Assembly (NCBI GenBank): GCA_025056115.1
Contig: JANWVM010000002.1
Span: forward strand, 1-64,000
Reading direction: 5' to 3'
Length of the DNA: 64,000 nt
Source of the DNA: Gloeomargarita sp. SKYG116
Lineage (GTDB): Bacteria > Cyanobacteriota > Cyanobacteriia > Gloeomargaritales > Gloeomargaritaceae
Part shown: in pieces, positions 1-64,000 of the stretch
Layout: each line of letters starts with the position of its first letter
How positions within the stretch are numbered: the first letter of the stretch is position 1
Notes under the pieces: model-generated
The model's input: only the letters and a program-made list of their open reading frames with translations
Told to the model about the DNA's origin: nothing
The model's database searches: none
Made by a program: the position numbers and the translations under genes

Positions 1-1112
1 ACGCCCACATCCACTGCCGAAGTACTGATGACCAGCACGGGTTGGGGAGCATCCCGCAGCAGGGCTTGGGTCTCGGCGCGTTGTTGCCGGTCCATCCGCC
101 CGCTGATTTCCCGCACCAGGACACCTGGAAGCACAGCCTGTAACCGAGAAACCGCCTGCGCGGCCTGAGCAACTGAATTCAAGAGAACCAGCCCGCGTCC
201 AGCTCCTTCAGCCTGGAGATGTGCTCGGAGTAGGCCAGCGTTAGCCAGCAACCAGTCCAGCGCTTCCTGGCCCCGCTCCAGTTGGACAAACGCCAGTTCG
301 AGGCCTTGGGCAATCAGGCGATAGCCATCAGTTGGGACGCTCACACAGGAACAGGGGATGGTCTGAATGGTCCAACCCGTTTGTTGCAGGGAGACTTGAA
401 ATGCCGGCTTGGGGGTCGCAGAGGTAAACAAAAAGCGCCGGGGTCGTTGCTCACCCCGCAGCCGCCGAATCAGAGCCATGCCGTTGAGCACCGCCGCTTC
501 CTGGTGGGGGCCAAACAGATGAAATTCATCAAACACCCACAGGTCGGGAAAGTCTGCCAGTGCAACCGGAAGTAAATCGGCTCCATAGGCGGGGTCGCGA
601 TACCGAAAGTGGACCATGTAATGCAACAAATCGGGGTTGGTCAAAAGCAGGGGATAGTTCTGAATGGCCCCCGTCAACACGAGAAATCGACTGCTGTCTT
701 GCTGCTCCACCTGCTGGCTGAGTCGTTCGCCATATAGGTGCAGCGTCCACCGGTTGAAATCCAACCCAAACAACTGGTGCCAGTGCTCTAAACTCCGCGC
801 CTGGTCCTCGATGAGTTCGTTGGTGGGGTAACAGGACACCAAGCGCCAGCCCGGTTGCACCAGACTCAGGCCACAAGCGGCTAGGGTTTTGCCGGCACCC
901 GTTGGGGCGGTGTTAAACAGCACATCGGCATTCCCATCCCGCAGAGCGGCCCAGGTGTCGGCTTGATGCCGCAGCAAAGGACAGTTTCCCCCGGCCAGTG
1001 CGGCCAACTTTGGCGCTTGCGCCACCACCTGACACCGGTGGGCACATCCCAACGGGCAATCCCCAACGCCGGTGTTGAGTTGGGCATAGAGGGGTTGGAC
1101 AAACACTCGCAT
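1..1112 (-). CDS. cas3: Cas3-type CRISPR helicase, 5' part (cut by window edge)
   Basis: DExH superfamily 2 helicase-nuclease subunit recruited by Cascade to unwind and degrade target DNA. About 370 N-terminal residues are visible when the minus strand is translated from the ATG at 1112. Seen: a Cys-containing N-terminus (CPLGCAHRC, near residue 20), Walker A APTGAGKT near residue 80, a DEFH box, the SAT motif FTSATP, and a motif V-like STSAVDVG at the edge. There is no HD nuclease domain at the N-terminus, as in the cyanobacterial Cas3 of subtype I-D, where the HD domain sits on Cas10d. Subtype is inferred; the csc and cas10d genes would lie to the left. The divergent WYL regulator fits this context. 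Confidence 0.85.
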   Translation of the reverse strand, partial: MRVFVQPLYAQLNTGVGDCPLGCAHRCQVVAQAPKLAALAGGNCPLLRHQADTWAALRDGNADVLFNTAPTGAGKTLAACGLSLVQPGWRLVSCYPTNELIEDQARSLEHWHQLFGLDFNRWTLHLYGERLSQQVEQQDSSRFLVLTGAIQNYPLLLTNPDLLHYMVHFRYRDPAYGADLLPVALADFPDLWVFDEFHLFGPHQEAAVLNGMALIRRLRGEQRPRRFLFTSATPKPAFQVSLQQTGWTIQTIPCSCVSVPTDGYRLIAQGLELAFVQLERGQEALDWLLANAGLLRAHLQAEGAGRGLVLLNSVAQAAQAVSRLQAVLPGVLVREISGRMDRQQRAETQALLRDAPQPVLVISTSAVDVG

Positions 1113-1117
1113 GGTGC

Positions 1118-1130
1118 GTTACCTAGTAAC
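1118..1130. promoter_or_regulatory. Inverted repeat just upstream of cas3 (candidate operator)
   Basis: GTTAC-CTA-GTAAC is a perfect 5-bp inverted repeat with a 3-bp spacer, ending 6 bp from the cas3 start codon in the 50-bp gap between the divergent cas3 and WYL genes. Its position suits a repressor site. Binding by the WYL protein is inference. Confidence 0.4.
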
Positions 1131-1162
1131 CTATCCACAGCTTAGACCCATGACCGGAAAGC

Positions 1163-2137
1163 ATGTTGTCAAAAAATGACAATAACTACAATTCGCTAAA
1201 GTTCATTCTCGAACTCCTGCGGCTACTGGCTGAAAAGCCCCGGCGGCGGCAAGAGCTAGTGGTTGCTCTAGGGGACTTCTTGGAGGGTCATGGCCAATCA
1301 ACGGGCGACCTGGAGCAAAAAATTGTGCGAGTGATCCGGAAGCTGCGCGATTGCGGGTTCCAGATTCGCAGTGGTCCCCATCGCCCCTACGAGCTGGTAG
1401 CTTCGGCGTTTCCGGTGCTGCTGTCGGCGGAACAACGGCAAGCCTTGGCCTTGGGAGCTTACCTGCTGGAAACGCTAGGGTTTTCCCGGGAGGCGCATCA
1501 CGTGCTCCAGGTTGGGCGTTTACGTCCCGAGGACTTTCCCCCAGCCCTGAAGACTGATTTCAGCCCTCCGGTAGATTACAGCGAAGCCCACTACCAAACC
1601 ATCCGGCAGCAATTGGAAGAACGTATCCACCAGCGGCGGCGCTTTGCGATTGCCTATCGCCCGCTCCAGGGGGATGAGCGCCTCTGGGACTGCGATTGTT
1701 CGGAGCTACGGCTACACAACGGGGTTTTGTACTTGTTTACGTGGGTGCCGACGCCACCGATTTTCCTGCCGCGGCGCTTGCCTTCCCCCAGTGTCGAGGA
1801 GAACTTCACCTTGCGGGTGGACCGGATTGTTTACGTGGGTCCAGCATCCGGTACTCCCTGGCAACGGCGCCATTTCCCCACCCTCACCGTGCGCTATCGC
1901 CTGAAAGGTGAATTAGCCCGCTACCAACCCCGGCGCGCCTACGAGCAGGTGGTCGTGCAAGACCCAGATGGTCAGTTTGTGGAAATCAAGGCCAGTGTGG
2001 ATTGCCTGTTTTGGTTTCGCCAACGGTTATTGCAATACGGGGCCAACGCGCAGGTGCTCGAACCGGCCTGGTTAGCTCAAGACTTGCGCCAGGAACTGCA
2101 ACGGGCTTACCAAAGCTATGGCAATTTGTCGCATTGA
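1163..2137 (+). CDS. WYL-domain transcriptional regulator next to cas3
   Basis: 324-residue regulator. An N-terminal helical winged-helix region (about 10-75) ends at a beta-wing GPHRPYELV, followed by a WYL-type ligand domain (about 145-225) and a C-terminal WCX-like region. WYL proteins sense ligands such as nucleotides or nucleic acids and often control defence loci. In Synechocystis, the WYL-like protein Sll7009 is a reported negative regulator of the subtype I-D CRISPR system, so control of the adjacent cas operon is a reasonable inference. The ATG is preceded by GGAAAG. An inverted repeat covers codons 2-7, which suggests autorepression. The family call is firm; the target is inferred. 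Confidence 0.8.
   Translation: MLSKNDNNYNSLKFILELLRLLAEKPRRRQELVVALGDFLEGHGQSTGDLEQKIVRVIRKLRDCGFQIRSGPHRPYELVASAFPVLLSAEQRQALALGAYLLETLGFSREAHHVLQVGRLRPEDFPPALKTDFSPPVDYSEAHYQTIRQQLEERIHQRRRFAIAYRPLQGDERLWDCDCSELRLHNGVLYLFTWVPTPPIFLPRRLPSPSVEENFTLRVDRIVYVGPASGTPWQRRHFPTLTVRYRLKGELARYQPRRAYEQVVVQDPDGQFVEIKASVDCLFWFRQRLLQYGANAQVLEPAWLAQDLRQELQRAYQSYGNLSH
1166..1182. promoter_or_regulatory. Inverted repeat overlapping the WYL gene start (candidate auto-operator)
   Basis: TTGTCA-AAAAA-TGACAA is a perfect 6-bp inverted repeat with an A5 spacer, lying immediately after the start codon. A bound dimer here would block transcription or initiation of the regulator's own gene. Its arms differ from those of the cas3-proximal repeat at 1118. 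Confidence 0.4.
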
Positions 2138-2182
2138 CCAGGTCGAGGTATCCTTGTTACAGAGATCTTCAAGAGCTGTGTG

Positions 2183-2425
2183 ATGCGTGCAAAAGTTCAG
2201 CGCTGGGGCCGTAGTCTAGCCCTCCGAATCCCCAAAACCACAGCTGCTCAGCTCCGGTTAGCGCCCAAGACGCTTGTGGATATGCGGGTGGCAAATGGTT
2301 CTTTGGTGGTCACACCCCTAGTCCAATCGGATTGGACCTTGGCGGAGCTACTGGCAGGTGTGACTTCCGAGAATCGGCACGATGAAGTTGATATGGGTTC
2401 GCCTGTCGGTAAGGAAGTTTGGTGA
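2183..2425 (+). CDS. mazE: MazE-like AbrB-fold antitoxin
   Basis: 80-residue protein with the SpoVT/AbrB-type N-terminus of MazE antitoxins (VQRWGRSLALRIPK, followed by a second beta-strand pair and an acidic C-terminal tail that would wrap the toxin). ATG at 2183 is chosen; a GTG lies directly before it at 2180. It overlaps the downstream toxin start by 4 bp (GTGA), so the two are translationally coupled. MazE neutralises MazF and the complex usually represses its own promoter. The pair sits 45 bp behind the WYL gene. Confidence 0.88.
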   Translation: MRAKVQRWGRSLALRIPKTTAAQLRLAPKTLVDMRVANGSLVVTPLVQSDWTLAELLAGVTSENRHDEVDMGSPVGKEVW

Positions 2426-2763
2426 CAAGTTATGTACCAGACCGAAGAGATATTGTGTGGATTACGTTCAATCCTCAGGCGGGACATGAGCAGGCAGGGC
2501 GACGGCCAGCGTTAGTGATATCACCCAAAGCGTACAATGCCAAAGTAGGTTTAGCGTTACTTTGCCCTATTACCAACCAGGTTAAGGGATATCCATTTGA
2601 GGTGCAAATTCCAGCCGGGCTAAAGGTATCGGGTGTCGTGCTATCAGATCAAGTCAGAAGTCTGGATTGGCGCGTTCGACAAGCAGTGTTCAGTTGTAAG
2701 CTGCCTATCAAACCCTTCAACGAAGTCATTGCCAAACTGCAAACGCTCATTCGCGCTTTGTAA
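2422..2763 (+). CDS. mazF: MazF-type endoribonuclease toxin
   Basis: 113 residues with the PemK/MazF pattern: an N-terminal RRDIVWITFNPQAGHEQAGRRP loop bearing the conserved PxxGxEQxGxRPA signature, then the VLSDQVRSLDWR strand with the catalytic-region Ser-Asp-Gln-Arg. MazF cuts mRNA at short sequences when its antitoxin is lost. GTG start at 2422, with AAGGAAG at 2411 as ribosome binding site. The 3' 120 bp overlap the Trp-rich gene on the other strand. Confidence 0.9.
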   Translation: MTSYVPDRRDIVWITFNPQAGHEQAGRRPALVISPKAYNAKVGLALLCPITNQVKGYPFEVQIPAGLKVSGVVLSDQVRSLDWRVRQAVFSCKLPIKPFNEVIAKLQTLIRAL

Positions 2764-2955
2764 CGATTGCCACCCCGGTTGCCACAGGTTCCGGTCGCGC
2801 AATTGCTGGGCATTCACCCAAAACCGCACCTGGGGGTCGCACACCGCCACCAGCTCCACAAAGGTAAAACGCCCCTGGCGCTTGCAATTTTTCACCTGAA
2901 AATGTCGCCATCCCCACATCGGCTGCTGCGCCGTCCAAGCTGACCCGACCCTCAC
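2644..2955 (-). CDS. Trp-rich conserved small protein (TIGR02450-like) with C-terminal extension
   Basis: 103 residues. The recognisable part (residues 1-60) has the spaced Trp and HF/VELVAVCDP/RFWV/QLRDRxxWxPGW pattern of a small Trp-rich family found in cyanobacteria and some proteobacteria; function unknown. That family normally ends at the last W motif, but here the frame runs on for about 40 residues antisense to mazF. GTG at 2955 overlaps the stop of the upstream gene (GTGA); an ATG at 2976 is an alternative start. Confidence 0.7.
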   Translation of the reverse strand: MRVGSAWTAQQPMWGWRHFQVKNCKRQGRFTFVELVAVCDPQVRFWVNAQQLRDRNLWQPGWQSLQSANERLQFGNDFVEGFDRQLTTEHCLSNAPIQTSDLI

Positions 2956-4022
2956 GCTGGACAAACCGCGTCCCATAAATTCAGCAATCGCTCTAAGTTC
3001 AGATGCTGGGCAATCATTTGTTGGACATATTGAATCTTCACGGGTTCTTGCAGCCGCACCCGCTCAAACGCCCGTTCGATAATCTCCACCGCCGTCAGGG
3101 TATCCATATCCACCCGCAAAATTGGCACCTCCATTTCTTCAGCGCGGGCGAGCACCATAGGGTCAGGGTCATTAGGACCTGTCAACACCAAACATTGCGT
3201 TGATGCCTCTAACGCTGCCATTTGAATATCGGTACGGCCACTGCCGGTCACCACCACCATATTTACTCCCTGGCGGAAATAATCCAGCGCGGCGTTGACG
3301 CTCATGGCCCCGATGGACAGATGTTCCACCAGTAAATCTAGTCGTTCTGCACAACATAGCACTTGCGCCTGCAACCGCTCCGCCAGTTCCCCCACCCGTA
3401 CACTGCGTAACAACCGGCTGCGCGGCAATATCCCTAGCACTGGAATTCCCCGTTGTTCCAGCATCGGCACCAGAATTTCCGGTACGGATGGTTGGTCAGC
3501 CGGGACAGCATTCAGCAACACACCGATTAGGCGCGAACCCAGTTGTTCTTGGGCCATCAGCAACTCATCTACCACCATTAACGATTCCACCCGCACCACC
3601 AGCAGCACGGCCCCATTGAGCACGTTCACCAGGCTTTTGAACCCTAGCCCAAAGCAATACCCCTCATAGAAATTCGCCGGCGCTTCCACCAGTAGGGCAT
3701 CTGGGGTGGTCAGGTTCTGATAATCTGCCAACGCCGATGTCAAAGGCTGCACCTGCAACAAGCGCTCCGGTTGTTTGAGCCAATCCTGGAGAAAAACTAG
3801 CGTTGGGGCAATGCAGTCAGCCGACAAACGTAAAACCTGCGCGGCTAACTGCCCATCCATATCCAGGGGAACCGGGTCCGTCGTCACTTGACTGTGACCA
3901 ACCGGTTTGCCATAGCCAATCCGCCAGTGCCGGGCCTGTAGCTGTTGGGCAATACCTAAGATGGCCGTGGACTTGCCACTGTATGCCTGAGTGGAACCGA
4001 CGAATAGAAAGCGACGAGTCAC
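2952..4022 (-). CDS. Phosphotransacetylase-family protein (BioD-like P-loop plus DRTGG domain)
   Basis: 356 residues. An N-terminal P-loop GSTQAYSGKSTAILG (about 9-23) belongs to a dethiobiotin-synthetase-like domain, followed by a DRTGG-type domain (about 215-320). Cyanobacteria carry this two-domain protein without the catalytic C-terminal Pta domain, so it is probably a regulatory or ATP-dependent protein and not an acetyltransferase. GTG start at 4022, sharing one base with the stop of the MBL-fold gene upstream (TAGTG): same transcript. Confidence 0.75.
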   Translation of the reverse strand: MTRRFLFVGSTQAYSGKSTAILGIAQQLQARHWRIGYGKPVGHSQVTTDPVPLDMDGQLAAQVLRLSADCIAPTLVFLQDWLKQPERLLQVQPLTSALADYQNLTTPDALLVEAPANFYEGYCFGLGFKSLVNVLNGAVLLVVRVESLMVVDELLMAQEQLGSRLIGVLLNAVPADQPSVPEILVPMLEQRGIPVLGILPRSRLLRSVRVGELAERLQAQVLCCAERLDLLVEHLSIGAMSVNAALDYFRQGVNMVVVTGSGRTDIQMAALEASTQCLVLTGPNDPDPMVLARAEEMEVPILRVDMDTLTAVEIIERAFERVRLQEPVKIQYVQQMIAQHLNLERLLNLWDAVCPA

Positions 4023-4693
4023 TACCTCACCTGTGGAACGCCAGTCATCAGACGCTCCCTGACCTGATCATACCAATCTGTTGGGGAATTGACCGCTAGA
4101 TAGCCGCGCCCCCGCAAAAATCCCGTGTGCGCCCCCGGACAAATATATTGCACAGGTCGAGCGCCGAGCCAGTTTCTGAGCGTCTCCAAACTGCGTTGTT
4201 GCCGGGGCCAGTGAAAGGTTTTGCGCGTGCGATACAGTCTCAGTTCGCCCTGAGAATCAGGTAACAAATGCCGCCCAGTAAACAAAACACCCCCTAGCCG
4301 CTCTAGATAAATACAACTGCTGCCAGGACTATAACCCGGTGTCCAGATCAGGTTTAGGCCCGGTGCAACTTCAGCCGTTGCAGCAAACGGACGCACCCAC
4401 ACGCCGGGGTAGAGATAGGCTTCGTACTGCTGGGTGTAAACAGGGCACTGAAACCGCTGCTGCCAGCGCTCCACCCGGTCAGCCCCATCCCGTTGCGTGA
4501 GCAATAGATACTGAATCCCGCCTTGGGCCTGGCACCAGTCCTGAAACTCTGCCGCTGGACAATCCACCAGGACATTACCCGGTAAGTTCAGCGCTGCCCC
4601 CGCCATAAAATAGCTAGTACCACCGAGGGTGTGCCGGTTAGGGGGAAACGCCCAAATACCCTCAAGAATGAGCCTAGGAGAAGCCAATGACAT
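4022..4693 (-). CDS. Metallo-beta-lactamase-fold protein lacking metal ligands
   Basis: 223 residues with the MBL fold order, but every metal motif is altered: TQRDGADR in place of HxHxDH, TPGYSPGS in place of TPGHTPGS, LFTGRHL in place of LFTGDHL, and CPGAHTGFLRG near the end. A metal-dependent hydrolase is therefore unlikely; the same substitutions are, as far as I recall, shared by this cyanobacterial subfamily. Start ATG 4693 is preferred over an upstream ATG at 4717 that would cut deep into the opposite gene. It overlaps the divergent membrane-protein start by 7 bp and is coupled to the phosphotransacetylase-family gene. Confidence 0.75.
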   Translation of the reverse strand: MSLASPRLILEGIWAFPPNRHTLGGTSYFMAGAALNLPGNVLVDCPAAEFQDWCQAQGGIQYLLLTQRDGADRVERWQQRFQCPVYTQQYEAYLYPGVWVRPFAATAEVAPGLNLIWTPGYSPGSSCIYLERLGGVLFTGRHLLPDSQGELRLYRTRKTFHWPRQQRSLETLRNWLGARPVQYICPGAHTGFLRGRGYLAVNSPTDWYDQVRERLMTGVPQVR

Positions 4694-6024
4694 GGGTTGC
4701 CTTGGGATTGCTAGCAATGATGACCTTTCTCCTAGTCTGGCATTACGTCCGTCCCGTCAGCCGCACGCCCTGGTGGTTGCTGTGGTTGGTGTTAATGCTG
4801 CCGGGGCTGGTGGTGGGATGGTGGGTGTATCTCTACGGCCATCAACGGCCCCTGCCCTCTGTACTGGTCGCTGGCCCGTTTATCCTCAGCGGCTTACTCT
4901 ATCTACTGCTGATGCAGCAAAACGGTCGCTTGCAATCAATAATTCCTTCCTCACTAACCCCCTCCCTATGGCAGCCAGAGGATTTAGCTGGTCTGCGGCA
5001 ATGTTTTCCATCAGATGTGTACGCCTTACAACGACTGGAACCGCAGGGGGACATCGTGATTTGCCGGGGTCGCCTGCGTATGGATGCGGCTCAGGCCTAC
5101 CGGGTGGTGCAGCAACAAGTGGAAGCCCGCTGGGGACAACGGTTCTGGTTGCTGCTGGAATGCCTGTCCAACCATCAACCGGTCTTTATGGTGATACCCC
5201 GCCAGCCGGTGCGGCCCTCCACCTCTGTTTGGTTCATTGGCACCGCCAGTTGGGGGTTGGGGATAGTGCTACTGGGAATTATGCCGGCGCCTTGGCCCAA
5301 GGTTGAACCAATCCTATACACAGCCGGTATGGTGAGCATTCTGCTGGCGCGAGAAATTGGTCAACGCTGGGTGCTTCGTCGCTACGGGGTGCCGGTGGCG
5401 TGGCCCTGGTGCCTACCGTTACTGTTCTGGCCGGGTGTGGTCGGCACCTACAGTCAAATGCAAGCGCTACTCCCCCACCGGCAAGCGGCAGTGGACCGAA
5501 CGTTGGCAGGGGTAGCTGGGAGCCTGGCAGTGGCGCTACCGTTGCTGGCTTGGGGACTTGCCCATTCCCACTGGGCATCAGGGGGTCTCTCGCCGGAGTA
5601 TTCTTTACTGCTGTGGGGCATGTGTCGCCTGGTCTGGGGGCGGGAATGGCCGCTGGACATGGGTTTACATCTACACCCACTGGCGGCTGCGGCTCTGACT
5701 GGCTTGGGACTGGTGGCCTTGCAACTGGTGCCGGTGGGTCGGTTGGACGGGGGACGCCTGCTCCAAGGGCTACTAGGACGACGCGCGGCTGGGATGGGGG
5801 GATGGGTCGCTAAGGGATTGCTACTGCTGGTGGCGTGGCGTCTGCAACCTTGGCTGTGGGGATGGGCTATCTTGTTATGTTTTATCCCAACGCTGCCGCC
5901 GCCAGTCTTGAACGACCTGACAGAACCCAATCACTGGCGGGATGGCTTCGCGATTGCGACCTGGGGATTGGCACTCGCCATTATCCTACCGGCGCCGTTT
6001 GGGGGGGCCATGCCTGGGTGGTAG
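4687..6024 (+). CDS. Site-2-protease-like (EGY/M50-type) membrane protein, catalytically dead
   Basis: 445 residues. Two N-terminal membrane helices precede a soluble domain (about 75-175) of the kind seen in plant and cyanobacterial EGY proteins (GRLR motif near 135), followed by a multi-helix S2P core. The zinc motif HExxH reads REIGQ (residues 222-226, CGA GAA ATT GGT CAA), so both histidines are gone, while the distal GRLDGG motif is kept. This recalls plant EGY3, which is also a pseudoprotease. AGGAGA provides a good ribosome binding site. The last 44 bp overlap the convergent dehydrogenase gene. Confidence 0.8.
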   Translation: MTWVALGLLAMMTFLLVWHYVRPVSRTPWWLLWLVLMLPGLVVGWWVYLYGHQRPLPSVLVAGPFILSGLLYLLLMQQNGRLQSIIPSSLTPSLWQPEDLAGLRQCFPSDVYALQRLEPQGDIVICRGRLRMDAAQAYRVVQQQVEARWGQRFWLLLECLSNHQPVFMVIPRQPVRPSTSVWFIGTASWGLGIVLLGIMPAPWPKVEPILYTAGMVSILLAREIGQRWVLRRYGVPVAWPWCLPLLFWPGVVGTYSQMQALLPHRQAAVDRTLAGVAGSLAVALPLLAWGLAHSHWASGGLSPEYSLLLWGMCRLVWGREWPLDMGLHLHPLAAAALTGLGLVALQLVPVGRLDGGRLLQGLLGRRAAGMGGWVAKGLLLLVAWRLQPWLWGWAILLCFIPTLPPPVLNDLTEPNHWRDGFAIATWGLALAIILPAPFGGAMPGW

Positions 6025-7072
6025 TCCCTAGTGCCTGCATCACCTGAGCGGTGGTCACTGGAAAGGGCAAACGGTGGATGTCGCTAGCGGGTTGACAAAT
6101 CCGTTCGGCAAGGACCCGGAGTTCGTCCGTGGGTAAATCACCCAAACCCAATTCTGCCAGTGTGCAGGGCAACCCAATTTGTTTGTACAACGTTAGTAAT
6201 TGCCCCCGAGCAATGCCCGCCAACCGATACCCCTGCATTTCCTCTAAACGCAATTGCACCAGGATACCAAAGGCCACCTTTTCCCCGTGCAACCAGCGAT
6301 GGGTCGCTGGCCAATAGGTCAACCCGTTGTGCACAGCATGAGCCGCCACTGTACGACAGGGAGCGCCACCGAGGCCCCCAACCAAGCCCGCCATTAACAC
6401 TGTGGCATCCACCACCTGTTCCCACACGTCGCTGCCCGGTGCTGTCAAGGCTGCCGTCGCTTTTTGCAAGAGGATGTCCCGCAGTACCCGCGCCTGCTGA
6501 ACCGCCATCACCACTGGTGTTTCGGCTGATTGCCCCGCACTGACGGACGCCTCGTACCACTTGGCCAGTGCATCTCCAATGCCGGCGACTAAAGTCCGTT
6601 GGGGAGCCGTTTGCACTAGGTCGTAGTCCAGGAGCAACCAAATTGGACACCGGCGCAGCGGTACATCGTACTGGAAAGCTCCCATTTCGGAATAGATGTT
6701 GCTGAGGGCTGTCCAGGCCGCACAAGTTGCCCCTGACGTGGGGATGGTCACCACTGGTAAATCACAGTCGTGGGCCACCAGTTTTCCCATATCCAGGGCT
6801 TTGCCGCCGCCGCAGGCCAACACGCCATCAATTCGCTCAGTCGTTACTCGTTGTCCCAAAGTACGGCGCAGGTTCTCGGTGCATTCCTTGACGGCGACCG
6901 CCTGCACCGGATAAATCCCTGCGGCCTGTAACTGGGGTTGCACCAGCGATAGCGACGTTTGGCCCCCCACCAGCAACCAGCGTTGGCCAAGAGAGCGCAG
7001 CTGGTGGCCGTATTGACTGAGTAACTGCCGTCCCCGCAACACTCGCCAGGGCGCTACCAGTAATTCCGACAT
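5981..7072 (-). CDS. Iron-containing alcohol dehydrogenase family protein (glycerol-dehydrogenase-like)
   Basis: 363 residues with the GldA-type layout: N-terminal nucleotide-binding domain with CGGGKALDMGK (about 95-105) and the IPTSGATCA loop, then the helical metal domain with GIGDALAKWYE and two later histidines (VAAHAVHNGL and HRWLHGEKVAFG) matching the Asp/His metal ligands. It probably oxidises or reduces a small polyol or carbonyl with NAD(P); the substrate cannot be told. It precedes ycf51 on the same strand with an 11-bp gap reading from ycf51 into it. Confidence 0.85.
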   Translation of the reverse strand: MSELLVAPWRVLRGRQLLSQYGHQLRSLGQRWLLVGGQTSLSLVQPQLQAAGIYPVQAVAVKECTENLRRTLGQRVTTERIDGVLACGGGKALDMGKLVAHDCDLPVVTIPTSGATCAAWTALSNIYSEMGAFQYDVPLRRCPIWLLLDYDLVQTAPQRTLVAGIGDALAKWYEASVSAGQSAETPVVMAVQQARVLRDILLQKATAALTAPGSDVWEQVVDATVLMAGLVGGLGGAPCRTVAAHAVHNGLTYWPATHRWLHGEKVAFGILVQLRLEEMQGYRLAGIARGQLLTLYKQIGLPCTLAELGLGDLPTDELRVLAERICQPASDIHRLPFPVTTAQVMQALGTTTQAWPPQTAPVG

Positions 7073-7083
7073 GGACGAACCTA

Positions 7084-7623
7084 CTAGGAACCCGAGTGGT
7101 TGGCTGCGACCCGCGCTAGGGCCTGAGTATCCAATTCTATCACCATGGCTGGGTCTTCTCGCTGGCGCAACGACCGCCGGACGTAGCCCAAATACACCGG
7201 TTCCGTCACGCCTGGTTCGGGATGCAGCAATGTCCGCGCTCGGATAGTCAGCACGGGTTCTCCTTTTGCCAAGCGCCCGTAGGAAAACAAATCGTTAGCG
7301 GCCTGTTGCAGGGTGGCATGCAACTGGGTAGGGGTGATGTCGCGGGGCACTGCAATCACGGCCTGCGTACCGCCATTGTCATACACTGTGGTATAGCGAA
7401 CGGCATCTGGCAAAACGGTACGGGTCACAGGTGTTAACCCCAGAGCAAAAAGGCCGCCGGTCAACACCAGCATAAACGCGGTGATCCCCACCAGGCGAAA
7501 GCGAATCCCCCACTGGGCGATAAATGCCACTGCCGTCACAACGCCTATGAATAGGGTCAGTCCCCCTAGCCAGCGAGCTGCCTGGGCAAATTCAGCAGGT
7601 GTGGGAATGGTGACGGCCAGCAT
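7084..7623 (-). CDS. ycf51: Ycf51 family protein (DUF2518)
   Basis: 179 residues with two N-terminal membrane helices (about 18-65) and a soluble domain containing the conserved VRYTTVYDNGGTQAVI segment and a further conserved segment QAANDLFSYGRL. Ycf51 is conserved in cyanobacteria and red-algal plastids; its function is not established. It lies upstream of the dehydrogenase gene with an 11-bp gap and downstream of the SIMPL gene. Confidence 0.88.
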   Translation of the reverse strand: MLAVTIPTPAEFAQAARWLGGLTLFIGVVTAVAFIAQWGIRFRLVGITAFMLVLTGGLFALGLTPVTRTVLPDAVRYTTVYDNGGTQAVIAVPRDITPTQLHATLQQAANDLFSYGRLAKGEPVLTIRARTLLHPEPGVTEPVYLGYVRRSLRQREDPAMVIELDTQALARVAANHSGS

Positions 7624-7656
7624 CCAGTGATTTTCCAGCGCTACTATGAGCTTAAC

Positions 7657-8322
7657 TCAGTAGCGAATCTCCAGACGTACTTGCGCTCGCACCACTTGCT
7701 CACCGCCGAGGATGGGGGTACTCAGGCGCTGCTGGGCAAAGGCCACCGGTTCGGGCACTGGTAGAGTGGTACTGAGAATTTGGACATTGATCACCTCTTT
7801 AGGCGCCAGCTGCAGGGCTGCTAACACCGTTTGGGCTTGTCGTTGAGCATCTTGGGCGGCTAGTTGCAGGGCTTGAGTGCGTCCCTGTTCGAGGGCTGTA
7901 TCGCTGGCAATGAATTGCAGCCGAGCAATTTGATTCGCACCTTGGGCAATCAGTTCATCCACCACAGCGCCGGCCTGGGAGATGGGTAGGCGAAATTCGA
8001 CAGCGCTGCGACCAAGAAACCCCAGGAGTTGCTGACGTTCGCCGTAAAGCGGGCTTAAACTCAAGGCCGTGGTGTTAATTTTTTCAGCCTGGCGTTGCTG
8101 GAGCGTCCGCACCAGACGATTCATGCGCTGGGCGATTTCCGTTTGGACTTGGTTAGCGCTGTTGCCGCGAATTTCCACTCCCACTTCCACTTCCGCTAGT
8201 TGGGTGGGCAACGTCACCATTCCCTGACCCGTTACTTGCAAAACCCGTTCTTTCATTTCTGCCCAGGCCACCGGTTGCCACAACCCTACCAGCAAAACAC
8301 TCAATCCCAGCCATCGCTTCAT
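7657..8322 (-). CDS. SIMPL-domain (DUF541) secreted protein
   Basis: 221 residues. A Sec signal peptide (MKRWLGLSVLLVGLWQPVAWA) is followed by a SIMPL domain starting with LQVTGQGMV; the ETxxxSLxP-like part reads INTTALSLSPLY. Bacterial DUF541 proteins (YggE, BP26) form periplasmic oligomers with a poorly defined stress role. ATG 8322 is preferred because AGGAGA lies 8 bp upstream and the signal peptide starts there; an upstream ATG at 8403 would bury the signal sequence. Confidence 0.85.
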   Translation of the reverse strand: MKRWLGLSVLLVGLWQPVAWAEMKERVLQVTGQGMVTLPTQLAEVEVGVEIRGNSANQVQTEIAQRMNRLVRTLQQRQAEKINTTALSLSPLYGERQQLLGFLGRSAVEFRLPISQAGAVVDELIAQGANQIARLQFIASDTALEQGRTQALQLAAQDAQRQAQTVLAALQLAPKEVINVQILSTTLPVPEPVAFAQQRLSTPILGGEQVVRAQVRLEIRY

Positions 8323-8408
8323 GTCCGTCTCTCCTACACCACCGTTTTTCCAGACCGCCAGCCCTAGCAGGGAGTTCTGTAGAATAGGGACAGCGGGAGC
8401 CAACGCCG

Positions 8409-9329
8409 ATGATAAACGCCCAGCAAGTCAAAGAACAAGCGCGGCGATTAGGGTTTCATCGGGTAGGGATTGCCGCGGTTGAACCAGCACCCCAATCGCA
8501 CCTGGCTGAGTGGTTAGCGGCAGGCTACCACGCCGACATGGACTGGTTAACCGATGCGCGGCGGCAACGGATTGAAAAGGTATTGCCCGGGGTGAAGTCG
8601 GTAATTGCCGTGGCGATGAACTACTACTGGCCAGGGGAGCAACCCCAGGTTGGGAAAATCGCTCGCTACGCCTGGGGCCGGGACTATCACCGGGTGGTGG
8701 GGCGACGACTGAAAGCGCTGGCGCACTGGCTCAAACAACAAGTCCCTGACTGTGAAACCCGTATTTATGTCGATACGGGGCCGGTGGAAGATAAGCTCTG
8801 GGCAGAATGGGCCGGCTTGGGATGGGTGGGGAAAAACGCCAATCTCATCACACGGCAATACGGTTCCTGGGTGGTGCTGGGGGAAGTGTTGACCACGTTG
8901 GCACTGACACCCGACCCACCCCACACGGAACACTGCGGCACCTGCACCCGCTGTTTAGAGGCTTGCCCAACCGGAGCGATTGTTCGTCCCTTCGTGGTGG
9001 ATAGCCGTCGTTGTATCGCCTATCACACGATTGAAAACCGGCAACCGGAACTGCCTGCAGAAATCGTCCCCCGTTTAGAAGGGTGGTTGGCAGGTTGTGA
9101 CATTTGCCAGGAAGTTTGTCCCTGGAACCAGCGTTTTGCCCAACCTACTGATGTAGACGAATTCCAACCCCGCTTACCCCCCTTATCCCTCAAGGCATGG
9201 GCGGAAATGGATACCGACACCTGGGACCGCACGTTAAGGGGGTCGGCCCTGCGACGGATTAAACCGGCCATGTGGCGACGGAATGCACGGGCGTTGTTAA
9301 GTCGTTGTGCGAGCGCTACGCCGCCTTAA
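8409..9329 (+). CDS. queG: Epoxyqueuosine reductase QueG
   Basis: 306 residues. Catalyses the last step of queuosine synthesis, reducing epoxyqueuosine in tRNA with cobalamin and two 4Fe-4S clusters. Seen: the conserved N-terminal cobalamin-binding region including [21 protein letters not shown], then two ferredoxin-like cluster motifs, [12 protein letters not shown] (about 178-189) and CDICQEVCP (about 232-240). It is a little shorter than E. coli QueG because the C-terminal HEAT-like part is trimmed. Divergent from the SIMPL gene. Confidence 0.95.
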
Positions 9330-9337
9330 AAGATACT

Positions 9338-9400
9338 GGAAAACCCCAGAACGGGGCTGCGCCCTGCAACCTCATGACAAGCATCAATGACTTAACGCCA
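9338..9400. repeat. Dispersed intergenic repeat, copy A
   Basis: In the gap between the convergent queG and the metal ABC ATPase, GGAAAACCCCAGAACGGGG continues into GCTGCGCCCTGCAACC. It aligns base for base, with scattered substitutions, to 25843-25905, and in reverse to about 13170-13221. It contains a short hairpin (GGGC-TGC-GCCC) and may act as an RNA terminator or processing site; that role is inference. Confidence 0.55.
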
Positions 9401-9408
9401 AGGCTTTC

Positions 9409-10122
9409 TTAACAAAACGACGACCAGTGCTGATAGGCAACATCAGTCTCCTGGCTGGTGGCGTAAGTCCTATCCAGATAAGCCGGTGTCATCACGTCCT
9501 CGGGATGCCCCACCGCAATTAAACGCCGGTTGAGCAACATCACCCGGTTCATTTGCTGGAGTAGTTGCCCCCAGTGGTGGGTGCTCACCAAAATCATGGC
9601 CCCCTGTCGTTGCCAATGCCGCAGCACGTCGAGAATGACCCGTTCCGCCTGGGCATCAATCCCGGTCAGGGGTTCATCCAGCAGAAATACATCGGCGCCC
9701 TGCGCTAAAGCCCGCGCTAAAAACACCCGCTGCTGCTGTCCCCCCGATAAGTCGCCAATGCGCCGCCGCTGTAGATGTTCCAACCCCAATTGCCCGAGCG
9801 CTTGCTGCACCCGCTCAGAGCACCGCCCGTTGCACCCCAGGCGCACCACCTGTTCCACCGTAATCGGGTAATCCCAGTCCACCTGCGACCGCTGGGGCAC
9901 ATAGGCAACCCGCCGCCGCTGTTGCAATAACGGCTGGGCATCCAACTGCACTCGCCCCCGCCACCGGGGTACCAGACCCAACAAGGCTTTGAGCAACGTG
10001 CTCTTTCCCGCCCCGTTCGGCCCCACAATTCCCACCATCTCCTGCGGCGCCACGGTAAAACTCACATCCCGTAGCACCCACCGCTCTGGATACCCCGCCG
10101 CTAATCCGTCAACCACCAGCAC
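9409..10122 (-). CDS. znuC: Metal ABC transporter ATP-binding protein (ZnuC/MntA type)
   Basis: 237 residues. Cytoplasmic ATPase of a metal-uptake ABC importer. Seen: Walker A GPNGAGKSTL (about 35-44), Q-loop VPQRSQVDWDYPI with the DWDxP signature typical of the zinc/manganese/iron chelate subfamily, ABC signature LSGGQQQR, Walker B VFLLDEP and the switch His in STHHWG. GTG start with GGAG upstream. It is divergent from the solute-binding lipoprotein across a Fur/Zur-like box. No permease gene is next to it, so the membrane subunit must be encoded elsewhere. Confidence 0.85.
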   Translation of the reverse strand: MLVVDGLAAGYPERWVLRDVSFTVAPQEMVGIVGPNGAGKSTLLKALLGLVPRWRGRVQLDAQPLLQQRRRVAYVPQRSQVDWDYPITVEQVVRLGCNGRCSERVQQALGQLGLEHLQRRRIGDLSGGQQQRVFLARALAQGADVFLLDEPLTGIDAQAERVILDVLRHWQRQGAMILVSTHHWGQLLQQMNRVMLLNRRLIAVGHPEDVMTPAYLDRTYATSQETDVAYQHWSSFC

Positions 10123-10135
10123 CTATAAACTCCAC

Positions 10136-10177
10136 GAGAATGATTCTCATCATCGCAAAAACGATTATCATTCTATA
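10136..10177. promoter_or_regulatory. Fur/Zur-type operator region
   Basis: The divergent gap holds GAGAATGATTCTC (10136-10148), a perfect palindrome around one base, and a second AT-rich half at 10162-10175 (CGATTATCATTCTA). Both match the GATAATGATWATCATT style of Fur-family boxes. Given the histidine-rich lipoprotein, Zur is the more likely regulator. Confidence 0.6.
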
Positions 10178-10201
10178 GCATGGAGGTTCAAGGAACCGTG
10201 T

Positions 10202-11227
10202 ATGGGAGCACGTGATTGGCTAGTGGGTTTAGCGGTGATGACAACGGGGTGTGGTGGTATGGTTTCCCAACGCCCAGCAGAACAACTGCCCACACCGGCT
10301 CCCGATGCGCCCAAGGTCGTCGCCACGTCGTCTGTCATCTGCGACCTGACGCGCCAGATTGCCCAAACGCGGGTGCATTTGACCTGCTTGGTGCCCCCCG
10401 GCGTGGATGCCCACACCTATCAGCCGACGCCAGCGAACCGCCAAGCTCTAGAAACGGCCCAGGTTGTGTTCTATAACGGCTACAACTTGGAACCAGCGGT
10501 GGAGAAACTCATTGCGGCGTTGCCGGCAAGCGTCACTCGTGTCCCGGTGGGGGAATTAGCGGTGCCCAAACCGTTGATGGGGATACACGCGCATCCTGGT
10601 CACGGCCATGACCACCACCATCACGGGGATGAGAAAAAAGCTCAGAAAGTCCCTGACCCCCATGTGTTCCACACTGGCGTCAACGCAGCGAATATGGCCA
10701 AGGTCATCGGGGACAAACTGGCCCAAATCTACCCGGCCCAAGCGGCGGCCATCCAGACCAAGGCGGGTCAGGTGGTGAGCGAGCTGCAACAGATTGACCA
10801 GTGGATTCGCCAGCAGGTGCAAACCATTCCCCCGCGCCAGCGCAAGTTGGTGACGACGCACGAAGCATTGGGGTATTTCACGCAGGCCTATGGTCTGGAA
10901 CTCATGGGCGCGCTCCAGGGCATCAGCACCCAGGAGCAACCCAGCCCGGCCCGTTTGGCGCAACTCGCCCGCGACATCAAACAGGCCCAAGTCCCCACCA
11001 TCTTTGCTGAGGTGAGCATCAATCCCAAATTGCTCAACACGGTGGCCCAGGAAGCGGGGGTGAAAATTGCCGCCACACCCCTGTACACCGATGGTTTAGG
11101 GCCGCCAGGGAGTCCCGCTGCGACGGTGCAAGGAATGTTGATCACCAATACCTGTACGGTGGTGCAGGGGTTGGGGGGAACCTGTACGCCCTTTAACGCG
11201 CGCCAAACCCCGTCAAAATCGTCTTGA
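10202..11227 (+). CDS. znuA: Metal ABC transporter substrate-binding lipoprotein (ZnuA-like)
   Basis: 341 residues. Captures divalent metal outside the inner membrane for the ABC importer. Seen: short signal with a lipobox-like TTGC at residues 15-18, the cluster A-I SBP fold with metal His in PPGVDAHTYQPTP, a histidine-rich loop HAHPGHGHDHHHH (about 128-140) typical of zinc-specific ZnuA, a second His in VFHTG and another in TTHEALGY, and the final acidic TDGLG. AAGGAA upstream supports the ATG at 10202. The 3' end overlaps the convergent sugar transferase by 35 bp. Confidence 0.88.
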   Translation: MGARDWLVGLAVMTTGCGGMVSQRPAEQLPTPAPDAPKVVATSSVICDLTRQIAQTRVHLTCLVPPGVDAHTYQPTPANRQALETAQVVFYNGYNLEPAVEKLIAALPASVTRVPVGELAVPKPLMGIHAHPGHGHDHHHHGDEKKAQKVPDPHVFHTGVNAANMAKVIGDKLAQIYPAQAAAIQTKAGQVVSELQQIDQWIRQQVQTIPPRQRKLVTTHEALGYFTQAYGLELMGALQGISTQEQPSPARLAQLARDIKQAQVPTIFAEVSINPKLLNTVAQEAGVKIAATPLYTDGLGPPGSPAATVQGMLITNTCTVVQGLGGTCTPFNARQTPSKSS

Positions 11228-12446
11228 CCGTTTTGGCCAGGATGAGTCCATCTAACCAGAGCGACAGGTACTTGACGTAATACAGGTCGTACTCTAGCTT
11301 TAGGCGGGTTTCTTCCACACCGGCGGCATAGCCCTGGTTGACTTGCGCCCAGCCCGTAATGCCCGGCTTGACCAGGTGGCGGCACATGTAGTAGGGAATG
11401 CGGCGGCTGAATTCTTCGGCAAAGGGAACTTGCTCGGGGCGCGGGCCAATCAAACTCATTTCCCCGGTGAGCACGTGCCACAGCTGGGGCAATTCATCCA
11501 GGCGAAACCGGCGAATCCATTTCCCAACGCGGGTCAGGCGCTGGTCGCCCGGACGAGCAAACTGGGCCTTTCCCGTCCCTGCCCGCATACTCCGAAACTT
11601 CACCATGCGAAACGGGCGTCCCCCTTGTCCCATGCGTTCTTGCCAGAACAGCACCGGCCCCGGCGAGTCCCACCACACTGCCAGCGCTACCAACCCGGCC
11701 AAGGGCAATAGCACCGGCGACAGCAACAGGATGAGAGCCGTTTCCGCTAGCCGCTTGATGAGCAAGTAGCCTTGATCCGCAGGTGTTGGCAACAGTTCTT
11801 CTCGCCAGTGCGCCAGGGACACGCGCCCGGTGAGGCCTTCCCACACCGCCGCTGCGTGATGCACGGGTATCCCTTGCAACCGGCAATTGGCCAAAAACCG
11901 CAGCCAGTTCGCGGATAAGGGTGCGTGCAGGTCCACCACCACCCCATCTAACCCCACGCCAGAGGTGAGTTCTTCGTTGAGCCAGCACCATTGCACGCCC
12001 GGTATTTGACTGAGCGCTAGCGTCAATTCCCCCGGCACCAGTCCCAGGCGCAACGGGCGTCGCCACCCCGCCAACGCCGCTTGCCAGAGCAACGTTAGGA
12101 GATAGCTCAACCCCACAAACGTGCGGGAGTAGTACCAGCGCGTCACCCCTACCAGCCCCAGCAACCCCAAGAAACACAAGCTCACGCTTACCAGCACGAC
12201 CCGCGACCGCTGCACCCTGGGGAAATCGCTCACCTGCGTCGCTAACCCTAGCGCCATCCCGTAAGTCGCCGCCACCAGCAGCGCTAGGCGGAAATAGGGC
12301 CAGTGCAACCAAAACCGTCCATCGCCCCAGGTGATTTGAGCCGACAGCAGCAGCATGCCTACTAGTCCTATCAGATGGACGACCCACCGCCAGCCGCTCC
12401 ACCGGCGTGCCGCCTGTGCTTGCCAGGTTATTGCCGTCATTCCCAC
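11193..12446 (-). CDS. Polyprenyl glycosylphosphotransferase (exopolysaccharide initiating sugar transferase)
   Basis: 417 residues, WbaP/WcaJ class. Transfers a sugar phosphate to undecaprenyl phosphate to start exopolysaccharide repeat units at the inner membrane. Seen: four to five N-terminal helices, a divergent CoA-binding-like middle region (about 145-230), a re-entrant helix near 235-260, and the catalytic domain with FRMVKFRSMR, RLDELPQLWHVLTGEMSLIGPRP and KPGITGWAQV. There is no polysaccharide cluster around it, only a secreted unknown protein divergently upstream. Confidence 0.9.
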   Translation of the reverse strand: MGMTAITWQAQAARRWSGWRWVVHLIGLVGMLLLSAQITWGDGRFWLHWPYFRLALLVAATYGMALGLATQVSDFPRVQRSRVVLVSVSLCFLGLLGLVGVTRWYYSRTFVGLSYLLTLLWQAALAGWRRPLRLGLVPGELTLALSQIPGVQWCWLNEELTSGVGLDGVVVDLHAPLSANWLRFLANCRLQGIPVHHAAAVWEGLTGRVSLAHWREELLPTPADQGYLLIKRLAETALILLLSPVLLPLAGLVALAVWWDSPGPVLFWQERMGQGGRPFRMVKFRSMRAGTGKAQFARPGDQRLTRVGKWIRRFRLDELPQLWHVLTGEMSLIGPRPEQVPFAEEFSRRIPYYMCRHLVKPGITGWAQVNQGYAAGVEETRLKLEYDLYYVKYLSLWLDGLILAKTVKTILTGFGAR

Positions 12447-12575
12447 GCTGCTCGCACGCTCCCCTAACTATTCAATTCAATCGCAAAACGCCCATTGTGC
12501 ATTCCTGGCTAAACCGCTATCGTAGTAAAAACAAGGCTTTACACAGCCAGCTCTCTGTTAACGAGGAGTGAAAAA

Positions 12576-13100
12576 ATGGTGTCCATCAAAAGTTTTGTTT
12601 CTGTATCCTTAGCGACAGCTTGCACAGTTCTTTTGGGAATGGGGGTAGCCCATGCCAATCCCAAGTTGGAAACTGTGACCGAGGAAGGGGAAGTGTCGCC
12701 CAGCTTTATGATGCCGGGGGGTGGGATTCCCATTTCTTTCCCGCCGGAAGCGCCCTACATGTACCCCGCCAATTTGAACTACGAAACCCGCACGTTTATC
12801 TTAGGGGTGAACCAGAACACTGCTATCCGCACCAACACAGTTTTGACAGATAAATTCACCATTGCGCCGTTTCGGGACTATACGGGGGATGGAGTCCAAA
12901 ACCTAGATGACCTGCCTGCCCACCAAAAGCAGTACAACCAAGCGCTAGCCGGTTGGGTCAGCCGGGTGCAAGCCTGTTTAGCGGACCGGCCCAATATGTT
13001 CCGGGTGGTCGGGGAAAATACCAAAGTCCCCATTAAAGTGAATGGTCAAGCGGGCAAAATCTTCCTGAACGCCAACAAAAAACCGGTCTGCCCGAGCTAA
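12576..13100 (+). CDS. Secreted protein of unknown function with a calcium-loop-like segment
   Basis: 174 residues; family not recognised. A clear signal peptide ends at GVAHA-NP (about residue 28). The mature part is Pro/Asn-rich, with a loop DYTGDGVQNLDD (about 108-119) that matches dockerin or EF-hand-type calcium loops (D at 1, D at 5, G at 6, D at 12), and two cysteines near the C-terminus that could pair. ACGAGGAG precedes the ATG. A divergent promoter region is shared with the sugar transferase gene, so a cell-surface role is plausible but unproved. Confidence 0.75.
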   Translation: MVSIKSFVSVSLATACTVLLGMGVAHANPKLETVTEEGEVSPSFMMPGGGIPISFPPEAPYMYPANLNYETRTFILGVNQNTAIRTNTVLTDKFTIAPFRDYTGDGVQNLDDLPAHQKQYNQALAGWVSRVQACLADRPNMFRVVGENTKVPIKVNGQAGKIFLNANKKPVCPS

Positions 13101-13254
13101 CAGCAACTGGTAAAACGCTTTGCCCTGTCCCACCTGCGGGCGCCAGGTCTAGCGTCAAGTAGCTGGAGAAGGCGATGCCTGGGGTTGCGGGGCAAAGCTC
13201 CATTCCTGGTTTTCACTCTGACAAACGAAAGTGGCTTGGCTATAAATCGGCTTT
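13101..13254. repeat. Intergenic stretch with dispersed repeat copy C (reverse) and a partial forward copy
   Basis: Between the secreted-protein gene and cysK (convergent). The complement of 13170-13221 reads GAAAACCAGGAATGGAGC then TTTGCCCCGCAACCCCA, matching the repeats at 9338 and 25843. A partial forward copy (GCTTTGCCCTGTCCCACC, about 13116-13133) faces it, so the transcript could fold into a long hairpin. The 16-mer TGGCTTGGCTATAAAT at 13232-13247 also occurs at 25897-25912. Confidence 0.5.
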
Positions 13255-14205
13255 TTATTCAGCCAGTAGCGCCGGGTCCTGGAATAGAGGAGTGCTGAGG
13301 TAGCGCTCGCCAAAACTGGGCTGCACCATGACGATCAACTTGCCGGCGTTTTCTGGGCGTTGGGCGACTTTGATAGCTGCTGCAAGAGCCGCGCCGCTGG
13401 AAATTCCTGACAGCAAGGCTTCTTCCCGCGCTAGTTTCCGGCCCCAGAAAATGGCTTCTTCATCCGTCACAGTTATCACTTCGTCAATCAAATCCATCTG
13501 CAAGACGGCTGGGATAAAACCGGCGCCGATGCCCTGGATTTTGTGGGGTCCCGGTTGCCCCCCTGAGAGCACTGGGCTGGCTGCCGGTTCTACCGCAATC
13601 GCTTGGAAACTGGGTTTACGGGGTTTTAGCGCCCGCGCCACGCCGGTGATTGTGCCGCCTGTCCCGACCCCCGCCACTAGCATATCAATCTGACCATCCG
13701 TGTCCTGCCAGAGTTCTTCCGCCGTTGTCAGTTGGTGAATTTCCGGGTTGGCGGGGTTCTGGAATTGCTGGAGCATGTAGGCGTTGGGTAGGGTCGCCAC
13801 CAACTCCTGGGCTTTGCGAATCGCCCCCCCCATCCCTTCTATCCCCGGTGTCAGGACCAATTGCGCCCCGTAAGCCCGTAGCATGGCTCGGCGCTCCAGG
13901 CTCATGGTCTCCGGCATGGTCAGGATCAGGTCATAGCCCCGCGCCGCCGCCACCATCGCCAGGGCAATCCCCGTGTTGCCAGAGGTGGGTTCCACCAGCA
14001 CAGTTTTTCCCGGCGCAATCAACCCGGCCCGTTCCGCCGCTACCACCATGTGTAAGCCAATCCGGTCCTTGACTGAGGCGGCAGGGTTCATGCTCTCCAG
14101 TTTCACCACAATATCCGCCACACAGCCATAGGCTCGGGGAATCCGATTTAACCGCACCAGCGGCGTCCGACCAATTAACTCGGTAATGCTATTGGCAATC
14201 CGCAT
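13255..14205 (-). CDS. cysK: Cysteine synthase A
   Basis: 316 residues. O-acetylserine sulfhydrylase making cysteine from O-acetylserine and sulfide with PLP. Seen: PLP lysine in [11 protein letters not shown] (about 42-52), substrate loop [10 protein letters not shown], glycine-rich phosphate loop [10 protein letters not shown], and C-terminal [14 protein letters not shown]. It lies 8 bp after an Rrf2 regulator gene on the same strand, a common arrangement for sulfur control. Confidence 0.95.
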
Positions 14206-14213
14206 AGGCCTGG

Positions 14214-14642
14214 CTAGATGTAATACATCAAATCGCGCTGGCGCAAGCTATCCCGCTTTTGGCACAGGTCTTTGAGGGTGTATTTCTGCCAGATGGCGTG
14301 GGTGGCCTGCTGGACTTCCTGCCAGATGTGGTGAATGACCGCCCGCTCAGGGGTCGTCGCGGCTGGCTGGGTTACTGGCGTTGTGCCTTCTAAACACGCC
14401 CACACGTCCAGCAGGTTGATTTGCCAGGGCGACCGGGCTAGGAAATAACCGCCTTTGGCCCCCCGTTGACTGCGCACCAGATTGCCCCGGCGCAACGTAG
14501 CCAGCAATTGTTCCAGATAGCGGTCGGGAATCCCCTGTTCTTGAGCAATCTGACTAATCTGCACTGGCTCGTCGCGACCATAACCATCCGCCAGCGCCAT
14601 TAAGGCCAAGAGCGCATACTCCGTCTTGCAGGACAATTCCAC
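14214..14642 (-). CDS. Rrf2-family transcriptional regulator
   Basis: 142 residues. Winged-helix DNA-binding protein beginning [18 protein letters not shown], which fixes the GTG start at 14642; the recognition region is [23 protein letters not shown]. The three cysteines that bind an iron-sulfur cluster in IscR are not present in that spacing, so a CymR-like sulfur or amino-acid sensor is more likely. Directly upstream of cysK with an 8-bp gap, so it probably regulates cysteine synthesis and itself. Confidence 0.88.
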
Positions 14643-14703
14643 AACCGGCCCCCAAACACTTACCCTAGTATATACCGGTTTTCCCCTGGATTTTGCAGGG
14701 TTT

Positions 14704-15057
14704 CTAGCTGGCGACCAGGTCCAGTAATTCCCAGTTGTGGTTGTCGCTAATGGCGGTGCGGATTTTCTCAAAGACTTGCTGACAGTGATTGTGCCGGTGG
14801 AGGGGAAGCTCTTCGTTTTTGACCACTACCTGGAGCCGTACTTGACCCGGTTGCAGGTGTTGTTCTAGCAGGATTTCTGCGGTGACCAGACGATTGAAGC
14901 GCGAGGGGGGCACGGAGCCGGGGGTCTCGCGGGCCATGAGATAATCGTCCGACCGATAGACTACATTCAGGTCACACTGTTGGAGCGTTTCCGCTAGGAG
15001 GGGTAGGAGGTTGCGCGCTTGGACACCCAGAACAAACCAGCCGGTGTATCGAGACAT
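14704..15057 (-). CDS. Conserved cyanobacterial protein of unknown function
   Basis: 117 residues, no signal or membrane segment. Starts MSRYTGWFVLGVQARNLLPLL and has a mixed alpha/beta pattern with a basic-acidic middle (VVKNEELPLHRHNH). I do not recognise a domain. It ends 61 bp before the Rrf2 gene on the same strand and may share its transcript. Confidence 0.6.
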   Translation of the reverse strand: MSRYTGWFVLGVQARNLLPLLAETLQQCDLNVVYRSDDYLMARETPGSVPPSRFNRLVTAEILLEQHLQPGQVRLQVVVKNEELPLHRHNHCQQVFEKIRTAISDNHNWELLDLVAS

Positions 15058-15198
15058 AAGACCCTTCCCAAAAACGTGACCCTAAAGAATCCAGCGCACT
15101 CTATCAACCCTGAATTGGCTTGCCTGTTGACCCCGCCTTTACTATACACGAATCATTTTTGTTTGCCTATCGTTCATACCCCAAAATGCAGAATTTTT

Positions 15199-15648
15199 TT
15201 AGCGCGGTTGCCGGAGATAGTGCCAGAACAGGCAAATTAACCCCAGATTGATCCAGGTGTCGGCCAGGTTAAAAATGGGGAATCCAATCGCCCGGACGTC
15301 AATGAAATCAATCACGGCCCCCAACCGAAACCGGTCAATCCCATTGCCCACGGCACCGGCTAGGATGAACCCGTAGCCCCACTGCTCCAGACGTGATAAG
15401 CGCGGCCCAGCAACGGCCAGCACCATGAGCGCCCCGCTGACTGCCACTGACAACCACCGCAACCAGATGGTTCCCTGCCCAAATAAACTAAAGGCTGCCC
15501 CCGTATTCAGCACGTAGGTAACGTGCAACACCCCCGTCCATAGCGGCCACGATTCCCCCAAACCGAGTTGCTGCACAACCCATTGTTTACTGAGTTGGTC
15601 GAGGAGCAGGCCCAGCCCGGCCACCACCCAAAAGGTCCGATGTTTCAC
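15199..15648 (-). CDS. lspA: Signal peptidase II (lipoprotein signal peptidase)
   Basis: 149 residues. Inner-membrane aspartic protease that cleaves prolipoprotein signal peptides. Seen: four membrane helices, LLLDQLSKQWV near the N-terminus, NTGAAFSLF, and the two catalytic Asp blocks GNGIDRF and DFIDVRAIGFPIFNLADTWINLG. GTG start at 15648 overlaps the bioY stop (GTGA). A longer same-frame reading extends 5' through bioY in another frame but is not real coding. Confidence 0.93.
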   Translation of the reverse strand: MKHRTFWVVAGLGLLLDQLSKQWVVQQLGLGESWPLWTGVLHVTYVLNTGAAFSLFGQGTIWLRWLSVAVSGALMVLAVAGPRLSRLEQWGYGFILAGAVGNGIDRFRLGAVIDFIDVRAIGFPIFNLADTWINLGLICLFWHYLRQPR

Positions 15649-16220
15649 CACCGCACCGCAATGCCTAACCGCCGCGCCCCGTAGGCCAGCACCACCACCG
15701 CGCACATCGCCAGCAACTGCCCCGCCAGCGGCGTCCCGCTGTAATGCCCTACCCAAGACCACCACTCCGGCCAGTGGGGATAGTGCAGCGCTAAACCCAC
15801 CCAGCCCACCAGATGCATCGCCAGTAGCCCCAGCAGCGCCGCCAGGGCTAGATGCTCCAGCGTTACCGGCCAGCGAAACGCCAGGTCGCCGCAGACCCAC
15901 GCGCCAGGGATCATCCCCACGAGGTAACCAAACCCCGGCTGATAAATATACGTCCAGCCCCCCGCAGCGGTAAACACCGGCCAGCCCGTCAACCCCAGCG
16001 TTAAATAGGCCACCACTGCCACCGTTGCCACCGACCGCCCCCCCAAGCAAGCGGTTAACACCATCGCGCCGACCTGCCAACTGCTCACCATCGGCCACAG
16101 CCAAATCCCGTGGGTTGCCCATTGCCACGGCGGACTGACGACATATACCCCCACAAACGTTCCCAACACGAGCAGAAAAACGCCCGTAACTGCCCACAAA
16201 CCCTGCCGGAGCCAGATCAT
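15645..16220 (-). CDS. bioY: BioY-family biotin transporter S component
   Basis: 191 residues, six predicted membrane helices. Substrate-binding subunit of an ECF-type vitamin importer. Seen: LTLGLTGWPVFTAAGGWTYI followed by PGFGYLVGMIPGAWVCG, the conserved BioY core. Lies between the upstream 163-residue gene (ATGA overlap) and lspA (GTGA overlap), so the three are translationally coupled. Confidence 0.88.
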   Translation of the reverse strand: MIWLRQGLWAVTGVFLLVLGTFVGVYVVSPPWQWATHGIWLWPMVSSWQVGAMVLTACLGGRSVATVAVVAYLTLGLTGWPVFTAAGGWTYIYQPGFGYLVGMIPGAWVCGDLAFRWPVTLEHLALAALLGLLAMHLVGWVGLALHYPHWPEWWSWVGHYSGTPLAGQLLAMCAVVVLAYGARRLGIAVRW

Positions 16221-16708
16221 CGGGTTTCCAGAACGTTCAGGGCTTGGGGTTGGTAGCGCAGGAGAATGTTACGGGCCTTGGGAATCATCCCCGACCCCTG
16301 CACCACGAGTAGATATTTACCCTGGGCCACGGCCTGGGCGTAGTTCGGCAACCCCCATTGCGCCCATTGTCCCAGCCCGCCCCCTACCAAAAAACTGCCC
16401 AGCGCGCCGGCCATAGCCCCCAGTAGCCCGCCCAGCAGGTGATTGCCCCAGGGGCCAACCCAAGCCGTGAAGGTCTCTAGCCCCGTGAGCACGCTAAACC
16501 CAACGCCCGCCACAAACCCGAAGGGCACCAGCCAGTAGGTCAACAGCGGCGGTCGCCACCCCCCCTGCCCAAACGGGTAGTCCTGCACATCGCGATAGCC
16601 CCGCCCCACCAGCGCGACGGTTTCTAAGGGAATGCCGGCGGCTTCTAGAGCTGAATAGGCAGCTTCTGCCTGTAAACGGTCGGGTAACAGCGCAACCAGG
16701 TACTGCAT
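16217..16708 (-). CDS. Conserved membrane-associated protein with glycine-rich helices
   Basis: 163 residues. An N-terminal alpha/beta segment (MQYLVALLPDRLQAEAAYSALEAAGI) resembles proteins that carry a ferredoxin-like fold before two glycine-zipper helices (LLGGLLGAMAGALGSFLVGGGLGQW). Function unknown; similar proteins are common in cyanobacteria. It follows der by 9 bp and overlaps bioY. Confidence 0.65.
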   Translation of the reverse strand: MQYLVALLPDRLQAEAAYSALEAAGIPLETVALVGRGYRDVQDYPFGQGGWRPPLLTYWLVPFGFVAGVGFSVLTGLETFTAWVGPWGNHLLGGLLGAMAGALGSFLVGGGLGQWAQWGLPNYAQAVAQGKYLLVVQGSGMIPKARNILLRYQPQALNVLETR

Positions 16709-16717
16709 GGCTGTGGA

Positions 16718-18082
16718 TCACTTTGCCCCCATTGTACCGTTGGCCTGGCGCTGCGCCTGTCGCTCCGTCTTGCCCCGCCAGAGAAATTGCAGCGGCGTTC
16801 CCCGGAACCCCAAATGCTGCCGAAACTGGTGGTCAAGGTAGCGCCGGTAGTTCTCTTTGAACAACTTGGGGTCGTTGACGAATAGGGCGATGGTGGGGGG
16901 TTGCGTCTGCACTTGGGTGCCGTAGTAAATGCGTCCCTGGCGTCCCTGGCGATTGGCGGGGGGCGATTGCCAAGCCGTGGCTTCCTGAAGGACTTCATTG
17001 ATGACTGACGTGCTCACGCGCCGCCGGTGGGATTGGGCCGCCGTTTGCACCAGCTCCCAGATTTTGTCCACCCGCTGGCCGGTTTTGGCGCTGATAAATA
17101 GCACATCCGCCCAGTCCATAAAGTACATCCGCCGGCGCAATTCCTGTTCTAGGCGCGGCATGGTATGGCTGTCTTTGTCGGGAATCGCGTCCCACTTGTT
17201 GGCCAGCACTACGCACGCCCGACCTTCTTTGATCACCCGCCCAGCCAGTTTCAAATCCTGGTCGGTGACGCCTTCGGTGATGTCTAGCACCAGCAGCACC
17301 ACGTCTGCCCGGCGAATGGCCTTGAACGCCCGGTTGATGCCGAAAAATTCCGGGCCATACTCCACATACTTCTTGCGCCGAATGCCCGCCGTGTCAATCA
17401 AACAATAACTTTGGCCGTCCCGTTCCACCCAGGTGTCCACGCTGTCGCGGGTTGTGCCCGGAATCGGACTGACAATCGCCCGTTCTTCCCCCACCAGGGC
17501 ATTGAGCAAGCTGGATTTACCGACGTTGGGGCGGCCCACGATGGCGATGTGAATCGGGTCAGGCACTTCTGGGGCGGTTGCTGGGGGGAGATGGGGCACC
17601 AGCGCATCCAGCAAATCCCCCACGCCAATCCCGTGCCCTGCGGAGATCGCATAGGGTTCCCCCAGCCCCAATTCCCAAAACTGGGCCGCCTGGATCAGAC
17701 CGTGAGTGACGGACTCGCACTTGTTGACAGCTAACAGGACGGGCCGGGGTTGTCGCCGCAACCACTCGGCAATTTCGGCATCGCCAGCAGTCGGCCCGGT
17801 TTGTCCATCCACCACAAAAATCACCGCTTGGGCTTCCTGCACAGCGGTCATGGCCTGTTGGCGAATCTGGGGCAAGAATTCCGTGTCGTCGTCAAACACC
17901 AGCCCGCCCGTGTCCACCACTAGAAATTCCCGGTCCCGCCAGAACGCCTGCCGGTAGAGACGGTCGCGGGTCATGCCCGGCTGGTCAAACACAATGGCAT
18001 CCCGTCCCCCGGCGATGCGGTTCACCAGGGTAGATTTGCCCACGTTCGGACGACCGACCACTGCCACAATCGGTAACGCCAT
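16718..18082 (-). CDS. der: Ribosome-associated GTPase Der (EngA)
   Basis: 454 residues, two tandem GTPase domains needed for 50S assembly. Seen: G1 motifs GRPNVGKST (about 9-17) and GRPNVGKSS (about 184-192), DTGG and DTAG G3 motifs, NKCE and NKWD G4 motifs, and the C-terminal KH-like domain ending with [13 protein letters not shown]. First gene of a der-163aa-bioY-lspA run. Confidence 0.96.
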
Positions 18083-18138
18083 GTTGGGTTACGCCCCATC
18101 CCACGCACGCTATTTCCAGCATATCCAGCCGGCGGCGG

Positions 18139-18567
18139 CTATTGGGGGGGAGATTCCGGCAAGGACTGGCGTTGTTCCGGAGCCAAGCGGTAAGGTGGTT
18201 GGGGCGGTTGTCGCCAAGTTTGCCAAGCGGCTTTCACGCCCACCCACACACTCCGGGTGGAAATTTGGGTGCGCCGCAGGGTCTGCTTGGTGCTTTCTAC
18301 ACCTTGATTGACCTGTTCGACGAGGCGGCTAGCGCTTTGGACCCCTTGACTCACGTCGTCGGTCAGGTCGCTAATTTCCATCCCCGTCAGGCGAATGGCG
18401 TCGAGAGTAGGCGGCAAATCCCGGTTTAACGTATCGGCCAGCTTTTCGATGCTGCGGGCGGCGCGGGCAATTTCCTGGACGGCGGGGATTAGGGCAATCA
18501 AGACGGCTGTGAGGGAAACCGCCACCAGCGCCAACGACAGTCCCAGAAAAAAGATTGCTTCAGCCAC
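18139..18567 (-). CDS. DUF948-type membrane-anchored protein
   Basis: 142 residues. One N-terminal membrane helix (AIFFLGLSLALVAVSLTAVL) followed by a long helical region rich in V/I/L heptads, as in DUF948 general stress proteins. GTG start at 18567 overlaps the stop of the YtxH gene by 8 bp, so the pair is coupled. Pro/Gln-rich C-terminus. Likely envelope stress; role unproved. Confidence 0.75.
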   Translation of the reverse strand: MAEAIFFLGLSLALVAVSLTAVLIALIPAVQEIARAARSIEKLADTLNRDLPPTLDAIRLTGMEISDLTDDVSQGVQSASRLVEQVNQGVESTKQTLRRTQISTRSVWVGVKAAWQTWRQPPQPPYRLAPEQRQSLPESPPQ

Positions 18568-18865
18568 GGTTTTGTTGCCGCTGATGTTCCTGTCGTCCCG
18601 CTTCCCACCCCGCCTGCACCGCCAATTGGAAGCGAATCCAGTGGTCTTGCCACTGTTGCTGGAGCACGGCTGTCCACCGCTGGGCCTGGAGTTGCAAATT
18701 TCCGGAGACATCCGCCGTGAGTTCGGGGAGGGCCGCCGCCGCCTTGCGCAAGAGTCGCCGGGTTTCCTGGCCGGAGCGCGGCGCTAACACCATGCCCGCC
18801 ACTAGGCCGGTGACACCCCCAATCACCAACCCCCCTAAGAATGCGCCGGTTGGATTGCGACTCAT
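18560..18865 (-). CDS. YtxH-domain protein
   Basis: 101 residues. Gly-rich membrane helix FLGGLVIGGVTGLVAGMVLAPRSGQETRRLL is the YtxH signature, followed by a helical amphipathic tail. YtxH and DUF948 partners often occur together, as here. Follows the GTPase gene by 20 bp on the same strand. Confidence 0.83.
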   Translation of the reverse strand: MSRNPTGAFLGGLVIGGVTGLVAGMVLAPRSGQETRRLLRKAAAALPELTADVSGNLQLQAQRWTAVLQQQWQDHWIRFQLAVQAGWEAGRQEHQRQQNRG

Positions 18866-18885
18866 ACCATATCCCCACTCTGGCT

Positions 18886-20100
18886 TTACTGTAGCCCATG
18901 GGCGGGGGGGGAATGCAAATACCGGCGTAAACGGGTTAACACCGCCCCCTGGTCAATCTCACCGAGCCATTGCTGAATTGTTGCGGCTGGACTGCCCGGC
19001 CCCCAGGTCTTGTCCTGCATCAAGTACTGCCATCCCAACCGCCCCACCAGGTACGTCGCCAGACCTGCTAGCGCGCCTTGCCCTGCGGCAACCGCGACGT
19101 AGGGAAGCCAGGTCAGGCCAGACCCCACGGCGAAACTGCTTTTGAGTACACTGGCGCCAATCCCTAGCCCGCCCAAACTCCCCGCCATCAACTGGAGAAA
19201 TTGCATGGCTTCCCCAGCACTGAGGGACACGCCCGCCCGGCGCGCCAATCGCAGCAACAAGGCCCCATCCATCAGCGCCCCGACCAGCAAATCCACCCCA
19301 AATACCGGGTTAACAGCCACCGCCAGCGCTTTCCGGGTACTGGCTCGCCAGATCAGCGCTTCGATTTGGGCTGGAGGCGCACTCAAAGGCGGTGCTTGCG
19401 CGGTGGTGCGCAGGGCGTTCAAGGCTAAAAGTGCCGGCGCCAGTTGGGTTAATTCCTGGACCAAGCGCTGGCGTAAGGGTTCGACCTGGGGAGGCGCGGG
19501 TTGCCGGACGACAGTGCCCTGGAGCGTGCGTTGCCAGGTGGTCGGTTGCGCGGCGACGGGAATCACATCTTTGGGGTCCACCCAGCGAGCTAATTGACCG
19601 GATTGCCAGCGGGACAGCAACAGGGCTTGGGCGTCCGGGGGATATTGGTCCATTTTGTTGAGAACGACTATGACGGGTTTTCCCGCCCGCACCAGGCGCG
19701 ACAGGATACCCAATTCTTCCCGGTTGGGGTCGCCGCTGAGCACCAGGAGGACCAGTTCCGCTCCCAAGGCCAAGGCCCACACCTGCTCGGCGGTTGTTTG
19801 CCCCACTTCGTCCAAGCCCGGCGTATCCACCAACTCGACCCTGACGTTTCCCAAGGACCATTGCACGGCTTGCGCCCCCTGGGTCACCCCATGCACCGCC
19901 CCTGTCGCAAACACCGGCTCTCCCACCAGAGCGTTGAGCAAGCTGGATTTGCCCCGCCCCACCAACCCCAGCACCACCACTTGTACCAACCCCTGGTCCA
20001 ACCGCTGCCGGGCTGACCCGCTGCTGAGCGCCTGCGCCTGGGCATAACACCACGCCCCCTTTAACGCCGCCCAGTCCTGTACCGCTGTCACCGTCGCCAT
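18886..20100 (-). CDS. GTPase with C-terminal DUF697 membrane domain
   Basis: 404 residues. Era/dynamin-like G domain: P-loop [14 protein letters not shown] (about 45-58), DTPGLD and LNKMDQ; the C-terminus (about 250-370) has the hydrophobic helices of DUF697/YcjF proteins (NPVFGVDLLVGALMDG). Probably membrane-bound with a stress or remodelling role. ATG 20100 has GGGGGAAGG upstream; an earlier ATG at 20148 is less likely. Confidence 0.82.
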   Translation of the reverse strand: MATVTAVQDWAALKGAWCYAQAQALSSGSARQRLDQGLVQVVVLGLVGRGKSSLLNALVGEPVFATGAVHGVTQGAQAVQWSLGNVRVELVDTPGLDEVGQTTAEQVWALALGAELVLLVLSGDPNREELGILSRLVRAGKPVIVVLNKMDQYPPDAQALLLSRWQSGQLARWVDPKDVIPVAAQPTTWQRTLQGTVVRQPAPPQVEPLRQRLVQELTQLAPALLALNALRTTAQAPPLSAPPAQIEALIWRASTRKALAVAVNPVFGVDLLVGALMDGALLLRLARRAGVSLSAGEAMQFLQLMAGSLGGLGIGASVLKSSFAVGSGLTWLPYVAVAAGQGALAGLATYLVGRLGWQYLMQDKTWGPGSPAATIQQWLGEIDQGAVLTRLRRYLHSPPAHGLQ

Positions 20101-20110
20101 CGGCCTTCCC

Positions 20111-20168
20111 CCACAAAATGTAAAATTTTGTTGCCGTTTGTCGGACATTTAGTTACATTTGTTAATGT
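20111..20168. promoter_or_regulatory. HLR1-like elements upstream of hli
   Basis: GTTACATT at 20152-20159 followed by a degenerate second half GTTAATGT, and AATGTAAA (reverse TTTACATT) at 20117-20124, match the half-site (G/T)TTACA(T/A)(T/A) of HLR1, the site bound by RpaB in high-light-regulated cyanobacterial promoters. CAAAAT-GTAAA-ATTTTG (20114-20130) is also a perfect inverted repeat. Confidence 0.55.
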
Positions 20169-20188
20169 CAGCCTTGTTGGAGGTGGTT

Positions 20189-20335
20189 ATGCAAGAGCAG
20201 CAAGCGCCCAAGTTTGGTTTTACCAATTTTGCGGAAACCTGGAACGGTCGGTTGGCCATGTTGGGGTTTGTGATTGGCGTGGCGACCGAGTTGCTGACCG
20301 GCAAGGGGATTTTGGCCCAGTTGGGTTTGATGTAA
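20189..20335 (+). CDS. hli: High-light-inducible protein (single-helix chlorophyll-binding)
   Basis: 48 residues. Thylakoid one-helix LHC-like protein that binds chlorophyll and carotenoid and protects or helps assemble photosystems. Seen: FTNFAETWNGRLAMLGFV, the ExxNGR chlorophyll-binding motif at the start of the helix, and the tail GKGILAQLGL. GGAGG lies upstream of the ATG. HLR1-like sites precede it and a terminator follows it. It is divergent from the GTPase gene. Confidence 0.93.
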   Translation: MQEQQAPKFGFTNFAETWNGRLAMLGFVIGVATELLTGKGILAQLGLM

Positions 20336-20380
20336 TTCCTGTTCCGTCAGTCCCGTTTTGATCTTCTCATAGACTTGAGC

Positions 20381-20405
20381 AGCCTGGGGTTTTCCTGGGC
20401 TTTTT
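20381..20405 (+). terminator. Probable Rho-independent terminator after hli
   Basis: AGCCTGGG-GTTTT-CCTGGGCT pairs as an 8-bp stem with two G-T wobbles and is followed by TTTTT. It lies 46 bp after the hli stop. Confidence 0.55.
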
Positions 20406-20448
20406 CATGTTTTATCTTGGAAGTGAAGAAGCGGGTGCGGAGGGGAGT

Positions 20449-20736
20449 ATGGCCCTGATTCGCGTCGGTAGCCAAGTGTTCAACACGGACTACATCGTGC
20501 GGGTGCGCCTGTACGACAGCAATTCCTTTAGCAATAACTGTGTGACGCTGCTGGTGGACGAGGGCGCGGGGGAATTCAACGGCGATGTCAACGGCATGAG
20601 CGGGCACTGGGGCTTGCAGTCCTATTCTTTTTACAACGAGCAGGCGGACATGCTGCGGGGGTTTTTCACCAGTCCCGATTACGTGATTGACTTAACGGTG
20701 CCCCAACCGGTGGAAACGACAACGGGAGCGGAGTAG
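20449..20736 (+). CDS. Conserved cyanobacterial small protein
   Basis: 95 residues; no known function. Begins MALIRVGSQVFNTDYIVRV, a beta-rich pattern (DDDIxRV-like start seen in small cyanobacterial proteins that bind no known ligand), with an acidic C-terminus. ATG 20449 is chosen because the homologous core starts there and GGAG precedes it. Its stop abuts the ycf37 GTG start, so co-expression is likely. Confidence 0.65.
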   Translation: MALIRVGSQVFNTDYIVRVRLYDSNSFSNNCVTLLVDEGAGEFNGDVNGMSGHWGLQSYSFYNEQADMLRGFFTSPDYVIDLTVPQPVETTTGAE

Positions 20737-21270
20737 GTGGACCTGGCGCTGCAAATTACCTATCTATTGGGCTTGTTGACGCTGCTGGGGGTGTCGGCGG
20801 TCCTGGTGGCGCGACAAGTGCTGAAAACGCGGGCGACGGAAACCCGGCTGACTGAATTGCAGCGGAAAGTGACAGCCGGCGAAGCCACCGCAGCGGACTA
20901 CTACGAATTGGGGAGTATTTATCTGCGCAAAAAGCTCTACGTCCAATGCGTTAACCAGTTGCAAAAAGCCCTGAAAAACTGGGACGAAAATGACCCGGCG
21001 GGCCTGGCCAAAGTCTATAACGCGCTGGGGTTTGCCTATTTCAGTCAAGAACAATACGACCTGGCGATTCGCCAGTACCGGGAGGCGCTCAAATTGCAAC
21101 CGGATTACGTGACAGCGCTGAATAACCTGGGCCATGCCTATGAGAAAAAGAATTTGACCGCCCAGGCGCTGGAAGTCTATGAGCAGGTGTTGCACATCGC
21201 GCCGGATAACCCAACGGCCAAGCAACGGGCGGCTTCCTTGCGCAAACGTTTGACACCCACGCCGAGTTGA
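20737..21270 (+). CDS. ycf37: Ycf37, TPR-containing photosystem I assembly factor
   Basis: 177 residues. One N-terminal membrane helix (about 5-25) followed by three TPR units (about 50-165: YYELGSIYLRKKLYVQCVNQLQKAL, VYNALGFAYFSQEQYDLAI, ALNNLGHAYEKKNLTAQAL). Ycf37 assists PSI assembly or stability in cyanobacteria and plastids. GTG start directly after the previous stop codon; crr7 follows 7 bp later. Confidence 0.88.
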   Translation: MDLALQITYLLGLLTLLGVSAVLVARQVLKTRATETRLTELQRKVTAGEATAADYYELGSIYLRKKLYVQCVNQLQKALKNWDENDPAGLAKVYNALGFAYFSQEQYDLAIRQYREALKLQPDYVTALNNLGHAYEKKNLTAQALEVYEQVLHIAPDNPTAKQRAASLRKRLTPTPS

Positions 21271-21277
21271 ACCTGCC

Positions 21278-21538
21278 ATGGCGGACCCCTTGCTGTACGA
21301 AGGTGAGCATTACGTGGTGTTGACCCCCACCGCCCCCGAGGAACTGTGTACGGAAGCCGAGTTGCGGGAACGGCTCCAGCGCGTCCTAGACCAGATGCCG
21401 GAATTGACGCCGGAACTGGCGGTCTACCCAACCGTGGCCGAACGGGTGCAATATTTGTTGGACCGGGCCTGCCGGTTGGAGTGGGGCGAGGGGGAATTTA
21501 TGGAATGGTATCTGGTGCGGTTGGAGAAGCGACGGTGA
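21278..21538 (+). CDS. crr7: CRR7 (chlororespiratory reduction 7) family protein
   Basis: 86 residues, no membrane helix. Matches the CRR7 pattern (MADPLLYEGEHYVVL at the start, VQYLLDRACRL, FMEWYLVRLEK at the end). In plants CRR7 is needed for NDH-1 accumulation; the cyanobacterial role is less clear. TGATG overlap with plsY. Confidence 0.8.
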   Translation: MADPLLYEGEHYVVLTPTAPEELCTEAELRERLQRVLDQMPELTPELAVYPTVAERVQYLLDRACRLEWGEGEFMEWYLVRLEKRR

Positions 21539-22173
21539 TGGCGGTTAACCTGCTACTGCTGGTGCTGGCGTACCTGTGGGGGTCGTTGCCGCCAGGGTAT
21601 ATCGCCGGGCGCCTAGCCGGAATTGACATTCGCCAGGTGGGGTCTGGCTCAACGGGAGCAACCAACGTCCTGCGCACGCTCGGGAAAGGACCAGCCCTGG
21701 TCGTGTTTGCAATTGACCTGCTCAAGGGTGTGGCGGCGATTCTCTGCGCTCGGTGGGTTTGGCAAACCTGGCCTGGATGGAACCCCGGCGATACGCGCCT
21801 GTGGTGGGAATTGGCTTATGCCCTGGCGGCCCTAGTCGGTCACAGCAAGTCTATCTGGATCAACTGGCAAGGCGGGAAATCGGTGGCGACAGGATTAGGG
21901 TTGCTTTTGTTATTTGCCTGGCCGGTGGCCCTGGGGGCGCTGGCGGTGTTTGTCCTGCTGGTGGCGACCGTGCGGATTGTCTCGCTCGGCTCCATCGCGG
22001 CCTGCTTGACGGCCAGTGGGTTGGCGTTGGTGCTGCCGATACCGTTGCCCTACCAGCTTTACGTCCTGCTAGGGAGCGTTTACATCATCTGGTGTCACCG
22101 CAGCAATATCCAACGGTTGCGCCAGGGCACCGAACCCCGCTTGGGAGCCGCTAAGCCGTCGGGAGGCGGGTGA
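21538..22173 (+). CDS. plsY: Glycerol-3-phosphate acyltransferase PlsY
   Basis: 211 residues, five to six membrane helices. Acylates glycerol-3-phosphate from acyl-phosphate in the first step of phospholipid synthesis. Seen: YLWGSLPPGYIAGR, GSGSTGATNVLR, and GHSKSIWINWQGGKSVATGLG, the three conserved cytoplasmic motifs. ATG 21538 shares a base with the crr7 stop. The 3' end overlaps the glutaredoxin-like gene by 23 bp. Confidence 0.94.
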   Translation: MAVNLLLLVLAYLWGSLPPGYIAGRLAGIDIRQVGSGSTGATNVLRTLGKGPALVVFAIDLLKGVAAILCARWVWQTWPGWNPGDTRLWWELAYALAALVGHSKSIWINWQGGKSVATGLGLLLLFAWPVALGALAVFVLLVATVRIVSLGSIAACLTASGLALVLPIPLPYQLYVLLGSVYIIWCHRSNIQRLRQGTEPRLGAAKPSGGG

Positions 22174-22432
22174 ACCACTGCTGTAGGTAGGCTTGGCACT
22201 GGGCCGCAGAGAGACGGGGGGACAGGCGGGGTAACCGCACTTCTCGGTCACCGTTGACCAAGGCCAGTACCGGGATTTCGTACTGATAGCGTTCCCACCA
22301 ATCAGCGTTGGTCGTGATGTCGCGTTCTTCCAGGTGAAACCAGCCCGGCGCAATGGCGGTCAATTTCTCTCGTAGTCCTGCGCACAGGTGGCAACCCGGT
22401 TTACTATAAAGCACGAGATGGGGCAATGTCAT
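22151..22432 (-). CDS. Glutaredoxin-like thiol protein (DUF836 type)
   Basis: 93 residues. Thioredoxin fold with CHLC active site (residues 13-16) in LVLYSKPGCHLCAGL, and the cis-Pro region YEIPVLAL. This short family is usually a thiol-disulfide exchange protein of unknown partner. ATG 22432 is preferred because the strand begins there; a frame-extending ATG at 22477 is less likely. Divergent from pyrB. Confidence 0.82.
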   Translation of the reverse strand: MTLPHLVLYSKPGCHLCAGLREKLTAIAPGWFHLEERDITTNADWWERYQYEIPVLALVNGDREVRLPRLSPRLSAAQCQAYLQQWFTRLPTA

Positions 22433-22488
22433 GGCGATCCGGTCAACGATAACCCATTTGGTATTGTACGGGCGCACCCGGCGACAAT

Positions 22489-23463
22489 ATGACCCTTAAC
22501 CAATGGCAACGCCGGCATTTGCTGTCACTGGCGGATTTGGCCCCCTGGGAATACGACATCATCTTGCAAACCAGCGCCAGTTTTGCTGAAGTGCTCACCC
22601 GTCCCACCCCCAAAGTGCCGACATTGCAGGGGAAAGTGGTGGCACTGATGTTTTTCGAGTCATCTACCCGCACCCGCAACAGCTTTGAACTGGCCGCCAA
22701 GCGCCTGTCTGCCGATACGCTGAATTTCTCTCCTGGCACATCAGCGCTCAACAAGGGGGAGACCATCCTGGACACGGCCAAAACCCTGCTGGCCATGAAC
22801 ACCAACCTGATGGTGATCCGGCATGCGGCTAGTGGCGTCCCCCAGCAAATTGCCCAGGAGTGCGACCGCCTGGGAACGAATGTGGGTGTGATCAACGCTG
22901 GCGATGGTCAACACGAGCATCCCACCCAAGCGCTACTGGATTTATTCACCCTGTGCCAGCAATTGTCCGGTTCATCCCCGCAGCTGCAGGCGTTACAAAA
23001 CCGCAAGGTCGTAATTGTGGGCGACATTCTCCATTCGCGGGTGGCCCGTTCCAACATTTACAGCTTGCGCGCTGCTGGTGCGGATGTGCATTTGGCTGGC
23101 CCCCCCACGCTGGTGCCCCGAGAACTGGAAGCTCTGGGAGTCCACGTGCATTGGGAATTGGACCCTGCCTTAAAAGACGCTGATTTTGTCATGGCCTTGC
23201 GGTTACAGACCGAACGGATGCAGCAGCATTTTTTGCCGACCTTGCGGGAGTATCATCGGGAGTATGGCATCACCCGTGAACGGTTAGCGCTCTGTCGTCC
23301 CCACGTCAAACTACTGCATCCTGGCCCAGTGAATCGAGGTGTGGAAGTCACATCGGATTTGGTCGATGACCCGCAGATCAGTTTGGTGCCGCACCAAGTG
23401 CAAAACGGCGTTGCCGTGCGCATGGCGGTTTTGTATTTGCTTGGCACAGCGAAAATAACCTGA
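22489..23463 (+). CDS. pyrB: Aspartate carbamoyltransferase catalytic subunit
   Basis: 324 residues. Forms carbamoyl-aspartate from aspartate and carbamoyl phosphate in pyrimidine synthesis. Seen: [12 protein letters not shown] (carbamoyl-phosphate loop, about 62-73), [21 protein letters not shown] and [10 protein letters not shown]. No pyrI regulatory subunit is adjacent, as expected for cyanobacteria. Confidence 0.96.
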
Positions 23464-23578
23464 AGTTGGTCAGGGAAATGCCAGGAATCAACCCAGGGGA
23501 TAACCAACCGAGAGAGAATCTCAGGAAATTGCGCACAACCACAACCGGAGCGTGACTGGACGTGCAGCAATCGCGTAG

Positions 23579-23584
23579 TATAAT
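23579..23584 (+). promoter_or_regulatory. Probable -10 box for the small membrane protein gene
   Basis: TATAAT 77 bp before the ATG at 23661. No good -35 hexamer is seen, so a type 2 or weak promoter is possible. Confidence 0.4.
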
Positions 23585-23660
23585 GCCTTTACAGATACAG
23601 AACATTTCACGATTTCCAAAAGGGTAACAGGTCAGTTGCTGGTCAAAGGGGGGAGGGTCT

Positions 23661-23843
23661 ATGAATATTGCAGCAACCATCTTGTTAGTGATTTATCTCC
23701 TGGGAGCCTGGCGGTTTCTTGCTGGCTTTGATAAGACTTTCTACTCCAGCAATCGTTTTTGGTTAACCGTTCTGTGGCCCATCTTTTTTGCGTTTAGTGG
23801 CCGCTACCGCCAGGAATTTTTCAAGGCCCTGAAGGGTTCATAA
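23661..23843 (+). CDS. Small membrane protein of unknown function
   Basis: 60 residues with an N-terminal membrane helix (IAATILLVIYLLGAWRFLAGF) and a second hydrophobic patch (FWLTVLWPIFFAF), ending in a basic YRQEFFKALKG. Small proteins with this end are common in cyanobacteria. GGGGGAGGG provides a strong ribosome binding site. Confidence 0.65.
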   Translation: MNIAATILLVIYLLGAWRFLAGFDKTFYSSNRFWLTVLWPIFFAFSGRYRQEFFKALKGS

Positions 23844-24172
23844 CTCAACGGCACCTTCTTGTTATCAACAAATATGCCATAGCTTGTTTCTCTGGGGCCG
23901 TTTACTCACCTGCTGTGGCTCAATGACTGTGGTTGTCCAGAGGGATAATCAAATAAGCACAGGGCTTCAGACTACGACCTAACAAAAATTGCCAGCTAGC
24001 GGTCGCAGGGGGTACCCCTTCATCATCTCTGCATTCTCACTAGGAAATTCTCTACCAGCTTGCATAAATAGAAGTATCAGATGACCGGCCTAGAGATTGG
24101 GCTGTAAAACCATTTTTATGGAATGCCATTGCTCGCTACAATGCAATATAAACTTGCGGCATCTATTCACTC
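23844..24172. other. Intergenic region with no recognised gene
   Basis: 329 bp. It is more AT-rich than its surroundings. I see no good reading frame, tRNA or known cyanobacterial small RNA motif. CTCTGG and CCAGAG (about 23890 and 23937) could pair. The last 50 bp probably hold the recombinase promoter (TATAAA near 24149). Confidence 0.5.
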
Positions 24173-25114
24173 ATGTCTCCCACTTTGCTGCCGGCCCATC
24201 CCGAACCATTGACTCCAGCAACAGCCCATCCCGTCTGGGTGTATTTGAGCCGTCTCAGCCCAGGTTCGCGCCGCACGCTGCTGGAAGCGCTGGAATTGAT
24301 GGCCCGCTGGATGAGTCAATCCCAGTGGGGGGCGCTGGAATTTCCCTGGTGGCAATTGCGATATCCCCACACGACGGCGTTGCGGGCTTGGTTGGTGGAG
24401 CGGTACGCCCCGGCGACGGTCAATAAACAACTAGCAGCGCTACGCGGGGTCCTGCGGGAATGCTGGCGCTTGGGATTGCTCTCGGCGGAAGACTATCACC
24501 GTACTGTAGATGTGCCGACGGTCAGGGGGCAACGGCTTTTGCGGGGACGGGTGGTCAGCGACGCCGAAATTAACGCCATTTTAACCCTATGCCAGCAAGA
24601 AAACAGTCCAGCGGGGTACCGGGATGCGGCATTGTTTGCGCTACTGGTGGGGTCGGGAGTGCGGCGGGCGGAAGTCGTAGCGTTGGAACTGTCGGATTAC
24701 GAACCGGCTACCCATCGTTTGCATGTACGAGCCGGCAAGGGCAACAAAGACCGCTGGGTGTACCTAGCGCCAGGAGCAGAGGTGTGGCTGCAACGGTGGT
24801 TAGCGGTACGGGGACGGGAAGCGGGGCCGCTGTTGTGCCCGGTGAATCGCTGGGGCCAGGTGATTGTGCGCCGGATGACGGACCAGGCGGTGTTGCATAT
24901 CCTGAGCAAACGGGCGCACCAGGCCGGTCTAGCAGCGTTTAGCCCCCACGATTTACGCCGGACATTTATTTCTAACTTGCTGGATGCAGGCGTGGATGTG
25001 GCCACTGTACAGAAACTGGCGGGTCATGCCCAGGTGCAAACGACGATTCGCTACGACCGGCGCGAGGAACAAACCAAGCAACTGGCGGTTGCTCGCCTGC
25101 GTATTCATCATTGA
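24173..25114 (+). CDS. Tyrosine recombinase (XerC/XerD-like integrase)
   Basis: 313 residues. SAM-like core-binding N-terminus (about 15-105) and catalytic domain with R in GSGVRRAEV, K in AGKGNKDR, HxxR in HDLRRTF, H in LAGHAQVQTT and nucleophile Y in RYDRR. It could resolve chromosome dimers or act as an integrase; proteins of this size are widespread in cyanobacteria, often as a second Xer. It opens an accessory region with a recombination scar, a broken gene and hicBA. Confidence 0.88.
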   Translation: MSPTLLPAHPEPLTPATAHPVWVYLSRLSPGSRRTLLEALELMARWMSQSQWGALEFPWWQLRYPHTTALRAWLVERYAPATVNKQLAALRGVLRECWRLGLLSAEDYHRTVDVPTVRGQRLLRGRVVSDAEINAILTLCQQENSPAGYRDAALFALLVGSGVRRAEVVALELSDYEPATHRLHVRAGKGNKDRWVYLAPGAEVWLQRWLAVRGREAGPLLCPVNRWGQVIVRRMTDQAVLHILSKRAHQAGLAAFSPHDLRRTFISNLLDAGVDVATVQKLAGHAQVQTTIRYDRREEQTKQLAVARLRIHH

Positions 25115-25164
25115 CTTATACTTATATCAACTTGATAGATGAGTATTGGGCGAGAGGGTTGGCA

Positions 25165-25800
25165 ATGGCGTTGGTGCTACCGGCAGACCGGCGGTCATTC
25201 GGTCAGATTGAGCAGTTTTTGCAACAGGATGAAATTGTGGCCTTGCCCATGGCAACAGTCTATGGCTTAGTGGCGAAGGGAACGTCTCCGGCAGCCGTAG
25301 CGAAATTGCGAGCTATAAAGCATTTGCCTGCTCCCCAACCGTTAACCATTTTGACCAACAGTGTTGCTCATGCCGAAACCGTCGCCGCATTGACACCCGC
25401 AGCCCGGCAAATGCTCAGTCATTTTCCTTATCCCGTGACGATGATTGTGCCGGCAAAACCCCATCTCGACCCCCTGATTACGGATGGTTTTGCATCGGTT
25501 TTTCTCGCCTGCCCAGATGCTTTTATTGCGGAATTGGTGCAAGCATTGCCATTCTTTCTGGTGGCATTGAGCGCGCAAGTTGGTGAGACGGTATTCACAA
25601 CATTTACCGATGTGCAGCGTTATTTTGGGTCACAAGTAGCAGTAATTGTTGATGGGGGAAGCTGTCACTATCGCCACCGCAGTACGCTTGTGGATTTCAC
25701 TGTACCCCAGCCCACCATTTTGACCTATGGCGCAGTGTCAGTGGATGATTTGCGACCGATTTTGCCAGAGGTAGTGTTGCCGTCCCACTTGATGAAGTGA
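25165..25800 (+). CDS. TsaC/Sua5/YrdC-fold protein, divergent
   Basis: 211 residues. The YrdC fold makes L-threonylcarbamoyl-AMP for tRNA t6A37. The N-terminus (LQQDEIVALPMATVYGLVAKGTS) and IKHLPAPQPLTIL correspond to the family's TETVYGL and KxRPxxxPL motifs, but the second has lost Arg (KHL). The C-terminal strands also drift, so this may be a paralogue with a changed job. ATG 25165 with GAGAGGG upstream is preferred to a TTG at 25111 overlapping the recombinase stop. Confidence 0.72.
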   Translation: MALVLPADRRSFGQIEQFLQQDEIVALPMATVYGLVAKGTSPAAVAKLRAIKHLPAPQPLTILTNSVAHAETVAALTPAARQMLSHFPYPVTMIVPAKPHLDPLITDGFASVFLACPDAFIAELVQALPFFLVALSAQVGETVFTTFTDVQRYFGSQVAVIVDGGSCHYRHRSTLVDFTVPQPTILTYGAVSVDDLRPILPEVVLPSHLMK

Positions 25801-25842
25801 AAATCGCTGGTACAAATATAGCTAAACTTTTTTAGATGATTA

Positions 25843-25912
25843 GGAAAACCTAGGACAGAGCTGTGCCCTGCGACCCCAAGATATGGCAAGCAGAGATGGC
25901 TTGGCTATAAAT
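25843..25912. repeat. Dispersed intergenic repeat, copy B, plus shared 16-mer
   Basis: GGAAAACCTAGGACAGAGC continues into TGTGCCCTGCGACCCCA, aligning with copies A (9338) and C (13170-13221). TGGCTTGGCTATAAAT at 25897-25912 is identical to 13232-13247. It lies after the TsaC-like gene. Confidence 0.55.
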
Positions 25913-25946
25913 ATAAAATTAAGAGAGATGCTACTGGTCTAAAATC

Positions 25947-26210
25947 ATGAGTCAAAAACCGGTTACTCTAGAAACCATTGCCCAAGATTTGGCAGAGCTG
26001 AAAAGTTGATTTACTACTTTGGAACACAAGGTGGATGTTTTAGAAGCCGGCCTGAAGGAACAGAGGGAAGAACTCTCCCGCATCCGGTTTGAAATTGAAA
26101 CCTCCCAAAAAACAGGGGAACGGCTGGAACGATTGGCTCCTTCACTGATTGCCGGGGCGACGATTGCAGTGATTGCTGGTGTGATTTTAAGCATCATTCG
26201 TAGTCTCTAA
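25947..26210 (+). pseudogene. Coiled-coil membrane-anchor gene interrupted by an in-frame TGA
   Basis: From the ATG at 25947 the frame reads 20 residues, meets TGA at 26007-26009, then continues for 66 more residues with full coding character: a heptad coiled coil (LEHKVDVLEAGLKEQREELSRI) and a C-terminal membrane helix (LIAGATIAVIAGVILSIIRSL). The single stop could derive from CGA. Small coiled-coil/TM proteins of this type are common in cyanobacteria. Restart at the TTG codon 26019 could give a shortened product. The 3' end overlaps the transporter gene by 4 bp. Confidence 0.7.
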
Positions 26211-27436
26211 CGCCAGTAAATTCCTAGATACGCCACTATGAGCGTGAGTAAGGTTAGAGGCAATCCCAACTGAAAATGCGTCCAAAATGACACGGGATAC
26301 CCGGCCCGCCCTGCAGCTTCGACCGTAATCAGATTGGCTACCGCTCCAAATAAGGTTAAATTTCCCGCCAGGGTGGAAGCAGCCGCCAGCAGGAGCCAGC
26401 CTTGGGTATCATCGGGGGCAATGAGTGGGTGGAGTAGCAACACCGTGGGGACATTGGAAATCAAGTTAGAAAGCAGAGTGACAAGGCCCATGAATACCCA
26501 GGTGTGCGTACCTAGGGAAGCTAATGATTGCCAAATCCCCAAATTTCGAGTCGTCTGGGTCAAGATGAATAAACCGGCAAACAATACCAGCAATCCCCAG
26601 TCCACCCACGCCAGTAGTCCTTCGGGATGGTCCCGTCGCCAACACAGGAAAATGGCTGCTGTTACCAGTGCTGCTTCTGCTAGGGGAACGCCTGCCACAA
26701 ACGCGCCAAATAATCCCACGGTGACCAGTACGTGCCCCCAAAACTCCGGCGTTGGCGGTGTTAAGTCTGGCAAGGGGGGGAGCGAAAATCGTTTGCGGGA
26801 GCGCACCTCGGGATAAAACCACCAAATAAGGCCCACGAGTATCCCCAAACCCGCCACAGCTACTGGTGTCATCACCCGCGCAAATTCTCCATAACTGATG
26901 CCAGAAAAAGAACCCACCAGGATGTTTTGGGGATTGCCGCTGATGGTGGCTACTGACCCAATGTTCGTTGCCGCGGCCAAGGCCAGCAGGTAGGGAACCG
27001 GGTTTAACCGCAGCGCTTGGGTCACTTGGATCACCAGAGGGGTCGCCACGAGCGCCAGGGTGTCGTTGAGCAAAAAAGCCGACAGCACGCCCGTCCCACC
27101 GGTGACCCAGAGCAATAATCCCAACGGATGCCGACTGTGGCGAACCAATCCCTGCAACACCCGCGCAAATATCCCCACTTGGCTCAGCGCCCCGTTGACC
27201 ACCATCATGCTTAGTAGAAACACCATGGTTCGTGCATCCATCGCCTGCCACGCCTGGGGAATGCTCATCGCACCAACCCCGACTAGCGCCGCTGCGCCTA
27301 CCAGGGCAATAGTCGGTCGGTTCAAGCCCAGCCCCGGCCATTTTCCTAATGCCAATCCTCCATAGGTGACCAACAGGATGGCAATCGTAAGTACGCTGCT
27401 GAACACCACTAATGCATCTGCGCTGCTCCCGCCCAT
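26207..27436 (-). CDS. Anion or cation antiporter of the ArsB/NhaD superfamily
   Basis: 409 residues, about 11 membrane helices. Contains the IT-superfamily re-entrant motifs: FLLNDTLALVATPLV in the first half and NLISNVPTVLLLHPLI in the second, each with the conserved Asn, and TNIGSVATISGNPQNILVG. Could export arsenite or exchange sodium or another ion; no ars regulator or reductase is near, so the substrate is open. Its start codon lies inside repeat copy 1 of the hicBA flank. Confidence 0.82.
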   Translation of the reverse strand: MGGSSADALVVFSSVLTIAILLVTYGGLALGKWPGLGLNRPTIALVGAAALVGVGAMSIPQAWQAMDARTMVFLLSMMVVNGALSQVGIFARVLQGLVRHSRHPLGLLLWVTGGTGVLSAFLLNDTLALVATPLVIQVTQALRLNPVPYLLALAAATNIGSVATISGNPQNILVGSFSGISYGEFARVMTPVAVAGLGILVGLIWWFYPEVRSRKRFSLPPLPDLTPPTPEFWGHVLVTVGLFGAFVAGVPLAEAALVTAAIFLCWRRDHPEGLLAWVDWGLLVLFAGLFILTQTTRNLGIWQSLASLGTHTWVFMGLVTLLSNLISNVPTVLLLHPLIAPDDTQGWLLLAAASTLAGNLTLFGAVANLITVEAAGRAGYPVSFWTHFQLGLPLTLLTLIVAYLGIYWR

Positions 27437-27486
27437 TGTGACACACTCAGCAGTTCGCTATTGTGGAACCAAGTGTTGAGAAATTG
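27427..27486. repeat. Direct repeat copy 1 flanking hicBA
   Basis: Starts TCCCGCCCATTGTGACAC (identical 18 bp to 27935-27952) and stays similar for about 60 bp (CAGCRGTTYGCTAT, then GAGAAAT against AAGAAAT). The first bases carry the start codon of the antiporter gene on the minus strand. Confidence 0.7.
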
Positions 27487-27516
27487 GTTTGGTGGTAGGA
27501 ATTTGAGAGGACAACA

Positions 27517-27723
27517 ATGAAGCGTAAGTTTCGGGCTTATGTTTGGCCAGAAGACCATCTCTGGGTTGCCCAATGCTTAGAGGTGGATGTTGCCAGTCAA
27601 GGAAGCACGGAGGCGGAAGCGCTTCAGAATCTACAAGAGGCCCTGGCGTTGTATTTCGAGCCACCCTTACCAACCCAACCACCTCAGTTACGGGAGATCG
27701 AGGTCGAACTTGGGGTCATTTAG
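27517..27723 (+). CDS. hicB: HicB-type antitoxin
   Basis: 68 residues, the short partial-RNase-H-fold form: KRKFRAYVWPEDHLWVAQCLEVDVASQGSTEAEALQNLQEAL with the characteristic C-L-E then SQGxTxEEAxxNLxEA pattern. It lacks a C-terminal DNA-binding domain, so autoregulation would be weak or need other factors. It precedes hicA, reversing the classic hicAB order, with a 14-bp overlap. Confidence 0.88.
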   Translation: MKRKFRAYVWPEDHLWVAQCLEVDVASQGSTEAEALQNLQEALALYFEPPLPTQPPQLREIEVELGVI

Positions 27724-27904
27724 ACCGCTCCTCTATCGTGAAGTGAAGCGTCGCCTGGAGAAAGCTGGGTTCTACCTGCACTCCCAGCGCGGTAGTCACG
27801 TCAAATTTGTACGGGAAGCAGCAGGCCAGACACGAACAGTTATTGTCCCGGCGCACCGGGAAATTGCCGCTGGCACCCTGCGAAGTATCATACGGCAAGC
27901 ATGA
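27710..27904 (+). CDS. hicA: HicA-type mRNA interferase toxin
   Basis: 64 residues with the dsRBD-like HicA pattern: VKRRLEKAGFYLHSQRGSHVKFV, with the catalytic His in GSH, then RTVIVPAHREIAAGTLRSIIRQA. It cleaves mRNA when free of HicB. TTG at 27710 is the only reasonable start in frame; a later GTG at 27743 would remove the first strand. Confidence 0.85.
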   Translation: MGSFRPLLYREVKRRLEKAGFYLHSQRGSHVKFVREAAGQTRTVIVPAHREIAAGTLRSIIRQA

Positions 27905-27934
27905 CTGACCTGGGATGAGTTTGAATCCCTGTAG

Positions 27935-27992
27935 TCCCGCCCATTGTGACACGCCCAGCGGTTTGCTATATTTGAAAAAGTTTTAAGAAATG
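27935..27992. repeat. Direct repeat copy 2 flanking hicBA
   Basis: Second copy of the 27427 repeat, with a leftover ATGGGCGGGA (minus strand) identical to the first codons of the antiporter gene, now coding for nothing. It lies just upstream of the SDR gene. Confidence 0.7.
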
Positions 27993-28000
27993 TAAAGACC

Positions 28001-28696
28001 ATGCAGGACAAGGTCGTAGTGGTTGTGGGAGCAACTGGGGGCATTGGCCGGGCGGTTGTGCAGCGGTTGCAACCCTTGGGAGCCAAGTTGGTGCTGGCGG
28101 CGCGACGCGGTGAACGGTTGCAGGCGCTGGGAGTGCCAGGGGCGCTGTGCATTCCTACGGACATTACGGTGCCAGCCCAGGTGGAGCAACTTATGTCCCA
28201 AGCCGTTCACACTTTGGGCCGGATTGACGTGCTGGTGAATGCCGCGGGAGCAGGTGTCTTTAAGTCCTGGGACAAGCTAACGCCCGAAGATTTGGCGAGT
28301 CAATTGGCGGTGAATTTGCAAGGGAATTTCTACGCAATGCAGGCGGCGGCCCAGGTGATGAAAACCCAGCGTTCTGGGCACATTTGCAACGTGATTGGCA
28401 TCCTGGGCAAACACACCATGCCGTTGGCGGCGGCTTACTGCGCGTCCAAGTTTGGAGCAGTCGGAGCGACCAAAGTCCTAGCCGATGAATTGCGTCGCTA
28501 CAATATCAAAGTCACGCTGTTTTACTTTGGCGGTGTGGACACCCCCTTCTGGGACAACATCACTCTCAAGGTGGACCGCAGTAAGATGCTCCGGCCCGAA
28601 ACCGCCGCCGATGCGATTGTTTATGCCCTGCAAGTGGAACCTGCGGCTGTGCCCATGGAAGTGAACATTCAACCGGAAAGCCATTTGTTCATTTGA
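28001..28696 (+). CDS. Short-chain dehydrogenase/reductase
   Basis: 231 residues, classical SDR. Cofactor loop GATGGIGRAV (about 10-19), NAAG at about 82-85, catalytic Tyr-Lys in YCASKFG (about 147-153). Basic residues after the second strand (ARRGER) favour NADPH. Substrate unknown. The 3' end overlaps coaE by 8 bp. Confidence 0.88.
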   Translation: MQDKVVVVVGATGGIGRAVVQRLQPLGAKLVLAARRGERLQALGVPGALCIPTDITVPAQVEQLMSQAVHTLGRIDVLVNAAGAGVFKSWDKLTPEDLASQLAVNLQGNFYAMQAAAQVMKTQRSGHICNVIGILGKHTMPLAAAYCASKFGAVGATKVLADELRRYNIKVTLFYFGGVDTPFWDNITLKVDRSKMLRPETAADAIVYALQVEPAAVPMEVNIQPESHLFI

Positions 28697-29264
28697 AGGC
28701 GGCCACACACTGGTCAATTTGTTGGTACAGGTGCGTTAGCGTCCTGGAATTATCTAACAGTCGGTCAGCCCAGAGCATCTTGAGTGGCAGAGGCAATTGG
28801 GCGGTGATGCGAGCGTGCGCCTGGGCCTCGGTCAATTGATTGCGGCTGATGAGCCGTTGGTACTGCTGCTTAGTTGTACACCACACCACCCATACCTGCT
28901 GCACGAGGTCGGTCATGTGGGCCTCGAATAGCAACGGAATGCTATACACCACTGGCCCAGTGGCTGGGGGAATTTGGGCGTAACATTGCCGTACCCAGGG
29001 ATGAATCCAACTTTCTAACCATTGCCGTTCGGCTGGTTCCTCAAAGATACGTTCTCCTAACCAGCGACGATTGATGTGCCCATTGGTCAGCAACACCTGC
29101 GAGCCATAGCGTTGTACCACTGCCTGCCAAGCCGGCGTGCCAGGTGCCAAGGCCAGCCGCGCGTAAATATCGGCATCATAAACAGGAATACCGTAGTGCT
29201 GTTGTAAGTAGGCAGCAACCGTGGATTTACCGCTGGCGATGCCCCCGGTCAGGCCGATGATCAC
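28689..29264 (-). CDS. coaE: Dephospho-CoA kinase
   Basis: 191 residues. Last step of CoA synthesis. Seen: Walker A GLTGGIASGKST (about 4-15), the DAD motif in VYDADIYARL, and the CoA-site region around WVVWCTTKQQYQRLISRN. It is 4 bp downstream of rbcR on the same strand, which suggests co-transcription. Confidence 0.93.
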   Translation of the reverse strand: MIIGLTGGIASGKSTVAAYLQQHYGIPVYDADIYARLALAPGTPAWQAVVQRYGSQVLLTNGHINRRWLGERIFEEPAERQWLESWIHPWVRQCYAQIPPATGPVVYSIPLLFEAHMTDLVQQVWVVWCTTKQQYQRLISRNQLTEAQAHARITAQLPLPLKMLWADRLLDNSRTLTHLYQQIDQCVAAFK

Positions 29265-29268
29265 CCCA

Positions 29269-30231
29269 TCAGGGTTGGACTCCTACGGGGGTTTTCAAGG
29301 CGTCCGGGAGCAGGTTGGGAAACAAAGGCAGGATTTCTCGCACAAAGGTTTCGGCGGCGCGGGATTGGTAGCGATTGGGGTTGGAGACCAGCCAGAGAAT
29401 CCGCCGCAGCACAATGTTTTCAATGCGCACCCGCTGCAATGTCCCCAGTTCCAGTTCTTTGCTGATGGCGGAACTAGACACAAACGCCGCCCCTAAGCCC
29501 GACTGCACAGCATTTTTGATTGCTTCGATGGAATTGAGTTCCATTTCAATGCGGAAACGGCTGGTGTCAATGTCGTACTGGCTCAGGATTTTGTCAATGA
29601 CCTTGCGAATCGTGGATTGAGCCTCCAGAGCGATAAAGCGCAGTTGATACAGTTCGTCGCGGGAAATTACATCGCCCCGACCGCTCAGGTGTTTGGGGGG
29701 CAGGATCAATACGAGTTCGTCTTCGGCAAAGGCCCGCACATCCAGAGAATCCTGCAACTCCGGCGGCACCTCTCCCCCGATGATCGCTAAGTCCAGTTGC
29801 CCGTTAGCGACGCTCCAGCAGGTACGACGGGTGGAATGCACTTGTAATTTCACCGACACCTGGGGATAGCGCTGGCGAAACAGGCCAATCAAGCGCGGCA
29901 TGAGATAGGTGCCGGTGGTTTGGGACGCACCAACGGTCAAGGTGCCCCCTTGCAGGTTCTGCAAATCGTCCAGCGCCCGGCAGGTTTCTTCGCATAGGGC
30001 CAGAATTTTGTCGCCGTAATGCAGCAACAGGTGGCCAGCCTCGGTCAATTGCGCTCGCCGTCCCCCCCGGTCGAACAAAGGTACATTCAACTGCCGTTCC
30101 AGGTTTTGCACTTGTAAACTCACCGCCGGCTGGGATACGTAAAGGCTGTCGGCAGCGCGTTTGAAACTGCCTTCGGCGGCAATCGCCTTCAAGATGCGCA
30201 ACTGGTCAAGGGTGAAAGGTAGCTCGTTCAT
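29269..30231 (-). CDS. rbcR: LysR-type regulator RbcR (Ycf30-like)
   Basis: 320 residues. Winged [23 protein letters not shown], followed by [20 protein letters not shown], then a LysR effector domain. The N-terminus is almost the standard RbcR/Ycf30 sequence; in cyanobacteria and red-lineage plastids RbcR activates rubisco genes. ATG 30231 fits the family start (MNELPFTL); an ATG at 30249 is also in frame. The upstream gap has AT-rich T-N11-A candidates. Confidence 0.88.
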
Positions 30232-30341
30232 AGCAGGGGTTAGAGCCAACGTGCTCTCGCGTCAGTAGCTATTAACTATTTTTATATGTACCCGTTCCCT
30301 TCTTTCCCCCGATCATATCGGTAATGGGTTCTTTTTGCGCA

Positions 30342-31100
30342 CTAGAGCCGACCAAAGCGGCGTTGACGTTGTTGAAAAGCCCGTAGGGCCTGGTGAAAGC
30401 ATTCGCGGTCAAAATCCGGCCAGAGGGTGTCTGTAATGTAGAGTTCAGCGTAGGCGACCTGCCATAAGAGAAAGTTACTCAACCGCATTTCCCCGCTAGT
30501 GCGAATCAGTAAATCGGGGTCGCGACTGGCTGCTGTGTACAGGTGCTGGGCAAATTGGGTTTCGTCAATGTCCTCTGGTGCAAGTTCCCCCCGTTGCACC
30601 CGGCGCGCCAAGGTCTGGCAGGCTTGCACGATTTCTTGACGCCCGCCGTAATTGGTCGCGACAGTCAGCCAAACGCGCTCGTGATGGCGGGTTAATTCCA
30701 CTGCCTCGGCAATCTGCGCCTGGAGTCGGGGCGGCAAGGCGGCCAGGTGACCAACAAATTCTAACCGCACCTGCTCGCGGATCAGTTCCTCTAGTTCCTG
30801 GCGCAACACCTGCTCGAACAAGGTCAGGAGAAATTCCACTTCCAGGCCGGGACGACCCCAGTTTTCGGTCGAGAAGGCATAGCAGGTCAGGTGAGGAATC
30901 CCCCAGTCCCGGCAACAGCGCACCAATTCTTTTAACGCCGCTACCCCCTGTTGATGGCCCATAATCCGAGGCAGATGCCGTTTTTGCGCCCAGCGGCCAT
31001 TGCCATCCATGATGACTGCCACATGTTGGGGAAGCCGTTGGGGGTCCAGGTCAGCAGGCAACGTCAGGAGCGACGAATTCCCTTGGTAGTTAGTCATCAT
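30342..31100 (-). CDS. uppS: Isoprenyl transferase (undecaprenyl diphosphate synthase)
   Basis: 252 residues, cis-prenyltransferase making the C55 carrier for peptidoglycan. Seen: [13 protein letters not shown] (catalytic Asp), [12 protein letters not shown], and [24 protein letters not shown]. Follows cdaA by 33 bp, a usual cyanobacterial order. Confidence 0.96.
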
Positions 31101-31133
31101 ACTGGTCAGCGGCCTCGATGGACTGTATGAGCA

Positions 31134-31793
31134 TCATAGGCGATTTTTCTGTGGTTCCAGATGGGCGCGCAACTGCTCCAGCGTCAGGTCAACCCACAAC
31201 TGTCCCTGCCAGGCCAAGGCCACCTGCCCCGTTTCTTCGGAGACTACAATGGCCCAGCAGTCCGGTTGCTGCTCCGTCACGCCCAGCGCCGCTCGATGTC
31301 GTGTGCCCAATCCAAACGCCAGGGGTTGCGTCGAAATCGGCACGATCACGCCAGCCGCCACCACTAAACCATTGCCAATCACCACCGCGCCATCGTGGAG
31401 GGGACTCAACGGCGACAACAAACTCAGGAGTAACTCCACTGATAATTGGGCTTGGATGGTCACCCCTGGCAAGGTGCTGGGAATGGTCGCCTGGGGGTTC
31501 AACAGCACGAGCAACGCGCCCCAGCGCCGTTGGGTACATTCCGCCACCGTTTGCATCAAGATGTCAACGTCGCTGAGGGGGGGATGCCAATTGGACCGCC
31601 GCCACTGCCACGTCGGCAAAATCCCCACCAGCACGGCCATGAGTCCCAACCCCTGCGCCGTCCATGGTAAATGTTGCGCTTGTGCCAGGAGCGCCAAGGC
31701 AGCGAGCACGGCCACAACCAACCCCTGCGTGTGCAAAAGGAGCGGCAGCAGCGCCAATATCCCCGCCACCAGTAGCGCATCCCAGCGTTCCAT
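31134..31793 (-). CDS. cdaA: Membrane-bound diadenylate cyclase CdaA
   Basis: 219 residues. Makes c-di-AMP from two ATP. Two to three N-terminal membrane helices (about 8-60) and a DAC domain with LHDGAVVIGNG (DGA motif) and GTRHRAALG (RHR motif). ATG 31793 is 1 bp after the upstream stop; the frame continues upstream but is not coding there. c-di-AMP controls potassium, osmotic and night-time survival in cyanobacteria. Confidence 0.93.
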   Translation of the reverse strand: MERWDALLVAGILALLPLLLHTQGLVVAVLAALALLAQAQHLPWTAQGLGLMAVLVGILPTWQWRRSNWHPPLSDVDILMQTVAECTQRRWGALLVLLNPQATIPSTLPGVTIQAQLSVELLLSLLSPLSPLHDGAVVIGNGLVVAAGVIVPISTQPLAFGLGTRHRAALGVTEQQPDCWAIVVSEETGQVALAWQGQLWVDLTLEQLRAHLEPQKNRL

Positions 31794-31794
31794 C

Positions 31795-32379
31795 CTAGCG
31801 GGGGATACAACCAGCACTGAACTTAAATCCCGGCGCCAGCAAGGGCAAAATTTCATCGAGGGCCGCTAGCACTTGGGGCAAATTTTGGGCGTCCGCTTGA
31901 ATTTGCCGGTAAATGGCCATGCCCCGCTGGGCATCCAGGTTGATGTCGCCGGGATAACTCTGGATGAGGTTGATCAAACTCAGGGAATTGTTTTGGATGG
32001 CCTGGGATAATCCCGTTTTCAAGGCTGTGACCCCATCCCCACCGTTGGCTGGCTGGACAAACGTGGCTACCTGCGCCAAAACCAAGTTGCCGACAAAGCT
32101 GTTCACAATCCGGTTGAGATTATCAGGCGACATGGGGACCGATTGGGATAAAAACCGCTGGGCGTCGGCGGGCTTTAATCCCATCAGACCCAGCAGCGTG
32201 GCCAACCGCTCCGATGCCTGGCCCGTCGCCGCTAGAGTTTGTAAATCCTTGACTTCCACGGGGGTGCTAATCGGCCCAAATCGCACCAAAATTCTGTCTG
32301 CTGCCCACACCGGTCCAGCCCACACGCTCACTACCAGACCAACCCCAACCACCATCCGCCGTAACATTGCGCCGACCAT
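31795..32379 (-). CDS. DUF1400-type secreted protein
   Basis: 194 residues. Signal peptide ending GPVWAA, then the cyanobacterial DUF1400 pattern (RILVRFGPISTPVEVKDLQ; LPADAQRFLSQ-like; SLINLIQSYPGDINLD). DUF1400 often precedes an alpha/beta hydrolase domain, absent here. ATG at 32379 or 32367. Adjacent to cdaA with a 1-bp gap, so co-transcribed. Confidence 0.8.
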   Translation of the reverse strand: MVGAMLRRMVVGVGLVVSVWAGPVWAADRILVRFGPISTPVEVKDLQTLAATGQASERLATLLGLMGLKPADAQRFLSQSVPMSPDNLNRIVNSFVGNLVLAQVATFVQPANGGDGVTALKTGLSQAIQNNSLSLINLIQSYPGDINLDAQRGMAIYRQIQADAQNLPQVLAALDEILPLLAPGFKFSAGCIPR

Positions 32380-32517
32380 GACTGTCCTCCCTGAAATGCC
32401 AGAATTTCCATTAGCACTTTACCAGGACTTTTTCTATGTAGGGGGGTTCCTTCCCGAATTTGCCAGGTGCTCCCATCAGCCGGTAAAGTATAACTATTTA
32501 GAATTCTTAACAATCCT

Positions 32518-32727
32518 ATGCAACCACCCATCAACTGTGCTGAAGCCTGCGTCAACGGCTGTGTGCTGGGCGAGGCTTGTCCCCACCGGGAACATCTGGC
32601 GGCGGCCCTCAAGTATGTGGCCGAAACGTCGCTGGACCGGATGGTGGAAGTAGCCCAAGCGAGCGCTCCCCAGCGCATGTTGCGACAGTTGGAGAAGGGA
32701 AATTTGCCGGGGTTCCCGTCTCGCTGA
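32518..32727 (+). CDS. Conserved cyanobacterial small protein with Cys cluster
   Basis: 69 residues. The N-terminus has four cysteines (CAEACVNGCVLGEAC), then a helical ETSLDRMVEVAQ region. Homologues occur in many cyanobacteria without known function; metal or redox binding is a guess. It ends 57 bp before the glycosyltransferase gene. Confidence 0.7.
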   Translation: MQPPINCAEACVNGCVLGEACPHREHLAAALKYVAETSLDRMVEVAQASAPQRMLRQLEKGNLPGFPSR

Positions 32728-32783
32728 AAACCGTTGCCACGCCGTTGCCGTATTGCCATCAGGAACGCAGGGAGTTGGGCGTG

Positions 32784-34979
32784 ATGACACGACGCCAGCG
32801 TTATGGGATTGCGGGTGTACCCTTGGGCCGGTGGCAGTGGCTGTGGATGGGTCTATCAGGACTGGTGGTGGCCTGGGCGCTTGCCGATGGGTTTACCGTG
32901 CCGGTGCGTGAGCCACTGCCGCTGTGGGGAATGGTTCTGTGTCCGGTAGCGGTTTGTTGGGTCATCACCCGTTGTTATCCGCGTCCGGGCAAATGGTCGC
33001 GATTTTGGGTGCTGGCGTTGTTCTTGGTGCTGGCGGGACGCTACCTGCTCTGGCGAGTGCTGGCAACGTTGCGGTGGGAGTCGCTAGGACTGGGGTTATT
33101 TTCAGTGGCCGTGCTGGGGCTGGAGGTATTGGGGTCGGCGGGGGGATGGATTCAGCTGTTTTTGATGGCCCAAACCCGTGACCGGCGTCCAGAAGCAGAG
33201 GTGTACAGCCTGGCTGTTACCGCAGGGCATTACCGTCCCACGGTGGATATCCTGATTCCCACTTACAATGAGCCGGCTTTTGTCCTGAAGCGCACCATCT
33301 TGGGATGCCAAGCGTTGGATTATGAACCCAAAAGAATCTATCTGCTAGACGACACGCGCCGCCCAGAAATTCGTGCCTTGGCCCAGGCGTTGGGTTGTGA
33401 ATACCTCACCCGCCCCGACAACCGGCACGCCAAAGCGGGGAATTTGAACCATGCCCTGGCGCGCACCCGAGGCGAGTTAATTGCCGTGTTTGACGCCGAT
33501 TTTGTGCCAACTCGCAATTTCCTGACTCGCACGGTGGGCTTTTTCCAAAACCCGCGGGTGGCGCTGGTGCAAACTCCCCAAACCTTCTACAACCCTGACC
33601 CGATTGCCCACAACCTGGGCCTGAGCGCAGTGCTGACACCGGAGGAAGAAGTGTTTTACCGGCAAGTGCAGCCGATGCGAGACGGGGTGCAGGGGGTAAC
33701 CTGTTCAGGAACATCGTTTGTGGTGCGGCGGGCGCCCCTGGAAGCCATCGGGGGGTTTGTGACCGAGTCCCTGTGCGAGGACTACTTCACTGGCATCAAG
33801 CTGTCGGCCCTGGGCTACGAGGTGGTTTACCTGGAGGAAAAACTCAGCGCCGGCCTGGCGGCGGAGACGATAGCGGCTCATATCCGGCAACGGCTGCGGT
33901 GGGCGCGGGGAACCGTGCAGGGACTGTTTCTGGATTGCAATCCCCTGACGATTCCGGGGTTGAACTGGCGCCAGCGCTTGGCCCACCTGGAAGGGTTGTT
34001 GCATTGGTTTAGTTGCTGGGCGCGTTTGGGGTTTTTACTGCTGCCGTTGCCGGTAGTGCTTTTCCAGGCGCTGCCGTTGCGGGCAACCCCGAGCGAGGTG
34101 GTCTATTACTTTTTGCCCTACTACCTGGCGCAATTCATTGTCTGGCCCTGGCTGAACCGTCGCAGCCGTGCGGTGGTGTTTGCCGACTTGTATGCCCTGG
34201 TGACCTGCTGGCCCTTGAGCCTGACCCTACTGGCGACCCTGTGGCGTCCCTTTGGTCAGGGCTTTCGCGTCACTCCCAAGGGGCTGTGTAACGAGCGCTA
34301 CGTGGTGAATTGGCAGTTTATCGTGCCGCTGCTGGTCTTGTTGGGAGTGAATTTTGCCGGCTTTGTCTGGTTGATGCATGTCCAAGGTTGGCAGTGGGTT
34401 TGGGTGTGGAGTGTTTACAATTTGCTGATGCTGTGCCTGGCCTGTCTCGCGCTGGTAGACGCACCGCGCCCCTCACCCTACCCCTGGTTCGCGTTACGAC
34501 AACTGGTGCAGTTTCGCCAGGGAACGATGACTGCCTGGGGGATGAGTGAACAGTTATCCGAAACGGGCGCCGTCGTGGTTTTGACCCAAGGACGCTTGCA
34601 CGCCGGACCCGCAACTGTGCATTTTCCCGAAACTGGTATGACCTTGACCGCTCAGGTGCAACCCACGACCGACCGGCGTATAGAACTTCGTTGGACTAAC
34701 GTGACCCTCGCGCAGGAACGCCAACTCATCCCCCTGCTGTTTTGCCGGCCCGGTCAGTGGCAGGAGCAGTATGTACCGGGAGAATGGCGTTCGCTGGGTT
34801 GGTTGTTGCGGGCTTTGCTGGTTAGGGGTACAGGCCGGGAGCATAGGCCTCAATCACCTGACCGCTGTGGGGGTGTTGCACCATCAGATAATCACAGTGG
34901 GGACATTGGGTTTCCAGCCAACCCGATTCCATGTGTAGAAAACGCTGGGCATACTGACCGCAATTGGGACAACGAATAA
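32784..34979 (+). CDS. Cellulose-synthase-like GT2 glycosyltransferase (BcsA type)
   Basis: 731 residues. Processive membrane beta-glucan synthase. Seen: N-terminal helices, DILIPTYNEP, DDTRRPE, DAD in AVFDADFVP, CED (usual TED) in ESLCEDYFTG, QRLRW (QxxRW) in IRQRLRWARG, FRVTPKG, several C-terminal helices, and a degenerate PilZ-like segment (about 575-680) with SETG. No bcsB, bcsZ or other subunit is adjacent. ATG 32784 has AGGGAG upstream. The last 50 residues are unlike the family because they are read antisense to a zinc-ribbon gene. Confidence 0.88.
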   Translation: MTRRQRYGIAGVPLGRWQWLWMGLSGLVVAWALADGFTVPVREPLPLWGMVLCPVAVCWVITRCYPRPGKWSRFWVLALFLVLAGRYLLWRVLATLRWESLGLGLFSVAVLGLEVLGSAGGWIQLFLMAQTRDRRPEAEVYSLAVTAGHYRPTVDILIPTYNEPAFVLKRTILGCQALDYEPKRIYLLDDTRRPEIRALAQALGCEYLTRPDNRHAKAGNLNHALARTRGELIAVFDADFVPTRNFLTRTVGFFQNPRVALVQTPQTFYNPDPIAHNLGLSAVLTPEEEVFYRQVQPMRDGVQGVTCSGTSFVVRRAPLEAIGGFVTESLCEDYFTGIKLSALGYEVVYLEEKLSAGLAAETIAAHIRQRLRWARGTVQGLFLDCNPLTIPGLNWRQRLAHLEGLLHWFSCWARLGFLLLPLPVVLFQALPLRATPSEVVYYFLPYYLAQFIVWPWLNRRSRAVVFADLYALVTCWPLSLTLLATLWRPFGQGFRVTPKGLCNERYVVNWQFIVPLLVLLGVNFAGFVWLMHVQGWQWVWVWSVYNLLMLCLACLALVDAPRPSPYPWFALRQLVQFRQGTMTAWGMSEQLSETGAVVVLTQGRLHAGPATVHFPETGMTLTAQVQPTTDRRIELRWTNVTLAQERQLIPLLFCRPGQWQEQYVPGEWRSLGWLLRALLVRGTGREHRPQSPDRCGGVAPSDNHSGDIGFPANPIPCVENAGHTDRNWDNE

Positions 34980-34992
34980 TGCCTGATTGCAT
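34822..34992 (-). CDS. Small zinc-ribbon protein
   Basis: 56 residues with two CxxC knuckles, CPNC (near residue 8) and CPHC (near 31), spaced as a treble-clef or ribbon zinc site. Similar short proteins are found in cyanobacteria, sometimes labelled PriA-like; no helicase domain is present. ATG 34992 with AGAGGA upstream. The 3' 158 bp overlap the glycosyltransferase 3' end. Confidence 0.75.
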   Translation of the reverse strand: MQSGIIRCPNCGQYAQRFLHMESGWLETQCPHCDYLMVQHPHSGQVIEAYAPGLYP

Positions 34993-35259
34993 TTTTGGTA
35001 ATCCTCTCAAAACGAGTTTATTAACAGTTATCCTTGATCCCCATCATAAACAAATTCAATCAGTTTCTGCTCGCCCTCAATAAATCTTTGAGGATTTGTG
35101 TTCCATAGGGGCAGTGATTTGTCCCACAAAAAATTCTATATTGCACCACAAACACCTCCCCAGTTAACCCATCTTTAAGGGTTTCTTAAGCCAATCGGTG
35201 TGACCGGGGAGTGGGCATAATGGTACACAGTAAGGTGCAGCGGAAGGACAGCAGCGAGG
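34993..35259. other. Intergenic promoter region upstream of khpB
   Basis: 267 bp, AT-rich start. No RNA gene recognised. GGCATAATGG near 35214 may hold the -10 box (CATAAT) of khpB. Confidence 0.35.
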
Positions 35260-35736
35260 ATGTCAGCAGAGCAGTTGACGCGGGGGCAGCAGTGGTTGCA
35301 GGCCATTTTTGCCATGGCGCGGATCAATGCGTCGGTGCGAGTCGACCCCCAGCGGCAGTGGTTGGTGATTGAACCCCAGGACCCGGCGCAGGTGCCGATT
35401 CTGCTGGGACCGCAGGGAGCGGTGCTGGATGCGTTGCAGTATTTGGCCAATGTGAATCTCAACCTGCACTTGCCGCCAGAGGAACAATTTCCCTTCACGT
35501 TGGAGTTGGCGGGCTACCGGGCCAAGCGGGAACAGGAATTGGCAGTGCTGGTGGCGCGGACAGCCGAGCAGGTACGGGCAACGGGCAAGGAGGTGGCGAT
35601 TCCCCATCTCTCCGCGGCGGAACGACGGCAAGTGCATACCCTGTTTCAAAAGTACCCGGACCTGGAGACCGTCAGCCGGGGGCAAGAACCGGACCGCTAC
35701 CTAGTGGTCTTACCCAAGCGGAACGCGCTAAGCTAG
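35260..35736 (+). CDS. khpB: KhpB/Jag RNA-binding protein (KH plus R3H)
   Basis: 158 residues. KH-like region with GPQGAVLDALQYLANVNLN and R3H domain HLSAAERRQVHTLFQ. The Jag-N domain present in Firmicutes is missing. KhpB binds sRNA and mRNA with KhpA; in cyanobacteria it usually sits near rnpA and yidC, but those are not in this window. It precedes psb28 by 24 bp. Confidence 0.88.
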   Translation: MSAEQLTRGQQWLQAIFAMARINASVRVDPQRQWLVIEPQDPAQVPILLGPQGAVLDALQYLANVNLNLHLPPEEQFPFTLELAGYRAKREQELAVLVARTAEQVRATGKEVAIPHLSAAERRQVHTLFQKYPDLETVSRGQEPDRYLVVLPKRNALS

Positions 35737-35760
35737 ACCAACTGTTGGTTGTAGGTGGCT

Positions 35761-36102
35761 ATGGCTGCAATTCAATTTATTCGGGGTGTGGACGAGGAAA
35801 CCGTTCCAGAGGTCTATCTCACTCGCTCCCGGGATGCCACAAATGGCACAGCCCGTTTCCGGTTTGAGCAACCCAGGGTGCTGGAGCGTTCGGAGACCAA
35901 CCTGGGTGAGATTACCGGTATGTACCTGGTGGATGAGGAGGGAGAGCTGGTCACGCGGGATGTGCAAGCCAAGTTCCGCAATGGCAAACCCCACGCTATC
36001 GAGGCGCGCTATATCATGCGTTCGCCGGAAGAGTGGGACCGGTTTATGCGGTTTATGGAACGGTACGCCCGGCAAATGGGCCTGGAGTTCAGCAAAGCCT
36101 AG
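35761..36102 (+). CDS. psb28: Photosystem II assembly protein Psb28
   Basis: 113 residues. Extrinsic cytoplasmic-side protein that binds PSII assembly intermediates during repair. Seen: [15 protein letters not shown], the fold core [16 protein letters not shown], and [19 protein letters not shown] 35761 fits the family start. Overlaps the convergent ctp gene by 4 bp. Confidence 0.95.
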
Positions 36103-37412
36103 CCAGGGGTACGGGGAGCGACGGGTGTGCGGCTCTGGTTACTCGCGGGTTTCTGGCGGCGGTCAGCCAGGGCTTTGGTCAACCATTCCACTGCTCGGGC
36201 ATAGACCGGGTCCCGCCGGGGGGTGGTATCGGTAGCACGCTGGGGTAAGGCTTGGCGCTCAGCCCGGCTCAGTTCCACCACCAGATTGGGGTGAATCCCC
36301 TTGCGGGTAATGTCCCGACCGGCAGGGGTGTAGTAGTGGGCGACGGTGACGGTTAACCCTGACCCATCGCTCAGCCGATGCACCGCCTGGACAACCCCCT
36401 TGCCAAAGGTGGGACTGCCAATCACCACTGCGCGTTTGTGGTCCTGGAGGGCGCCGGCAACAATTTCACTGGCGCTGGCCGAACGATGGTCCACCAAAAT
36501 AGCGAGGGGTTCGTCCACCAGGGCCGTGCGATTGGCCTGAAAAACCTCCCGTTCCCCTTGCCGCCCGACCGTACTGACGATGCGTCCCTGCTGCAACCAC
36601 ATCCGGGTGATTTCAATGCTGGCGCTGAGTAAGCCCCCCGGATTGCCCCGCAAATCCAGAATGTACGCCTGGGCGCCTTGCTGCTGGAGGGACTGGAGGG
36701 CCTTACGCATCTGCTCGGCGGCGTGGGCATTGAATCCCTGTAACCGGATCAAGCCGATGGCGCGTCCCTGTTCCCGCTTGAGGGCATAGTCCACTACTTG
36801 GGTTTCAATCCACGCGCGTGTGAGTTGCAGCGGCAGGGTTTCGGTCATCCCTGGGCGGCGAATTTCCAGACGCAATACGGTGCCGGCGGGTCCGCGGATG
36901 AGGCGACTGGCGTCTTCCAAGCTCATGCCGCGCGTGCTGCGACCGGCGACGGAGACCAGTTCATCGCCTGGGCGAATCCCCGCTTTGGCGGCAGGGGAAT
37001 TGTCCACCACATCGGCAATGGTGATGCGGGGCGGTTCCTGCTCGTCGTCCAACTTCAAACGCACCCCGATCCCAGAGAACTCGCCAGCCGTTTGATTGAT
37101 CAAGGCTTGAAATTCCTGGGGGTCGAGAAAACGGGTGTAGGGGTCGCCTAGTTTGCTCAATTCCGCTCGCAGCGCTGCGTAGGCTTGGGCTTTCGAGGTG
37201 TACTCGCGGCTGAGCAAGTCCCGGCGCACCTGCTGCCAGTTCACGCGATTGAACTTGGGGTCCACGTAGTGCGTGTCAATAATCTGCCAGGCTTCATCCA
37301 AAATGGCTTTGGGGTTATTCTCTAGAGGGGTCTGGGCTGGCGCGGGGGCTGTCAATCCGACCGTTAGCAACCCCAACCCCAGCCGTAACCAGCGGTGATA
37401 GATTCCTGTCAT
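36099..37412 (-). CDS. ctp: C-terminal processing protease (S41, CtpA/CtpB type)
   Basis: 437 residues. Lumenal/periplasmic Ser-Lys protease. Seen: signal peptide ending APAPA, PDZ domain (about 105-190, [16 protein letters not shown]), S41 domain with Ser in [14 protein letters not shown] and Lys in [10 protein letters not shown]. Cyanobacteria have three Ctps; CtpA matures D1, and this copy could be CtpA or CtpB. ATG 37412 begins the signal peptide; an upstream ATG at 37442 is less likely. Confidence 0.9.
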
Positions 37413-37519
37413 GGCTTGTGCGCAAGGGGAAATGTAATTCATTTCAATTTAACCGATTTTTCAGCCAGAAGCGGTCAGCGGTTTGGGTTACAATTATCAA
37501 CACAGATAGTGGCTGACCT

Positions 37520-37948
37520 ATGAATCCTTCTTCCCGACCTTTAGCAGTAACACCGGAAAATCTGGGCCGCATTTTGGACATGGTTGAGCGCCTGGCCCAC
37601 GAAAACCAAGTGCTGGCCCGCCAGGTGGAAACGTTGATTCAGCAGGTAGAGGATGCGCATCACTGCATTCGGGAATTATCGAAACTGATTCGGGAGATTT
37701 GGGACAATCTGGAGGGGCGCTGGGACCGGCTGGAACAGGGGTTAAAACATATTGACTCCCAGCAGGACGGGCTGCAGGGCCGGTGTGATTACCTGATTCA
37801 CCTGATGAGCCGCCCCTTTTGGCAGCAACTCCGGGACGCCAGTGCGCCGGAATGGTTGGTCAAGCAGGCCTTTGAGGAATATGTCCGGCGGTTGAACCAA
37901 ACCTTGGAGCGGGAACCGGAGAACCCACCGGAAAGTGAACAAACCTGA
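37520..37948 (+). CDS. Coiled-coil protein overlapping the cobN fragment
   Basis: 142 residues; family not recognised. Almost entirely helical, with long heptad stretches (about 15-90: LDMVERLAHENQVLARQVETL and WDRLEQGLKHIDSQQDGLQGRC) and an acidic tail. It overlaps the following CobN-like gene by 14 bp in another frame, so the two are translationally coupled. TTACAAT near 37488 may be the -10 box. Confidence 0.65.
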   Translation: MNPSSRPLAVTPENLGRILDMVERLAHENQVLARQVETLIQQVEDAHHCIRELSKLIREIWDNLEGRWDRLEQGLKHIDSQQDGLQGRCDYLIHLMSRPFWQQLRDASAPEWLVKQAFEEYVRRLNQTLEREPENPPESEQT

Positions 37949-39464
37949 GCGGCGGCGCCAACTGATAGCAGCGTTGGAGGAACAGGCAGCCGTTTGGGTG
38001 GCGCAACTCCTGCAGGGCCAGCCCTACGACCCACCTCCAGGTCCGCAAGCAGCGCAGGTCCTGGATTGGCTAGCGACGACGCTGCTCCCGCGCCTGCGGC
38101 AAACTCCTCAGGAAATCACGCATCTACTGCGAGGACTGGCCGGGGAGTATGTGCCCAGCGGTCCAGCAGGAGCGCCTAGCCGTGGCCGACCCGAGGTCTT
38201 GCCTACAGGTCGCAATTTCTACGGCGTGGATGTGCGGGCGATTCCCACAGAAATGGCTTGGCAGGTGGGGCAACAGGCAGCCCAGGCGGTGATCGAGCGC
38301 TACACCCAGGACCACGGTGAGTACCCCCGCACGCTGGCCTTGTCCATCTGGGGTACGGCGACGATCCGCAACGGGGGAGAGGATTTTGCGGAGGCGTTGG
38401 CGTTGCTGGGGGTGCGACCAGTATGGGCAGGACCCAGCCGACGGGTGGTGGATTGGGAAATTTTGCCCCTCCGTTACCTGGGTCGCCCCCGCGTGGATGT
38501 GACGTTACGGGTGTCGGGATTTTTCCGCGACAGCTTTCCCCACCTGCTCGACCTGTTCAGCCAGGCGGTGCGGGCGGTGGCAGCCTTAGAGGAATCCCCC
38601 CAGGACAATCCCCTCGTTGCGCAAATTCCCCACGACCAACAAGTATTACAGGACCAGGGGTTGCCCCCTGACCACGCCTATATCCGCGTTTTCGGGCCAA
38701 AACCAGGCAGTTATGGCGCTGGCTTGCAAGGCCTCATCGCCGCCGGCAACTGGGAGACGCCTGCCGATTTGGCGACCGCCTTCTTGAACTGGAGCGCCTA
38801 CGCCTACACCGACAGCGAGTGGGGAACCGTCGCCCCAGCCGCCCTGCGCCAGCGTTTACAAACCACGCAAATCGTTCTGCATAACCAGGACAATCGCGAA
38901 CACGACATCCTGGACTCCGATGACTACTACCAATTCCAGGGGGGGTTAACCGTTGCCATTCGCGCGCTCACGGGGCAAACACCAGTGGTCTATCACGGGG
39001 ACCACGCCCGCCCAACCGCCATCCGCATCCGTACCTTGCAAGAGGAACTCCGGCGCGTGTATCGCACCCGCGTGGTCAACCCTAAATGGATTCAGGCCAT
39101 GATGCGGCATGGGTACAAGGGAGCGTTTGAATTGGCTGCGACAGTGGATTATTTCTTTGCCTACGACGCCACAACGGGTCTGGGCGACGATGGGATATAT
39201 GCCGGCATTGCCAGGGCCTACCTGCTCGACCCGGCAGTACGCCGCTTTCTCACCCAAACCAATCCCTGGGCGCTGTGGAGTATGGCAGAACGGTTGTGGG
39301 AAGCGCACCAGCGGGGGTTATGGCAACAGGCAGACCCGGCGCTGCTCGACCAACTGCGGCAATTGATTCACACGACGGAAGCGCTTATTGAGGCCGGGGC
39401 ACCCATCGTCCAATCGTCGCCAGCAGTTCCTGAGGATTGCAGGGTTTGCCCAGATAATCGTTGA
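37935..39464 (+). CDS. C-terminal half of CobN-type cobaltochelatase large subunit, stand-alone
   Basis: 509 residues against about 1200-1300 for full CobN, which inserts cobalt in aerobic B12 synthesis with CobS/CobT or ChlI/ChlD-like AAA partners. It matches only the C-terminal half: GLAGEYVPSGPAGAPSRGR, LPTGRNFYGVDVRAIPTE, WGTATIRNGGED, VLHNQDNREHDILDSDDYY, RVVNPKWIQAMMRHGYKGAFE. The N-terminal half is absent upstream, where a coiled-coil gene sits, so CobN is either split or degraded. The reading frame is clean and family blocks are intact, which argues against decay. GTG start. The 3' 80 bp overlap cheA. Confidence 0.85.
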   Translation: MNKPERRRQLIAALEEQAAVWVAQLLQGQPYDPPPGPQAAQVLDWLATTLLPRLRQTPQEITHLLRGLAGEYVPSGPAGAPSRGRPEVLPTGRNFYGVDVRAIPTEMAWQVGQQAAQAVIERYTQDHGEYPRTLALSIWGTATIRNGGEDFAEALALLGVRPVWAGPSRRVVDWEILPLRYLGRPRVDVTLRVSGFFRDSFPHLLDLFSQAVRAVAALEESPQDNPLVAQIPHDQQVLQDQGLPPDHAYIRVFGPKPGSYGAGLQGLIAAGNWETPADLATAFLNWSAYAYTDSEWGTVAPAALRQRLQTTQIVLHNQDNREHDILDSDDYYQFQGGLTVAIRALTGQTPVVYHGDHARPTAIRIRTLQEELRRVYRTRVVNPKWIQAMMRHGYKGAFELAATVDYFFAYDATTGLGDDGIYAGIARAYLLDPAVRRFLTQTNPWALWSMAERLWEAHQRGLWQQADPALLDQLRQLIHTTEALIEAGAPIVQSSPAVPEDCRVCPDNR

Positions 39465-41883
39465 CCCCTAATTGGGCTGCCTTGTGCCGGTGACGGTCGC
39501 CAGTGCGGGACGTGAGCATCACCACAGGCAGGTGCTGGGTTTGCGAATGCGCCCGCATGCTCTGCACCAAATCCCAACCGTTGAGGCGGGGCATTTCCAA
39601 GTCGGTCAGCACTAACTGGACTTTGTCCGTATTTTGTAAGAGGGTTTCCCAGGCTTCTTGCCCGTCCCGACAGGTCAAGATGTGGTAACCAGCTTGGTCT
39701 AGGACGCTGCTAATCAGGCGACGGGTGTAAACAGAGTCTTCGGCGACCAAGATGGTTGGTTTGGCAACCGGTGATTCAACCGCTAGAGACGCCGAGGTGC
39801 GAGGGCCAGCCCGCCGGAGTTGGCTCGGTAACAACACGGCAATGGAGGCGCCGGACGGCAGGACTGCGGCACCGACCAGATAGGGGGGCAGGGGAAACAC
39901 CTCTTCAATGCGTTTCACCATCCGTTGCTGCACTTGGCTCAGTTCATCCACCAGCAAGCCAAAAGGTTGTCCCTGCGGGCCAGCGAGGACCAGGATGGCT
40001 TGCGCCAGGGGCGGGTCGAGCGGTTGGTGGTAATCCAGGAGGTGTTCGGGCAGGTAGATGGGAATATCCTGGTGGCGCCAGGAGAGGGTGAAGGGTTGGT
40101 GAAAATCCCGTTCTCGCGGCACTTCCCGCAAGATGTCCAGCACGCTGTCGGCCAAAAAACCCAATTGCTGGCCCTGGGCGCGCACAATCAACAGCGGCAG
40201 CAGACTCACCGCCAGGGGCAATCGCAGAGTGACTTGCGTGCCATGACCCGGTTCGGAGGTGATTTCTACTGTGCCCCCTAACTGGCGAATTTCCGTACGC
40301 ACCGCGTCAAGTCCCACCCCTCGGCCCGACAGTTCCGACACCTGTTCACTGGTGGAAAAGCCCGGCACAAACAAAAAGTTCAAAATCTCTTCGCGTGTCA
40401 ACTGGTCGTAGGGAGCCTGGGTCAACCCCCGTTCGCGGGCTTTTTGGTACACCCGTTCCAGGTTCACCCCCCGCCCGTCGTCGTGGATGCTGATCAGGGC
40501 CTGGTTTCCTTGGACATGGGCTTTCAACGTGATGCAAGCAGCCGCTGGTTTGCCCTGTTGCAGTCGTTCCGCAGGGGGTTCAATCCCGTGGTCGAAGGCG
40601 TTATTGACCAGGTGGGTCAGGGGTCCCTTGAGTTGATCCAGCAACAGCCGGTCTAGCAACACATCGGCGCCCTGAACATGACACTGCACCTGTTTGCCAT
40701 AACGCTGAGCGAGCCGCTGGATTTTCTGGGTAAAGGGACCGGTCAAGGTGTGAAAAGGGTTAAGGCGGGCCTTGGTGGATTCGCTGTAGATTTGGTTGAG
40801 GTTGCGGCGGAGACTGACCAGTTCGCGGGCGGTGCTGCGGGTCACCAAGTCCAAATCTTCGGCGCTTTCGCTCACTTGGGCCACAAACTCCTGGCAGGCT
40901 TGCAGGGTTTCGTGTAAAGCGCTGAAGCGGTCCATCTCCAGGGGGTCAAACTCAGCGCCTTCGGTGGCCCGGTGTTGTATAGCCAATTGCTCATAGACTT
41001 CCTCCATCCGCTCTCGCACCGGTGCAAAGCTGGCCACTAACTCCTTCAAATGGCGAATGGTGGCTTCTAGTTGCTCCTGTTGACCGCTCAGTTTTTCCAG
41101 ATACAGCAGCAGGTCGCCGCCGGTATTGGCCAGAAACTCTACGGTCTGCAAGGGCAACCGCACATGGGTAACCGTAGGGATTTCCAGTTCAGCAGGCGGG
41201 ACAGGCGGTGGGAGAACAGGGGGCGTTAGACCCAAAGACTGGTCCCGTTCCCGGCGAATCTGGGTAATGATTTGTTGCGCCAGCGCCAAGTCGGATTGTT
41301 GTTGCAGAGGGCTTACAGCAGCAGCCAACCAGGGCAGTTGGAGTTCCTCGGCCAGAAAGGTGCAATTCTCCCATAGTTCGTGACAGGCGGACAGGTCCCC
41401 TTGCTGCAAACGAGTTTCAATCACCTGGAGGCAGTCTTCCAGCGCACCCGTCAAAGCTGCCCGCACTTCCTCCTCTGGGTTGGGAGCTGCCGGTCGGGCC
41501 TGGGTGACCAACGCCGCAATGGCCTGGAGGAGTTCGGGGTCGGCGGTTACTGTCGGGTCATGGACGTTATCCAGCAACCAGGCCAGTTCCTCTACCCCGC
41601 GTCGCACCAAAGGTTCTCCCTCTGGCAGGCGGCGTTGGCCCATGAGTTCGAGCAGGTCTTCCAGGTGATGCGCCAGCGTTTGCAAGGCCCGCATTTGGAA
41701 GGTACCGGCGCCGCCTTTGAGGGTGTGAGCCGCGCGCATCAGTTGGTCATAATCCCACTGGGGCGCAGCAATCCCCTGGCGCAGGGCCGCCACGTACAAG
41801 GGGGCCTCCTCTTCCAAAAAACCCTGCCGAGCCTCCGTCATCAACTGAGTCAACAGGTCCTGGTTCAAGGGGTCGCCGTGCAT
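39385..41883 (-). CDS. Hybrid CheA-type histidine kinase with receiver (PilL/TaxAY-like)
   Basis: 832 residues. HPt domain with His53 in AHTLKGGAG, a long linker with a dimerisation region, HATPase_c with VNNAFDHGIE and GRGVGLDAV, a CheW-like domain (about 575-700), and a C-terminal receiver (about 712-832) with Asp in LVLTDLEMPRLNG. Phosphorylates the CheY/PatA-type regulators of the same operon to steer type-IV-pilus motility. Last gene of the operon; 11 bp from the MCP stop. No cheR or cheB. Confidence 0.9.
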   Translation of the reverse strand: MHGDPLNQDLLTQLMTEARQGFLEEEAPLYVAALRQGIAAPQWDYDQLMRAAHTLKGGAGTFQMRALQTLAHHLEDLLELMGQRRLPEGEPLVRRGVEELAWLLDNVHDPTVTADPELLQAIAALVTQARPAAPNPEEEVRAALTGALEDCLQVIETRLQQGDLSACHELWENCTFLAEELQLPWLAAAVSPLQQQSDLALAQQIITQIRRERDQSLGLTPPVLPPPVPPAELEIPTVTHVRLPLQTVEFLANTGGDLLLYLEKLSGQQEQLEATIRHLKELVASFAPVRERMEEVYEQLAIQHRATEGAEFDPLEMDRFSALHETLQACQEFVAQVSESAEDLDLVTRSTARELVSLRRNLNQIYSESTKARLNPFHTLTGPFTQKIQRLAQRYGKQVQCHVQGADVLLDRLLLDQLKGPLTHLVNNAFDHGIEPPAERLQQGKPAAACITLKAHVQGNQALISIHDDGRGVNLERVYQKARERGLTQAPYDQLTREEILNFLFVPGFSTSEQVSELSGRGVGLDAVRTEIRQLGGTVEITSEPGHGTQVTLRLPLAVSLLPLLIVRAQGQQLGFLADSVLDILREVPRERDFHQPFTLSWRHQDIPIYLPEHLLDYHQPLDPPLAQAILVLAGPQGQPFGLLVDELSQVQQRMVKRIEEVFPLPPYLVGAAVLPSGASIAVLLPSQLRRAGPRTSASLAVESPVAKPTILVAEDSVYTRRLISSVLDQAGYHILTCRDGQEAWETLLQNTDKVQLVLTDLEMPRLNGWDLVQSMRAHSQTQHLPVVMLTSRTGDRHRHKAAQLGVNDYLGKPCNPQELLATIGRWVPRPQ

Positions 41884-41894
41884 GGGTGACTACC

Positions 41895-44528
41895 TCAGGC
41901 TTGCAAGCGGAATTGTTGAACGAACTGTTGTAACTGTCGCACTTCTTCCCCTAGCTCCTGCAGGGCAACGGCAACTTCCTGGGCAGCCCCGGAGGTGGTG
42001 GTGGCAATCGCTGCGACATTTTCCATCGCCGTTTGCACCTGGGCCGACACCTGGGAATGGGTGCGGGTTTGCTGGGCAATCGCCTCCTGGTAGGCGGTCA
42101 TTTGGTCAGAAAGCGCGGCCAGCCGTCGCAACACCTGCTGGGTTTTTTGCACCAAGAGCGACCCTTCGACCACCGCGCCGGTGCTGCTTTCCATTGCATG
42201 AGACACCTCAGCAGTATCCTGTTGGATGTTGCGCACCAGGGCTTCAATGCGGACCGTTTCCTTACGCACCAGGTTAGCGAGTTGGCCAATCTCGTCGGCG
42301 ATCAACCGGAATCCCTCTCCATGTTCCCCCGCCCGGTCGGCCTCTAGAGAGGCATTGAAGGAGAGCAGGTTGGTTTGCACACTGATTTCTTGGATGATGG
42401 CTAAAACCTGGCTGATTTCTTGGCTCGACCCCACCAGGTGTTTGACTTTTTTGGAGGTTTTCCCCACCGCTTCTCGGATTTGGGCGTAGAGCTGGGCAGT
42501 GGCATCCATGGCCTGTTGTCCCTCCTGGGCAGCCTGCAGCGAGGATTGGGCCGTGACCGCCGCTTCGGCAGCACTCTGGGCAATGTTTTCGATCGCCTGG
42601 GCATTTTCTGCCGCCAGCGCCAGCGCCTGTGTGAGTTCCAATTCCTGGGATTGCGCCGCCTGAGCCAAGTTCACAACCGCTGCTTCCGAATGCCCCGCCA
42701 GGGTGGTGACCCGGTCGGCAGTCGCCCGGACATTGCCTACCAACGTCCGCAAACTGGCAACGGTAACGTTAAAGGCATCGGCGATTGACGCAACTGGCCC
42801 GCTGTCGGCCTGCGCCCGCACAGTCAAATCTCCCTGCTGCGCCCCTTCAATATCAGTTAGGAGCTGAATCACATCGGCTTCCAACTGTTGGCGGGCTGTG
42901 TCGGCTTCCTGTTGTTGCCGCTGGAGAGTCGCCACGTGGGTTTCCACTGCTGCGGCCATCTGGCTCATTTCCCGCGCTAACAGGACAAATTCATCCTGAC
43001 CGGGTAGGCTGAGGCGTTCCTGGTATTGACCTTGGGCCAGCACCTTAGCATAGGTACTCAACCGCCGCACGGGTTCAGCCAAGACACGGGCTGCCCACCA
43101 TCCCAGCCCCCAGGCGATGAGTAAAATCAGGAATCCCAACCCATAGGTGGCACTGGTATAGTCCCACAGGCGTTGCTCTAATTCCTGCAGGGGGCGTCCC
43201 ACAGCCAGTAACCCTACCACGGGTCCCAGTTCTGGTTCATCTCTGCCATCTAGCTGTTGGTCGTCACTGACTGGAATACCCCGTAGCGGGCGAAACAGGG
43301 CCAGGTATTCCTTCTGCCGCCCGTCGGGGCGAACCAGCTTCAGGGTGGTCAATTGCTGGTTCCGTCCCTCCTGCAGCAGGGCTTGCACCACAGGGTCCGG
43401 AGCCAGTTGTCCCAGTGCCCGCTGCGTGGGATTCTGTGGGTCGGGAATATTGGTCGTTACCTGGACATCCCGTGCATACACCGCAAGCAGGGGCCAACCG
43501 TACAGGCGCTGGGGGTGGTCCACCAACCAATGGTTACGGTTGAGTACACTGCCAACTACTACTGCCCCCAGCACTTTCTCCCGCTGTTTCACCGGCTGCA
43601 CCGCCACTGCCAACAGACCAATTCCCTGCATCTGGGTGTCAATCCCCAGCTTCTGCCGGTCCTCCTGAGAGGACACCAGCGTTAAACCAGCCACTGGCTC
43701 TCCCGTAGTCAGCGCCTGCTTGACCCAGGGTAGTTGTCCCAGGTTAGTACCGGCTGGCAAGGTCACCCGCTGGGCGCGATAGGGGGGCAGGGGGATGGCC
43801 GGGTCCGGTTCTAGGAGCGGCATATTTCGCTGTTCTTCTGGAACCACCACCACATGGTGCTGGCGTACCCGACCCTGGGCGTCTAAAACCAGCCGCAGGT
43901 TCTTGGTCATTTCGGGGTAATCCCGCTCATGGGTGGCCAGTCCCTCCGTTAGTAGAGTTTGCATGAGGGGATTCGCCTGGGTGATTAAGCTGGGATTGCG
44001 TTCTAACAGGCGGGCTAGAGTTTGCGCCTGCGCTTGGGATTCCGTCACCAGCCACTGCACGTACTCCTCCTCCAAGGTGACCATCCCTTGCCGCAGGCTG
44101 GTTTCAAACTTGTCCCTCACCGTCTGCCGCACCGACTGCACCTGGATTTGCGTGAAAATTACCACCGGTACTGTCGTCCAAAGCAACAGAATCGCCGCTA
44201 ATTTCTGGCGGAATGGCAGACATTGCCACCAACGCTGGAGGGAAAAACGTGGCGCCGGCACGGGGAGCGGTTCCATCTCCAATGGTGGAGGCAATTCCTG
44301 CAACGCTGCCCGGGCCGCCTGTCCATAACTTCCCTGGGGGTCTTGGTCCACCACCTGCTGCCATAACCGGCGCGCCCCTTCCACATCGCCCATTTCCCAG
44401 GCGTCCTGTCCTTGCAGGTAGAGTGCCAGCAGGGGGTCGGTTGGCACCTCGACCTGTTCGCGAGTGGCCGGCACCTCATCCGGCAGTTGCGTGGACCATT
44501 CCGGCAGTGGCGTGGGGGATGATTCCAT
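41895..44528 (-). CDS. Methyl-accepting chemotaxis protein (PilJ-like)
   Basis: 877 residues. A cytoplasmic N-terminal extension with a TPR-like segment (about 30-60: GQDAWEMGDVEGARRLWQQVV), a first membrane helix (about 95-115), a large periplasmic sensor region (about 115-450), a second helix (YGLGFLILLIAWGLGWWAA), HAMP, and a signalling hairpin with SFNASLEADRAGEHGEGF. Clusters with CheA/CheW to sense a stimulus, possibly light or surface. Four bp separate it from cheW. Confidence 0.9.
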   Translation of the reverse strand: MESSPTPLPEWSTQLPDEVPATREQVEVPTDPLLALYLQGQDAWEMGDVEGARRLWQQVVDQDPQGSYGQAARAALQELPPPLEMEPLPVPAPRFSLQRWWQCLPFRQKLAAILLLWTTVPVVIFTQIQVQSVRQTVRDKFETSLRQGMVTLEEEYVQWLVTESQAQAQTLARLLERNPSLITQANPLMQTLLTEGLATHERDYPEMTKNLRLVLDAQGRVRQHHVVVVPEEQRNMPLLEPDPAIPLPPYRAQRVTLPAGTNLGQLPWVKQALTTGEPVAGLTLVSSQEDRQKLGIDTQMQGIGLLAVAVQPVKQREKVLGAVVVGSVLNRNHWLVDHPQRLYGWPLLAVYARDVQVTTNIPDPQNPTQRALGQLAPDPVVQALLQEGRNQQLTTLKLVRPDGRQKEYLALFRPLRGIPVSDDQQLDGRDEPELGPVVGLLAVGRPLQELEQRLWDYTSATYGLGFLILLIAWGLGWWAARVLAEPVRRLSTYAKVLAQGQYQERLSLPGQDEFVLLAREMSQMAAAVETHVATLQRQQQEADTARQQLEADVIQLLTDIEGAQQGDLTVRAQADSGPVASIADAFNVTVASLRTLVGNVRATADRVTTLAGHSEAAVVNLAQAAQSQELELTQALALAAENAQAIENIAQSAAEAAVTAQSSLQAAQEGQQAMDATAQLYAQIREAVGKTSKKVKHLVGSSQEISQVLAIIQEISVQTNLLSFNASLEADRAGEHGEGFRLIADEIGQLANLVRKETVRIEALVRNIQQDTAEVSHAMESSTGAVVEGSLLVQKTQQVLRRLAALSDQMTAYQEAIAQQTRTHSQVSAQVQTAMENVAAIATTTSGAAQEVAVALQELGEEVRQLQQFVQQFRLQA

Positions 44529-44531
44529 GGC

Positions 44532-45002
44532 TTACCTCCCAGCAGCAGATTGATACAACATCTGGAACCAGGCCGTTGGGTCCACCAGGGCAACGGGATA
44601 GCCTTCCCAGTAGGTCATGCGGGGGAAAAGATGCCGATGGCGCAGCCGGGACAATGGGTGCATCTCTGCCGGTGTCGCCAACAAAAATCCCTCTCGACCC
44701 TGGATGGTCATGACCAACGACCGTTGCCCAACCGTCACCACTAACCCCTCCCGGCCCGGCGTCTGGGGCACAGCCAAATCTGGTTCTAACTGCCGTAACC
44801 AGGCCCCTGTATCCAGAACCCACAGAAAAGTCCCCCGTAAATTTGTAATCCCCCGGAAAATGGGCGGCATACCTGGCATGGGCGACACCACCACCCCAGT
44901 CATATCCAACGCCTCTCGCACCACCAACTGGGGCAACGCCAGCCGCACCCTTTCTCCCAACCGCAGCACCACGTACTTCTCCGGTGGCGATTTAACGGAC
45001 AT
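44532..45002 (-). CDS. CheW-like coupling protein
   Basis: 156 residues. CheW beta-barrel fold: RVRLALPQLVVREALDM, GITNLRGTFLWVLDTGAWL, and a final VALVDPTAWFQ. Links the MCP to the hybrid CheA. Its start overlaps the CheY stop by 11 bp. Confidence 0.9.
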   Translation of the reverse strand: MSVKSPPEKYVVLRLGERVRLALPQLVVREALDMTGVVVSPMPGMPPIFRGITNLRGTFLWVLDTGAWLRQLEPDLAVPQTPGREGLVVTVGQRSLVMTIQGREGFLLATPAEMHPLSRLRHRHLFPRMTYWEGYPVALVDPTAWFQMLYQSAAGR

Positions 45003-45372
45003 ATCGTTGCACCATGCTCAACAACTGTTGCGGCGTGTAAGGTTTGGTCAAGTAATCCGTCGCCCCTTGCCGTTTGGCCCAGAACTGGTCTGCTTCCCGG
45101 TCGCGGCAACTGCAAATCACCACCGGCAGGTTATGCCAATCTGGATGCGCCCGAATCCGGCGACACAATTCCAGTCCATTCTCCCCCGGCAAGCCAATGT
45201 CCACCACCGCCAATGCCGGCGCTCCATGGGTTTCCAGCCAAGCCCAGGCCGCTTCCGCCGACGGTTGCCCTACCACCTTATACCCGGCCCGTTGTAGCAG
45301 CGCCATCATCAACCGTTGCTCGGCGATGACGTCCTCCACAACCAGCACTAAACGGGGCAACGGTTCCATCAT
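44992..45372 (-). CDS. CheY-like response regulator
   Basis: 126 residues (a second ATG at 45369). Single receiver domain: acidic pair ED near residues 13-14, phosphorylated Asp in LAVVDIGLPGENG, Ser in VICS (usual T/S) and Lys in YLTKPYTP. Matches PilH/TaxY position in the operon. Confidence 0.92.
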   Translation of the reverse strand: MMEPLPRLVLVVEDVIAEQRLMMALLQRAGYKVVGQPSAEAAWAWLETHGAPALAVVDIGLPGENGLELCRRIRAHPDWHNLPVVICSCRDREADQFWAKRQGATDYLTKPYTPQQLLSMVQRYVR

Positions 45373-45381
45373 GAGCCATCA

Positions 45382-46503
45382 TCACACATGAGCCAAAACC
45401 TGCTGGACACACCGGCGCAACTGTTCCGCATCCACTGGTTTGGTTAGATACTCCCGCACTCCCAGCAACTTCGCCCGCACCTTATCCACCAAGCCATCCT
45501 TCCCTGTCAAAAACACGATAGGGATATGGCGTAATTCTGCATGCTGCCGGATAAGCTTGCACAATTCGTAACCATTCAACTCCGGCATCAACACATCCAA
45601 TAGCACTAGCGCCGGTTTCTCTTGTTCCAGGGTGGCAATGACTTGCCGAGGGTCAGCAATCGGGATTACTTCATAACCACTGCGCTGTAAAATTTGGGTC
45701 ACGCTCGATAAAATCGCCGGGCTATCATCTACACAGGCTACCTTTGGTCCCAGCTTTTTAGGTGGTTCCGGCTCCTGAAACGGACGCACCAGCAAAATGC
45801 CTGCCTGCACCAAGGGCAACACCCCCTGCACTACCTGAGCTGGACTCGCGTGCAACTCCCTTGCCAACTCATACCCACAGGCGTCGCGGCTGAACAACTC
45901 GACACAGCGTTGGAGCTGGGGCGGTGACAACTTGGCCAAATAACTCTCCCGCGGACAAAGCGACCAAAACTCGTACAACTGATTCACCTTGTGCGGCGGC
46001 AGATGGAAACGGGCAAATGGCGACGGCACCCGGTAGCGCAATCCCGCCCACATTCTCACTTCTCTTTCCACCGATTTCACGACATCCATCCAATTCAGCG
46101 CCAGCAAGATGGGATTGAGCGGCAGGCGCGAGTGGTCTTCCCGCTTGACCTGGGACTTGTGATGGAGCAAGACCAAAAAATGAGCCAATCCCTCCTGAGT
46201 CAGCCGCAGGAGAATCTGCCGCACCTCCGCCAACGTTGTCCCACCGCGATGGGCCTGCTGGTAGAGAAAGTCATACTCATCCTGGCCCGGCGGCAGCGTC
46301 CAATCGTGCAGTTTGGGAAAGAACAACTGCATCAGACAATGGAACCGTTCCGCCCGACCCACCCCACTACCGGCATAGTGCAGACGAGTCCCAGTCGGCC
46401 CCAGATACACGTGCCAAGATACAGAAGGGTCAGCCGGGTCATACAGCGTCACATGCCCAGCCAGTGGACGTTGCAGATCGGAAATTTCTCCTCCTAGTTC
46501 CAT
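45382..46503 (-). CDS. PatA-type response regulator (DUF4388-like N-terminus plus receiver)
   Basis: 373 residues. The N-terminal region (about 1-230) is the PatA/TaxP1 effector region with a beta-rich start and a winged-helix-like part; the receiver (about 253-373) has acidic DD at VACVDDSPA, Asp in LVLLDVLMPELNG and Lys in YLTKPVD. PatA-type regulators work with the pilus apparatus in phototaxis. First gene of the operon PatA-CheY-CheW-MCP-CheA. Confidence 0.88.
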   Translation of the reverse strand: MELGGEISDLQRPLAGHVTLYDPADPSVSWHVYLGPTGTRLHYAGSGVGRAERFHCLMQLFFPKLHDWTLPPGQDEYDFLYQQAHRGGTTLAEVRQILLRLTQEGLAHFLVLLHHKSQVKREDHSRLPLNPILLALNWMDVVKSVEREVRMWAGLRYRVPSPFARFHLPPHKVNQLYEFWSLCPRESYLAKLSPPQLQRCVELFSRDACGYELARELHASPAQVVQGVLPLVQAGILLVRPFQEPEPPKKLGPKVACVDDSPAILSSVTQILQRSGYEVIPIADPRQVIATLEQEKPALVLLDVLMPELNGYELCKLIRQHAELRHIPIVFLTGKDGLVDKVRAKLLGVREYLTKPVDAEQLRRCVQQVLAHV

Positions 46504-46761
46504 GCCGGTTCAAGACAGGGAAATCAACACCGGTCACCAGCTCCATTTTAAGGGAGACTTTGCAATGACAAATCTAAGATCAATAAAAATTTAACCCACC
46601 AGTTAATTTCCCATTGAAAACCCGCGTAACCAGCGCTGGAAACAGCTCTAGACTGCAACATCTACAATTTTTGCAAAGGCTTTCAGCAGATATTTAATTG
46701 CAAATTTCTAATGATAACTCCTTTTAGTTAAGAACATATTAAATCAGGGTAAATTTAGAGT
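46504..46761. other. AT-rich gap upstream of the chemotaxis operon
   Basis: 258 bp with low GC relative to its neighbours. Probably carries the operon promoter on the minus strand. No gene seen. Its right end is the left target side of the IS630 insertion. Confidence 0.4.
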
Positions 46762-46815
46762 TATAGCTAAAAACATTTAGTCTGACGTAGAATAAGGCTG
46801 ATAGGTTACGGAGTG

Positions 46816-47217
46816 ATGTCTATGCCTTACAGCACAGACTTACGTCAGAAAGCTATTGAAGCGGTCTTAGAGGGTGCAACACTCGTTGAAGTGAGCCAAA
46901 TGCTGAACATCGGGTATCGCACGTTACAACGCTGGCTCAAACAATGGTCTGAAACCGGTGATTGCGCACCGAAGACCGGTTACCAAAAGGGGCATAGTCA
47001 TAAGATTAAAGACTTGGATGAATTTCGCAAGTTTGTCGAGGCAAACCCCAGTTTGACCCAAAAGGAAATGGCAGCGGTCTGGGGTGTGAGTAGTATGACG
47101 ATTTGTAGGGCGCTTAAAAAGATAGGCTACACCCGCAAAAAAAACTTTCTCCTACCAAGAACAAGACGAGCAAGAGCGGCAAGCGTATCTCGAGAAAATG
47201 AAGGATGTGAAACCTGA
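46816..47217 (+). CDS. IS630 transposase, 5' frame (HTH)
   Basis: 133 residues. HTH domain: LVEVSQMLNIGYRTLQRWLKQW and a second HTH with LTQKEMAAVWGVSSMTICRALKKIGY. After an A8 run (47137-47144) this frame loses family similarity; the true continuation is one base forward. A GTG at 46813 precedes the ATG. Confidence 0.8.
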   Translation: MSMPYSTDLRQKAIEAVLEGATLVEVSQMLNIGYRTLQRWLKQWSETGDCAPKTGYQKGHSHKIKDLDEFRKFVEANPSLTQKEMAAVWGVSSMTICRALKKIGYTRKKNFLLPRTRRARAASVSRENEGCET

Positions 47218-47692
47218 AGAAGTCGTTTACATAGACCAATCCGGCATTGACCAGCGAGCAGTTTATGAGTATGGCTGGGGGAAGAAAGGTGAAAGGGTTT
47301 ATGGGAAAAAAGCAGGTGGGAGACGTGAAAGAGTAAGTATGATGGGTGGTGATTATCTCGGGAGATTAATCGAGCCATTAACCTGGATAGGGAGCTGCAA
47401 TTTACAGGTAGTTTTGACTTGGTTGCGTGAGTGGTTATTACCGGCGATTGGTTCTGGCAAAAAGATGGTGATGGACAATGCTAGTTTTCACCGGTCGGCG
47501 GCGGTTAGGCAAGTGGTGGAAGCAGCTGGGTGCGAGCTGATATATTTGCCCAGATATTCACCAGATTTGAACCCAATCGAACAGGTGTGGTATCGGATTA
47601 AGCAAAAGGTGCATAAGCTACAGGTAAATGCAATCGAAAATCTGCAATCTTTGGTCAATGAAACTATCCGTGGCTTATGTCAAGTTTTGTGA
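47144..47692 (+). CDS. IS630 transposase, 3' frame (DDE catalytic part)
   Basis: Readable from the A8 run (TFSYQEQDEQERQAYLEK) through an internal ATG at 47198 to 47692. Catalytic DDE: D in YIDQSGID, D in VMDNASFH, E in LNPIEQVW. A +1 shift or polymerase slippage at A8 would fuse it to the HTH frame; with seven As the two would be one gene. All catalytic residues are intact, so the element may still be active. Confidence 0.8.
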   Translation, partial: TFSYQEQDEQERQAYLEKMKDVKPEEVVYIDQSGIDQRAVYEYGWGKKGERVYGKKAGGRRERVSMMGGDYLGRLIEPLTWIGSCNLQVVLTWLREWLLPAIGSGKKMVMDNASFHRSAAVRQVVEAAGCELIYLPRYSPDLNPIEQVWYRIKQKVHKLQVNAIENLQSLVNETIRGLCQVL

Positions 47693-47698
47693 TTTTAG

Positions 47699-47993
47699 CT
47701 ATAGTAGCCACTCTTCGCGCATTTTTTCCACTTCGGTATCAGTAGGGGCAGATTTATCTGTTTTTAAGAATCCACGCATCCGTTGTACGGGGTCAACTTG
47801 CTTTTGTGACCGACTTTTATCGTGATGCGACAGTTGCAGGAGTTCTGATTGAGAAGGTGCATCGCCTACCCTTTGCACTCGAATCTCTCCAGCTTTTCCT
47901 CTTAGAATTTGGTTGGATGCCCTCTAGGGGTTTGCTTTCCGACTGGGATGCCTGCCGTCGCTCTCTCGGTTTTTTCTTCGGACGAGCCGCCAT
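47699..47993 (-). pseudogene. Decayed antitoxin-like gene cut by the IS630 element
   Basis: On the minus strand an ATG at 47993 opens a 58-residue Lys/Arg-rich frame ending at 47817. A second frame, open from about 47925, reads PVQRMRGFLKTDKSAPTDTE followed by VEKMREEWLL and stops inside the IS end. That tail resembles the C-termini of VapB-type antitoxins. The two frames look like one gene broken by a frameshift and truncated by the insertion; no toxin gene remains. Family call uncertain. Confidence 0.4.
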
Positions 47994-48037
47994 GGTCAGG
48001 TGAGTGCCTAGTCAGATATTGTCATTTCAATACTTTT

Positions 48038-48451
48038 TCATGTGAACTCATTATCGAACACTTGGGCCAGCAATGGTGGTAGACGCCGGTAAAGTTTACC
48101 CGTGACCCGATTGAGGGGAACGAGGGCGACAACGGCTGTGCAAACAGGTTCGGCTTGGCGAGTTAATTCGTAATCCCACACCAAACGGACACCTTGCCGG
48201 GGCCGGGGGCGTGCCTTGATTAGTACTTCATCGCCTAGATAAACAGGTTTGTGATAGCGAATGGATAAATCCACAACGGGTAAATCACAGTTAGCAGCCA
48301 CTAAATCGCTGAAATGGACCCCCCGCTCCTGTAACCAGGCCACTCGTGCTTGTTCTAACCAGTACAGGTAACGCCCATGCCAAGCAACTCCCGCGTAATC
48401 GGTGTCTTGGGGATAAACCTGCACCGGATAGATAAACCATTCCTGCTTCAT
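48038..48451 (-). CDS. Acyl-CoA thioesterase (hot-dog fold), possible DHNA-CoA hydrolase
   Basis: 137 residues. 4-hydroxybenzoyl-CoA thioesterase fold: VYPQDTDYAGVAWHGRYLYWLEQARVAWL with the catalytic Asp (TDYAG). Cyanobacterial 4HBT proteins of this type include the DHNA-CoA thioesterase of phylloquinone synthesis (Slr0204), a reasonable candidate. ATG 48451 overlaps the FHA-gene stop (ATGA). Confidence 0.8.
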   Translation of the reverse strand: MKQEWFIYPVQVYPQDTDYAGVAWHGRYLYWLEQARVAWLQERGVHFSDLVAANCDLPVVDLSIRYHKPVYLGDEVLIKARPRPRQGVRLVWDYELTRQAEPVCTAVVALVPLNRVTGKLYRRLPPLLAQVFDNEFT

Positions 48452-49005
48452 TGGACCAGATAGCTGCTCTGGGTGGGGGCGGGTTTGGGACGGAACTGCT
48501 CCAGGAGAGTGGTCACCAATGTCCAAGCAGCGGCGGCGGCAACAATGACTAGCACAAGCGCCAGGATGATCATCAGTCCTGTATAACTCGACGACCGTTT
48601 GGGGGTGACAGTGGTGGGAGCACCAGTGGTAGTGGCATTGATCTGCGTGGCGTCGGGGTCATTGGTAGTCGCAAGGGTGATGGTAATGCGGTGGCTCCCT
48701 AAGCGGATGACATCATGACCGTGGAGGACGCGACTGGCCTGGTGTAAACGTTCACCGTTAAGTTCGGTGCCATTGGCGCTGCGGTCGGTGAGGATCACTT
48801 GCCCGCCGCTACTGGTAATCAAAGCGTGAAACCGGGAAATTTGCCGGTCGGGCAGGACAACCCGGTTGACAGTTTTTCCCCCCAAGCGACTGGGCATTTG
48901 TTCGTACTCGCGGCCAATGGCGATGGGCGGGGTATAGGTGTGTTGAGTCACTGCCCCAGTCTGGGGGTCGTTCCAGGTTAACTGCACGTAGATGGTTTCT
49001 TCCAT
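48448..49005 (-). CDS. FHA-domain membrane protein
   Basis: 185 residues. FHA domain (about 25-105) with GREYEQMP, ISRFHALI and the NG of DRSANGTELNG, which binds phosphothreonine. A single membrane helix (LMIILALVLVIVAAAAAWTLV) near 150 puts the FHA inside the cell. It is 38 bp behind a receptor-like Ser/Thr kinase gene on the same strand, whose phosphorylation it may read. Confidence 0.88.
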   Translation of the reverse strand: MEETIYVQLTWNDPQTGAVTQHTYTPPIAIGREYEQMPSRLGGKTVNRVVLPDRQISRFHALITSSGGQVILTDRSANGTELNGERLHQASRVLHGHDVIRLGSHRITITLATTNDPDATQINATTTGAPTTVTPKRSSSYTGLMIILALVLVIVAAAAAWTLVTTLLEQFRPKPAPTQSSYLVQ

Positions 49006-49042
49006 GCCTGACTAACCCCGCTGTCGTTTTTCTTACCTTAGC

Positions 49043-51220
49043 TTATGGCAGTCCCCGCAAATCCCTGAGTACATCTAGGGCGGTGGGGTAGCGGTCGGTG
49101 TAGAAATAGGCCACCATCTTATCCAAAATATCAGCCAAGCGAGTACTGACCTGGGCATGGGGCCGCCAGATGGGTAGTCCGGTATCGGGGTGCAGTTCTA
49201 AATCGCGGGGCGGAATTCCTGTTAGGGCTTGAATGGCGATCATTCCTACGGCGTAAATATCGCTGTTCAACTGTGGCCGTCCAGCCATTTGCTCGCTAGG
49301 CGCGTAGCCACGAGTGCCCACCGCTACGGTATATTCGGCTTCCTTCTCGCCAGTCATTGGACGTATTTGTTTCACAGCGCCAAAATCAATCAATACCAAG
49401 CGCTGGTCTTTGGCTCGCCGGATGATATTGGCTGGTTTAATGTCACGGTGAATGACCTTGTGCTCATGGACGAAGGCCAGCACCTCCAAGATGCCCCGCA
49501 GCAGGGCCAATGTGTAAGTTTCGTCTCGTTTTTGACCAGGGACCAGTTCCTTGTCTAGGCTTGTCCCCTCAATGTACTCCTGCACCAGGTAAAATTCCCG
49601 CTCTTCCTCGAAATAGGCCAGTAATTGGGGGATTTGCCGGTGCCGGCCCAGCACTTCTAGAATTTCGGCTTCTGTGTTGAACAATCGCCGGGCTATCTCC
49701 AAAAATTGGGAATCGGTGCGACCTGGTTTGAGTTGTTTAACCACACAGTCAGGGTACCGGGGTCGCTGGGTATCTTTGGCGAGATAGGTGCGGCCAAAAC
49801 CCCCTTCTCCCAATACACGCACCACCTGGTAACGCCCGGCCAGTAACCCGGTTTCCCGGTGTGGCGATGCAGTCGCAGGCACGCCTGGCGTCACTACTTC
49901 TGTGGCTTGGGTGGACTCCAGCAGGTTTTGGAGCCGGGTGATTTGTTCCTGTTGCTGGGCGACCTTCGCTGCCACCAGCCGATGCTGCCGGTCGGTTTCG
50001 TAGGCAGTGTAAGCAACGACCACGATGCCGGTTGCCACAATCGCCAGCGCTGGCGGTACCACGGGAATCCAGCCCCCCCAGCGAAACAGGAGCATGCCAG
50101 TCCCCACCACTGCCAGCGCTCCGCCAGTCAAACCCAGCAGAAAATGGGCAGGATGTCGCAACCGCCAGGCCAGCAGTCCCCCTACCCCAGCCCAGAGAAA
50201 TATCCACAGAATTTCCCCTGCCTCTGGCCAATACCAAATTTGGGTGCGACCGTCGAGCGCGGCGCTGATGAGTTGACTGGCAATTTGGCCGTGAATCACC
50301 ACTCCCGCCATTTTCTGGTCGTCGGTCAAACCAGCGCTGTAGGGGGTGTAGAAATCATCCTTGGCGCTGGCGGCTGTGGTCCCAATCAGCACGAGCCGGT
50401 CTTGGATCAAGGCGGGTGGCACCTGCTGCGCGAGCAATTCCCCGAGCGTTACTTGTTCAACGGCCCGCCGCGGTCCCCGGTAGTTCAACAACACCTGATA
50501 GCCCCGGTCGTCGATGCCTTGATAGGGCCCACTGTGGGAGGTCAAACGGGGAAAAACGCCACGGCCCAAAACAATCCTGCCGTCGGGCGTCTGCTGGGGT
50601 CGAATGCCCTCAAGCGCGAGAAATCGCAACGCAGTCTGTACAGCTAAAGAATTGGCCGTGGGACAGGCAGCGGTTGGGTCTGGCTGTACACCCAATAACG
50701 CCCGGCGCACGGTTCCCCCGGCATCTACCACCATATCGGCAAAACCGACACGCTCCGGCACGGCGGCGGCGGCAATCGCTGGTGGCGGTTTGATACCCGG
50801 GCTGCGGACATCTCCCAATTTGCACACTGTAATGACTTTTGGCTCTTTGGCGAGTAGGGCGTACAGGTCGGCTGTACCTGGCTCTTGGGGGATGTCGCGG
50901 TACAAGTCCACCCCAATCACCCGCGGATTGGCCGATAGCAATAACCGGATAGCTTTTGTCAGTACCTGGTCTTGCAGCGGCCACTGTCCCAATCGCTGGA
51001 TGTCGGCCTCGGTAATTTCGACGACCACCACCCGTTTGTCAGTGGGTTCTGCCGGTCGCCAGCGCAACATCTGGTCGTAAAGGGCTAACTCTAAACCCTG
51101 TAGTCCTCCGGCCAGCCGCAGACCTGTGATGATCATGCCGACCATCAGTCCCCCCACCCCTGCCGGCCAGCCTGACCACCGCCCCCAGTGTTCTCGCCAA
51201 CCCTTGAACCAGGCCGCCAC
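49043..51220 (-). CDS. CHASE2-domain serine/threonine protein kinase
   Basis: 725 residues. N-terminal helix, periplasmic CHASE2 sensor (about 45-330), three membrane helices (about 335-410), a coiled-coil linker, and a Hanks-type kinase (about 465-725): GEGGFGRTY, VVKQLK lysine, HRDIKPANI, DFGAVKQI and APSEQ in the activation segment. Acts as a membrane receptor kinase. FHA and thioesterase genes follow. Confidence 0.93.
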   Translation of the reverse strand: MAAWFKGWREHWGRWSGWPAGVGGLMVGMIITGLRLAGGLQGLELALYDQMLRWRPAEPTDKRVVVVEITEADIQRLGQWPLQDQVLTKAIRLLLSANPRVIGVDLYRDIPQEPGTADLYALLAKEPKVITVCKLGDVRSPGIKPPPAIAAAAVPERVGFADMVVDAGGTVRRALLGVQPDPTAACPTANSLAVQTALRFLALEGIRPQQTPDGRIVLGRGVFPRLTSHSGPYQGIDDRGYQVLLNYRGPRRAVEQVTLGELLAQQVPPALIQDRLVLIGTTAASAKDDFYTPYSAGLTDDQKMAGVVIHGQIASQLISAALDGRTQIWYWPEAGEILWIFLWAGVGGLLAWRLRHPAHFLLGLTGGALAVVGTGMLLFRWGGWIPVVPPALAIVATGIVVVAYTAYETDRQHRLVAAKVAQQQEQITRLQNLLESTQATEVVTPGVPATASPHRETGLLAGRYQVVRVLGEGGFGRTYLAKDTQRPRYPDCVVKQLKPGRTDSQFLEIARRLFNTEAEILEVLGRHRQIPQLLAYFEEEREFYLVQEYIEGTSLDKELVPGQKRDETYTLALLRGILEVLAFVHEHKVIHRDIKPANIIRRAKDQRLVLIDFGAVKQIRPMTGEKEAEYTVAVGTRGYAPSEQMAGRPQLNSDIYAVGMIAIQALTGIPPRDLELHPDTGLPIWRPHAQVSTRLADILDKMVAYFYTDRYPTALDVLRDLRGLP

Positions 51221-51337
51221 GTCTCCTGCTGTATGCTGGGATTGGCTGTTAGTCTATCACACCCAGCAGGAGGGGTATTCCCGTTGACGACCCCCCCTCA
51301 ATCCGCCTAAGTTAGTAGCCAGACCCTCTGCGAGGAA

Positions 51338-52003
51338 ATGGCCGCCATGGCTCCCCACGTACTCTTGGTGGACGACGAACCAGGTTTGCGGCAAGCCGTC
51401 CAAGCCTATCTCGAAGACAGCGGTTTTACAGTCAGCACTGCCCCTAACGCCCAAGTCGCCTGGGAATTGCTCGAGCGACACCGTCCTGATGTGGTGGTTT
51501 CGGACATCATGATGCCCCAGGTGAACGGCTACGAATTTCTCAAACAACTGCGCAACGACCCCCGTTTTCATCACCTGCCCGTCATTTTCCTCACGGCCCG
51601 GGGCTTGACCAAAGACCGGATTGCGGGATTTCGCGCTGGCGTGGATGCCTACATCCCCAAACCCTTTGACCCAGAAGAACTGGTGGCGGTGATTGAAAAC
51701 CTCTTGCGCAAACAAGAGCCGCCGTCCCCGGATGTGGTGCAGCAACTGGCAGAGATCAAAGCCCTTCTAACCCAACAGGGGGGCGTTCCCCGCAAAGAGC
51801 CGATTGAGATTGACTTGACGCCCCGGGAACGCAGTGTGCTCGAACTCCTGGCGCAGGGATTGATGAACAAAGAGATTGCTCACCGGTTAGACACGAGCGT
51901 TCGCAACGTGGAGAAATACGTCAGTCGCCTCTTTGCCAAAACTGGCACCAACAGCCGCACCGAGCTGGTTCGCTTTGCCCTAGAACATGGCCTGGCAAAA
52001 TAG
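51338..52003 (+). CDS. rre1: NarL-type response regulator Rre1 (Ycf29)
   Basis: 221 residues (an internal ATG at 51347 is also possible). Receiver with DDE, Asp in VVVSDIMMPQVNG, T and K in FLTARG and YIPKPFD; LuxR-type HTH with LTPRERSVLELLAQGLMNKEIAHRL. The receiver is close to the conserved cyanobacterial and plastid Ycf29/Rre1 sequence. Rre1, paired with Hik2 or Hik34, controls heat-shock and other stress genes. Confidence 0.85.
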   Translation: MAAMAPHVLLVDDEPGLRQAVQAYLEDSGFTVSTAPNAQVAWELLERHRPDVVVSDIMMPQVNGYEFLKQLRNDPRFHHLPVIFLTARGLTKDRIAGFRAGVDAYIPKPFDPEELVAVIENLLRKQEPPSPDVVQQLAEIKALLTQQGGVPRKEPIEIDLTPRERSVLELLAQGLMNKEIAHRLDTSVRNVEKYVSRLFAKTGTNSRTELVRFALEHGLAK

Positions 52004-52022
52004 GCGCTCTGCCTGGACAAAC

Positions 52023-52040
52023 TTCTTAACAAAATGTAAC
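52023..52040 (-). promoter_or_regulatory. HLR1-like element upstream of the second hli gene
   Basis: Minus strand reads GTTACATT-TT-GTTAAGAA, the HLR1 layout of two half-sites split by 2 bp; the first is perfect, the second has two mismatches. ACAAAATGTAA is identical in the upstream region of the other hli gene (20113-20123). Confidence 0.5.
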
Positions 52041-52074
52041 ATCTTAGAAGCAATCGAGTCGGTTGAGGACGGTC

Positions 52075-52443
52075 ATGCGGCAGTTACTGGCAAAGATCAA
52101 TGTCAATCCGACGGGTGAGGGCACCTTTGGGTTTACCCACTTTGCGGAGAAATGGAATGGGCGCTTGGCGATGGTGGGCATCCTCTGTTTGATTGTGGGG
52201 GAAATCACCACCGGCAAAGGGCAATTGGCGCAGATGGGCATCACGGGGCGCGGGCCGGCCTTGGTCGTCGTACTGTTGTTGCTGGCGTTCACTGTAGCGA
52301 CGATGTTGGGATATTACGCAGTGGGGTTGGCTAAGCAGATGTCCCTCACGGCACCGCAAAATTCAGCAACCCCTGCTCCGGCAGATACCCCCGGAACTGC
52401 CCCGTCAGGCCCAACACCAGCAGCAGAGACACCGACCAATTAG
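52075..52443 (+). CDS. Hlip-related protein with an extra membrane helix
   Basis: 122 residues. Hlip core FTHFAEKWNGRLAMVGILCLIVGE with the ExxNGR chlorophyll motif, then GKGQLAQMGI, a second hydrophobic helix (ALVVVLLLLAFTVATMLGYYAVG, no chlorophyll motif) and a Pro/Thr/Ala tail. The Hlip helix likely binds chlorophyll and carotenoid. GAGGA precedes the ATG. It follows rre1 by 71 bp. The tail overlaps the GH57 gene end by 98 bp. Confidence 0.85.
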   Translation: MRQLLAKINVNPTGEGTFGFTHFAEKWNGRLAMVGILCLIVGEITTGKGQLAQMGITGRGPALVVVLLLLAFTVATMLGYYAVGLAKQMSLTAPQNSATPAPADTPGTAPSGPTPAAETPTN

Positions 52444-54547
52444 GCGCCACGTTTAACTCGCTCCAGGGCACGGCGATTTCTAAACAGGTCTCCAGCGCCA
52501 TTTGGGTGGTTGTGGGTTGGGGGACCCAGGTATCACCAGCGCCGGCCACCGCTAGCCAGCAAAAGCGTTCCGGTAGATGCACCCCCAAATGGTGGCGGAA
52601 CCGATAATTGCAGGGGGGAATGTCCGGGACATCCGCTAGGGGAATCGGGCTGGTTTGGCCCAGTTGCCCCGGATAGTACCAGACCAGATGGAGGCTGGTA
52701 AAGTCGGCTTTTTCCGGCGCAAATCCGGGCTGAAAGTCCACCCGCACGTAGAAGTGCAAATGGTCGGCGCCGTAGCGAATTGCCTCAACTGGATGCCGTT
52801 GGTACATCGTGGCCCGCGCTGTTCCCACCCGCACCATCCCAGCCCGAAACCAGTCCTGTTCATCGCCCCGCCCGTCAATGACCGGTTGAATGAACCCCTC
52901 TGGCGGGTAATCGCCCTGAAAATGCTGCGGTTCCAGCGGGTAATCCAATTCTCGGGGCGGTTGCTGGCCGAGGCTTTGGTACAGGGCTTGCAAATGCTCC
53001 CGGAATAGGGCATCAAACACCGGGTCGAGCCGCGAACTGTGCCCGGCCCCAAACCACCAGAACCAGTCGGAACCCTCTGCTGCCGCTAGCGCTTCCCAGG
53101 CTGCCGCTGGTGGGTTGTCCGTCGCTGCCAGGAGCGCCCGTGCCTGCCCCAAGTAATCCCACGCGCGGTTCTTGACCGGGTCGCCAATCCAGGTGGTGAA
53201 ACTGGCCTCAATCCACGACCCGCTGTGCAAATAATTCAAAGTGACCTGGGGCGGAAACTGCTCCAAAAACTCCGACACTGTCACCCCACAAAATCGCTCA
53301 TCCTGGCTTAAGGCGCTCAACAAGGCTTCCAAAAACGGCCCCCCATCCTGCGGGTAATACTCCCAGCAGTTTTCCCCATCCAACGCAATCGTCACTAGCC
53401 ACGGGTTAGAGGCCGTTGTCTCTGCTTGGGCGCGGGCATGAATCTGTCCCAGCCGGCTGACAAAATCGGCCACGGCTGTTTCCACCGGCAAATGACAGTA
53501 GGAAAACCCAATCAAGTCCGATAGGCGATGGTCGCGAAACACGAGCGCCAACTCCCCGGCTGGTGTCTGCATTTTGTAAGGACGATAAAGGCAATCCGGC
53601 GCCAGCACTTGTCCTTGACTGTCGCGCTGGATCGGTTGGCGTAAACTGGCTGCTAACACCCCCTCGTCGCTGCACAACCAACGGAACCCCTGGCGGGCAA
53701 CCGGGTCGAGAATGGCCGGGCTCACCGACTGCTCGGAAGGCCACAAACCTTTGGGGGTACGGCCAAAGTACTGCTGATAGTTGGCCCAAGCCTTGGCGAG
53801 TTGCCACGTCACGTCCTGGGGCCAAGAAAACCGCCGCGGCAAAGGCAAGTTGGGAACCGCCACCCGCGCCGATTCCGTATCTGCGAGCAAGGGCAGGATG
53901 GGATGGGTGTAGGGGCTGGTCGTCAGTTCAATCACGCCGGCGTCTTGCCAGCGGCGATGTTCGGGGATGATCTGGGCTAATATCTCCTGCTGGATTTGCC
54001 AGAGCGCCTGCCGGTCCGCCAGGGTGAAATGGCCGCCCTGTTCCCACCAGGTCTGCACTGGGGGCCGGTTCCAAAACAAGGGGTCTAGCCAGGTGAGATT
54101 ATGCCACATCAACAAGTCTTCAAAATCCTGAAGCGACCAGTTTTCTAAGCACCAGACCCGTCCCTTGGTCTGCACCTGTTCATACAAACGGTGATAGCCG
54201 GGGTAGGGGTCAATCATGGTGCGGTGGTGGGCGTCAAAAAAACTACTGACCACAAAATGCCGTTCCCACTCGCTCAGGTCGGCGGCAGATTTAAGACTCA
54301 CCGCCAGATAGGGGTCCATGGCCCGCCCGTGAGCATAATCCTCGATTTGCAGCAATAGGGACGGCACCAGGTTAATCGTGTGGTGGAAGTTGGGATAACG
54401 GGTCAGGCGTAGCAGCAAATCCAAGTAATCTTTCGTGCCGTGTAACCGCACCCACGGCAGCCGGTATTCCCCAGTGATGAGGCTTTTGTAAAAGGGTTGG
54501 TGCTGGTGCCAAATAAAGGCGATATACAGGGGATGCGGCATTGGCAC
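52346..54547 (-). CDS. Glycoside hydrolase family 57
   Basis: 733 residues. GH57 catalytic barrel: N-terminal FIWHQHQPFY, nucleophile region GLWPSEQSVSP and acid region with TIALDGENCWEYYPQDGG. C-terminal part (about 540-720) contains a beta-rich region of the kind found in cyanobacterial GH57s. Family activities include alpha-amylase and 4-alpha-glucanotransferase, so a glycogen role is likely. ATG at 54547 or two codons later. Confidence 0.9.
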   Translation of the reverse strand: MPMPHPLYIAFIWHQHQPFYKSLITGEYRLPWVRLHGTKDYLDLLLRLTRYPNFHHTINLVPSLLLQIEDYAHGRAMDPYLAVSLKSAADLSEWERHFVVSSFFDAHHRTMIDPYPGYHRLYEQVQTKGRVWCLENWSLQDFEDLLMWHNLTWLDPLFWNRPPVQTWWEQGGHFTLADRQALWQIQQEILAQIIPEHRRWQDAGVIELTTSPYTHPILPLLADTESARVAVPNLPLPRRFSWPQDVTWQLAKAWANYQQYFGRTPKGLWPSEQSVSPAILDPVARQGFRWLCSDEGVLAASLRQPIQRDSQGQVLAPDCLYRPYKMQTPAGELALVFRDHRLSDLIGFSYCHLPVETAVADFVSRLGQIHARAQAETTASNPWLVTIALDGENCWEYYPQDGGPFLEALLSALSQDERFCGVTVSEFLEQFPPQVTLNYLHSGSWIEASFTTWIGDPVKNRAWDYLGQARALLAATDNPPAAAWEALAAAEGSDWFWWFGAGHSSRLDPVFDALFREHLQALYQSLGQQPPRELDYPLEPQHFQGDYPPEGFIQPVIDGRGDEQDWFRAGMVRVGTARATMYQRHPVEAIRYGADHLHFYVRVDFQPGFAPEKADFTSLHLVWYYPGQLGQTSPIPLADVPDIPPCNYRFRHHLGVHLPERFCWLAVAGAGDTWVPQPTTTQMALETCLEIAVPWSELNVAPNWSVSLLLVLGLTGQFRGYLPEQGLLNFAVP

Positions 54548-54588
54548 GGCCCACGCAAACTACCCCCACTCTACCAAAAGGATGAAAT

Positions 54589-54969
54589 TTAAGCGGAGTC
54601 GTCGGAGCGAGATTGCTCTAAGGATTCCCGCAGCGTGGCCAGTTCTTGCGTCAATTCCTGCAACTGGGCTGCCGCCTGGGCCTGGCTAGGGGCTGTCGCC
54701 TCATCTTGAATGGTCACTTCTACCGGTTGCGATGGCGGCGGTGGCGGGCTACTGCGGTTAAACAACCGTTCGACAAATTCCCGCGCTTCTGCCTCGGTTT
54801 TTTCCCCCTTCGCCACGAGTTCTTGCACCAGTTGTTGCATCTCTTGCTGCCACTGCTGGAGTTGCGCTTGGCGTTTTTGCTCGTCTTGCACCCATTCCAC
54901 CACCGTGCTGGCGCAACCCAACAATGCACGAAATCCTTGTTGTAACCACATCTCCGGCGTACTGGACAT
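54589..54969 (-). CDS. Phasin-like helical protein
   Basis: 126 residues. Helical throughout with a Gln-rich coiled coil (VQDEQKRQAQLQQWQQEMQQ), the EAREFVERLFNR segment typical of cyanobacterial phasin-related proteins, a Pro-rich hinge and a second helix. May coat granules; function not proved. Same strand as the GH57 gene, 41 bp upstream of it. Confidence 0.65.
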   Translation of the reverse strand: MSSTPEMWLQQGFRALLGCASTVVEWVQDEQKRQAQLQQWQQEMQQLVQELVAKGEKTEAEAREFVERLFNRSSPPPPPSQPVEVTIQDEATAPSQAQAAAQLQELTQELATLRESLEQSRSDDSA

Positions 54970-54999
54970 CTGTTTGTCCTCGATTTTGGTTCTACTGTA

Positions 55000-55890
55000 T
55001 CAACCTGCTGGCTCTTCTGGCAAATCGCCGGGACTCGGTTCGATGTGGATGGTAATGCGCGCCGGGCCATAGTGTTTTTGTAATAAAGCCTCCACCTGTT
55101 CACTCAAGTGATGTGCCGTTGCCAGGTCTTTAGGCGTCACGACCAGATGTAGTTCGATAAACACTTGCCGTCCCACTAACCCTCGCGAGGCGATGTCGTG
55201 GCAACTCTCAACCCCCGGCACTTGCGTCACTAACCGAGCAATCGCTTCTGGGGCAATCGCCATTTCGTCAACTAACCAGGGCAGATTGGTTGCCAAAATC
55301 CGCCATCCGCTGCGCAGTACCAGCCCGGCCACTGGAATTGCCAGTACGCTATCCAACCAAGTCCAACCGGCGGCGACCCCAGCCATCCCCACCAACACCA
55401 TGAGATTAATCCACACGTCCCCCAGCGTATGCAGCGCATCGGCCCGGAGAATGGGACTGTCTAAGCGTTGCCCCTGCCGGTACTCGTACCAAGTCACCGC
55501 GCTATTTACCAGCAGCACCCCTGCCAGCAACCCCATGTCAGCTAGACCAAAACGCGGCGGGGGAGCTTGTTCTATCCATCGCCCTACAGCTTGTTGGATC
55601 ACCTCAAAACTAACTACCCCCAAGAACACGGCAATCACCAGCGCCCCTACCGCCTCAAACTTTTGGTGACCATAGGGGTGTTCCCGATCCGGTTCCGGTT
55701 TGGCCCAACTCTGCGCCACCAAGCCCACAACACTGCTCAGGCAATCGGTGAGACTATGCAGGGCATCGGCCAGAATCGCCAAGGAACCCGTCCCAAACCC
55801 GACGGCTAGTTTCACCCCGAATACAGCTAGGTTGTAGCCCAATACGATACGCAGAACTCGCTTGACTTGCCCGCCCCGGCTAGCCGGCAT
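55000..55890 (-). CDS. Cation diffusion facilitator family metal exporter
   Basis: 296 residues. Six membrane helices with the CDF motif ADALHSLTD (about 42-50) and ADALHTLGDV (about 150-159), then a cytoplasmic CDF-C domain with HLVVTPKDLATAHHLSEQVE. Exports zinc, cobalt, iron or manganese by proton exchange; specificity unclear, although the DHxxD-like set reads D-L-H-S-D. Overlaps the CNBD gene stop by 11 bp. Confidence 0.9.
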   Translation of the reverse strand: MPASRGGQVKRVLRIVLGYNLAVFGVKLAVGFGTGSLAILADALHSLTDCLSSVVGLVAQSWAKPEPDREHPYGHQKFEAVGALVIAVFLGVVSFEVIQQAVGRWIEQAPPPRFGLADMGLLAGVLLVNSAVTWYEYRQGQRLDSPILRADALHTLGDVWINLMVLVGMAGVAAGWTWLDSVLAIPVAGLVLRSGWRILATNLPWLVDEMAIAPEAIARLVTQVPGVESCHDIASRGLVGRQVFIELHLVVTPKDLATAHHLSEQVEALLQKHYGPARITIHIEPSPGDLPEEPAG

Positions 55891-56341
55891 AGGTCCCCAC
55901 GCTTACCAACTGGTTGAGTCGGCGAATCCGTTGACACAGGTTTTGGATGATGTTAAGCGCGATCGCGGGGTTGTTGAGGATGGCCTCCTGCATTTGGGGT
56001 TGGGATAAACACAGGCACGTGCAGGGCGTTAAAGCGGTTACCGACGCCGAACGAGGTTCACTGTCGAACAGGGACATTTCGCCAAAATAGGCCCCCGCCT
56101 CCAACCGAGCTAGTTCCACTTCACCGATGTGAATCTTCACTTGCCCCTCGGAGAGGATGTAGAACAGTTGACCAATATCCCCCCGTTCAAAAATCGTCTC
56201 ACCCGGTTGAAAATGCAGTTCCACCATTTCCACTGCCAAATCCCGCAGAAAGTCGTAATCGTTGATCCCCCGAAAAATTGGTACGTCCCGCAAGAACATA
56301 AGGCGGTCCGTCAAACTAAGGTCAGACGCATGAATAGTCAT
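55880..56341 (-). CDS. Cyclic-nucleotide-binding-domain protein
   Basis: 153 residues, a single cNMP-binding beta-roll with GETIFERGDIGQLFYILSEGQV and the phosphate-binding cassette FGEMSLFDSEPRSASVTAL. No DNA-binding or other domain, so it may bind cAMP or cGMP and interact with a partner. ATG 56341 with a Shine-Dalgarno-like GGGGAAG is preferred to an upstream ATG at 56371. Precedes the CDF gene with an 11-bp overlap. Confidence 0.85.
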   Translation of the reverse strand: MTIHASDLSLTDRLMFLRDVPIFRGINDYDFLRDLAVEMVELHFQPGETIFERGDIGQLFYILSEGQVKIHIGEVELARLEAGAYFGEMSLFDSEPRSASVTALTPCTCLCLSQPQMQEAILNNPAIALNIIQNLCQRIRRLNQLVSVGTYAG

Positions 56342-56498
56342 CGCCAACTTCCCCACTCTGTGTGAATTCAACCGCTACTTTTTATCTCTCCCACCCCACC
56401 ACCCTGATTCTAACCTAGCCGTTTACGACACTCCCTAGGTATCCTAAAATTTTTATGCCAAGCGGGCCAGTCATCAGAAATTGGCGCTGGACTTGCCC

Positions 56499-58526
56499 CT
56501 AGCAACCTGAATTTTCTGGGATGGGATTGGGTTGAAGGTTGCCCACTTCCTGCAAATGAATCACATCCCGATAAGGGTCCACATGAGTGACCTGGACATG
56601 GAGTTGTTCGCCTAATTTCACCGTTCGCTGCACCCGCATGGATAATTCCAGCCCCAGTTCCTCCAGCAACACCAGCACCAGGTCTCCCTCTTCCCGCAAC
56701 CAGCGCAGCACTACTGCTGTCCAAACAGTGTCCGCGTGTCGCCGCAGGTATTCCAGGCTCCAATAGCGATTGGTTTGCCGTTCCACCGAGCTAGCCTCCT
56801 GGGTGGCAGCGGTCACGCCTTGCAGGATGGTCTGTAGTTCTGCCGCGTTGAATACTGGCGCCTCTCCGCGCAAGTGGGCTTTGAGTTGCCAATGGGCCAG
56901 TAAATCCCCGTAGCGTCGAATCGGAGAGGTGGCCTGGACATAGGCATCTAACCCTAGGCTGGCATGACGGGCCGGCGTCACACTGACTTCGCTCTTGGTC
57001 AAGCAACGGCGAATGGCAAACGTCCGGACTGGTCCCCCCGGCAGTTGCAACAGTTCTTCTTCTGGCGGCAATTCCGGCTGCGCTTGGGAACGGAAAGGCA
57101 TCGGCAACCCGGCTGCTTGGGCGTAACGGGCCGTCACTTCCCCCGCCAGGATCATCATCTCTGCCACCAGAAAACGGGCCGGCGAGGGTTGCTGCACCTG
57201 CACTTCCACTTCGTCATCCACCACTTTAATCGCGGCTTCCGGCATTTGAATCTGAATCGCCCCTTGGGCCAACCGCCAGGCTAATCGCCGTTGCGCCCAC
57301 TGGTACAGATGGGATAGTTCTCCTTCGTTGGCCTCCTGCAGGGGCAAGAGTTCATCCACGTCGTCGTAGGTCAGCCGGTACGTAGGCCGCACCCAACTGG
57401 GCATGATCTGATAATCGGCAATTTCTCCCGACGGTTCCAGGGTTACCGCAAAGCTGAGGGCGCAACAGGTCTGACCCTGCTGCAAACTCATGGGGCCGGT
57501 AGCCAGCGCTTCAGGGAACATGGGAATCACCCCTGTAGGCAAATAGACGCTGGTGCTCCGGCGACGGGCTTCTTGGTCTAACACATCCCCCGGCGTCAGC
57601 CAGCGCGACGGGTCGGCGATATGAATCCAAATCCGTTCCTGTCCATTGGGTAGCCGTTCCCAACTCAGGCCGTCATCAATTTCGCGGGTGCTGCTGTCGT
57701 CAATCGTATAGACCTTCAGGCCCGTTAGGTCCTGGCGCCAGGGGGCATCCGGGTCAGGGGGTGGGTTGTGGATGCGCATGGTCGCCGCCTCCAAAACGGC
57801 CATCGGAAACGTTGTCGGTACAGAACTGCGGCGGATTGCCAGATTTTCGTGGGGATGCCACCAGCCCAGGGCCACCAGCAACAACCGGGCTTCGGTCGGG
57901 GTCACGGCGCGGTCCAACTGGGTCAGCAATTCCGCGACCAGGCGGGAGGGTTGCCCCTCTAAGATAACAAACTGCTCAACTTGCTCCAGGATTTGCCGTT
58001 CTTTGGCCGTCCAGGTGACCGTTTCCCCGGCCAGCGCCTGTTGCACTTTAGCGTAGAATGCCTGGGTTTCCTGCTGCTTTTGGGCTTCCTTTTGTAACTG
58101 GTGGCGGATGTCTTGGACTTGTTGCGGCGAGCGTGGTTCGTAGTACTCCCCCTTTTGCTTGAAAAAAATCCGGTCTTGACGCAGCAAGCGATGGGCCGCG
58201 TAGCACAGAGGGGGGTCGGTTTGATTAAACAGCAACTGGGCTAATTCTTCCGGATTTACCAGCCGGTTTTCGCCGCTGAGTAACTCCCAGGCCACCTCTA
58301 GCGCTTCGGGGTCGGTGTAGGCATCAGCGGTCTGTTCAAAGTCGGGAATATCCTCAATCGTGTAGAAACGACCGGACACAGCAAAACTGATCTGTCGCGG
58401 GTGAATGCTGTAGGTGCGCCCTTGGGCATCCGTGGCAATCCAGTTTTTCTTGCCATCCGGGCGTTGAATCACCCCCAAGCATGTCCGGCCATCCATCTCA
58501 AATTCAACTAGCGTGCCTTTTTCCAC
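56499..58526 (-). CDS. RNase II/RNB-family exoribonuclease
   Basis: 675 residues. N-terminal basic and cold-shock-like region, then the RNB domain (about 255-590) with the Asp cluster DDSSTREIDDGLSWE and SPIRRYGDLLAHWQL, then a C-terminal S1-like segment. Cyanobacterial VacB/RNase II-type protein that degrades RNA 3' to 5'. Confidence 0.93.
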   Translation of the reverse strand: MEKGTLVEFEMDGRTCLGVIQRPDGKKNWIATDAQGRTYSIHPRQISFAVSGRFYTIEDIPDFEQTADAYTDPEALEVAWELLSGENRLVNPEELAQLLFNQTDPPLCYAAHRLLRQDRIFFKQKGEYYEPRSPQQVQDIRHQLQKEAQKQQETQAFYAKVQQALAGETVTWTAKERQILEQVEQFVILEGQPSRLVAELLTQLDRAVTPTEARLLLVALGWWHPHENLAIRRSSVPTTFPMAVLEAATMRIHNPPPDPDAPWRQDLTGLKVYTIDDSSTREIDDGLSWERLPNGQERIWIHIADPSRWLTPGDVLDQEARRRSTSVYLPTGVIPMFPEALATGPMSLQQGQTCCALSFAVTLEPSGEIADYQIMPSWVRPTYRLTYDDVDELLPLQEANEGELSHLYQWAQRRLAWRLAQGAIQIQMPEAAIKVVDDEVEVQVQQPSPARFLVAEMMILAGEVTARYAQAAGLPMPFRSQAQPELPPEEELLQLPGGPVRTFAIRRCLTKSEVSVTPARHASLGLDAYVQATSPIRRYGDLLAHWQLKAHLRGEAPVFNAAELQTILQGVTAATQEASSVERQTNRYWSLEYLRRHADTVWTAVVLRWLREEGDLVLVLLEELGLELSMRVQRTVKLGEQLHVQVTHVDPYRDVIHLQEVGNLQPNPIPENSGC

Positions 58527-58576
58527 ACGCCCCCAACCCCCTTCGGCCTGCTCTACTTCTATTATGAAATGCGCAC

Positions 58577-59176
58577 CTAAAGCTCCCGGCGTCCCTCCAG
58601 TGCCTTGGCCAGCGTCAGTTCATCGGCGTATTCCAAATCTCCTCCCATGGGCAGTCCAAAGGCGATGCGGGTCACCCGCGTTAAGGGTTTGAGCAAGCGC
58701 CCCAGGTACAGGATCGTCGTTTCTCCCTCTATCGTGGGGCTGAGGGCCAAGATCACTTCCTTGATTGGGTTTTCCCCAACCCGTTTCACCAGGGCATTAA
58801 TCGTCAACTGTTCTGGACCAATGCCATCCATCGGCGAAATCACCCCCCCCAGGACGTGATACTTCCCCCGGTACTCGCGGGTCTTCTCCAGGGCAATCAC
58901 ATCCCGAGAGTCGCTCACCACACAGATTACGTGGTCGTCCCGGTGCGGGTCAGCGCAAATTTCGCACACCGGCTCGGCGGACAAGTGATAGCAAATTTGG
59001 CAATGCCCCACCTGCTGCTTGGCGTCTAACAGGGCTTGGGCCAACGCTTGCACCTCCGTTTCCGGTTGCTTGAGCAGATAGAGGGCAATTCGCTGGGCTG
59101 ACTTGGGGCCAATCCCTGGCAACCGCTGCAACCGTTCAATCAGGCGAGCCAGGGGACGGGTGTAGGCAGCACTCAA
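58577..59176 (-). CDS. recR: Recombination protein RecR
   Basis: 199 residues. Helix-hairpin-helix [18 protein letters not shown], zinc finger [16 protein letters not shown], Toprim domain with [12 protein letters not shown] and the C-terminal [29 protein letters not shown]. Loads RecA at gaps with RecF/RecO. Follows msrB by 9 bp. Confidence 0.96.
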
Positions 59177-59185
59177 AGCTGATTC

Positions 59186-59596
59186 CTAGGGTTTGGTTTC
59201 CCCTTCCGGAACAAAAACCAAGGCGACGCCATTAATACAGTAACGCAAGCCGGTTGGGGCGGGACCATCAGGAAAAACGTGACCCAGGTGACCCCCACAG
59301 CGCTGGCAATGCACCTCGATCCGCCGCATCCCGTAGGAAAAATCTTCACTGGTGCCAATCGCCCCGGCCACGGGCGCATAAAAGCTCGGCCACCCCGTGC
59401 CACTATTGAACTTGGTTTCGGACGTAAACAGCAGGGCGCCACAGCCAGCACAGTAGTACTTGCCAGGGGCGTAATTTTTGTCCAGGGGGCTGCTACCCGG
59501 TCGCTCCGTGCCGTGCTGGCGTAACACGCGGAACTGCTCAGGCGTCAAAATCTTTTGCCATTCCTCGTCAGTGCGGGGTAGGGAGGCCGGATTCAT
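59186..59596 (-). CDS. msrB: Peptide-methionine (R)-S-oxide reductase
   Basis: 136 residues. Reduces methionine-R-sulfoxide in proteins. Zinc cysteines in CAGCG and CQRCGGHLGH, GTGWPSFYAP, and the catalytic RYCINGVAL. Divergent from guaA. Confidence 0.95.
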   Translation of the reverse strand: MNPASLPRTDEEWQKILTPEQFRVLRQHGTERPGSSPLDKNYAPGKYYCAGCGALLFTSETKFNSGTGWPSFYAPVAGAIGTSEDFSYGMRRIEVHCQRCGGHLGHVFPDGPAPTGLRYCINGVALVFVPEGETKP

Positions 59597-59634
59597 AAGT
59601 GATTATCCCAACACGTACCTGATCCCCATGATAG

Positions 59635-61296
59635 ATGACTTTTAACATAACTTCACAGACCCCCGCCAGGAAGTACAATGAAAAACAGTTCCCTTTGAGT
59701 CGCAATCGCCCTGTGGAGTACGCAACGGCAGAACCGTCCCGTCGGCAAATGATTGCCATTTTGGACTTCGGGTCGCAGTACTCCGAATTGATTGCCCGGC
59801 GGATTCGGGAAACGCAAGTTTATTCGGAACTGCTGCCCTACCATACCAGCGCTGAAGAACTGCGACGCCTCCAGCCCCGCGGCATTATCTTATCGGGTGG
59901 CCCCAATTCCGTCTATGACCGGGGAGCGCCCCAGTGTGACCCGGAAATTTGGAATTTGGGGATCCCCATTCTCGGGGTGTGTTACGGTATGCAGTTAATG
60001 GTGCAGCAGTTGGGGGGCAAGGTGGTGCGTTCAGCCCTCGGGGAATACGGTAAAGCGGCGCTGCATATTGACGACCCCACCGACTTGCTGACCAATGTGG
60101 AAGACGGCACCATCATGTGGATGAGCCACGGGGACAGCGTGGTGCAATTGCCGGAGGGATTTTCCATCTTGGCCCACACCGAAAACTGTCCCTGCGCAGC
60201 GCTGGCCCACCACGAACGCAACCTCTACGGCGTCCAATTCCACCCGGAAGTGGCCCATTCGCAAGGGGGCATGGCGATCATTCGCAATTTCGTCTATCAC
60301 ATCTGTGGCTGTGAACCCACCTGGACCACGGCGGCGTTTGTCGAAGAGGCGATCAATGAAATCCGAGCCAAGGTGGGCAACAAGCGGGTGTTGCTGGCCT
60401 TGTCCGGGGGGGTGGATTCCTCGACCCTGGCGTTTTTATTGCACCGGGCCATCGGCAACCAGCTCACCTGCGTCTTTATTGACCAGGGCTTCATGCGCAA
60501 GTTGGAACCGGAGCGGTTGCTCAAGCTGTTCCACGAGCAATTTCACATCCCGGTGGAGTATGTCAATGCGCGGGAGCAATTCTTAGAGGCGATTAAAGGC
60601 GTCACTGACCCCGAAGAAAAACGGCGGATCATTGGCCATGAATTTATCCGGGTATTCGAGCGGGAATCGCAACGGTTGGGGCCATTTGATTACCTGGCGC
60701 AAGGAACGCTCTACCCTGATGTGATTGAATCCGCCGGCGGCCCAGTGGACCCCCAAACGGGTGAACGGGTGGCGGTCAAAATTAAGAGTCACCACAACGT
60801 GGGCGGATTGCCGAAAAATCTCCAGTTCAAGCTCATCGAACCCCTGCGGCGCCTGTTCAAGGATGAGGTGCGCAAAGTGGCCCGGTCGCTAGGATTGCCG
60901 GAAGAGATTGTGCAGCGACAGCCATTTCCAGGACCAGGGCTAGCGATCCGGATCATTGGGGAAGTGACGCCGGAACGTCTAGAAATGCTGCGGGAAGCCG
61001 ACTGGATTGTGCGCCAGGAAATTAACCGGCACGGGTTATATAACCAACTCTGGCAAGCCTTTGCCGTCTTGTTGCCGGTGCGGTCGGTGGGGGTGATGGG
61101 GGATAAACGCACCTATGCTTACCCGGTTGTGTTGCGTCTGGTGACCAGCGAAGATGGCATGACGGCAGACTGGGCCAAGGTGCCCCATGAATTTTTGGAA
61201 TTGGTGGCCAATCGCATTGTCAACGAGGTGCCGGGGATTAACCGGGTGGTGTACGATATCACCTCTAAACCGCCGGGAACCATCGAGTGGGAGTAA
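59635..61296 (+). CDS. guaA: GMP synthase (glutamine-hydrolysing)
   Basis: 553 residues from ATG 59635, although a GTG at 59713 or ATG at 59749 would give a more usual N-terminus and TACAAT at 59674 might be a promoter element. Converts XMP to GMP. Glutamine amidotransferase domain with Cys in GVCYGMQL and His in FHPEVAH, ATP pyrophosphatase with [11 protein letters not shown], and C-terminal [11 protein letters not shown]. The start is uncertain; the enzyme is not. Confidence 0.94.
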
Positions 61297-61484
61297 AAAA
61301 TGAGGGGGCGAGGTGGTCGGCAGGCAGGGCATGGGTTATACTGCACTCTTGGTGTGACTTGCTCAGCGATGGGAATAGTTGCACCCACACGTGTCGTGGT
61401 TGGAGAAGGTGCTTGGGGTACGTTGAAGTACTGGTGCGACGGCGGCTCTCCTAGCGCAGTGACGTTGGTTATTTTCGAGAACCT

Positions 61485-62288
61485 ATGACTTTGACCCCTC
61501 GTTTTACGAATCCGGCCACCAACGGGCATATGGAGACCCTGGCGGCAGATGATTCCCTGGTTTGGGTGACCCACCCTAGTCCTGACCTGTACTTGGGTGA
61601 TGAGCCAGTCGCCCGTAGTCAAAAAACCGACCCGGAGTTGGGACGGCGAGTAGCGCAATTTCTGATTGAAAAGGGTGTCGCCACCCCCCAGGTCGAAACT
61701 GGCCTAGACGACACTCAGAAACGCACGTTGATTGCTTGGCATTTTGCGCGGATTATGGAGGCGTTGGGGCTGGATTTGCGCGACGACAGCCTGGCTGAGA
61801 CGCCTAAGCGAGTGGCCCAGATGTATGTGGATGAAATTTTCTACGGCCTGGACTGGCGCAACTTCCCCAAGTGCACCACGGTTGAAAACAAAATGGGCTA
61901 CAGCTCGATGGTGGTGGAGCGCAACATCAACGTCCAGAGCAACTGTGAACACCATTTTGTAATTATTGATGGCCGGGCGCATGTGGCTTATATCCCCAAG
62001 CGAAAGGTGTTAGGCCTGTCAAAAATCAACCGGATTGTGGAGTACTTTGCCAAGCGGCCCCAGATCCAGGAGCGGTTGACGGAACAGATTTTCTATGCCT
62101 TGTCTTACATACTGGAAACGGAAGACATTGCGGTGGTGATCCAGGCCAAGCACTACTGCGTCAAGTCACGGGGAGTCGAAGACGTGAATTCAGATACGGT
62201 TACCAGCAAGTTGGGGGGAGTGTTTCTGCAGAACACGGCCACCCGGTCAGAGTTCATGCGGGTTGTGAACACGGTGATCGCGCCCTAG
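61485..62288 (+). CDS. folE: GTP cyclohydrolase I
   Basis: 267 residues, with about 60 extra N-terminal residues against E. coli FolE (222). First step of folate synthesis. Zinc Cys/His in NCEHHFVIIDG and catalytic region YIPKRKVLGLSKINRIVEYFA and HYCVKSRGVED (zinc Cys). The N-terminal extension is of low complexity. The 188-bp gap before it holds GGTTATACTGC (61335-61345), a possible promoter. Confidence 0.93.
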   Translation: MTLTPRFTNPATNGHMETLAADDSLVWVTHPSPDLYLGDEPVARSQKTDPELGRRVAQFLIEKGVATPQVETGLDDTQKRTLIAWHFARIMEALGLDLRDDSLAETPKRVAQMYVDEIFYGLDWRNFPKCTTVENKMGYSSMVVERNINVQSNCEHHFVIIDGRAHVAYIPKRKVLGLSKINRIVEYFAKRPQIQERLTEQIFYALSYILETEDIAVVIQAKHYCVKSRGVEDVNSDTVTSKLGGVFLQNTATRSEFMRVVNTVIAP

Positions 62289-62329
62289 GGGTTTTCGTGT
62301 AAGCTACTCGTTAGGACGCAGGTGACCCT

Positions 62330-62782
62330 ATGGACGCGATGTTGCCGGAACTAGAGGAAGCTGACCGTGCCTCCCGTTTGACCGACGATGTGGAGACGGT
62401 GATCAGTTCATTGGCCGAACCCGATTCAGCCCAGGTTAGCCATTTGGATCAGGGGTGCATCTGGCGATTCCGCTACGGCACAGCAGAGGTTTACGTGCAA
62501 ATGACCGGCACCACTCCTGACGATATGCTGACGGTTTGGTCAAGTGTCCTCAAGTTACCTGTGCAGCAGCAGACCGAGCTATTCCAACACCTCCTGGAAT
62601 TGAATTGGGCGACAACCATGGAGGCCCGGTTTGCCATCTTGAACCAGGAGGTTGTGGTCGTGGGCACTCGTTCCCTGCAGGATTTAGACCCGTCAGAGAC
62701 AGCCCGGTTAATCACTGTGGTAGCCTCGCTGGCCGACCTTTACGATCAAGATTTAAAGGCGCGCTTTCCGGCGGTTCAATGA
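62330..62782 (+). CDS. YbjN-like (CesT/Tir chaperone-fold) protein
   Basis: 150 residues, alpha/beta. Type III chaperone-like fold with FRYGTAEVYVQMTGTTPDDMLTVWSSVL and FQHLLELNWATTMEARFAI. Cyanobacterial YbjN proteins are thought to have a chaperone-type role; the partner is unknown. It overlaps the next ABC gene by ATGA. Confidence 0.7.
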   Translation: MDAMLPELEEADRASRLTDDVETVISSLAEPDSAQVSHLDQGCIWRFRYGTAEVYVQMTGTTPDDMLTVWSSVLKLPVQQQTELFQHLLELNWATTMEARFAILNQEVVVVGTRSLQDLDPSETARLITVVASLADLYDQDLKARFPAVQ

Positions 62783-64000
62783 AGTATTGGCGTACTTATG
62801 TAAAACGTCTGGTCAGACAGCCAGCATACCGTTTAGTTCTTCACATCCTGAACAAATATCGGCTCCGGCTACTATTCACTTTTCTGCTCGGTTCAGGTGT
62901 CGCTTTTCTAGAGGGTTCAACCTACGTTTTAATTTATTTAGCCTTAGGCGTCCTTAGTGGCACAAAAATTGACATGCCTTTTGTTGGCGACAGATTGCTT
63001 CATTGGCCTAAACCCCAAGTTGTGTCCCTCTTAATCGGTGCGGCAATCTTAGTACAAATTTTTCAATCGGCTCTGAAATATACTAGTGCTTTAATCACAG
63101 CTTACCTGGGCAATCGCATCAATCTTTACCTGAAAGAGAGAATCATGCATCGTATCTTTGGTTTTAGCTATGCTTGTATTACGCGCTACCGATATGGCGA
63201 ACTTTTGGATTATATCAGCACCTCAGGAATGACAATTAGCATTCTCATTCAAACCTGGAATCGCTTGATATTGCATAGCCTCATGACAATTGCTTATTTG
63301 GCTGTTTTGATTTGGATTTCACCCATTTTACTTATAGCAACATTAATTGTTTCTGCGGGCTTATTGTTGATACAGCGGCAAGTTGTTCCTAGGATTGAAA
63401 AAAATTCTCGGAAGCTAGCAAATAATACGGTACTGGTCGATAGTTTCATCGTCGAATCTATTCAGGGGATACGCTTAATTTACAGCTTTAATCAACAATT
63501 GCAGATTTTGAAAAAATTGCATCATTTACAAATGGATTTGCTAAAACTCAATGACCGGCAGGTTCGTTGGAGCGCTTTACCTCAGCCTCTTTCCCAGGCC
63601 CTGGTAACAACTATCCTAGGAATTATGTTGCTGTTTGGTTTGTGGATACTGAGTCAAGACCGTCCGCTCAACTTGGTCTTACCGGCACTTGCTACTTTTA
63701 TTTCAGCATACAATCGCTTTGCTAATCAAGGGCAATCAGTTGTCAACCAATTGGCAGACTTGGCCCAAAGATTTGGCGCTGTTGCTCGATTAAATGAGTT
63801 CTTAACCAACGAGGACAAAGAATTTTTACGGGTTGAAGGTAAGCCATTTCCAGGACTGCGGCGGGAAATTCGCTTTGACCGGGTGACGTTGCAATATCCG
63901 GGGACAGAAACGCCAGCGCTAGTGGAGGTGAGTTTTACCTTGCCGGCGGGAAAGGTGACGGCTTTGGTAGGGGCGTCCGGTGCGGGAAAATCGTCGGTGG
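62779..64000 (+). CDS. ABC exporter, ATPase plus permease fused (cut by window edge)
   Basis: At least 407 residues. Six-helix membrane domain (about 25-320), then an NBD starting around 355 with Walker A GASGAGKS at the very end of the window. Similar exporters carry lipids, peptides or polysaccharide-linked cargo; unresolved. ATG at 62779 overlaps the YbjN stop. The first 1.05 kb is AT-rich and the last 150 bp GC-rich like the rest of the window. Confidence 0.88.
   Translation, partial: MKYWRTYVKRLVRQPAYRLVLHILNKYRLRLLFTFLLGSGVAFLEGSTYVLIYLALGVLSGTKIDMPFVGDRLLHWPKPQVVSLLIGAAILVQIFQSALKYTSALITAYLGNRINLYLKERIMHRIFGFSYACITRYRYGELLDYISTSGMTISILIQTWNRLILHSLMTIAYLAVLIWISPILLIATLIVSAGLLLIQRQVVPRIEKNSRKLANNTVLVDSFIVESIQGIRLIYSFNQQLQILKKLHHLQMDLLKLNDRQVRWSALPQPLSQALVTTILGIMLLFGLWILSQDRPLNLVLPALATFISAYNRFANQGQSVVNQLADLAQRFGAVARLNEFLTNEDKEFLRVEGKPFPGLRREIRFDRVTLQYPGTETPALVEVSFTLPAGKVTALVGASGAGKSSV

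Follow-up and report, generated by a model that had tools for sequence, protein, structure and literature searches.

A conserved palindrome ahead of cas3 as a probable operator of the WYL regulator in cyanobacterial subtype I-D CRISPR loci

A stretch of 64,000 nucleotides from Gloeomargarita sp. SKYG116 (contig JANWVM010000002.1; hereafter the window) was found to carry a palindrome at positions 1166-1182 whose location ahead of the subtype I-D cas3 gene is conserved in other cyanobacteria and whose sequence is unique in its genome. There is good reason to regard this palindrome as the core of a 27-bp operator, at which a bound dimer of the neighbouring WYL regulator would control the start of the cas operon, with the unliganded form most likely repressing it. 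The position of the site, its spacing and its conservation were read directly from the loci compared below.

Two inverted repeats between cas3 and the WYL gene

The cas3 gene of the window (Cas3d, subtype I-D; 3..1112, minus strand; PADLOC Cas3d, E 2.8e-128) runs leftwards from an ATG at 1112 and is cut off after its first 370 codons by the end of the contig, base 1 of the window being base 1 of the contig. Only 50 bp from it begins a divergent gene for a WYL/WCX regulator (1163..2137, plus strand; Pfam WCX, PADLOC WYL) that belongs to the ortholog group of Sll7009, with approximately 50% identity to that protein. The window therefore shows the arrangement that defines the WYL regulators associated with subtype I-D, a WYL/WCX protein divergent beside a I-D cas3. 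Genes cas10d and cas7d were found in genomes G003 and G004, and were not found in the assemblies of the window's genome or of its nearest relative, G001, both of which break inside cas3, that of G001 at the end of contig C35. A second, partial copy of the WYL gene was observed in G001 at the start of contig C22, and a pair consisting of a MazE-like antitoxin and a PemK/MazF-like toxin lies directly downstream of the WYL gene in the window (2180-2763).

Both inverted repeats of this region are perfect, as the original prediction had stated, and each occurs once in the window. The first, GTTACCTAGTAAC (GTTAC-CTA-GTAAC, 1118-1130), lies 5 bp from the start codon of cas3, where 6 bp had been given, and the second, TTGTCAAAAAATGACAA (TTGTCA-AAAAA-TGACAA, 1166-1182), covers codons 2-7 of the WYL gene, as had been described. 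Taken by itself, symmetry says little in favour of either of them, because shuffled sequences and the window itself often yield such repeats. Dinucleotide shuffles of 1101-1200 gave at least one repeat with an arm of at least 5 and a loop of at most 5 with a probability of 0.29, one with an arm of at least 6 with a probability of 0.08, and both with a probability of 0.027, while the window holds a total of 230 repeats with an arm of at least 5 and a loop of at most 5.

Alignment with related gaps, which the original prediction had called for, separated the two. The regulator is also encoded in three of six further genomes of the same genus, with 96, 74 and 57% identity. The second repeat is unchanged in the 96% relative and differs little in the other two (TTATCAAAAAATGACAA and TCATCAAAAAATGATAA), whereas the first is broken even in the 96% relative (GTTACCTATAGCC) and absent from the two others. 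The first repeat was thus rejected as a conserved operator; it is probably a chance occurrence and probably not functional. It had been suggested that the two repeats serve as operators for two different factors, and the perfection of both speaks for this, but with the GTTAC repeat lost in this way, and with such a repeat arising in 29% of shuffled 100-bp stretches, the suggestion is now very unlikely to hold. Conservation of the second repeat within the genus is confounded with that of a peptide, MxSKNDN.

Conservation and promoter geometry of the second palindrome

In the 2.37 Mb genome of the window there is a single exact match to TTRTCA-N5-TGAYAA. A scan of genome contigs with a single protein as query returned no relative, and with an alignment as query it returned 13 loci. 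Most counts exclude G001, which nearly duplicates the window locus; five stretches (L031, L060, L065, L057, L062) were duplicates of class loci, and a further six without cas3d on the stretch (L055, L058, L059, L063, L085, which is the same stretch as L058, and L087) were scanned apart; no convincing site was found near the WYL gene in L055 and L063.

In other cyanobacteria the motif was found at cas3, 52-59 bp from its start codon, even where the WYL gene lies hundreds of bp farther away. When TTRTCA-N5-TGAYAA-N21-TAN3T was scanned for in 170 bp, the best match lay 68-75 bp before the cas3 start, measured to the far end of the core, in 23 of 26 loci, the exceptions being G230, Adonisia and G183 (a tandem copy). 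Shuffling gave p<=0.016 in 22 of the 26 loci and p above 0.05 in four. None of the 34 loci of another Cas3d clade had its best match at 66-76 bp from cas3; this second clade (approximately 31% identical; L112, L141, L142, L143 and similar) lacks the operator and often has a distant WYL gene of its own nearby (22-28% identity).

A 27-bp position weight matrix (PWM), applied with relatives held out, gave its highest score in the entire locus to a site 45-54 bp from the cas3 start in 23 of 25 divergent loci; in the remaining two (G230, and G183 with its tandem copy) the highest score fell elsewhere in the gap. The best score among 48 control loci was 12.6, and true sites scored below this maximum in G003 (8.1) and Adonisia (9.1) when their own group was held out, and also in G231 (10.5). 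The site of the window, itself part of the training set, scored 28.5 against 4.8 for the next best match in the window. With Synechocystis and PCC 7002 left out of training, positions 6299-6325 of pSYSA scored 20.3, the next best match in 100 kb scoring 10.1. The consensus over 48 promoters is TTATCA-N5-TGATAA. In the window the extended operator (11-5-11) spans 1161..1187, with flanks that are conserved across loci and only the 6-bp arms pairing perfectly. In G183 (L052 / L093) the cas3 promoter region is present as a tandem duplicate, with two operators approximately 70 bp apart and a truncated WYL gene.

The arms of the palindrome were found to change in step between lineages (TTGTCA/TGACAA, TTATCA/TGATAA, ACATCA/TGATGT), the last pair being coding in G117 and noncoding in G280; Adonisia has strongly drifted arms, GCCA/TGGC. 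Pairing beyond column composition was significant at positions 3, 5 and 8 from the centre and not significant at positions 4 (nearly invariant), 6 and 7, in an analysis for which the sites of G230 and Adonisia were placed by eye. In many loci, G347 among them, conserved outer arms give a palindrome of 11-5-11.

The core follows immediately on an ATG, and so forms codons 2-7, in six of the 26 loci (the window, G001, G003, G004, G117 and Sphaerospermopsis). Whether the site lies inside the reading frame is unsure in Kovacikia, G164 and G231. On the WYL tree this trait needs four changes, with Kovacikia and G231, whose starts are unsure, scored as having it. In compact loci the gap is about 50 bp, so that the WYL gene starts inside the operator; residues 2-7 of the protein of the window, LSKNDN, are the translated operator. 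In the predicted structure residues 1-9 have a pLDDT below 50 (disordered) and the first helix begins at residue 11. Sll7009 is without the N-terminal peptide, and its site lies before its start codon.

These observations bear on whether the palindrome could simply result from conservation of the N-terminal peptide SKNDN. The peptide is conserved in the genus, and given LSKNDN and the codon usage of 11 ORFs of the window, a perfect 6-5-6 palindrome arises with P = 0.027. The motif is, however, noncoding and still with cas3 in loci where the WYL gene starts 80-1800 bp away, and the N-terminus is predicted to be disordered and is missing from Sll7009. The noncoding copies led to the rejection of a peptide-driven palindrome, which is scarcely credible. 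An RNA hairpin in the WYL message was rejected by reasoning, as the site is outside that message in many loci.

Since the site stays with cas3 when the WYL gene is hundreds of bp away, it is primarily an element of the cas3 promoter. An operator in the first WYL codons, as originally predicted, is upheld as a conserved site, and gives way, in view of the fixed distance to cas3, as an element that would mainly serve WYL autorepression.

A putative -10 box for cas3, TAAGCT (1139..1144, minus strand), which matches TAN3T, lies 21 bp from the operator and was assigned by sequence only. When sites were picked by the operator alone, 20 of 22 loci had TAN3T at a distance of precisely 21 bp, and no other spacing between 8 and 32 occurred in more than five of them. 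The same spacing was found in all of 23 new loci from one family, representing 21 distinct promoters and picked by the 27-bp PWM alone; the core started 70-75 bp before the cas3 start in 22 of them and at 153 in one. This new set was taken from 30 of 34 cas3 matches after exclusion of two loci already used for training (G335, G356), one without upstream DNA (G365), one without a findable cas3 start or a WYL gene, which showed no site (G460), and three that were apparently already in use, having the same promoter by eye (G434, G441, G564).

With the first T of the -10 box counted as -12, the core falls at about -50 to -34. Reckoned from this putative box, the second palindrome is an operator of the cas3 promoter centred near -42. 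At normal spacing the match to a -35 element is weak, averaging 1.35 of 6 at 17 bp in the new loci. The arrangement described for DriD, a site over the -35 position at a constant distance from the -10 box, was thus also found here, again with a -10 box that is putative.

The WYL protein as candidate binder of the operator and the sign of control

We infer the bound protein, and the effect of its binding, from co-occurrence and two natural swaps, which point to the dimer of the neighbouring WYL protein as the most likely occupant of the operator. One locus (G377) combines the Cas3 type of the window with a foreign WYL protein and is without the site, and another (G230) combines the WYL type of the window with a foreign cas3 and keeps both operator and TAN3T, each swap being a single case. 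In G142 (L087), cas3 is reduced to a stub of 15 codons with a stop, and the WYL gene and operator are intact, with TAN3T 21 bp on by eye; a frame downstream of the stub resembles Cas7d (Csc2), again by eye only. The earlier suggestion that one of the repeats might serve the WYL dimer agrees with these findings, the second repeat being very probably the regulator's own. Binding by some other cyanobacterial factor appears improbable, as the site goes with the WYL type in both swaps, has second copies near WYL genes and is unique in the genome of the window, which argues against a broad regulon.

Strong second sites were found 45-55 bp upstream of the first aligned WYL codon in G246, G347 and G335 (3 of 10 loci with a gap above 300 bp), overlapping a TATAAT-like box by eye in G246 and G335, and Dolichospermum 259 has a weaker second site in the ORF. 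As such sites are present in few of the wide-gap loci, cas3 would be the constant target and self-control optional. The tight autorepression originally predicted is therefore retained as plausible autoregulation of WYL, secondary to the control of cas3, whose promoter is the fixed target.

Two further observations concern the extent of the regulon. In G004 a second strong operator (L077:12560-12586, score 25.0) lies approximately 0.9 kb beyond the WYL gene and adjoins genes for a PD-(D/E)XK nuclease and a long Argonaute (PAZ), which may be part of the WYL regulon in that genome. On pSYSA no operator site was found at the leader promoter of the CRISPR1 array, and direct control of this array was rejected for that reason.

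In the mechanism proposed here, the WYL dimer would occupy the 27-bp operator over the place of the -35 box, 21 bp before the TAN3T -10 box, and would thereby decide whether RNA polymerase starts the cas operon. In compact loci such a dimer would also cover the start of its own gene. In the window the operator supplies the opening codons of the WYL gene, read as LSKNDN within a leader predicted to be disordered, and transcription of that gene would consequently be hindered as well. The unliganded regulator most likely represses cas, following the published knock-out: in a 2023 review, deletion of sll7009 is stated to have raised mature crRNA, and Sll7009 is described as a negative regulator. 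The rigid spacing suggests that the regulator may also activate when liganded.

Repression is retained as the base case; ligand-dependent activation is an alternative to be taken seriously, favoured by the fixed spacing and the missing -35 element, contrary to the knock-out result. A regulator that is mainly an activator, binding over the missing -35 element and recruiting polymerase to cas3 in the manner of DriD or of NtcA at class II promoters while repressing itself, is a real possibility, although not the preferred one. The invariant 21-bp spacing to TAN3T and the poor -35 element are consistent with it, as are the published DriD sites, which cover part of the -35 and keep a fixed spacing to the -10, and the published NtcA sites near -41.5 with TAN3T. 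Furthermore, in structure the WYL protein comes closest to the activators PafBC and DriD, with CapW and BrxR ranking behind them, but TM-scores are low; a sequence search of solved structures gave no match. The raised crRNA of the sll7009 deletion, as cited in the review, also weighs against it.

Beside repression by the unliganded form, we tentatively put forward a possible two-way switch of the DriD kind, in which the unliganded I-D WYL regulator would hold cas3 down and the liganded form would activate a promoter without a -35 element from -42, the operator having been recruited as the first codons of the regulator. Its ligand would perhaps be single-stranded DNA, by analogy with DriD, PafBC and CapW. 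If this were so, the switch site and the N-terminus of the regulator would evolve as one sequence in compact loci.

Comparison with known systems

According to the 2023 review, how the I-D regulator controls expression is an open question. No mapping of this operator was found in the parts available to us of the open-licence literature on Sll7009/WYL, CRISPR type I-D and cas3 promoters. The present analysis offers an exact model of operator and promoter in about 49 loci, that of Synechocystis 6803 among them, casts doubt on "negative regulator" as the whole story, and describes a regulatory DNA site that opens the gene of its own regulator and is read there as protein.

At NtcA class II promoters, a palindrome near -41.5 is likewise combined with a TAN3T -10 box. 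NtcA is, however, an unrelated regulator of the CRP family with the site GTAN8TAC, from which the consensus over 48 promoters differs. BrxR, the WYL repressor of BREX phage defence, resembles the present case as a WYL regulator of a phage-defence locus with an 11-bp inverted repeat and a 5-bp spacer; outer arms are conserved in many of the loci compared here, but in the window perfect pairing is confined to the 6-bp core. The BrxR site differs in lying downstream of its promoter, 51 bp or more before brxR, and the BrxR paper reports no significant similarity of BrxR to Sll7009. DriD, the WYL/WCX activator of Caulobacter, is described in a preprint and is alike in that a dimer binds a palindrome which covers the -35 and keeps a fixed spacing to the -10. 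It differs in its site, ATACGAC-N7-GTCGTAT, and in its target genes, which concern DNA damage, and has approximately 16% identity to the WYL protein of the window in structural alignment. The closest counterpart is Sll7009 of the Synechocystis 6803 I-D locus on pSYSA, an orthologous regulator divergent from cas3, with operator and TAN3T at the same position and its own site upstream of the start codon instead of inside the gene; for this locus the model predicts the site at pSYSA 6299-6325 and the cas3 start near 6354.

Follow-up and report, generated by a model that had tools for sequence, protein, structure and literature searches.

Conserved fission of the CobN gene in two cyanobacterial families suggests a two-chain cobaltochelatase subunit

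A C-terminal CobN gene overlaps a small coiled-coil gene

The window analysed here comprises 64,000 nucleotides from the genome of Gloeomargarita sp. SKYG116 (G000), which is available as an assembly of 258 contigs. It contains two closely spaced genes with the following features:

37520..37948, + strand: gene of a 142-residue coiled-coil protein, genus-restricted and tied to CobN-C by position only
37935..37948, + strand: 14-bp overlap between the stop region of the coiled-coil gene and the start of CobN-C; the same GTG overlap is found in G001 and G003
37935..39464, + strand: C-terminal half of CobN (CobN-C), 509 residues, GTG start; covers the final helices ahead of domain V and, after them, domains V-VI of a class I chelatase large subunit
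38022..38042, + strand: PYDPPPG motif, located in the N-terminus that the split created in CobN-C and found in split CobN only
38913..38945, + strand: domain V active-site motif DSDDYYQFQGG (residues 327-337), assigned from alignments and invariant in 20 aligned sequences

Both reading frames and their overlap agree with the original prediction for this DNA. A promoter scan yielded no sigma-70-like promoter site.

The CobN-C reading frame matches PF02514 at profile positions 632-1088 of 1090 (E = 3e-190; 624-1088 in the whole-genome search) and the CobN equivalog TIGR02257 at positions 761-1225 of 1226. Because coverage of the two profiles begins only at positions 632 and 761, respectively, the N-terminal ~730-760 residues are absent, in line with the 700-800 residues predicted to be missing. 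As judged from this coverage, the gene represents the C-terminal 40% of CobN. With 684 bits for TIGR02257 versus 366 bits for BchH, the best-fitting model is that of CobN and not of ChlH/BchH. The predicted structure of CobN-C superposes well with 9fpc, a 384-residue CobN chain (Foldseek target-normalised TM-score of 0.92, query residues 99-466), and also retrieves CobN of Mycobacterium tuberculosis (7c6o; Foldseek E = 2.9e-39).

Alignment with full-length CobN places the segment NREHDILDSDDYYQFQGG of CobN-C in domain V as a conserved part of the cavity. Within it, D330 (i.e., the second D of the DD pair in DSDDYYQFQGG) aligns with H1174 of ChlH and H1209 of HmuS, so that CobN-C carries an aspartate in place of the histidine of the ChlH-type motif. 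The residue roles behind this assignment are taken from PMC12583661 and PMC13297055. Within the genus, pN/pS of CobN-C ranges from 0.12 to 0.26, and the gene is thus under strong purifying selection. The 3' end of CobN-C overlaps a convergent gene for a cheA-like hybrid kinase (39385-41883, - strand) by 80 bp (39385-39464). The proteins of G002-G006 are shorter, with 483-495 residues, and the last residues of the window's CobN-C are therefore probably an extension into cheA.

The N-terminal half of CobN is encoded at a distant locus

Searching all contigs of the window's own genome with PF02514 revealed four loci, which encode ChlH, ChlH2, CobN-N and CobN-C. CobN-N is a gene of 773 codons with clean ends (C122:8339-10660), whose PF02514 match (C122:8735-10516) spans profile positions 1-630. 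It scores 849 bits with TIGR02257 (positions 1-741 of 1226) versus 334 bits with BchH, and for both halves TIGR02257 thus ranks above the ChlH/BchH models. The two full-length PF02514 proteins of the genome are ChlH on C110 (PRK12493, 2167 bits) and a BchH/ChlH2-type protein on C214, and the profile search of the genome found no full-length CobN. From these four loci it follows that the two halves complement each other, overlap little or not at all on the profile and are not accompanied by an undivided CobN. No single polypeptide covers all six domains; positions 1-741 and 761-1225 are provided by genes on different contigs, and since only the pair achieves full coverage, we refer to it as a split CobN. 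The N-terminal half, for which a search had been suggested, thus exists as a separate gene, which supports the split chelatase considered for this locus.

CobN-N is surrounded by trpA, a glycosyltransferase gene, sppA, asd, tig, clpP and clpX, with no cob genes among them. As the genes of the two halves are unlinked, co-regulation is not evident. In G000, G001 and G003 only, CobN-N ends in a proline-rich, probably disordered tail of ~45 residues (L022:7490-7658 on C122 of G000).

The break lies in a variable linker and both halves retain cavity residues

We aligned 15 N-terminal halves, 16 C-terminal halves and 24 full-length CobN proteins. All 15 N-terminal halves end, and all 16 C-terminal halves begin, within a single stretch, namely the linker whose length varies most among full-length CobN proteins. 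The break lies between the motifs ..DFDPL.. and ..ALExQA.., ahead of the helices that precede domain V. In published class I structures, domains III-IV and V-VI make up the body, and the cavity lies where domains III, V and VI meet (PMC12583661). Since the break precedes the domain V helices and the comparable fragments 9fpc, 6ys9 and 5ewu were solved alone, the split would leave two plausibly foldable pieces. For the C-terminal piece, the isolated CobN chain 9fpc and the ChlH truncates 6ys9 and 5ewu indicate that it can fold by itself.

Among the 317 columns that are invariant in the 24 full-length proteins, the window's genome retains 291 (143 of 157 in the N-terminal and 148 of 160 in the C-terminal half), and 267 are kept in all 15 split genomes. 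The conserved blocks of the C-terminal half are hence intact, as originally predicted. The N-terminal half carries the cavity motifs HLGKHGTVEW and NDPGEG, so that the domain III and V cavity residues are present across the two halves. Specifically, it keeps the histidine of KHG with the following glutamate and the glutamate of NDPGEG, which correspond to H621 and E625 of ChlH and, going by the motif, probably to its E660 (catalytic residues from PMC13297055). With active-site residues on both halves, the two genes are best read as encoding a two-chain CobN.

The split is conserved in two cyanobacterial families

Within the window's family (f1), eight genomes were sampled, seven of the window's genus plus G007. 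A separate CobN-C is present in 8/8 and CobN-N in 7/8 of them; the remaining genome, G006, is 83% complete and contains the C-terminal half only. Moreover, both halves are separate in all eight genomes sampled from a second family (f5), which is presumably the Thermostichales / Synechococcus JA group. In the split genomes of both families the halves reside at distant loci, and the same pattern is seen in relatives with contigs of 2.8-3.2 Mb.

Surveying the class, we obtained a match to the C-terminal part of CobN at the cut-off in 257 of 291 genomes. Outside the two families, nearly all of the matches listed lie in frames of ~1000 residues or more. Thus, among the matches listed, a single CobN gene is the norm in almost all other cyanobacteria, as had been anticipated. 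Frames of ~720-800 residues occur among the matches listed in G034, G158, G246 and G253, and a few additional splits may exist. Several shorter CobN frames were considered as further splits and rejected: those of G042, G053 and G199 are located at contig ends, those of G222, G256 and G280 start within ~430 bp of a contig end as judged from their coordinates, and those of G268 and G243 are in-place frame breaks with both parts adjacent. In the near-complete genome G268 (L037), this frame break lies close to the linker of the split, at reference residues 830-848, and in G243 (L038) at residue 753.

A proposed two-chain CobN that may be driven by ChlI/ChlD

Both halves are present, intact and conserved and, as judged from the genome searches, are not accompanied by a full-length CobN. 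We consider it highly probable that the CobN gene underwent fission and that CobN-N and CobN-C, produced from unlinked genes, reassemble into one CobN driven by ChlI/ChlD; assembly, activity and the ChlI/ChlD partnership are what we infer beyond the gene content. The first chain (CobN-N) would contribute the head, the neck and domains III-IV, and the second (CobN-C) domains V-VI. Most likely, the chains would assemble post-translationally into one CobN body with its cavity between domains III, V and VI. Into this cavity, the first chain would project the KHG histidine with its neighbouring glutamate and the NDPGEG glutamate, and the second the segment REHD..DSDDYYQF. A shared ChlI/ChlD AAA+ motor could then drive Co2+ insertion for cobamide synthesis.

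A search for ChlI/ChlD and CobT, part of what was suggested alongside the original prediction, revealed an AAA+ partner pair in the window's own genome, with a full-length ChlD on C203 and a ChlI / ChlI-like protein on C186. CobT was not found in the search of this genome, and cobB is present. This combination fits the proposal that ChlI/ChlD stand in for CobS/CobT with CobN in cyanobacteria (PMC9227772).

The proposed enzyme resembles CobN (TIGR02257; M. tuberculosis 7c6o; 9uk9) in sequence, conserved motifs and predicted fold. However, TIGR02257 describes one chain of ~1250 residues, whereas here two chains from unlinked genes jointly cover positions 1-741 and 761-1225. The structures 9fpc and those of ChlH (6ys9 and 5ewu) comprise about the same region as CobN-C. 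The titles of the latter two describe them as truncates or C-terminal fragments, and 9fpc is the structure of a short, isolated CobN chain. By contrast, CobN-C is a natural gene, and it has ~90 additional N-terminal residues and a PYDPPPG motif. With ChlH/BchH, the split CobN shares the PF02514 superfamily and probably the use of a ChlI/ChlD motor. It differs in that ChlH/BchH carry a TDVSHYF stretch where CobN-C has DSDDYYQFQGG, and two separate full-length H subunits are encoded in the same genome. The heme dechelatase HmuS (9d26) shares the class I chelatase fold of six domains and the position of the cavity at domains III/V/VI, but performs the reverse reaction on heme as a single chain with a Met-rich insertion. 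Its sequence is also more distant (E = 7e-67 vs 5e-145 for CobN).

One fission or two

The gene may have broken separately in f1 and in f5, both times at the same linker. We regard this as a serious possibility, only slightly less probable than its opposite and compatible with a two-chain CobN. It is suggested by the full-length CobN of G061, which groups with the split proteins of the second family (SH-aLRT 100) and away from those of the window's family. However, a tree with all split proteins in one clade is not rejected by the AU test (p = 0.061 for the concatenated alignment, 0.137 for the N-terminal and 0.283 for the C-terminal half), and re-fusion of the gene in the lineage of G061 would be compatible as well. 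Furthermore, a PYD/NPPPG-type motif occurs in 15 of 16 C-terminal halves (with one variant in G005) but in none of the 24 full-length CobN proteins. Being confined to split CobN-C, this motif speaks for a single fission event, but two breaks in this linker, or a single break followed by re-fusion, are also plausible.

The coiled-coil gene is a genus-specific neighbour

The 142-residue protein has no family match above the cut-off in profile searches. Its heptads carry hydrophobic residues at 20 of 25 a/d positions, a value reached by none of 20,000 shuffled sequences, and AlphaFold2 predicts one helix spanning residues 12-96 (mean pLDDT 80, pTM 0.41), for which a structure search returned nothing significant. 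The gene is located upstream of CobN-C in 7/7 genomes of the window's genus. In G002, G004, G005 and G006, CobN-C instead has an ATG in frame, located 3-6 nt downstream of the stop codon of the coiled-coil gene. The protein identity of 84-93% and a pN/pS of 0.05-0.18 within the genus indicate a genuine gene that is subject to purifying selection.

Beyond the genus, the gene is absent at E ≤ 0.001 from 90 other cyanobacterial genomes, including G007 and those of the second family. A loose search of G007 and the second family gave chance-level matches only, and the genome collection contained none outside the window's group, its two matches corresponding to G002 and G006. The genus conserves an entire block of khpB, psb28, ctpA, coiled coil, CobN-C, cheA and mcp (apart from CobN, gene names were given by eye). 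The same gene order in six other genomes of the genus, one of which carries CobN-C on a 3.16-Mb chromosome record, rules out an assembly join at 37940. As the whole block from khpB to mcp is syntenic, the adjacency of coiled coil and CobN-C is weak evidence for a link, and the pair is not conserved beyond this one block. In G007, CobN-C follows lpdA-like and trpC-like ORFs (by eye). Upstream of these, on the same strand, lies a CobO-like (corrinoid adenosyltransferase) ORF (L011:7007-7639), also identified by eye; no other linkage between a CobN half and a cob gene was observed.

The coiled coil had been proposed to stand in for the N-terminal half and to form a functional two-protein unit with CobN-C. 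Neither idea is supported: it is confined to one genus, lies inside a syntenic block and is absent from relatives with a split CobN, and is therefore not the replacement half. We also considered it as a diverged N-terminal half, but it has no similarity to CobN, and the true N-terminal half, the likely partner of CobN-C, was found on C122. As judged from gene content, the coiled coil is not required for split CobN. It is a genus-specific neighbour, and any role in the chelatase would be accessory.

Along these lines, it might help the two CobN chains to assemble, or tether them, as a factor that evolved in this genus only. The geometry of translational coupling, the conservation within the genus and the long heptad coiled coil, a potential rod for dimerisation or docking, would suit such a factor, which would be compatible with the two-chain reading. 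We nevertheless think it unlikely, as the sister genus represented by G007 and the genomes of the second family manage without it, and as it has no domain or sequence link to chelatases. Somewhat more doubtful still is a three-component large subunit, in which the coiled coil, translated with CobN-C, would dock both CobN chains or tether them to ChlI/ChlD. If true, this would amount to a controllable chelatase with an active site only when separately expressed halves meet.

A complex of coiled coil and CobN-C for metal or tetrapyrrole handling, distinct from a cobaltochelatase, appears very improbable. Tight overlap or adjacency in all seven genomes of the genus and the strong conservation of the coiled-coil protein speak for it, but CobN-N accompanies CobN-C in every genome except one that is incomplete, residues conserved specifically in CobN are retained in CobN-C, split-CobN genomes of G007 and the second family lack the coiled-coil gene, and the synteny extends across the whole block. 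Finally, that CobN-C is a decaying fragment, a pseudogene or an assembly artefact, as the presence of only half of the usual gene in the window might suggest, can practically be dismissed given the recurrence of the split in genomes of two families that were assembled independently, seven syntenic genomes, strong purifying selection, a complementary N-terminal half and retained invariant columns.

Significance of the split and a second Mg-chelatase cluster

The conserved fission of the CobN gene is real, and the original prediction was right about the split and wrong about the partner. We found no earlier description of a split CobN in the literature searched, which covered few subscription journals; the accessible part of a study on cyanobacterial ChlH/CobN (PMC10156173) does not mention one. 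An active site divided between two unlinked genes would represent a natural dissection of a class I tetrapyrrole chelatase. For this enzyme class no solved holo-complex is known (stated for Mg chelatase in PMC13297055), and the split provides two smaller pieces on which corrin binding and the contact to ChlD could be studied. In genome scoring, cyanobacteria with split CobN can be mis-called as having a truncated or absent CobN. Moreover, the split is common to two early-branching cyanobacterial groups and might serve as a phylogenetic marker.

The window's genome also contains a second Mg-chelatase cluster (C214:41740-48350; L002), which encodes a ChlH2/BchH-type H subunit of 1271 residues, a ChlD-like protein, whose ORF scores above the family cut-off, and a ChlI-like protein on one strand. 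A second full-length H subunit is also present in G001 and G003, but not in G002, G004 and G005. According to PMC10156173, G. lithophora lacks ChlH2, and the distribution of this subunit within the genus is thus patchy.
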